Assembly (NCBI GenBank): GCA_026390495.1
Contig: JAPLFV010000308.1
Location: 22,332-54,508 of the forward strand
From: Pseudomonadota bacterium
GTDB taxonomy: Bacteria; Bdellovibrionota_B; Oligoflexia; Oligoflexales; RGVZ01
Length of the DNA: 32,177 bases
Direction: 5' to 3'
Shown here: one piece after another, positions 1-32,177 of the stretch
Layout of the letters: every line of letters starts with the position of its first letter
How positions within the stretch are numbered: the first letter of the stretch is position 1
The notes under the pieces: generated by a model
The model's database searches: none
What the model saw: the letters and a program-made list of their open reading frames with translations, nothing else
Told to the model about the DNA's origin: nothing
Program-made: the position numbers and the translations under genes

Positions 1-781
1 CTTCCTTGTAGGCAATCCCTATTTCATACAGTGATTTATATGAATCTATAACAACCTGCACTCGATCACCTTCGAGAATTTCGTTGAATTTCTTTAGAAC
101 ATTTTTATGAGAGTCACTTTTTTTTGCCTTTGACTTTACTAAGGCATTCATTGCTTCTTCGGTAGTTTCAAGGAAAACAGTTTTCTTTTGATTTCTTTGA
201 CTTTGCTTCAATAGTTCGAAATCTAGTAGAGGCTCACCCTTAATTAATTTCGCAAACTGAAAAGCCTCCCATAGATCGTGTGCATCGTCAGCTTCCAAAC
301 ATCGAAATTCTTCCACATCAATCACCAACAAATCATATTTTAGATTTTTCCAAGCTGTTGAGGAAAGAGTTTTATCCAGACAGGGGCCTTGGCCCACGGA
401 TTTGTTTTGAAATGTCACATCTGAGCGGTCATTGGGATCTATTTCAAAAACCACGGTGTTAGCAGCATCAAGGTGTTTGTGGATATCAAATGGGATCTCA
501 TTTGATCTAATAGAAACGTGCATGGTTCCAAATAGGTAAGAGATTCGATCTTTGTATTCCACGCGCCAAATCAGTGGATTGATATACTTCTTAGACTCAA
601 ATTTTGACCTGATTTCAGCGGTCTCGGAGTGAATCCGCATTCTGTTTGCGTTGTCATCCTTTAACCACTGTTGGGTCACAGTAGGGTCGGGTGAATATGG
701 GGTCACACAGGAAGCGATGAATGTCTGGAAAATCCAAAAAATTGAATGTGTTCTAATAGCCTTGGTGCCGGTCATGGTCAT
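1..781 (-). CDS. Partial TraB/GumN-like lipoprotein, C-terminus beyond the left edge
   Basis: Manual minus-strand translation is open from ATG at 781 to base 1: MTMTGTKAIRTHSIFWIFQTFIASCVTPYSPD...INPLIWRVEYKDRISYLFGTMHVSIRSNEIPFDIHKHLDAANTVVFEIDP. The 'W+V....YLFGTMHV' block is typical of TraB/GumN; lipobox-like IASC. Not in the ORF track because it runs off the edge. Confidence 0.72.
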   Translation of the reverse strand, partial: MTMTGTKAIRTHSIFWIFQTFIASCVTPYSPDPTVTQQWLKDDNANRMRIHSETAEIRSKFESKKYINPLIWRVEYKDRISYLFGTMHVSIRSNEIPFDIHKHLDAANTVVFEIDPNDRSDVTFQNKSVGQGPCLDKTLSSTAWKNLKYDLLVIDVEEFRCLEADDAHDLWEAFQFAKLIKGEPLLDFELLKQSQRNQKKTVFLETTEEAMNALVKSKAKKSDSHKNVLKKFNEILEGDRVQVVIDSYKSLYEIGIAYKE

Positions 782-829
782 GCAAAATATCCTTTGGTAT
801 CTTTAAATACCTAGTTGAACCTTGTTAAC

Positions 830-3253
830 TCAAGCTGCAATTTTCAATGGATCTGCCAATTGAGGGATGATGATTACAAATTTAGTTCCCGTTCCTAATT
901 TGCTTATGACCTCGATGGATCCATGTAGACGATGTTCTACCATCTCTTTTACAGCAGGCATGCCGATTCCACGTCCAGAAAATTCGCCTATTTCTTCTTT
1001 AGTTGTTAAATTTGGATGAAATATTAAATTTGTGACGTTATCAAAATTAAGTTTATCTGATGATTTAAGGTTCATTATCTGAGCTTTTGATTTGAGTGCG
1101 TGGACATCGATTCCTTTGCCGTCATCTTCTATTGTAATGATGAGCTGGTTTGAAGCACCTTGTTTAAAATCAATGGAAATTTTGCCTATGTCAGGCTTAT
1201 TTTTGTTTCGTAATTCTGGCGGTTCGATACCATGATCGATTGCATTCCTTATGAGATGCGGCAGGATCTCAGAGATAGCTTGAAATATCTCCTTTGAAGT
1301 GGATAGATCTTGTCCTGAAATTTTCAATTGGCATTTCTTCTCTAGTTTCTCAGATACAACTTTTGTTAGTTGTGTCAGAGGACCTTCCATGTTCTCAAAT
1401 TTGATCTGCCGAATTTGATTGATGAACCACGTTTTGAAGTCATCGTTAGACTTAAATGACTTGAGATCAGTTTTCTCAATTTTTGTAAGGATATCTTCAG
1501 ATATAGTCCATTCATAATTTGCGGGATCACTGAAGGACTTATTGTTTGGCATTAAGACGGCGCCGTTCGAAGTCATCCAACTTTGGACGCCGCTAAATAA
1601 ATTTGTAATGTCTGATAACTCTACTTTTTCTTTGTTTTCGATGTTTGTCACTAACATGACCCAATCGTCTAGAGAGAAGCATCTTAGATTGCCATTTAAA
1701 GAATGTAGTTCAAGCTTAATCAAAGCTTGTAATTTGGAATCTTGGGGGTTGCTCGTTAATGCCTGAGTCCAATTTCTGTTCTTGTTTTCCATATCGCTCA
1801 GTAGATTGAGAAACGCCGGCTTAGATTTTAATATCTGAATTAAACTCCGGTTGACGTTGTTTGTTTGCTCAACTTGGGTCAGCTCTGTCGCGTCTGTAAT
1901 ACTAAACAGGACTTTGTGAGGTTGTCCATTTTGATCTCGAATCAATGCACTGTCGATGCTAATAGATTTGTTTTCGATCTTGATTCTAGGTGGGAGCATT
2001 CTGACCGTGATCTCGTCGGGCATGATGTCTTCTTTTAGTTGCTCATACATGGCATCAAATAGAAGAATGTCTTTGCCGGTCAAGTTCAGAATATCGGTGA
2101 TTCGTTTTCCGCTGATCTTTGTTGACGATAGCAAATGCTCTGTCGATTTTGTTGAGCCTGGCTGAACAAGTTGGTCAAGATCAGTCATAAAGAAGCCAGC
2201 TTTGACATTGTCAGAAATTTCCTTGATTTCGCGATTTTTATCTCCGATGGTTTTCAACATAAGCTGAATGGAATATGTAAGTTCGGTAATTTCATCTTGT
2301 GCTTTGTCATTGGACTCAATGTCAGTTTTTGAACCGTTCATAACAAGCTGTGTTTCATCTTTTATATGACTGATTCGACGCAGAATTTTGGCGTCAAGTT
2401 GCCAGAAAATGACGAATGATAGACCTAATGTGCCAACTGCAAATAGTGTGAGCATTGAGAAAAGAGTTACCTTGCCTTGGGTCATCACGGGGCGAGCGAA
2501 AGTTGCTTCAAGATTAAATGCAGGAGTCGCATTGTAGTTTTGCACAGGAATATCTATACGCAATGATTCGTCTGTAAAGTTGGAAATGTTAAATAATTGC
2601 TTAGATGATGATTTGGAATGTATTTTTAGACTCAATTTTAGCTCGTCGCTGATGGAGCCAACAAAGGCATCGGTGACTAGCTTGCCAAAGATCATTAGGC
2701 CTCTGACCTCTCCGTCTCCGGCGGTATTAGTTATAGCGCGAACTGAAAGGAGCCAATGTTGTCCTTGAAAGGTGGCTATGCCAGATGAGAAGCTTTCTGG
2801 GTTATTTGGGGTAAACCATTGAGATAGGAATCTAGGAGAAGTCAAGGAATCAATTAATTCTTGATCTGGAGTTTGCGGTGAGTCTGTTTCAGGATTCCAT
2901 TGAAGTGCATCGGTGATAGTCCCACTCGTCGTTGCCATTAAAAGAAGGTCAGTACTAAGGTTTTTTAAAGTTGCTTTTGGATCCAAGTTTCCTTGGGCAA
3001 ATTCTTTGTTTCTAGTCTTCATGTAATTCCATACATCGTCCCATGCCGCCCAATCTCTATTCTTTGTAGCGATGTTGTGAATCTCTCCTTGGATCCGATT
3101 TCGAATACGCTCGATATTTCCAGCAACGTCAGCCTTTTCGACCATTCCAAAGCCGTCTAATAGAACCTTGACGGCAATCGCATACGTAAAACCTAAAAAT
3201 ATAAGGACAGTGCTACCTAGGAGTAAATAAGTCTTCGTTTTGAGAGAACGCAT
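830..3253 (-). CDS. Membrane sensor histidine kinase, CHASE4-like sensor, HAMP, degenerate Hpt-like segment, CheA-type HATPase
   Basis: NRDWAAWDDVWNYM (CHASE4-like), two TM segments, ATPase boxes PHLIRNAIDHGIEPPELR, DDGKGID, GRGIGMPAVKEMV. Start chosen at ATG 3253 (MRSLKTKTYLLLG) with upstream GGAG rather than the longer ORF start at 3376. Confidence 0.85.
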   Translation of the reverse strand: MRSLKTKTYLLLGSTVLIFLGFTYAIAVKVLLDGFGMVEKADVAGNIERIRNRIQGEIHNIATKNRDWAAWDDVWNYMKTRNKEFAQGNLDPKATLKNLSTDLLLMATTSGTITDALQWNPETDSPQTPDQELIDSLTSPRFLSQWFTPNNPESFSSGIATFQGQHWLLSVRAITNTAGDGEVRGLMIFGKLVTDAFVGSISDELKLSLKIHSKSSSKQLFNISNFTDESLRIDIPVQNYNATPAFNLEATFARPVMTQGKVTLFSMLTLFAVGTLGLSFVIFWQLDAKILRRISHIKDETQLVMNGSKTDIESNDKAQDEITELTYSIQLMLKTIGDKNREIKEISDNVKAGFFMTDLDQLVQPGSTKSTEHLLSSTKISGKRITDILNLTGKDILLFDAMYEQLKEDIMPDEITVRMLPPRIKIENKSISIDSALIRDQNGQPHKVLFSITDATELTQVEQTNNVNRSLIQILKSKPAFLNLLSDMENKNRNWTQALTSNPQDSKLQALIKLELHSLNGNLRCFSLDDWVMLVTNIENKEKVELSDITNLFSGVQSWMTSNGAVLMPNNKSFSDPANYEWTISEDILTKIEKTDLKSFKSNDDFKTWFINQIRQIKFENMEGPLTQLTKVVSEKLEKKCQLKISGQDLSTSKEIFQAISEILPHLIRNAIDHGIEPPELRNKNKPDIGKISIDFKQGASNQLIITIEDDGKGIDVHALKSKAQIMNLKSSDKLNFDNVTNLIFHPNLTTKEEIGEFSGRGIGMPAVKEMVEHRLHGSIEVISKLGTGTKFVIIIPQLADPLKIAA

Positions 3254-3516
3254 AAAAAGCTCCAAAAGAGTCAATGTGAAGATGACATCGTTGTATCCCT
3301 CTGTCAGTCCACCTATATTCGACCCTTCGGCCTGTTTGGGGATGCAGTTAAGTTGAGGTGTTGGTATTTTAATCAATTTCTGAGAAATGGCTTTATTTAT
3401 GTGGCACTTCTGGGAATGGTTCAGCTATTCTAATGGTGTCTTTGAGTTAGCAGTCATAACTGCCAAACTATACTGCCAACTGTTATCTAAATCAGTTGAG
3501 GAATTAGTTTTTAGGA

Positions 3517-5811
3517 GTGAATGGAATGTTTTTTTTAAAGAAAAAATTCGTGCAAAGGTTCATTGCTGTCTTTTGCGGACTTTTAGTTTGTACCTCGATG
3601 GCGTTTTCTCAAGCGGTTCCAGAGCCAGCGGCAGAATCAACAGAGGCTCCAAAAACTCCTGAAAAGATCGGTTCCTCAACTTTACAGGTTTTGAAACTTA
3701 AGATTATGCAGAAGGGAACAGGCCAGCCCCTTAGAAAAGTGGAAGTTGTTTCAGGCAGCGCAAAGACTTTTTCAGATCCAAACGGTGAGGCTAAAATTGA
3801 GATTCCTAACGATGCAAAAGAAATTAATATTGTCCGTGTGGGTTTTGAATCAATCAATTTAGTCGTAGACGAATATAAAGATACCCTAGAGCTTGACGTT
3901 TTTATGTATCCCAAATTAGGTGCAGATGACGAAGTTATTATCAAAGGTAAACGGCGCCCAAGTGTTTCTAAGAAAGTCATAACCGCTGTTGAGGCCGCGA
4001 AAGTTGCTCCGGGCGGCGATCCCGGTCAAGTAACCAAGTTGATGCCGGGAGTCACTTCAAGTCCAGGTCGTTCTGATGTATCTATTCGTGGGAGTGAGCC
4101 AAACGATAGTTTGTATCGAATCGACGATATCGAGCTACCGTTTATATATCATTCGGTGGGTAGTTTGACTGTCGTACCTCCGAGTACGATAGATGATGTG
4201 GAGTTTTCTGGAGGTGGGTTCGGTCCCGAGTATGGTGATGCGACAGGGGGCGTTGTCGTTGTCAAAACGAAGGTGGAAATTCCTGACCGCCCAATCACAC
4301 GTTTCACTCTCAATTTGCCAATTTATTCGAGTGTGTTCCACGAACGACCACTTAGTGAAAATTCTGCAATGTCGGTTGGAGTTAGAAGAAGTTATTTGGA
4401 AGTCCTTTTGCCAAAAGTCCTACCAAAAGATTCTGGTGTAACATTGATTCCTTTTTTCTCTGACTATCAGGGTAGCTGGGTCAGTAAATCCGAAGATGGA
4501 CATAAGAAACTTACCCTATTAGCATCTAGCGACGGTATTAAGGCGACGGTTCCAAGCCAGTTTTCTGAAGACGAAAATGGCGCCGTGAACTTTTTTCTTA
4601 AGACTTACTTTGGTGCTATTGCCTTTGAGAGATCGAAAAAGTTATCAAATGACTGGAATGTCGTGACAACGCCGCAGTGGGTCTATACTGACAATCAATT
4701 TAATGTAAATGATTTGCGCTTCAGAGTAAAAGTTCATAACTTTAGAGTTCCAACTGAATTCACGAAGAGGATTAGCTCTACAGAAAGACTCTATGCGGGT
4801 TTTGACCTTGGTTTTTTACCGTACGAAGTGTCGTTGTTTCTTCCTCGTTTTGATCCAGATGATCCCTTTTATGATGTCCAAGAAGCGCCTAAAATTGAAA
4901 CAAGTTTAAAAGGTAATTTAATAAAAGCTGCTGGTTGGTTAGCGAGAGATTTTCAATTGGCAGACTGGAATTTAACACCTGGGATGCGTTTGTTTCATCT
5001 AAATCAGAATAAATCGACAGGGATTGATCCGAGATTTCAAGGCCGTAAATCGATGGGTCCTATTCACACCTCCAAATTTGCAGTTGGACAATATAGCCAG
5101 TTTCCAAAAAATGGTGAGGCCGCGAAAGATTTTGGTAATCCAGAATTAAAGAACACCCGAGCTTATCATTACATTCTGGGAATCGAGTCTAAATGGGATG
5201 ATCGTTGGGAAACAGATTTTCAAGTATTTTATAAAGACGTTTATGATGTCATTCAAAATGATTCCGTCAAGAATTATGACAATGATGGTCAGTTGAGGAG
5301 TAAAGGGTTTGAGGTGTTTATTCGCAGAGCCATGACAGAAAGATGGTTTGGTTGGGTTGCTTATACGTGGTCAAAAGCAGAGCAAAGAAAATCGAAGGAA
5401 GCTGAATGGTATCCAGGTGATAATGACCAGACTCATATTTTAAACGTAGCAGGAAATTATAAGTGGTCTGCTACCTGGGAAACTGGAGGGCGTTATACTT
5501 CTCATACCGGAGATACTTATACCTCCACCGTTGGTCCGGCAGTCTATAATTCAAACCTAAACAAATATCAGCCCCGTTCAAATCCAGACGAAATCAATAA
5601 TGCTAGGTTGCCTCACTATAATGAGTTGGGAATCTATTCAGCACATGACTTTCTTTTCGATACATCAAAAATGACATTTAGATGGGGATTGGAGTATCTT
5701 TGGTTTAAGCGCCAGACGCTCAACACCTCGGCGAATTATGATTATTCAAAAGAAGAGCCATCACAGGGAGTGCCTCCGATTCCTTACCTGGAACTTCGAG
5801 GTGAGTTGTAG
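3517..5811 (+). CDS. TonB-dependent receptor with N-terminal carboxypeptidase-regulatory-like domain
   Basis: Signal peptide, CarboxypepD_reg-like repeat (GTGQPLRKVEVVSG...DPNGEAKIEIP), plug domain (VTKLMPGVTSSPGRSDVSIRGSEPNDSLYRIDDIEL...GFGPEYGDATGGVV), then beta-barrel-like sequence. Confidence 0.85.
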   Translation: MNGMFFLKKKFVQRFIAVFCGLLVCTSMAFSQAVPEPAAESTEAPKTPEKIGSSTLQVLKLKIMQKGTGQPLRKVEVVSGSAKTFSDPNGEAKIEIPNDAKEINIVRVGFESINLVVDEYKDTLELDVFMYPKLGADDEVIIKGKRRPSVSKKVITAVEAAKVAPGGDPGQVTKLMPGVTSSPGRSDVSIRGSEPNDSLYRIDDIELPFIYHSVGSLTVVPPSTIDDVEFSGGGFGPEYGDATGGVVVVKTKVEIPDRPITRFTLNLPIYSSVFHERPLSENSAMSVGVRRSYLEVLLPKVLPKDSGVTLIPFFSDYQGSWVSKSEDGHKKLTLLASSDGIKATVPSQFSEDENGAVNFFLKTYFGAIAFERSKKLSNDWNVVTTPQWVYTDNQFNVNDLRFRVKVHNFRVPTEFTKRISSTERLYAGFDLGFLPYEVSLFLPRFDPDDPFYDVQEAPKIETSLKGNLIKAAGWLARDFQLADWNLTPGMRLFHLNQNKSTGIDPRFQGRKSMGPIHTSKFAVGQYSQFPKNGEAAKDFGNPELKNTRAYHYILGIESKWDDRWETDFQVFYKDVYDVIQNDSVKNYDNDGQLRSKGFEVFIRRAMTERWFGWVAYTWSKAEQRKSKEAEWYPGDNDQTHILNVAGNYKWSATWETGGRYTSHTGDTYTSTVGPAVYNSNLNKYQPRSNPDEINNARLPHYNELGIYSAHDFLFDTSKMTFRWGLEYLWFKRQTLNTSANYDYSKEEPSQGVPPIPYLELRGEL

Positions 5812-5813
5812 CT

Positions 5814-7073
5814 ATGTTAAGTTGCCCGTCTTGGACAGAATCCAATGCTCAAGTATGGCTTGATTTTTTGCATGGTGCGCCAAAAGATGAATTGATTTGT
5901 AGTTTTAAATATCCAAGCAAATTAACTTATCTTTCAAACGAAGCTGCAATGGCTGTAGCCTATGTTACAGCATTGCGAGGTATTGGCTCTGTGTCACCAA
6001 ATCCATTGGTTGGCTGTGTAGCGATTTCTAGGGACAATTTGTTTCTTTCTCATGGCGCTCATTTAAAAAATGGCGAATCCCATGCAGAGGTAAATTGTCT
6101 GACTGCTCTAGAAAATCAAGAGATTCAAAACGCCAAAGTATTTGTAACTTTGGAGCCATGCGCCCACCATGGGAGGACTCCTCCGTGTGCAGAATTTTTG
6201 TCTAAATTGCCGTTTGAGGAGCTCCATTATTTGCAAAGGGACCCTGACAGTCGCGTGGATGGACGCGGGATTGAATTGATAAAGGATGCTGGAAAGAAAG
6301 TTTTTTTGCTTGATGCGATGAGTGAGTTGGGTGCCGAGTTGGCAGAGATTTTTTTGTGGAATAAGCGAGAAGATAGTCCTTTTATAGGTGCAAAGATAGC
6401 AATGACAGAAGCTGGAGCCTATGCTTTCGCTAAAAGTTCAAGGACGTGGATTACAGGTCAAAGGGCTCGAGAGCATGGGCGGTTTTTACGTCTATACTAC
6501 GATGCTATATTGGTGGGTTCTTCAACCGCTGTTTTAGATGATCCTATGCTGGATGTTAGAAGCTCTTTTGTAAATGGCAGAATTCCCTGGAGAATTGTGC
6601 TGGATCCAGAGAACGTGGTTCCATTGACTGCAAACATATTTAAAGTGAGTCCTGAAAGGGTGATTCATTTTGTCACTGCGAAATCTTCATCGCCTGGACC
6701 TAGAGTTGTGACTCAGGATGTTAGAAATGAAGTTCAAGAAGATGCACACGGGGATGATGGTCGCTCATCGCATATCATTCACTTAAATATGAATTCTCAA
6801 GGACAATTTGAGTGGCAAGATGTTATTCGCGCCGTGAAATCATTTTCCATTTATAGTATTCTATTGGAAGGTGGAAACGGAGTCTGGTCTAGCGCTTGGC
6901 AGGCGGGAGTCATTAACAAGCTTCATCTCTACGTCGGTCAATCAAGATTAGTTCAAGATAAATTGGCACTATTAACGGATGTCCCTCAAAAAGCTAAGTG
7001 GAATCCTGAAGACAAAGAAAGACATCGATTTGGTATTGATCGATATTTTGAGATAGTGAATTCAGCCGTTTAG
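5814..7073 (+). CDS. ribD: Bifunctional riboflavin biosynthesis protein RibD (deaminase/reductase)
   Basis: SPNPLVGCV, HAEVNCL, TLEPCAHHGRTPPC, DPDSRVDGRGIELIKDAG, then reductase domain (DAILVGSSTAVLDDPMLDVR, LLEGG). Begins 2 nt after the TonB receptor stop. Confidence 0.9.
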   Translation: MLSCPSWTESNAQVWLDFLHGAPKDELICSFKYPSKLTYLSNEAAMAVAYVTALRGIGSVSPNPLVGCVAISRDNLFLSHGAHLKNGESHAEVNCLTALENQEIQNAKVFVTLEPCAHHGRTPPCAEFLSKLPFEELHYLQRDPDSRVDGRGIELIKDAGKKVFLLDAMSELGAELAEIFLWNKREDSPFIGAKIAMTEAGAYAFAKSSRTWITGQRAREHGRFLRLYYDAILVGSSTAVLDDPMLDVRSSFVNGRIPWRIVLDPENVVPLTANIFKVSPERVIHFVTAKSSSPGPRVVTQDVRNEVQEDAHGDDGRSSHIIHLNMNSQGQFEWQDVIRAVKSFSIYSILLEGGNGVWSSAWQAGVINKLHLYVGQSRLVQDKLALLTDVPQKAKWNPEDKERHRFGIDRYFEIVNSAV

Positions 7074-7110
7074 TTTCTGTATGTCATTTATTTACTGACG
7101 GAGGATAGTT

Positions 7111-7557
7111 ATGAAAGTTGAGCGCCCGTCTTTTCCAGAGATTTATATGCGTCTCGCATTTACTCTGGCCGAAAGATCCACTTGCAAGCGGCTGAAAGTT
7201 GGGACCGTCATAACAAGTATTGATTACAGAAAAGTGTTGGCAATTGGGTATAATGGCAATGCATCAGGTTTGGCTAACACCTGCGATCGAGACGAAGTTG
7301 GAAATTGTGGCTGCTTGCACTCAGAGGAGAATGCTGTCATCAATTGTGACAGCCCTAGGAGTACTGAGAAATTTGTTTTTGTAACTCATTTGCCGTGTGC
7401 CATGTGTGCAAAGCGCCTGATAAACTTGGGGCAAGTAAAGAAGATTTTTTATTGCCACGATTACCGCAAACGAGATTCCGTGGAGTTATTCGGTATTGTT
7501 GGAATCGGGGTTGAACAGTTACATTTAGCAGGGTTTTCTGAACATGGAGTGAAGTGA
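7111..7557 (+). CDS. dCMP deaminase / ComEB-like cytidine deaminase family protein
   Basis: Zn motifs CLHSEENAV and LPCAMCAKRLINLG; KVGTVI, GYNGNASG; preceded by GGAGG. Confidence 0.85.
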   Translation: MKVERPSFPEIYMRLAFTLAERSTCKRLKVGTVITSIDYRKVLAIGYNGNASGLANTCDRDEVGNCGCLHSEENAVINCDSPRSTEKFVFVTHLPCAMCAKRLINLGQVKKIFYCHDYRKRDSVELFGIVGIGVEQLHLAGFSEHGVK

Positions 7558-8540
7558 CATTGGGCCAGAATCATCGACACAGTTCACTAGGTAAATCGGA
7601 AGGCCATGCTCATGGTGCTCATTGTCAGCACGGAATTGGAGGTTTGGTTTCGAAAAATTCAGGCAAGTCCTCCAGTACGAAAAATATTGCCATTGCATTA
7701 ATTTTGAATTTTGGATTTGCAATTGTCGAATTAGTCGGAGGTTTTTGGACACATTCCACTGCAATTCAAGCTGATGCCATTCATGATTTTGGTGATTCCG
7801 CAGTTTTGCTCTTGGCTTTAGCGATGCAATGGTTTGCCAGGGTAAAACCCACTGCAACGTACGGATTTGGATTCAAGCGACTTTCATTGGTTTCTGCACT
7901 GGTGATGTCTATGACTTTGATTGCAAGTAGTCTGTTCCTTGTTAAGTTGGCTTGGTCACGTTTTCAACAACCTGCCGACCTGCATTTAAACGGGATGCTT
8001 TTTTTGGCCATTCTTGGAGTTTCGGTTAACGGATTTGCTGCCTGGAAGGTTGGGCATGGACATACTCAGAATGAGAAAGCAATATCGTGGCATATGATAG
8101 AGGATTTATTGGGCTGGGTCGCAGTTTTGATTTCAAGTATCGTCATGCGTTTTGTCGATGTCTCTTGGTTGGATCCAATGCTAGCAATTGTGATTGCCTT
8201 CATAGTTATTTTTGGTGGCGTGAAATCGTTTTGGTCCAGTTTTAAATTGTTTCTGCAAGCCGCACCTTTTTCAGTCGATTCGTCTGCCTTGCGTGCAGAT
8301 TTTTTAAAAGTGCCAGGGATTGCAGGGATTCAGGATTTTCAGATTTGGTCTTTAGACGGTGAGCATCATGTTTTAAATGTTCATGTTTTATTGCAATACG
8401 GTACAACCATAGAGGAATGGACGAACATCAAAAAATCCTTGGCAGATCTTTGCCAGGGATATGGCCAGATAAAATTAACGGTGGAACCAGATTTTAGTCA
8501 AATAGGAAAACCGATCTTATTGAACCATTCCATGACATAG
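7554..8540 (+). CDS. Cation diffusion facilitator family transporter
   Basis: His-rich N-terminus (NHRHSSLGKSEGHAHGAHCQHG), multiple TMs, metal-site motifs ADAIHDFGD and HMIEDLLG. GTG start overlaps the deaminase stop (GTGA). Confidence 0.88.
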   Translation: MTLGQNHRHSSLGKSEGHAHGAHCQHGIGGLVSKNSGKSSSTKNIAIALILNFGFAIVELVGGFWTHSTAIQADAIHDFGDSAVLLLALAMQWFARVKPTATYGFGFKRLSLVSALVMSMTLIASSLFLVKLAWSRFQQPADLHLNGMLFLAILGVSVNGFAAWKVGHGHTQNEKAISWHMIEDLLGWVAVLISSIVMRFVDVSWLDPMLAIVIAFIVIFGGVKSFWSSFKLFLQAAPFSVDSSALRADFLKVPGIAGIQDFQIWSLDGEHHVLNVHVLLQYGTTIEEWTNIKKSLADLCQGYGQIKLTVEPDFSQIGKPILLNHSMT

Positions 8541-9421
8541 GTGCAAGCTATGTCTTGAATAGGTTTGCTTTCATAGAATAATTCATGAAGGCCGCCTTGA
8601 ATCCAGTGCAAATCAATAGAAGATTGACTATATTTCCTAGCCTCTTCTACCCATAGTGGAACTGCGTTGATGTCAACGACGTTCTCTTCAGTTCCACATA
8701 AAACTAAGATCGGTATATTGAGCTTTTTTAAAAATTCAGGGTTGAGAATAAATTTTGTGGCTTCATAGGTCGCTTTGACCCACTCAAACGTAGCGCTTGG
8801 GACAGGATATGGTGGATTTTGAATGACTTGATAACGATCAGCAGAGTGTGTCAAAAGATTTCGTTCAAATGGAGGTTTCCAATGCCGGCCGCTGCGAGAA
8901 TTGAGATGTCCAAGACCAATTTTAGCAATGACATTTGAAATCTTGTACGCATAATCGGGGTGCATCGGCCTATGAGGAAGTCCTAGTAAGGGGCTACTTA
9001 ATACAAGGCAGCGCGGTGAAAGCATGCCTTTCATGATTCCATTTAGGGCGATAAGGCCACCCATGGAGTGGCACATGAGGTTATAGGGTTTGTTGCCAAA
9101 TACTTTATCAATAACTGTTTTGGCATCTTTGCTATAAGTGTCATAGTTATCAATCCATGCTCGAGCTCCACCGCTCATTCCTTGGCCTCGATGGTCCCAG
9201 ATTGTAAATCCGGTATTTTTATTTAGTTTCAATTCTTCAGGCAGATGGGCGTATTTTTCACTCCATTCTGTTCTACCTGTGCAAAAGGCGAGTTGCCGCT
9301 CTTTTTTAGTGGATCCAGGTAGAGATGCGAAGCGGAGGTCCAACGTGTCGCTGCTGTCTCTGATTGTCGAAAACTCAAGATTTGGTGCCAAGTTTTTGGA
9401 TTCGCTCTTCATAGTCCGCAT
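8498..9421 (-). CDS. Alpha/beta hydrolase, lysophospholipase / monoacylglycerol lipase-like
   Basis: Nucleophile elbow CHSMGG, WDHRGQGMSGG, C-terminal acid/His (GTEENVVD...GGLHELFYES). Start could also be ATG at 9412. Confidence 0.82.
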   Translation of the reverse strand: MRTMKSESKNLAPNLEFSTIRDSSDTLDLRFASLPGSTKKERQLAFCTGRTEWSEKYAHLPEELKLNKNTGFTIWDHRGQGMSGGARAWIDNYDTYSKDAKTVIDKVFGNKPYNLMCHSMGGLIALNGIMKGMLSPRCLVLSSPLLGLPHRPMHPDYAYKISNVIAKIGLGHLNSRSGRHWKPPFERNLLTHSADRYQVIQNPPYPVPSATFEWVKATYEATKFILNPEFLKKLNIPILVLCGTEENVVDINAVPLWVEEARKYSQSSIDLHWIQGGLHELFYESKPIQDIACTYVMEWFNKIGFPI

Positions 9422-10148
9422 TTTCCTTTATCCAATGAACGAGTTCTGTAGGGTAATTGGTACAGTGACCATCAACGTCAAACGATTGAAGCATGGTCCA
9501 AACATTTTCCTTGATATGGTCTTCTCCAATCATCGGGGCCCAAGTATAGACCTTCCAGTCTCTAGCTTTAGCTTGATCCATGAAATTTTCCGTAATCATA
9601 TCAAATCTGGGATGGATGATTTGGGCGTTTACATCGTTCATGAAGATCACAGGAGCCCGATGCCCAAGGTAGGGCCAATGAAGTTCATCATCGCCAATCA
9701 GGCAGGCTCTTTTGATGTCGGGACCGCCATCTCGAAAATATATAAGTGGATTTGGAAAAAAACTCGAGACGACAATGCGGTCTCTCAGAGGGTGGTTCTT
9801 AATCAATTTAAGGGTTGCTTTGGAAGAATCAACCTCAGACCCCTTTATTTCAATATTAAGCTCGATGTTGGGCAAATATTTCTCTACGACGTCTTCTAAA
9901 AATGGAACTGGTTCACCATTTTTTAGTTTGATTTTCTTCATTTCGGATTTGTCCAAATCCGAACAAAACAAATTTAACCCAGTCGTGTGGAGTAAATGAT
10001 CGTCGTGATTAATGACAGGATAACCATCACGAGTTAACTGAACATCTAACTCGATTCTTTTTGCCCCACATTTGACAGAGGCGTCAAATGCCGAGAAACT
10101 ATTTTCTAATTTTTCCTTGTTGTTTCCTCGGTGAGCGATCACCAACAT
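9375..10148 (-). CDS. Glycerophosphodiester phosphodiesterase
   Basis: MLVIAHRGNNKEKLENSFSAFDASVKCGAKRIELDVQLTRDGYPVINHDDHL, ELNIEIKG: classic GDPD motifs. Start placed at MLVIAHRG. Confidence 0.88.
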   Translation of the reverse strand: MLVIAHRGNNKEKLENSFSAFDASVKCGAKRIELDVQLTRDGYPVINHDDHLLHTTGLNLFCSDLDKSEMKKIKLKNGEPVPFLEDVVEKYLPNIELNIEIKGSEVDSSKATLKLIKNHPLRDRIVVSSFFPNPLIYFRDGGPDIKRACLIGDDELHWPYLGHRAPVIFMNDVNAQIIHPRFDMITENFMDQAKARDWKVYTWAPMIGEDHIKENVWTMLQSFDVDGHCTNYPTELVHWIKENADYEERIQKLGTKS

Positions 10149-10291
10149 AGAGTTTCTCCATAAAACTTGGGTAAGTCTTGCCCATTGGAATAGACATAAC
10201 CACAAGTGTACACTGAACAGTGTCAGTTACTCCAGCATTTTGACCTTTGATGAAGTGATTTTGTAAGAGTGATTTTACTCCAGGAGGTTTC

Positions 10292-11044
10292 ATGAACAGT
10301 AGGCAAATAAATAGTGGTTTCGTTGGACTTGTATGCTGCCTCATGTCTAGTTTTGCACCTACGGTTGCACACGGTGCTCCAAAAAAGGCAAGTTTGGATT
10401 CCTCCATGTCAGGTGGGAGCTCAAAAAATGGAGAGCGTTCTGTGCTCGCTAGTTTGCCAATTGTTGCTGAAGGAGCCCAATTGAGACTTCATTTGGAATA
10501 CAATATTGCAAATACTTTGGGTTTGGCTGTTGAAGGCGGCATCCTTGGAGAGACTGAGCTTCTTGATCGTGAACAAGTAGATGAAATGGGCAACACTCTC
10601 AAAACTAAAGGTGTGCAAGGTGCTCTTCTGTTTAGTCGATACAGCCAACCTTCTCGTATGGGTGGGTTTTTTTGGACACTTGGTGGTGGATATAGACAGT
10701 ATACGGCCGAGTGGAAAAAGAAGCCTTTGGCTAATGCGCAAGATATGAGATTGGAATCGTCAGATGCTGATGGCTATTTACATCATAGAATGCGTGGTCA
10801 AGGTACCTTTGGTGTAGGAAGAGTTGGATATAGGTACGTCGCGGATGAATGGCCTCTTTCAATAGGCGGGCATTTTGGTCTTCGGCATATGACAAGCAAG
10901 TTGAAGGACTTGGAAGTAGAGCAAGAAGAGCAGGCAGAGCTGAATCTTGAATATTCTCCGACAACTTCGGAAGAAAAACGATTGGTTAATCACAAGATGA
11001 TGACAACACCTGATGTTAGTATCGAACTAGGTCTTATTTTTTAG
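10292..11044 (+). CDS. Putative outer-membrane beta-barrel protein
   Basis: Signal peptide (GFVGLVCCLMSSFAPTVAHGA), alternating strand-like sequence, C-terminal Phe (DVSIELGLIF); AGGAGG upstream. Confidence 0.6.
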   Translation: MNSRQINSGFVGLVCCLMSSFAPTVAHGAPKKASLDSSMSGGSSKNGERSVLASLPIVAEGAQLRLHLEYNIANTLGLAVEGGILGETELLDREQVDEMGNTLKTKGVQGALLFSRYSQPSRMGGFFWTLGGGYRQYTAEWKKKPLANAQDMRLESSDADGYLHHRMRGQGTFGVGRVGYRYVADEWPLSIGGHFGLRHMTSKLKDLEVEQEEQAELNLEYSPTTSEEKRLVNHKMMTTPDVSIELGLIF

Positions 11045-11061
11045 TGGATTTTTAGGCTATC

Positions 11062-11220
11062 GTCATCCCGAAGCGAAGCGATGGATCTTGTTTCATTTAT
11101 GAGATGCTTCACTTCGTTCAGCATGACGTGAAGTGCAGGGCAGATGCTTCACGTCGTTCAGTATGACGTGAAGTGCAGGACAGATGCTTCACTTCGTTAA
11201 GGATGACGTAAATGGCAGGA
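11062..11220. repeat. Cluster of palindromic intergenic repeats: one forward copy and three reverse copies, the latter in ~40-bp period
   Basis: GTCATCCCGAAGCGAAGCGATGGATCT (11062) and AGATGCTTCACTTCGTTCAGCATGACG (11102), with near-copies at 11142 and 11182. Confidence 0.8.
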
Positions 11221-11292
11221 TTGCTCCTTACTTTTTTTCTTGGAAAACTGCGTTGGTTTTGCCCCTCTCTAACCGAGTCCTTAGAAAAAACT

Positions 11293-11360
11293 AAAAGAAC
11301 CTTCGTTCCTAAGAGACTGCTTTTGCAGGTAATCTCTAAAATGAATTCGAAGGTTCTTTT
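11293..11360. terminator. Nested stem-loop, candidate bidirectional terminator or small structured RNA
   Basis: AAAAGAACCTTCG (11293-11305) perfectly complementary to CGAAGGTTCTTTT (11348-11360); inside, AGAGA/TCTCT and CTGC-TTTT-GCAG. T-rich 3' flank on both strands; between convergent genes. Confidence 0.65.
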
Positions 11361-11431
11361 GTTTTTCTTTCCCAACTTTTGCGCTTCTCTAACTTCTCTG
11401 TTTTTCTACTTTTTGTTTCTCTAAGTTTTTT

Positions 11432-12715
11432 TTATGGTGCGTAGTAGTAATCCACTTTTATCTGACTTCCATTTGGTGGAACTTTTCCTGTGGTGAATTT
11501 TATCGACCTAGTTCCCGATGAGTAGGTCCAATCAAAGTTTCTAACGCCACTAACATAAACTTTAATGCTGGTATCGTAGGCCGCGTGGGCAAGTACTATC
11601 TGTGCAGATTGAGCTGTCATGTCTTGGCCGATGCGTGCTAGGGAATTGGACCAGTTTGTATCACATATACTTTGAACGATACCTCCAGTTTTCCTTGCGG
11701 CTGCGACGTATTGGCTGCCTTCTTCTCGTGGACTAGAGTGGGGAGCAGAGCACATAGTGCCGTTAGCATTTTTAGTACCAGTAATAGTGGATATCGAATA
11801 ATTCCCTGCACCTTTGGCTTGAGAAAGATAGGAAATCAAATTGTCTTCTGTATATCGAACACTCGTTAAACCTTCAGCCACGTAGTTTCGACCTGAGTAA
11901 GTATCAGTTTTACCTAAGCCGATACCATCATCTTCTTCGTCGCTGACGACAATGATTGCTAAGAAAGCATTGTTACGAATCAACCCTTCATTTTGGCCTT
12001 GTAAAGATTTGCTTACAGCCATTTCTGCAGCCTTAAGACCATGCTCATATCCACTACCATTCGTTCCAACGTCTGTATAACTAGTAAATCTAGTAAGGAC
12101 ATCTGACATAGATGGCTTTAGCACTTTCTTCCCAGTACTTCCCACGAGGCTTCCTCGTAGTCGAGTAGCAGTAGAGCCATCAAGAGTAGGGCAATACCTT
12201 TCATTTGCAGGAAGCAAAGCAGGATTTGTATTGGAACAGATATCGGTACTTGTGACGCCTGTTTGAAAGTTGATTCCACTGGCAATTAGATTTGACATGA
12301 ATGCACTAAAATTTTGTCCTAAGTATGATTGCTCTTCCGACATGGATCCAGATGAATCGACTATCCAAAGAACATCGACATTGCTTTGTGCATTGATGGT
12401 TGAAGTCTGGCTTGCCAAGAGTAAGTTATCAAAGTTTTCGCTATCATCTGAAGCAGAGTCCTTATCGGAATCGTCTTCACATTGCTCAGACTCATCGCTC
12501 ACATGGTCGTCTCCAACTTTGTCTTCGTCTGCGTTCGGTGTTTCATCCTTTAAAAGATCATCGGCCTTTCCAATTTCATTTTCGTTAAATGATGGATCCT
12601 CGCTACAACCAACAACAAGCGCAGATAAAAGAGCGACTGAAAAGATCTGACTGCGGCTAAATAGTTTGATGCGAAGCATGGTTTCCATGGTAAAAACTCC
12701 TCTAAGTGTTGCCAC
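11432..12715 (-). CDS. von Willebrand factor A domain lipoprotein with acidic linker
   Basis: Lipobox LVVGC, Asp/Glu/Ser-rich linker, MIDAS motif VDSSGSMSEE, IIVVSDEEDDG. True start may be an internal ATG (METMLRIKLF or MLRIKLF). Confidence 0.8.
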   Translation of the reverse strand: MATLRGVFTMETMLRIKLFSRSQIFSVALLSALVVGCSEDPSFNENEIGKADDLLKDETPNADEDKVGDDHVSDESEQCEDDSDKDSASDDSENFDNLLLASQTSTINAQSNVDVLWIVDSSGSMSEEQSYLGQNFSAFMSNLIASGINFQTGVTSTDICSNTNPALLPANERYCPTLDGSTATRLRGSLVGSTGKKVLKPSMSDVLTRFTSYTDVGTNGSGYEHGLKAAEMAVSKSLQGQNEGLIRNNAFLAIIVVSDEEDDGIGLGKTDTYSGRNYVAEGLTSVRYTEDNLISYLSQAKGAGNYSISTITGTKNANGTMCSAPHSSPREEGSQYVAAARKTGGIVQSICDTNWSNSLARIGQDMTAQSAQIVLAHAAYDTSIKVYVSGVRNFDWTYSSGTRSIKFTTGKVPPNGSQIKVDYYYAP

Positions 12716-12874
12716 ATCTTATGGCAAATTGTGTCCTCCTTGACCTACATAAATGCATTCGGACCCAGAGCCAAGAGCCTAAGAGAATTCAATTATGCCA
12801 ATATTATCAGGATATTAAATAACCGTATTAGAATTATAGTTGGGCTAGGCGAGAGGTGATTTACCTGCCATAAT

Positions 12875-14023
12875 ATGCCACCTATGAAAATTGCAATTGA
12901 TGCCCGAATGATTAGACCAGGAAGCATGCATGGTATCGCAAGATATGTGTACGAATTGTTGCGCGGAATTTCTGGCAGAAACGTTGAGCATAGTTTTTTC
13001 GTACTTGTTAATTCAGGAACCCCGCTAGTTAGCGAAGACTGGTGCTCTAAATTTACGTTTATATATTCCGAATCTAGTTGGATTAGTTTTCGGGAGCAAT
13101 TGGAGTTGCCAAGATTGCTTCGGCAGTATCAAATTGATTTGTTTCATTCGCCATCGTTTGTTGCGCCTCTGATGGTCCCGTGTAAAATGGTGATGACAAT
13201 TCATGACTTGAATCACTTGGTGCTTCCTCAATTCTATACCCCTTTTCACCAACTGTATTACAATCTTTTTGTTCGTCGTTGTATCCAGCGGTCTCATTCA
13301 ATTTTAACAGTGAGTCACTTTTCTCGTCGAGAAATTGAAAGAAACTTAGTTTTGGATCCGAACAAAATTTTTGTAACATACAATGGAGTCAGTGATTTTT
13401 ATAAACGCGTTACAGACAAGGAACATCTAGACTACGTGCGCGAGATTTATGAGCTGCCAGAAGATTTCATTTTGTGTGTTTCTAGCAACAAGCCCCATAA
13501 GAATGTTCAAATGCTTGTAAAAGCATACTGCTACTCTGACATAAATATTCCATTGGTACTGGCAAGTCCGGTAGACGCATCACTTTTGCGAATGGCCGAA
13601 GCTTTCAATAAAAAACACTTAATATACTTTAGTAAATTTATTGCAGAGCAGCATCTTCCAGCTATTTATTCCATGACCCGGCTATTTGTGTATCCGTCCA
13701 CTTATGAAGGATTTGGATTGCCCCCTCTGGAGGCAATGTCCTGTGGAGCGCCAGTCGTAGTGGCAAGGTCCTCTTCACTTCCTGAAGTTGTAGGTGATCA
13801 CGCCATATTTGCAAATCCATACGACTATAAGGACGTTGCTCGTGCCCTTGAAGTGGGCGTTTATGACTCGGCGTTTGTCGAATCCTTGATGCGTGGAGTC
13901 GATCAGCACAGACAGAAGTTTTCTTGGGAAAGAATGGTGACTCAAACCATTGCGGTTTACGACAGGTGTTTTGAACCTTCCGAAGCTCCATTGCTTTCGA
14001 ATCGAGTGGAGGCAAATCCATGA
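12875..14023 (+). CDS. GT4-family glycosyltransferase
   Basis: [54 protein letters not shown]. Start may be 12884. Confidence 0.85.
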   Translation: MPPMKIAIDARMIRPGSMHGIARYVYELLRGISGRNVEHSFFVLVNSGTPLVSEDWCSKFTFIYSESSWISFREQLELPRLLRQYQIDLFHSPSFVAPLMVPCKMVMTIHDLNHLVLPQFYTPFHQLYYNLFVRRCIQRSHSILTVSHFSRREIERNLVLDPNKIFVTYNGVSDFYKRVTDKEHLDYVREIYELPEDFILCVSSNKPHKNVQMLVKAYCYSDINIPLVLASPVDASLLRMAEAFNKKHLIYFSKFIAEQHLPAIYSMTRLFVYPSTYEGFGLPPLEAMSCGAPVVVARSSSLPEVVGDHAIFANPYDYKDVARALEVGVYDSAFVESLMRGVDQHRQKFSWERMVTQTIAVYDRCFEPSEAPLLSNRVEANP

Positions 14024-15222
14024 GGGTTGGCATCAATGGTAGATTTTTAGTTGCAAAACGCACAGGTGTGCAAAGAGCTGCCTATAATTTGATTAAGACA
14101 ATGGTCGAGTTAGACCGCGAAAACGAGTATTTCATTTTTACGGGAATGGAGCAGATTGGAAGCCCTGATTGGAATTACTCAAATGTAACAGTTGTGGGCG
14201 ATCACTTGCGAAGTTCTGAGAGCTTTCGTAACCATTTATGGGAGCAGTTTAAATTGCCTAGATTGGCGCGAGAATATAAAATTGATATTTTGCATTCTCC
14301 TGCCAATATCGCCCCTTTATTTTATCGTGGTAAATCAATTGTACATATTCATGACTTGTGTTTTGTCGTTAATCCCCAGTGGTACAGTTTTAGTTTTAGA
14401 ACTCTGTACAATTTGATCATTCCTCGCATCGCGAAACGCGCAACAAAAGTCATTACAAACAGTAACAATTCAAAAAATGATTTGTTACAATATTTTGGTT
14501 TGCCAGCGGAAAGAGTTAGCCTTGTTTACTGGGCCGTTGATGAGATATTTTCCGAAACGCGAAACAGTAGTTTTTATAAATCGCAGAATTTTTCTGGTCC
14601 AGCTGACTATATTCTATATGTAGGCTCATTGGAGCCTCGTAAGAATATTAATTTGCTCATTGGCGCATTTGAGGAACTTAGAAGCCAACATCCAGAATTG
14701 AAAACTAAATTGATTTTGATTGGTGGAGAAAGTCCTTTGTTTGCGGCTGTGCGTCTTAAGGCGAAGCGATTTAGAGACGATGTCATATTTAAGGGTTTTG
14801 TCAAAGACGAGGAGTTGAGGGAGTTTTATTGTCGGGCCAAGCTTGTGGCTTATCCAAGTCTATACGAAGGATTTGGATTGCCTCCATTGGAGGCTATGGC
14901 CTCGGGCACACCTGTGGTTACCAGTCGAACGTCTTCGATACCCGAAGTTGTCGCCGATGCTGCAATAATGGTTGATCCGCACGATAGTGGTCAATTGGTG
15001 AGTGCTATGTATAAAGTACTCACTGATAAGGAGTTAAGTGATTCGTTGCGTCGCCGAGGTTTAGAGCAAGTTAAGAAGTTTAATTGGTATAGGGTCGCTC
15101 GCGGTGTACTGGGAGTATATTATGAGGTGCATTTAAGGAAAAACTCGCAACCGCTAACAGTTCACTCATTTATGCCGCAATCAATTTGGGCCAAAATACG
15201 AAAAAGGGAAGCAAAGGTCTAA
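14020..15222 (+). CDS. GT4-family glycosyltransferase, paralog of the preceding gene
   Basis: [72 protein letters not shown] overlap with upstream gene. Confidence 0.87.
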
Positions 15223-15278
15223 CCCCCTCGACCTTTTAAAAATTTTAAATTCTAGCAGCAGGATGGAGTTCGCTAAAT

Positions 15279-16667
15279 ATGAAGAGAAATAAGATTTATG
15301 ATGTTCTGAAAAGTGGCAAGCCAGATGACGTCGTATCCGTTTGTGGATGGGTTCGATCAAGACGCGAGTCTAAAACTTTTGCGTTTCTTGTTTTATCAGA
15401 TGGATCATCCCAAGCGACAATTCAGTGCATTATTGATGGTAACGTTAGTGGTTTTGACCTGATGCCTAAATGCCAAACGGGCGCCAGTGTCCAAGTAGAT
15501 GGAGTACTCAAGCAAAGCCAAGGCAAGGGACAGTCATTGGAAGTTCACGCCTCATCATTGAAACTCTTTGGAGAGGCGCCTGCTGAAACATACCCCCTTC
15601 AAAAGAAGGGTCATACCTTGGAATTTCTACGTGAGATTGCCCATCTTCGTGGACGAACCAATACTTTTGGCGCTGTTTGGAGGGTGAGAAACGCATTAGC
15701 GGCAGGAGTTCATGAATTTTTTCAAAAACGACGATTCGTTTGGGCTCACACACCTATTATCACAGCGAATGATTGTGAAGGCGCTGGCGAAATGTTTAAT
15801 GTGACGACATTTGATTTGAATAAGATTCCTCGCACGCCTTCTGGTGCGATTGATTGGACGCAAGATTTTTTTGGTAAAAACGCACATTTGACGGTCAGTG
15901 GGCAGTTGGAAGGCGAGTTTTTAGCGTTGTCACTTGGTGACATATATACCTTTGGCCCTACATTCCGCGCTGAAAATTCAAATACGACCAGACATTTGGC
16001 CGAATTTTGGATGATTGAACCTGAGATGGCTTTTGCTGATTTAAAAGATGATATGCAGTTGGCAGAAGACTTCGTGCGGTTTTTGTCGGGATGGGTTGTC
16101 AAGCAATGTCCGGATGAGCTGGCATTTCTGTACGATACTTATAAAGGTATGTCTCCTGACGAAATCGTCAAACTCTCCGAGTCTAAATTTGCGCATGTGA
16201 CATATACTGACGCTGTAGATTTGCTGCTAAAGGCGCCTAAAAAGTTTGAGTATCCTGTGAAGTGGGGGACAGATTTGCAGTCTGAGCATGAGCGCTACTT
16301 AACTGACGAGATTTATAAGTCACCAGTCATTGTGACTGATTACCCTAAGGATTTTAAATCATTTTATATGCGTTTAAATGACGACGGTAAGACTGTAGCA
16401 GCCATGGACGTGCTGGCGCCTAGAATCGGAGAGATAATCGGTGGAAGTCAACGAGAGGAGCGCTTGGATTATTTGGAGCGCATGATGGTCGAGAAAAAGA
16501 TCCCTTCACATGATTTGCAGTGGTTCTTAGACTTAAGGCGATATGGCTCAGTCCCCCACGCAGGGTTTGGCTTAGGATTTGAAAGAATTGTTCAATATTT
16601 AAGCGGGATGACAAATATTAGAGATGTGATTCCTTGCCCTCGTTCTCCAAATTCTATTGAGTTTTAG
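15279..16667 (+). CDS. asnS: Asparaginyl-tRNA synthetase
   Basis: N-terminal OB fold ([25 protein letters not shown]), class II motifs ([55 protein letters not shown]). Confidence 0.95.
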
Positions 16668-16757
16668 GGGGCTGTCCACGACGGTGTATGGCAATTGAGC
16701 ACGACTGAAGCCCGTAACAAATGTTTGGAAATTGCCTTATTTGGCCTGTTTTAGATA

Positions 16758-16786
16758 TTGACCGTCCTTTAGGCGTTGTATATAGT
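16758..16786 (+). promoter_or_regulatory. Sigma70-type promoter candidate for rplM-rpsI
   Basis: TTGACC, 17-nt spacer, TATAGT; ~110 nt upstream of the rplM start. Confidence 0.55.
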
Positions 16787-16897
16787 GCCGGTTCCTTATC
16801 GCCTTGTCTGTGTTGATTTCTATGTCGAATAAGCCGAGGCGTATATAGTGTATTTCATAGTAAATTTGGGTGCTTAACGGTTCTTGGAGACAATTTT

Positions 16898-17329
16898 ATG
16901 AAGACAGTTAGTGTTAAGCCTGCTGATGTAAAAAAGCAGTGGACCATTGTAGATGCTACAGGCCAAACTTTGGGTCGTTTATCGACAGAAGTTGCCAGAA
17001 TTTTAAGAGGGAAGCACAAAGCTAATTTCGCTCCTCATATCGATGGCGGCGATTTTGTAGTGGTTGTGAATGCTGAGAAAGTTAATATGAGTGGCCTTAA
17101 GCTCTCAAATAAATTTTATTTTCACCATACTGGTTGGATTGGCGGAATTAAAGCCATCTCAGCTCAAGATGTGATCGCATCTAACCCAGAGCGCGTTCTA
17201 ACATCAGCCATCAAAGGTATGCTTCCGAAGTCTAAATTGGGACGCAAAATGAGTAATCATTTGAAAGTTTATTCTGGAACAGATCATCCTCATAAGGCGC
17301 AGAACCCTGTGCCTATGCCAACTCGCTAA
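16898..17329 (+). CDS. rplM: 50S ribosomal protein L13
   Basis: WTIVDATGQTLGRLSTEVARILRGKHKANFAPHIDGGDFVVVVNAEKV; GMLPKSKLGRKM. Confidence 0.97.
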   Translation: MKTVSVKPADVKKQWTIVDATGQTLGRLSTEVARILRGKHKANFAPHIDGGDFVVVVNAEKVNMSGLKLSNKFYFHHTGWIGGIKAISAQDVIASNPERVLTSAIKGMLPKSKLGRKMSNHLKVYSGTDHPHKAQNPVPMPTR

Positions 17330-17341
17330 GGAGAATTATAA

Positions 17342-17743
17342 ATGGCAACTTCGAAATCAAAACCAATCCATGCAGTTGGCAAACGTAAGACAGCTATTGC
17401 ACGTGTTTGGATGAAGCCTGGTAAAGGCGCAATTGTTGTAAATAAGAGAACTATCGACGAGTACTTTCTTCGTCCAACTTCAAAAATGATTGTCCGTCAG
17501 CCTCTTGAGCTTGCTGGAGTCACTGAAGGGTTTGATATAACTGTGAACGTTATCGGCGGTGGATTAACAGGCCAAGCCGGTGCTATCCGTCATGCTTTAA
17601 GTCGTGCGTTGGCAGCGATGAGTCCAGAGAATCGTAAGATTCTAAAGGATGAAGGTCTTGTTTCTCGTGATGCTCGTAAGAAAGAGCGTAAGAAATACGG
17701 TCTTAAATCTGCTCGAAGAAGATTCCAGTTCTCGAAACGTTAA
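17342..17743 (+). CDS. rpsI: 30S ribosomal protein S9
   Basis: [39 protein letters not shown]-terminus [17 protein letters not shown]. Confidence 0.97.
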
Positions 17744-17763
17744 TATTTCCGGATTTCAGATTC

Positions 17764-17802
17764 AAAGCCCATTGCTGTCACAAGCAATGGGCTTTTTCTT
17801 TT
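17764..17802 (+). terminator. Rho-independent terminator after rpsI
   Basis: AAAGCCCATTGCT / AGCAATGGGCTTT stem, 6-nt loop, followed by TTCTTTT. Confidence 0.9.
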
Positions 17803-17873
17803 AACCTAGATCAACACTGAAAAATTGTTGAGGGCCCAATATCTTAGGTAGGGCCATTGTTGTCCAAGCGCGC

Positions 17874-18653
17874 TTAAAGAGGCCCCTTGTATTTGTCTAA
17901 AGGATGAATCATGGGCTCTCGTTTTTGCCTTCGGATAGGACTCATGGCTTTTAGAAGTCTAAAGAGAAAGGGGCCTTTGCGAGGAGTATTCGCCTTTCTT
18001 ATATCCCTTTCTTCCCTTTGATTCGTTTTATCAATCCACACCAGATCCATTGCGGCTGGCTTCCTAAAATTCATGACCTTCCACTGATCAGAGGTCATTT
18101 CCAGGACCTCTACTATTTCTAACCCTCGGGGACGCTTTTGAGGAGATTCAGTTGCACACGGTAGTTCTGGACTCAAGACCTCTTTGACGGGGAAACTTTT
18201 CGAAAGGTGGCTTGGGATATCTCCACAAACGATTAAAAGGTCTGGATTCAACCGAGCCAAAATGAATTCCAAAATCCAATTCAATGGATGGTTATCGGAT
18301 TCATGTGTATCCAATTTTTCTTTGTGTGGATGATCGATTCGCATCAGGAATCTTTGAAAAGTCCCGGAGTCACATTCTAGTAAAACGAGCGACTGGAATT
18401 TCTGACCTTGATCAGATTCACTTTCTAAGATCCATTTCCCAATTTGGAAAATCCCACTTTTATCGTAGGCTCGTCGACTTGAGCGCTTGGGTTTAGCGTC
18501 GTAAAAGGAGAATCTATTCGATTTGCAAATCTGCAGGCATTCTCGTGCAAATTCCTTATGTTGATCCTCCCAGTAGTCCTCATGAACCCATTTGAAAGGC
18601 TTGCAAGAAATCGATGTTGCAGCTTTGCCTATGATTGATGCTATACTATCCAT
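17874..18653 (-). CDS. Hypothetical protein
   Basis: 259-aa ORF divergent from bactofilin; no motif I can assign with confidence. Confidence 0.6.
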   Translation of the reverse strand: MDSIASIIGKAATSISCKPFKWVHEDYWEDQHKEFARECLQICKSNRFSFYDAKPKRSSRRAYDKSGIFQIGKWILESESDQGQKFQSLVLLECDSGTFQRFLMRIDHPHKEKLDTHESDNHPLNWILEFILARLNPDLLIVCGDIPSHLSKSFPVKEVLSPELPCATESPQKRPRGLEIVEVLEMTSDQWKVMNFRKPAAMDLVWIDKTNQREERDIRKANTPRKGPFLFRLLKAMSPIRRQKREPMIHPLDKYKGPL

Positions 18654-18711
18654 AGAAATAGCTTATCACATTTGTCGCATTTATATTCGAGAGAACCATC
18701 AGGGAGGACTT

Positions 18712-19263
18712 ATGTTTGGTCATGATAAAACAAATTCAAATGGCAATTCTAAAAGGGGTGCACAGGCCAAGGATTTGGGAGTGACTATACTAACTTCTGG
18801 GTGTCATTTTACAGGAAAGCTTTACTGTAGAGGAGCAACGAGGATAGGTGGGACTATTGAAGGGCAGGTCATTGCAGAAGGACTTTTAGTCATTGAGGAT
18901 GAGGCAGTCATTACTGGCGAAGTCGATGCTGAAGACATTGTGATTCATGGCAAAGTTGAAGGTAAAATCAATGCCCGAAACCGAATAGAATTTTGCTCGA
19001 CTGCTGATGTGCACGCAGAAGTCTCAACACCAAGTTTGATTGTTCATGACGGCGCTCTATTCAATGGCCGAACCGTGATGACAAAGAAAGTAGCCGATCA
19101 GTCGAAGACTGACCAAAAATCAGGGCACAAGTTTCAATTGACTGGTGGAAAAAAAGCAGACCCTAAAACGCCAGATCAAAATTCAAAGAGTTTACCAGAC
19201 ATTAAGGCCGCTAGGTTGATGGATGATCACAACAATCACTATGAACCAGAGCCAGCTATTTAA
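18712..19263 (+). CDS. Bactofilin family cytoskeletal protein
   Basis: GVTILTSGCHFTGKLYCRGATRIGGTIEGQVIAEGLLVIEDEAVITGEVDAEDIVIHGKVEGKINARNRIEF; start at ATG 18712 preceded by GGGAGGA. Confidence 0.88.
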   Translation: MFGHDKTNSNGNSKRGAQAKDLGVTILTSGCHFTGKLYCRGATRIGGTIEGQVIAEGLLVIEDEAVITGEVDAEDIVIHGKVEGKINARNRIEFCSTADVHAEVSTPSLIVHDGALFNGRTVMTKKVADQSKTDQKSGHKFQLTGGKKADPKTPDQNSKSLPDIKAARLMDDHNNHYEPEPAI

Positions 19264-19304
19264 ATTATATCCAAGTAACTTGTGCGACCGAAATTATCGC
19301 CACT

Positions 19305-19886
19305 ATGAAGCTAAAAAGTCGATTGCCTGTCGCTAAAGGGCTCAGTCCAATCCATGTAGATTGGGAGGATGGGCCTTTTAAAGGAACACGGGCACCTAGT
19401 GCGGTTATGGTGCTTCTGGTCGAATACGATCACTTGCGAGAGGCAGAAGTCGTATTAATTCGAAGGGCGACTAATTTAAGCAGCCATCGTGGTCAGATTG
19501 GTTTTCCTGGCGGAAGACGTGAAATTCAAGACCCCTCTCCCGTTGCGACCGCTCTCCGTGAAGCCCAAGAAGAGATCGGGCTTAACCCTAGAAAAGTAGA
19601 AATATTAGGTCAAATTCAAAATGTTGCATCCATCGATGGCTCATTTGTTAAACCAATTTTAGGACGGATTAATGCCGATGATTTAGTATTGAAGGCAAAT
19701 CCGGATGAGGTTCAATCGATACACTTGATTCCCTGGACACAGTTGTCGTCTCAGAACTGTCGACAGTTTCAATTTAATATGTTTGGATGTTGGCGCAATA
19801 GCTTTCAATATGATTGTGGCTCAATCATGGTTTGGGGTTTATCTGCGCAGATGCTGCACCTTTTTGATTTTGGAGATTTGGCATGA
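19305..19886 (+). CDS. NUDIX hydrolase, CoA pyrophosphatase (NudL-like)
   Basis: LSSHRGQIGFPGGRREIQDPSPVATALREAQEEIGL: Nudix box plus the upstream SHxGQ.xFPGG signature. Confidence 0.85.
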   Translation: MKLKSRLPVAKGLSPIHVDWEDGPFKGTRAPSAVMVLLVEYDHLREAEVVLIRRATNLSSHRGQIGFPGGRREIQDPSPVATALREAQEEIGLNPRKVEILGQIQNVASIDGSFVKPILGRINADDLVLKANPDEVQSIHLIPWTQLSSQNCRQFQFNMFGCWRNSFQYDCGSIMVWGLSAQMLHLFDFGDLA

Positions 19887-20230
19887 ATCGTCTTGTGAGG
19901 GGTGGATTGTTTATAGTTTTGGCTTTTTTATCTTCGTGTACTCAAGAGACCCAAAATAAGATTAATCGGTCTCTGCAAAATTGGACCGGAACTAATGGAG
20001 TCGTGGACGTTGTATCTGCCGAGGGAAAAGTCATCTATAGATGGATTAAAGTTGATAAACTTTCTACAGCTGAAGCAACTGGCGAGCGAGGAACTGCTAG
20101 GGCATATCGATTTGGGTATGGATATTTTGATTTGAACCAAAATTTTATTGCCGACGAAAATGAGAAAAAAGTCTATTTTGAGGTTGGTGACTACAATCAC
20201 TACGTTTTTTATGAGAGCCCTTTTCCTTAG
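19883..20230 (+). CDS. Small hypothetical lipoprotein
   Basis: Signal peptide with lipobox LSSC; ATGA overlap with the NUDIX gene. Confidence 0.65.
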   Translation: MNRLVRGGLFIVLAFLSSCTQETQNKINRSLQNWTGTNGVVDVVSAEGKVIYRWIKVDKLSTAEATGERGTARAYRFGYGYFDLNQNFIADENEKKVYFEVGDYNHYVFYESPFP

Positions 20231-20292
20231 TCGAGTTGATTCTTTAAAGCCTTCATTTTAGCGCACATATTTAGCTCATCATGGGCCAATCA

Positions 20293-21144
20293 TTATTGCG
20301 AAACCTGCTTGATAGCTTGATCTACAATTTTCATGTGAGCACGCCAAGGGAGGTCATGCCCCCCTGAGTTTATGTCTGTTTTAAATACTTTAAACTCCGA
20401 TGTTCTCAACTGATCGCTAAATGAGTTTGCCTGATTTACCGGCGCAAATGTGTCGTCGATGGCATGGTATAGATAGATCGATTTTGGCAGTCCATGGTTA
20501 TCCCAAGCAATAGATCTTGATTCCAAATAAGACTCGAGATCGTAGATACCACCGCCTAATATCAACCATTTGATTTTTTCAGAATTTGATTTTGCATAGA
20601 AAGACGCTGCAATTGTTCCTGTATCATAACCCCAACAACCTACAAGATTTTCAACTTTAGATTGCTTGACTGCAGCGTCGATGGCATTGAGCGAGTCGCG
20701 ACCTGAAAGGTCATCGGGTCCAATTGACCCTACATAATTTGGGCGATTGATTCCGATCACCTGAAAGCCGTTCTTTAAAAAAACTTGTCCAATCCATCCC
20801 TTGCAAAACTCAGTAGGAGAAAAGCCAGCATCAAAACGGTGGAAAGCTATAACCGTTTGTACGGGTTGAGACGTTGAATCCGATTTTTTAGCTGCGGGAC
20901 TACAAAGAATCCATTGTGCTAAAAAAGTTTTTGCAACTGGTAAAGATTTGCCACCTGGCTGGTAGTTTGCTTGACCTGTTCGACTTACAAAATCCGTAAT
21001 TGAAATCTCAGAGGAATCTTCAGATTTGATTTGTATATTGGACCGATCATCTGTTTTTGCGGGAGTAGCACAATTCGTCAGTTGAAACATAGCCGATAAA
21101 GATAGAATTAATCGTTTAAAATGAACCATATGTCGGTACTCCAA
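20293..21144 (-). CDS. Alpha/beta hydrolase-like lipoprotein
   Basis: Lipobox LTNC, elbow-like GCWGYDTGTIAASFYAK, acid DDTFAPVNQA and GGHDLPW C-terminal His. True start may be the Met of MVHFKRL. Confidence 0.65.
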   Translation of the reverse strand: MEYRHMVHFKRLILSLSAMFQLTNCATPAKTDDRSNIQIKSEDSSEISITDFVSRTGQANYQPGGKSLPVAKTFLAQWILCSPAAKKSDSTSQPVQTVIAFHRFDAGFSPTEFCKGWIGQVFLKNGFQVIGINRPNYVGSIGPDDLSGRDSLNAIDAAVKQSKVENLVGCWGYDTGTIAASFYAKSNSEKIKWLILGGGIYDLESYLESRSIAWDNHGLPKSIYLYHAIDDTFAPVNQANSFSDQLRTSEFKVFKTDINSGGHDLPWRAHMKIVDQAIKQVSQ

Positions 21145-21238
21145 AAAATAGTTGACTGGCTGGCCAATCGGAGATAGCCTTCTCCTTAAGACATCTTACA
21201 CATTTTTATTCGTTGAGAGATACCAAATGGAGGGTACT

Positions 21239-22132
21239 ATGAGGGTACTTTTGGGAACAGGGGTAGTTCTAGCCTTTTTATTGAACTCAGGACTCGCTTT
21301 GGCGGAGGATCGGGTTATTTATGGGACAGATGACCGAAAGGATTTGTTTGATCCTGCAAATGACGCTGCTCTCGTGACACTGGCGAAAAGTACCGCAATT
21401 CTTGTGAAAGATAGCGAGTTGATTAGAAATCCGTCATTTCCAAATGAAATTGGACTTTCAACAAGAACCCTTAAAGACGTATTGGGAGTTTGCTCGACTG
21501 AACGTTTTGCAAACCAGCCAAGTCCTGGTTTTTGTTCTGGATTTTTAGTTGGTGCGGATACCTTTGTGACAGCGGGGCACTGCATTAAAAGTGCGTCTGA
21601 CTGTGCTGCAACCGCGATTGTGTTCGATTTTGGTTATGACGCGGAAGGCAAAAGCTTAGCGACCGTGTCTAAAAATAGTGTCTATAAATGTGCAAGTGTC
21701 GTAAGCAGAGAGCTTCAGTCGGGGCGCGGTCGTGACTATGCTGTTCTTAAGCTAGATCGTCCTGTTGAGGGGCGAGAACCTGTAGTCGTTCGTAAGAATG
21801 GGTCGGCATCCGAAAATGATTCCATTGCTGTTATCGGTCACCCTTCTGGATTACCAACTAAGATATCTGATAATGCAAAAGTCCGGTCGAATTCTGATAA
21901 ATTGCCTTATTTGGTGGCCAATTTGGACACCTACCAAGGAAATTCTGGGTCCGCGGTATTCAATTCTTTGACTGGCGAGGTTGAGGGAATTTTAGTCCGA
22001 GGAGAAACTGATTTTGATTATGACTCTGCTGGATCTTGCAGAAAATCCAAAGTTTGTTTAGAGGACGGGTGTCGAGGAGAAGATGTGACTAAATCTTCTG
22101 TTTTTGCAAGCTTCCTTCCAACAGTAGACTGA
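21239..22132 (+). CDS. Secreted trypsin-like (S1) serine protease
   Basis: Signal peptide; FVTAGHC, GRDYAVLKLD, GNSGSAVF triad motifs. Start ATG 21239 with upstream GGAGGG. Confidence 0.85.
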   Translation: MRVLLGTGVVLAFLLNSGLALAEDRVIYGTDDRKDLFDPANDAALVTLAKSTAILVKDSELIRNPSFPNEIGLSTRTLKDVLGVCSTERFANQPSPGFCSGFLVGADTFVTAGHCIKSASDCAATAIVFDFGYDAEGKSLATVSKNSVYKCASVVSRELQSGRGRDYAVLKLDRPVEGREPVVVRKNGSASENDSIAVIGHPSGLPTKISDNAKVRSNSDKLPYLVANLDTYQGNSGSAVFNSLTGEVEGILVRGETDFDYDSAGSCRKSKVCLEDGCRGEDVTKSSVFASFLPTVD

Positions 22133-22159
22133 TACAGTTAATTCCTTCGAGTAAAAATG

Positions 22160-22191
22160 GAGCATACCGAATATAGGTGTGCTCTTTTTTT
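22160..22191 (+). terminator. Rho-independent terminator after the serine protease
   Basis: GAGCATACC / GGTGTGCTC stem followed by TTTTTTT. Confidence 0.85.
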
Positions 22192-22458
22192 ATGTTGATA
22201 GGCAGATATTGCTCGTTTGTTCGTCAAAAGTTTTTAACTTTATAGCTAGGTAATTTATTCCGGCCGCCGATAACGGCATCAATGGATTATGATATTAGTA
22301 AATCATTGTTCGTGATCGGCGTTGAAAACGCCATCATTTTAATAGAGTATGTGTTGGCATAAATCTTTTTGATTGAATCGCATAAAAAAATTTTGTTTTG
22401 ATAGACGTTTGTTGTGTGGGTTTGAGTGTTTATAAAAATTGGTTAAAAGGAGTACGAA

Positions 22459-23730
22459 ATGGCGGTTGAAGTAAAGATGCCTAATGTTGGTGAATCTGTT
22501 CAAGAAGGCGTGATTCATAAATGGCGCGTAAAGAGCGGAGACTTTGTCAATCGCGATGATGTATTGGTGGAATTAGAAACGGATAAAGCTACGGTCGAGG
22601 TTGTCGCCGAGAATTCAGGGGTAATTACAATCGTAAAAAAACAAGGTGAGACTGTCGCCGTCGGTGATGTCATGGCTTCATTAGATACCGATGCAAAAGG
22701 TTCGACGGCTGCGAAGGAGAGTACACCGGCTTCTTCAAAACCGAGTGAAAAAGCTGAAGTCAAGCTACCTCCGCCTCCAACATCATCATCAACGGCACCG
22801 GCTGCACAATCGGATCTGAGTCCTGCAGCTAGAAGAATTACGGAAGAGCTTGGCGTAAATCCTTCACAAATTGTAGGCACCGGGAAAGATGGTCGATTGA
22901 CTAAAGGTGATGTAATTGCGCATGTGGAAAGTGGTTCGTCAAAACCTCAATCAGGTTCAAACCAAGCTAATGCTGCATCACAACCCTCTCCTGTAAAAGC
23001 TTCATTGGGATCGTCCGCGATATTAGGTGCGCGTAGCGAACGTCGAGAACCTATGTCAATGATTCGAAAGCGAACCGCTGAGAGGCTAGTAAAAGCTCAA
23101 GAGACAGCCGCAATTTTGACGACTTTCAATGAAATCGACATGACCAACGTCATGAAGCTGCGGAACGATTACAAAGATAAATTTAAAGAGAAATATGGAG
23201 TCGGCCTTGGATTTATGAGTTTCTTTATGAAGGCTGCAATTGAAGCGTTAAAGACATTTCCAGCTGTGAATGGTTGGATTGAAGGTAACGAAATTGTCTA
23301 TCATGATTATTATGATATCGGAGTGGCGGTTTCCTCGAATCGAGGACTCGTCGTTCCAGTTGTTAGAAATGCTGAAAGACTTTCAGTAGCCGAGTTAGAA
23401 ATGGCTGTTGGTGATTACGGTAAAAGAGCAAAAGACGGAAAACTTACTATTGATGAAATGACGGGTGGCACGTTTACCGTATCAAATGGTGGAGTTTTTG
23501 GCTCGTTGATGTCGACACCGATTCTCAATCCTCCTCAAAGTGCAATTTTGGGTATGCATAAAATTCAAGAACGGCCCGTTGTTGTAGGGGGTCAAATAGT
23601 TATTAGACCCATGATGTATGTCGCTCTGTCTTATGATCACCGGATCATCGATGGCCGAGAGTCAGTAGGCTTCTTGGTAAAAATTAAAGAATGTGTCGAA
23701 GATCCTTCGCGCATTTTAGTGGGAGTTTAA
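22459..23730 (+). CDS. sucB: Dihydrolipoyllysine succinyltransferase, E2 of 2-oxoglutarate dehydrogenase
   Basis: Lipoyl domain ([14 protein letters not shown]), E3-binding domain ([33 protein letters not shown]), catalytic [16 protein letters not shown]. Confidence 0.93.
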
Positions 23731-23732
23731 AT

Positions 23733-25133
23733 ATGGCAAATTTTGATGTGGTGTTTATTGGCGGAGGCCCAGCAGGCTATACAGGAGCGATTCGCGCTGG
23801 GCAACTGGGTCTAAATGTCGCTTGCATTGAATCGCGCGGCTCCCTAGGCGGAACATGCTTAAATGTGGGATGTATCCCGTCAAAGGCGCTCTTACAATCG
23901 AGCGAGAATTATCATCAGGTCAAGCATAAATTTTCTGAGCATGGAATTCAAATTGGTAAGCTTGAATTTGACGTCGCTCAAATGTTAAAGAGAAAAGATG
24001 GGATTGTGTCGGGATTAACGAAGGGAATTGAAGGTCTCCTTAAGAAAAATAAAGTGACCTACATCAAAGGTAAAGCCAGTTTCGTCAATCCAAACACTGT
24101 TAAAGTTGCATTGACTGATGGCGGGAGTGAGGAACATACAGCTAAGAACTTCGTTATCTCAACTGGCTCTTCACCGATCGAGTTAAGATCAATTGCTCCC
24201 TTTGATGGGAAGGACATTGTTAGTTCTACTGAAGCGCTGACGTTTGACAAAGTTCCTGAACATTTGGTTGTTGTTGGCGCAGGTGTCATTGGTCTTGAGA
24301 TGGGTAGTGTTTGGATGCGCTTAGGAGCGAAAGTCACTGTCATCGAAGCACTTGATCGTGTTTTACCTCCCATGGATGGCGCAGTATCTGTCGAAATGAA
24401 AAAAATTCTTGAGAAGCAAGGAATGAATTTTCTGTTGGGTTGTAAATTACTAAAGGCTGAAAAATCTGGAAAGTCTTTAAAAGTAACATATGAACAGGAA
24501 GGAAAATCCAAAGATTTAAGTTGCGATAAAGTATTGGTTGCGGTTGGGCGTCGGGCCTATACAGATGGATTGGGTTTAGAAAATGTTGGAATCGCTACGC
24601 GCAAAGATGGAAAAATTGATGTTAATCACCACTATCAAACATCCGTTGCTCATATCCGTGCGGTAGGGGACGTTATAGATGGTCCAATGCTTGCTCATAA
24701 AGCTGATGAAGAAGGCGTGGCTGTTGCGGAATTGATTGCTGGAAAGCCTGGGCACGTGAATTATCAGGCGATTCCCAATGTTGTATATACATGGCCGGAG
24801 GTGGCGTCTGTCGGCTCTACAGAAGAAGAGCTAAAGGCCAAAGGAGTGGACTATAAAGTGGGCAAAATCCCATTTATGGCAAATGGACGTGCTCGATGTT
24901 TTGGCGAAACCGATGGATTCGTAAAGATTATAGCGGACGCAAAATCCGACAAAATTATCGGTGCGCATATTATTGGTCCAAATGCTTCTGAGCTGATTGC
25001 AGAACTTGTGATTGGAGTCGAATTTTCAGCATCTGCAGAAGATATTGGTCGCAGCAGCCATGCCCATCCGACACTTGCGGAAGTTATGAAAGAGGCGGCA
25101 TTGGCAGTAGACAAACGAGCTCTTAATTTTTGA
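23733..25133 (+). CDS. lpdA: Dihydrolipoyl dehydrogenase (E3)
   Basis: FIGGGPAGYTGAIRAGQLG, GGTCLNVGCIPSKALL, C-terminal HAHPTLAEVMKEAAL. Start ATG 23733. Confidence 0.94.
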   Translation: MANFDVVFIGGGPAGYTGAIRAGQLGLNVACIESRGSLGGTCLNVGCIPSKALLQSSENYHQVKHKFSEHGIQIGKLEFDVAQMLKRKDGIVSGLTKGIEGLLKKNKVTYIKGKASFVNPNTVKVALTDGGSEEHTAKNFVISTGSSPIELRSIAPFDGKDIVSSTEALTFDKVPEHLVVVGAGVIGLEMGSVWMRLGAKVTVIEALDRVLPPMDGAVSVEMKKILEKQGMNFLLGCKLLKAEKSGKSLKVTYEQEGKSKDLSCDKVLVAVGRRAYTDGLGLENVGIATRKDGKIDVNHHYQTSVAHIRAVGDVIDGPMLAHKADEEGVAVAELIAGKPGHVNYQAIPNVVYTWPEVASVGSTEEELKAKGVDYKVGKIPFMANGRARCFGETDGFVKIIADAKSDKIIGAHIIGPNASELIAELVIGVEFSASAEDIGRSSHAHPTLAEVMKEAALAVDKRALNF

Positions 25134-25154
25134 GTTTGAAAGGAAGATTTACTC

Positions 25155-27859
25155 ATGGCATCTACGTCAACTCGTTTCTCGTTCGCAACGGCAACTAATG
25201 TTTCCTACTTAGAGGAAATGTACGAGAAATTTAAGCGAGACCCAAATTCTGTCGATGAATCTTGGCAAAAGTTTTTTGATGGCTATGAATTTGCAATTAC
25301 TAATGGAGCTGGAAGCGACGTTGCTTCAACCGGTGATCAAGAAGCTGCGATGGTGGAAGCCTATATAAATGCTTACCGAGTTTTGGGGCATCTAAGCGCA
25401 CATTTAAATCCTCTAGCGCCTAAGCCCGAAATTAAAAGTGAGATGCGCCCTGAAAACCATGGTTTAAAGAACGTGAATCAAACGAGAAAGTTTTTGGCGG
25501 CAAATTTGCCTGGAAACACTCAACGCACTTTTTCTGAGATCAATACTCTTCTGCAAGAGACATACTGCGGCAGTATTGGGGCCGAGTTTCGCGATAACGA
25601 TGATATCGATTTTGTGAAATGGATTCAGGAGAAAATGGAGTCATGTAGAAACAAACCAGCATTTCCTAAAGAAAAGAAAATTCAAATATTAGATGCTTTG
25701 GTAAAAGCGGAAGGTTTTGAATCTTTTCTACAAGCGCGCTATTTGGGGCAAAAGAGATTCTCACTCGAAGGAGCAGAGTCTTTTATGGCTGTTCTTGAAG
25801 CCGTGGCAGAGGCTTCCGCTGCGACAGGTGTCGAAGAAATTGCTATCGGCATGGCTCACCGTGGTCGACTTGGGACCCTTTGCAATTTTATGGGTAAAAG
25901 TTACGAGCAAATGTTCAAGAAATTTGATGGATCAGAATATAATCCATTTCAAATTGATGGTGATGTAAAATATCATTTGGGTTTTGCAAGTGAGAAGAAA
26001 TTTGGATCGAAAAATCTTAGATTGTATCTTTCTCCAAATCCTAGTCACTTAGAGATTGTGAATCCGGTTGTTGAAGGTTTGGTTCGAGCAAGGCAGCGAG
26101 TTCTAAATGACATAGAACGTAAAAAAGTCTTGCCCCTATTGGTTCACGGTGACGCAGCTTTTATTGGGATCCTATCGACAGCCGCAGCTGTACTTACGCT
26201 TCGGGAATTGCCAAGTTGTTGAAAGCACCTGTGCTGCACGTCAATGCCGATGACCCTGAAGCGGTTGTTTGGTGTGCGATGCTTGCCGCTGAATATCGTC
26301 AAAGATGGGGAAAAGATTTTGTTATCGATTTGATTGGCTATCGCAGATACGGGCACAATGAGACGGATGAACCAAGTTTCACTCAACCTCAAATGTATAA
26401 GATTATAGGAAGCCATCAAACCGTGCTTACAAAGTATGGTGATCGAATGGTCAAGGAAGGGGTTTTGTCGGTTGAAGATTTGAAGAAGAGGCAGGCGGAT
26501 TTTAGGTCTGAGCTGCAAGCATCATATGATTTAGTGAAATCTGGGGTTAAATCTAGCCCTAAATTTGAATCGATTTATCCGAAGCCTTTTGATCAAATCT
26601 TTCATCCAAAAAATGGCACAGAGGCAGATATGTTGACACCTGTGAAAACGGGAGTGTCTCTGAAAACGTTGACTGAAGTTGGTAGAAAGTTTCTATCGGT
26701 TCCAGCAGGTTTTCAGCCGCATCAAAAAGTGCAAAGGCTTATTGAGCAGAGACTAAAGATGCTAGAAAATTCAGGCGGCGGAGTTGATTGGCCGATGGCA
26801 GAACTTTTGGCATTTGGAACTCTAGGAAACGAAGGTAAGCACGTAAGGCTTTCTGGGCAGGATTGCCAAAGAGGAACATTTTCTAGTCGCCATGCTGTGA
26901 TTCGTGACTTTGAAACAGGGAAACCTCTGGAGCTGTTAAATCAAATTTCAAAAACCCAAGCGCCAGTCGAGATATTAAATAGTCCGTTGTCGGAGTTAGG
27001 GGTGATGGGTTTTGAGTACGGCTACACTATTGCTGATTCAGAGAGTTTAGTTTTATGGGAAGGGCAGTTTGGAGATTTTGTGAATGGAGCCCAAATAGTC
27101 ATCGATCAATTTATCGTAGCGAGTGAAGCAAAATGGAATCAAACAAGTGGTCTTGTTCTGCTATTGCCTCACGGTTATGAAGGAATGGGTCCAGAACATT
27201 CATCTGCAAGACCAGAGAGATTTCTACAGTTGTGTGGAAATGACAATATTCAAGTGGCATATCCGTCAACAGCGGCGCAATATTTTCATATTTTGCGAAG
27301 GCAGTTGCATCGTGATTTTAGGAAGCCTTTGGTTATTATGTCGCCAAAATCATTGCTACGTCATCCGAAAGTTGTCAGCCAATTGGAGGAATTCGAAACC
27401 GGAAAATTTGTCGAGGTCTTAGACGACAGTCGTTTATCAGATCCGAAATCAGTTAAGAGAATTGTGTTCTGCACTGGAAAAATATTTTATGAATTGACTG
27501 AGACCGCGAAGGATTCTGCTGATGTTGCGTTCGTGCGGATTGAGCAACTTTATCCTTTCCCTAAAAAGGCAATTACAGATATTTTGTCTCGCTATAAAAA
27601 TGCAAAAGATTTGGTTTGGTGTCAGGAAGAACCACAAAATATGGGTGCTTGGACTTTTGTTCGCCCTCGTTTAGAGGATATTTTAGGTGACAAAAATCAT
27701 GTAAAATATGTGGGAAGGCGTGACAGCGGCACCACGGCTGAAGGTGTAACCAAGGCACACGTTGCAGAACAGCAGCGCATTGTGAATGAGTCAATTGGTA
27801 TCTCATCCGGCAGCGCTGGCGAAAAAGAAAAATCATCAAAGGGAACAGCGAAGAAATAA
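25155..27859 (+). pseudogene. sucA: 2-oxoglutarate dehydrogenase E1, interrupted by an internal deletion/frameshift
   Basis: 5' frame (25155-26222) matches E1 to HGDAAF; 3' frame resumes at ~26168 as DPIDSRSCTYASGIAKLLKAPVLHVNADDPEAVVW to 27859. About 106 nt are missing between them relative to usual E1 spacing. Confidence 0.85.
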
Positions 27860-27863
27860 GATT

Positions 27864-28667
27864 ATGCTAAAGTCATTTGGTTTTGTTTGGTTATTGGTCA
27901 TTGGTCTTCTATTTGGTGAAAGCTGTGTCACGAATAGTGAAGGGCGACGCTCATACAACGTTGTCCCCGATGCGCAAATGAATACTATGGGCGACGAAGC
28001 TTATGCCGAAATTCTCAAAACATCGAAAGATCAAGGCAAACTTTTGCCTCGAACCTCGGTGAAACATGAAGTAGTTGAGCGTTTAGGTCGTCGCATTGCC
28101 GCAGCGAGTGGAGTTGATTTTAAATGGGAATTCGCTGTCATAGAAGAGCCTAAAACGGTCAATGCCTTTTGCCTTCCCGGAGGAAAAATTGCAGTTTATA
28201 CCGGGATTTTTCCGGTAGCTGAAGATGAAGCCTCATTGGCGGCTGTTATGGGTCATGAAGTGGCCCATGCAACTCTGAAACATGGAGCTGAACGTATGTC
28301 GCAGCAATTAGCTATTGCTGGATTGGCTGCGTTGGCAGATATGTCTATGAAGGACTCTCAGTATCGAAATATTGCTATGAGTGTCTTTGGTGTTGGAGCT
28401 CAGTTTGGGGTCGTTCTTCCTTTTGGTCGAAGTCATGAAACTGAAGCCGATCGGTTGGGGTTAAGGTATGCGGCGAAGGCTGGATATGACCCATCAGCGG
28501 CCATTGGCCTTTGGGGACGAATGGGTGGCAGTGGCAAAAATCCTCCAGAGTTTATGTCGACACATCCCGATCCACTTAATCGCCAAAAGAGACTGGCTGA
28601 GTTGCAGTCAGAGGTGTTGCCTCTTTACTCTTCAAGTGAGAAGCAGGCTTCTCGCAAACTACCTTAG
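27864..28667 (+). CDS. M48 family metalloprotease lipoprotein
   Basis: Lipobox-like GESC, GHEVAHATLKHGAERMSQ (HExxH), ETEADRLGLRYAAKAGYDP. Confidence 0.88.
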   Translation: MLKSFGFVWLLVIGLLFGESCVTNSEGRRSYNVVPDAQMNTMGDEAYAEILKTSKDQGKLLPRTSVKHEVVERLGRRIAAASGVDFKWEFAVIEEPKTVNAFCLPGGKIAVYTGIFPVAEDEASLAAVMGHEVAHATLKHGAERMSQQLAIAGLAALADMSMKDSQYRNIAMSVFGVGAQFGVVLPFGRSHETEADRLGLRYAAKAGYDPSAAIGLWGRMGGSGKNPPEFMSTHPDPLNRQKRLAELQSEVLPLYSSSEKQASRKLP

Positions 28668-28689
28668 ATTTTGACGTAACGCCAAAATC
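28667..28689 (+). terminator. Stem-loop at the M48 gene stop codon, possible terminator
   Basis: GATTTTG / CAAAATC with 9-nt loop; no strong T tract. Confidence 0.35.
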
Positions 28690-28778
28690 AAGCGCCTAGG
28701 TCTTTTGTGCACCACTGCTCCGACTCAGATTGTCTATCGAATAGCAGCAAATCTCCTTTCTAGGCAAAAATTGTACAT

Positions 28779-28806
28779 TTTCAGTCGGAACGTTATCCAA
28801 TATAAT
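28779..28806 (+). promoter_or_regulatory. Promoter candidate for the Cys-rich lipoprotein
   Basis: Perfect TATAAT at 28801; weak -35 TTTCAG, 16-nt spacer. Confidence 0.4.
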
Positions 28807-28849
28807 TTTAGTAGTGAGTAACGACTCAAATCATTTGGGAGGTTCAATC

Positions 28850-29590
28850 GTGACAATTCAATGGCGAAATCTTTTGAAAGCCATATTGCTTTTGGGAGTT
28901 ATGAATACAGTTACCGCTTGTAAAGATGGTGCTAAGGAAAGCTCTTCTGCTCAAGGCCCAAAGGATCCCGCTTGCTCTAGTAAAACTGCGGCTCAATGTT
29001 CAAAGAGTGCTGACTGCACAACTAGTGGAACTGAATGTATCGTGAGCTCGACTTTTTGTAAAAAATTTGCAGCAAAGGACGAATGTGCAAAAATGACCTC
29101 CTGCAGTTGGGATGAGACGTTAGAGTCTTGTGATGCGCCAAAGTCGTCTGGGACAGGCGGAACTGGTGGTTCAGGCTCAGATTCCACCGCAACTTGCGAG
29201 TCCATTACAAGTTCTGCTGAGTGCGGGACTAACTTTAGTTGTGAATGGAATGCTGGATTAAACCGATGTTTGAGCAAATCAACAACAGATTCAAACTCTA
29301 CTTCAACCTCTTGTGGTCAAATTTTCAATCAAACGTCATGTGCAGCTAAAACTGGTTGTCAGTGGAATGGAACGACTTGCGTTGCTTCGACGACTTATAG
29401 TTCTTGCGGTAGCTACACTCAGACACAGTGCGTTGCGCCTTTGTGTTCTTGGACGGGAACACAATGTATTGAGGCAAACACCAATGGAACTGGAACAAAC
29501 GCATCTTGTACTGGCAAAGAACTATTGATGTGCTTGTTTGCAAAAGGTTGTACCTGGAAATTCCCAATGGGTCCTTGCCAGGCCAAATAG
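28850..29590 (+). CDS. Cysteine-rich lipoprotein with six tandem four-Cys modules
   Basis: GTG start with GGGAGG; lipobox-like VTAC; repeated C-x(6-9)-C-x(5)-C-x-W-x(n)-C modules. Confidence 0.75.
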   Translation: MTIQWRNLLKAILLLGVMNTVTACKDGAKESSSAQGPKDPACSSKTAAQCSKSADCTTSGTECIVSSTFCKKFAAKDECAKMTSCSWDETLESCDAPKSSGTGGTGGSGSDSTATCESITSSAECGTNFSCEWNAGLNRCLSKSTTDSNSTSTSCGQIFNQTSCAAKTGCQWNGTTCVASTTYSSCGSYTQTQCVAPLCSWTGTQCIEANTNGTGTNASCTGKELLMCLFAKGCTWKFPMGPCQAK

Positions 29591-29631
29591 ATTCGAATCG
29601 CGTAACACATTTAGATTAAATTGAAACCCCA

Positions 29632-29659
29632 GTGGTTTGAATTCGAAAATTCAAATCAC
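29632..29659. terminator. Stem-loop between convergent genes, possible bidirectional terminator
   Basis: GTGGTTTGAATT-CGAA-AATTCAAATCAC, 12-bp stem with one G.U; no clear T tract. Confidence 0.5.
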
Positions 29660-30387
29660 GGTAATTTGATCTCAATATGTTCAATATCATTTGATTTGTT
29701 TGGTGCGACAGCAATCGTTGTACTTGTGAGCTGATAGCCTTTATCATTCTTGTGGACGATGGCAACTTTAGCGGGATCAGATGTTAGATTAACCGACAAT
29801 ATTGAGCTTGTCTGCTCAACGATGGTTGTCAATGTTTTAGTTGTCAAACTGAAATACTGAATGCTTTTTTGATCATCTTCAGAAATTTTCTTGTCATTGT
29901 TTGTCTCTTTATTAATTGTTTCAAAGATGATCCCGATGACTTTTTGCTTTCCCAATTCGCTTTGTATGGAATCAAGCATGAAATGCCAACGTTGAATCAG
30001 TCTTTGATCCGAGTTCCAAATCCAATGCTGTTGATTTGATGATTGATCCAAGATGAGAATATTGGCGTAATGAGTTTTCTCCATTTTTGAACCACTACTA
30101 TGTAATGGATAGTCTCCGTCGTTGTCAGAAGATAGACTGAGTGGAATCATGGCATAATTTGTACCCATGATTGATTCAGGTCGACTGAGTTTCTTGATTT
30201 TTGGAGCGCTTGCAATTGGCTGAGATTCAACGCTCAATGACGGGCTTGTGTGTCGTGTCTTTGGGAGGAAGTTAAGTAATAGAAATGCTCCAGCTAGTAC
30301 GACGCCGACCATGGTAAACAGGATTAGGTATCCATTGATGCGCCAAACTCTGAGGTCGTTTTTTGAAAAGTTGTGTTCGGTTTGCAT
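29656..30387 (-). CDS. Hypothetical single-pass membrane protein
   Basis: MQTEHNFSKNDLRVWRINGYLILFTMVGVVLAGAFLLLNFL...; start ATG 30387 preceded by AAGGAGACAAAA. Confidence 0.65.
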   Translation of the reverse strand: MQTEHNFSKNDLRVWRINGYLILFTMVGVVLAGAFLLLNFLPKTRHTSPSLSVESQPIASAPKIKKLSRPESIMGTNYAMIPLSLSSDNDGDYPLHSSGSKMEKTHYANILILDQSSNQQHWIWNSDQRLIQRWHFMLDSIQSELGKQKVIGIIFETINKETNNDKKISEDDQKSIQYFSLTTKTLTTIVEQTSSILSVNLTSDPAKVAIVHKNDKGYQLTSTTIAVAPNKSNDIEHIEIKLP

Positions 30388-30545
30388 TTTTGTCTCCTTA
30401 CAAGTTGGGATTTTATGAGTGGTAAAGATATGAGCAATGAGGCCACCCAATGGCATTAATGTTTGCTGTATGTAGCATTCGCTGAGAGACTGATTCGTTA
30501 TTTCTTGCACCTTTGACAAATTATAGATTGAGTTACAACTTTGAG

Positions 30546-30929
30546 TTATCTAGCGTCACCCCAATCTGAGTTCTCCGAAAGAGACCCGTAAAAGATATCC
30601 CAAAGAAGTACCGTGGTGGTTCCGATCTCGTTCATTGGCGTTCCGTTTGATAGCTCAAGTGCTTCCTTGTAAGAGTGGGCCTTAATGATTGTAAGGCCCC
30701 CACCGGTGTCAGATTCAGAACCTGGTCCAAAGGCTCCGCCACCACAGGCAACGAGGTTTCCATTGCTGCGAAGCTTTTTTAACCATTGCATGAGCCTGGG
30801 AATTCTTTCTTGAAACTGCTCGTTTGCACGTTCACCTGATTCATTTGCCTTCCAAAGGCATGCAAAAAAAATCTGGCGTTGACCTTCTATTTTTTCAAAA
30901 CTGTTTTCGTGATTTTGTGTCGAGGACAT
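30546..30929 (-). CDS. YCII-related domain protein
   Basis: MSSTQNHEN...RQIFFACLWKANESGE...LKKLRSNGNLVACGGGAFGPGSESDTGGGLTIIKAHSYKEALELSNGTPMNEIG resembles YCII-type dimeric alpha-beta proteins. Start chosen at 30929. Confidence 0.6.
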   Translation of the reverse strand: MSSTQNHENSFEKIEGQRQIFFACLWKANESGERANEQFQERIPRLMQWLKKLRSNGNLVACGGGAFGPGSESDTGGGLTIIKAHSYKEALELSNGTPMNEIGTTTVLLWDIFYGSLSENSDWGDAR

Positions 30930-30990
30930 ATAACTGGACCTTTTGTCTAACTTTGTCTCTCCATTGAGGTGAGAGGCGCATTTTGAGAAT

Positions 30991-31413
30991 CTAATTTGAG
31001 GCAAATTCGATGGTCCATTCAATTCCATATTTGTCTCGAAACATGCCAAAATAAGAGCCCCAAGGACTGTCGGATATAGGCATTTCAACATTTCCGTCTT
31101 TCGACAATCCACTAAACAACTTGTCGGCCTCTTTGCGACTTTCAACACTTACTGAAATCTTGGACCTATTTTCATTTTCATTGACTCGACCCATAATTTC
31201 GGGGACGTCATTTGCCATCAAAACATTTTTACCTATTGGCAAGGCAATATGCATGATCTTGTTTTTCTCTTTATCGGACACCTTGAAATCCGAACTTTCC
31301 AAGTCTTTAAACCGAATAACTTTTGAAAACTCTCCGCCAAACACTGAGCGATAGAACTCAAAGGCATCTTCTGCGTTTCCATTAAAGTTAATGTAGGGAT
31401 TGATGGTTGGCAT
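30991..31413 (-). CDS. PhnB/VOC family protein (glyoxalase-like)
   Basis: INPYINFNGNAEDAFEFYRSVFGGEF...IMHIALPIGKNVLMANDVPE...DSPWGSYFGMFRDKYGIEWTIEF. Confidence 0.85.
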   Translation of the reverse strand: MPTINPYINFNGNAEDAFEFYRSVFGGEFSKVIRFKDLESSDFKVSDKEKNKIMHIALPIGKNVLMANDVPEIMGRVNENENRSKISVSVESRKEADKLFSGLSKDGNVEMPISDSPWGSYFGMFRDKYGIEWTIEFASN

Positions 31414-31902
31414 AAATTCTTCCTCATTTAAACCTGTACAAGTCCTATCAAAATATCTTGGGACATAGAGTAGTCTACAACATAAAGGTTGATTGATGCT
31501 ATCGAGTCGCTCTTTCTAAGCAAGATGTTTATTTTTGGGTCGCATAAACATTCCTATCCATCCAGGTTTGCAATGGTGCAATAATCGGCAATATGGAACA
31601 TTTCCAAAACACTTCTAAATATTATAAACTAGTATCAGCAAAACTAGATTTCATTGTAGGTGTCTAGTCCCAATTGTTGAGGACGTTCTTAAAAAGTTTG
31701 TAGAGGCCAAACCCTCATAGGACTCTCATTTTTATCCAGTAGAGTCTGTCTCAGAAACTCTATTTGAACGAAGATTAGTGATCATCGCGTTTATCTTCTC
31801 TCAGTAAGTTTTTTTTTGGAGGGATCTTTTGGTTTATGGAGAGTCAGAAATAAAAAAATCTTAGTATAAGAAAGGCCATAAAAATTGAAATTTACAAAAG
31901 AA

Positions 31903-32177
31903 ATGACGACGATGTTCAACAAGGGTTTAAGGGCGAACCAGCCCGACTATCAATTCTTTCCTAACGAATCTAGTTCTGGCCTTTATTTATTTTGGGCTAT
32001 TTTGTGTAGTCCATTTTTGATTGTTGGCCCGATAGCGTGGATAGGATTCGAGCTGAATCAGTATTTGACCGAAAATGAATCGTGGCATCGTAGATTCGAG
32101 CAGGTTTTGGCGGCTCCTTCAGATAGGCCATCTTTGTTTCTTTTTGGATTGCTTCTGGCAATTTTGTTTATTGTTGG
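31903..32177 (+). CDS. Partial membrane protein, runs off the right edge
   Basis: Manual translation MTTMFNKGLRANQPDYQFFPNESSSGLYLFWAILCSPFLIVGPIAWIGFELNQYLTENESWHRRFEQVLAAPSDRPSLFLFGLLLAILFIV, open to the edge. Confidence 0.45.
   Translation, partial: MTTMFNKGLRANQPDYQFFPNESSSGLYLFWAILCSPFLIVGPIAWIGFELNQYLTENESWHRRFEQVLAAPSDRPSLFLFGLLLAILFIV

Follow-up and report, generated by a model that had tools for sequence, protein, structure and literature searches.

One gene in the window, which here denotes the entire 32,177-nucleotide stretch of DNA that was analyzed, from a bacterium of the order Oligoflexales, encodes a 246-residue lipoprotein composed of small four-cysteine modules (Table 1), and it is the single module gene found in its genome by a search with a module HMM. 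The interval given for this protein in the preliminary description, 28973-29587, correctly ends with the last sense codon but begins at the first cysteine of module 1, whereas the gene itself occupies 28850-29590. The assignment of a promoter of its own, with TATAAT at position 28801, is borne out as a consensus match; the site is the best of four candidates, and shuffled sequence averages 1.7. No Rfam element was found, and the whole protein gave no match in an NCBIfam search or in a phmmer search of the PDB.

The lipobox proposed to precede the repeats is present as VTAC (residues 21-24), which fits the bacterial lipoprotein pattern [LVI][ASTVI][GAS]C, and its cysteine is invariant across five aligned proteins comprising the window protein and its same-genus relatives. 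The mature chain of 223 residues contains 25 cysteines, one of which is the lipid-anchor residue, with the other 24 corresponding to six modules of four. The preliminary description had noted neither the gene start with its signal peptide, nor this exact multiple of four, nor the conserved cap character of modules 1 and 6.

Table 1. Coordinates of the lipoprotein gene and its parts within the window
Feature	Position	Strand	Remarks
Sigma-70-type promoter-like site, TTTTCA-17 nt-TATAAT	28778..28806	+	10/12 matches; consensus match only
Ribosome-binding site, GGGAGG	28837..28842	+	7 nt ahead of GTG; from sequence
Whole gene, 246-aa lipoprotein	28850..29590	+	GTG start, TAG stop; alignment of relatives extends over the signal peptide
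Signal peptide, residues 1-23, up to lipobox V-T-A-(C)	28850..28918	+	From sequence
Lipid-anchor cysteine Cys24, +2 residue Lys	28919..28921	+	From alignment of relatives
Module 1, N-cap type without Trp (CSSKTAAQCSKSADCTTSGTEC)	28973..29038	+	Trp-less in all four same-genus relatives too
Module 2 (CKKFAAKDECAKMTSCSWDETLESC)	29057..29131	+	Rigid pair with module 1 predicted
21-residue Gly/Ser/Thr linker	29132..29194	+	Disorder predicted
Module 3 (CESITSSAECGTNFSCEWNAGLNRC)	29195..29269	+	Top PSI match of the protein: PF01437 E 0.0014, 19.3 bits (cut-off 23.1)
Module 4 (CGQIFNQTSCAAKTGCQWNGTTC)	29312..29380	+	34.5 bits against the module HMM
Module 5 (CGSYTQTQCVAPLCSWTGTQC)	29405..29467	+	Four-Cys module
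Module 6, C-cap type (CTGKELLMCLFAKGCTWKFPMGPC)	29507..29578	+	LLMCLF-(A/T)-(K/Q)-GC in common with L013:10690-11361; LLKC form in L014:7850-8785

Tandem four-cysteine modules

The six modules are present exactly as first listed, and their arrangement is far from what chance would produce. The mature sequence was shuffled 100,000 times, and not one of the resulting sequences had six four-cysteine modules (six observed) or as many as three bearing C-x-W (five observed). Spacing in the window protein follows C1-x(7-8)-C2-x(4-5)-C3-x-W, with six or eight residues between C3 and C4, and the commonest spacing of the module is 8,5,6 (most modules read C-x8-C-x5-C-x-W, with x6 or x8 separating C3 from C4). 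The Thr/Ser/Gly-rich linkers noted earlier do lie between modules, and they are predicted to be disordered. In an alignment of 56 two-module rows drawn from the window and related loci, the positions C, C, C, W, and C are invariant in each module; 78 aligned modules, all with four cysteines, share only five invariant residues, and conservation outside the Cys, Trp, and Gly positions is low.

The first module indeed lacks tryptophan, and the same Trp-less form, with D-P/A-x-C just before it, opens the module region of the same-genus proteins. The final module reads LLMCLFAKGC in the window protein, LLMCLFTQGC in one relative, and LLKCAYSPNC in another. Because the same forms recur in same-genus relatives, modules 1 and 6 are cap types rather than decayed copies.

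Relatives and distribution

A search of 56 related genomes recovered relatives in two genomes of the same genus and in one genome of the same order. The four same-genus proteins, of 207, 224, 312, and 375 residues, derive from the Oligoflexales MAGs ZE-Jul18-111 and RH-23may17-54 (G001 and G004) and are 28-35% identical to the window protein, with which they share a lipobox, a Trp-less N-cap, W-modules of the same spacing, and a conserved cap. They contain three to nine modules, compared with six in the window protein. The number of cysteines in their mature chains is again a multiple of four (36, 20, and 28, the last with two more in a lectin part), and the exceptions to this rule are confined to those two residues of the C-terminal lectin part and to six cysteines in a divergent C-terminus. 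The 375-residue relative (L011:9597-10724) carries a lipobox, seven modules, and, at its C-terminus, a B-lectin-like region, which matches Pfam B_lectin at E 8e-6, under the cut-off, and the lectin part of the putidacin bacteriocin family in NCBIfam at E 7.5e-19, under the cut-off of the full-length model. Two of the other relatives, in two genomes, are flanked by what we take, from naming the genes by eye, to be the same fumarase and LeuRS genes, whereas the window gene adjoins an M48 protease gene.

Among 84,980 species genomes, a single-module DNA pattern matched at least 119 stretches, most of which look like chance occurrences, and the arrays recovered in this way constitute a presence list rather than a census. 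True arrays among the matches listed belong to two unclassified bacterial MAGs, one Myxococcota and one 'Deltaproteobacteria' MAG, and Woesearchaeota/DPANN archaea, and the module HMM confirmed modules in all eight genomes tested. Array size across relatives ranges from 2 to about 50 modules. Two genomes of the same order encode proteins of 1619 and 1035 residues (L010:2342-7201 and L112:3600-6704) in which about 30 and 12 modules, respectively, are preceded by an alpha-helical N-terminal repeat domain; the PDB matches of the 1619-residue protein are designed helical proteins only and involve this helical part. Very large open frames in the two unclassified bacterial MAGs (L124:1-7998 and L153:3-8000) hold about 46 and 42 modules together with other Cys-rich and Asp-rich repeats. 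Large and probably secreted proteins of Woesearchaeota/DPANN archaea (L116, L049, L047, L048, and L056) hold 2-18 modules, and in two of these the array begins directly after the signal peptide.

Searches of phages and plasmids by tblastn found no relatives, the single viral contig matching the pattern contained no array, and a protein scan of genome contigs confirmed no relative. Prokaryotic modules of this kind did not turn up in searches of the open-access literature, although this is not proof of absence.

Predicted fold

For two window modules, AlphaFold2 returned a pLDDT of 79. For the whole mature chain, the modules were modeled at pLDDT values of about 80-92 and the linkers at less than 50, with a pTM of 0.32, and four stretches were predicted to be disordered (residues 1-10, 79-89, 123-129, and 189-194). 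A helix-strand-strand pattern repeats across the modules, so that the same fold of a helix and two strands is predicted for each. A repeated fold is thus predicted, and the searches did not show a well-described domain, so that neither of the two outcomes named in the preliminary description as refuting it occurred. In the model, modules 1 and 2 seem to form a single rigid block, with the remaining modules as beads on flexible Ser/Thr/Gly linkers, and the chain as a whole would lack a fixed overall shape, in the manner of beads on a string. The earlier suggestion of a disulfide-bonded stalk is accordingly revised: because the linkers are predicted to be disordered and the pTM is low, a flexible bead chain takes the place of a rigid stalk.

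Comparison with the PDB by Foldseek gave 21 listed matches with E values of 2.7-9.7, none of them significant alone. Sixteen of these are semaphorins or plexins, which are PSI-containing proteins and are presumably matched in their PSI domain, and a further two are VSG C-terminal domains. Many of the alignments cover about 30 residues, at 0.8-2.6 A. Foldseek comparison with viral models yielded matches of 24-28 residues at 0.5-0.6 A to mimivirus R327 and a Megavirus early transcription factor, with E values of 0.4-0.6 that are not significant.

Similarity to PSI domains and eukaryotic surface proteins

The likeness to PSI modules, which animal receptors are known to contain, holds in part as first proposed. 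Against the Pfam PSI model (PF01437; 52 positions, cut-off 23.1 bits), fragments of the window protein stay under the cut-off, the best, from module 3, coming close to it, and five fragments of relatives (from L124 and L153) pass it with 23.5-26.6 bits. The matches of the relatives always lie within profile positions 1-36, and the match in general is confined to the first 30-36 positions (about 60% of the profile), with four of eight cysteines kept. PSI was matched, at E values up to 10, by 23 of 56 two-module fragments and by 2 of 56 after shuffling with Cys and Trp fixed; the corresponding counts for Paramecium_SA were 25 and 4. Neither family was found when long arrays were searched whole in Pfam, probably because of HMMER's composition filter, and short fragments were required.

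The PSI domain of RON contains eight cysteines joined as C527-C545, C536-C552, C548-C558, and C533-C567 (PMC3405059), and its C1-C3 and C4-C6 intervals, with 8 and 6 residues between, are the commonest module spacings. From this equality we infer that the module corresponds to PSI C1, C3, C4, and C6, which predicts disulfides C1-C3 and C2-C4 within each module, the counterparts of C527-C545 and C536-C552 in RON (PSI C1-C4 and C3-C6). The module carries a C-x-W motif, as PSI does, and is predicted to combine a helix with a hairpin in the manner of PSI, but it has four cysteines instead of eight; PSI C2, C5, C7, and C8 have no counterpart in it, nor does the closing third of the profile. Unlike PSI proteins, the module arrays are tandem, occur in prokaryotic lipoproteins, and are accompanied by neither a sema propeller nor an integrin. 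Judged by sequence against the eight-cysteine definition, the module is best described as PSI-like and not as a canonical PSI domain.

Paramecium_SA (PF01508; cut-off 21.2 bits) was the sole family returned when the whole protein was searched against Pfam, at 14.1 bits, and it remained under the cut-off everywhere tested, the best relative fragment shown reaching 20.4 bits. About two modules fit each 62-position profile. The likeness, for which the link is one Pfam model, consists of periodic cysteines with C-x-W, tandem arrays, and, as predicted for the window protein, a lipid-anchored surface location; the Paramecium surface antigens are GPI-anchored and form a multigene family, whereas the window protein has a bacterial lipobox and is encoded by the one such gene found in its genome. 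Ciliate antigens with periodic cysteines form coats, and their function is still unclear (PMC9788069).

VSG C-terminal domains are the only PDB sequences matched by the module profile, at E values of 0.02 and above (best, 0.021-0.024), and the best fragment shown against PF10659 scored 14.7 bits, under the cut-off of 21.4 bits. In T. brucei, these domains place four-cysteine units, each with four conserved cysteines and a conserved aromatic residue, and flexible linkers by the lipid anchor, and they act through size and flexibility (PMC12226131). The VSG C-terminal domain (PF10659; 2JWG, 1XU6) resembles the window protein in having four cysteines and an aromatic residue per unit, flexible linkers, and an adjacent lipid anchor, and it is the closest functional analog for which there are data. 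It differs in that one or two such units form the membrane-proximal stem of a large antigen, whereas the modules of the window protein make up the whole mature protein.

Discussion

Sequence and computation resolve the export signal, the modules, the repeated predicted fold, the disordered linkers, and the similarity to the PSI profile. On balance, we favor the interpretation that the window gene encodes an unnamed four-cysteine PSI-like variant, deployed in an exported, lipid-anchored, flexible chain of beads that serves as a surface spacer or adhesive element. The mature chain would comprise six autonomous two-disulfide miniature domains with Ser/Thr/Gly linkers between them. Each W-type module would represent a four-cysteine PSI core in which a short helical part carries C1 and C2 and a two-stranded hairpin carries C3-x-W and C4, and the predicted C1-C3 and C2-C4 pairs would form by Dsb-dependent oxidation after export. 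The genome encodes three DsbA-like proteins and DsbB, which makes oxidation on export plausible. The lipidated N-terminus would hold the chain in the outer membrane, presumably exposed at the cell surface, from which a flexible, protease-resistant bead chain might project outward as a spacer or adhesive element, possibly with a binding role; the conserved C-cap module 6 would be its most likely contact tip. Against this interpretation, the window protein has no distal effector domain and itself passes no Pfam cut-off, and no Foldseek match is significant alone. By analogy, the lectin-bearing relative suggests that such a chain can present a binding domain, and this relative, with its lectin domain beyond the modules, is what speaks for an adhesin role, as its sole support.

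The modules might instead be an independent, convergent small cysteine-rich repeat, with the likeness to PSI, Paramecium_SA, and the VSG C-terminal domain reflecting the few ways to build a minidomain with two disulfides and one tryptophan; the proposed architecture and role may hold even so. We give this explanation somewhat less than an even chance. It is consistent with the similar scores of the modules against three unrelated eukaryotic families, with the small number of invariant residues per module, and with Foldseek E values that all exceed 1 for the PDB matches, but it sits poorly with the loss of both the PSI and Paramecium_SA signals in Cys/Trp-fixed shuffles, with the several modules above the PSI cut-off, and with the exact agreement in spacing with RON. 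A single structural core common to the prokaryotic module, which occurs in several bacterial phyla and DPANN archaea, and to PSI, ciliate immobilization-antigen repeats, and VSG C-terminal domains, inherited from a two-disulfide ancestor that was either ancient or dispersed by horizontal transfer, is a speculative notion that we think doubtful.

Other alternatives concern location and role. In Gram-negative bacteria, numerous lipoproteins of the outer membrane are oriented toward the periplasm, and a lipobox alone is no proof of surface exposure, so the protein could be a periplasm-facing envelope component acting as a spacer or as an organizer of peptidoglycan and outer membrane. We regard this as rather unlikely, since the lectin-bearing relative, the very long arrays of other relatives, and the secreted arrays of archaea better suit an outward role. 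The bead chain might also serve as a passive coat that has no specific ligand and shields the cell from phage, predators, or proteases, much as ciliate immobilization antigens may do. The low conservation beyond Cys, Trp, and Gly, the wide range in module number, and the coats formed by ciliate antigens with periodic cysteines (PMC9788069) are in keeping with such a role; the conserved cap modules and the lectin fusion, however, suggest position-specific functions, and the single gene contrasts with antigen families, which together lead us to consider a passive coat improbable. That the Cys4 modules bind metal and form no disulfides seems extremely improbable. Weak matches to a TRAF2 zinc-finger model were obtained for 18 of 56 fragments (best E 0.0014), but the protein is exported, Dsb enzymes are encoded, the modules have neither CxxC pairs nor His ligands, and the matches to disulfide domains are stronger and sensitive to shuffling; a zinc finger was rejected on these grounds.

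If the favored interpretation of a PSI-like bead chain is correct, a four-cysteine, half-size, tandem unit in bacteria and DPANN archaea would provide a minimal unit of the PSI fold. The modules might represent a prokaryotic source or counterpart of PSI, and they would offer a single object for testing the idea of one core common to PSI, ciliate antigens, and VSG stems. No Pfam or NCBIfam model above its cut-off covers the window protein, and the arrays suggest that bead-chain proteins of the cell surface make up a class that has escaped annotation.

Elsewhere in the window, the 2-oxoglutarate dehydrogenase E1 gene (25155-27859) consists of two overlapping frames, 25155-26222 and 26216-27859. 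Relative to the family, roughly 40 residues are apparently absent at the junction, and the split represents either an assembly error or a broken gene next to intact E2/E3 genes.
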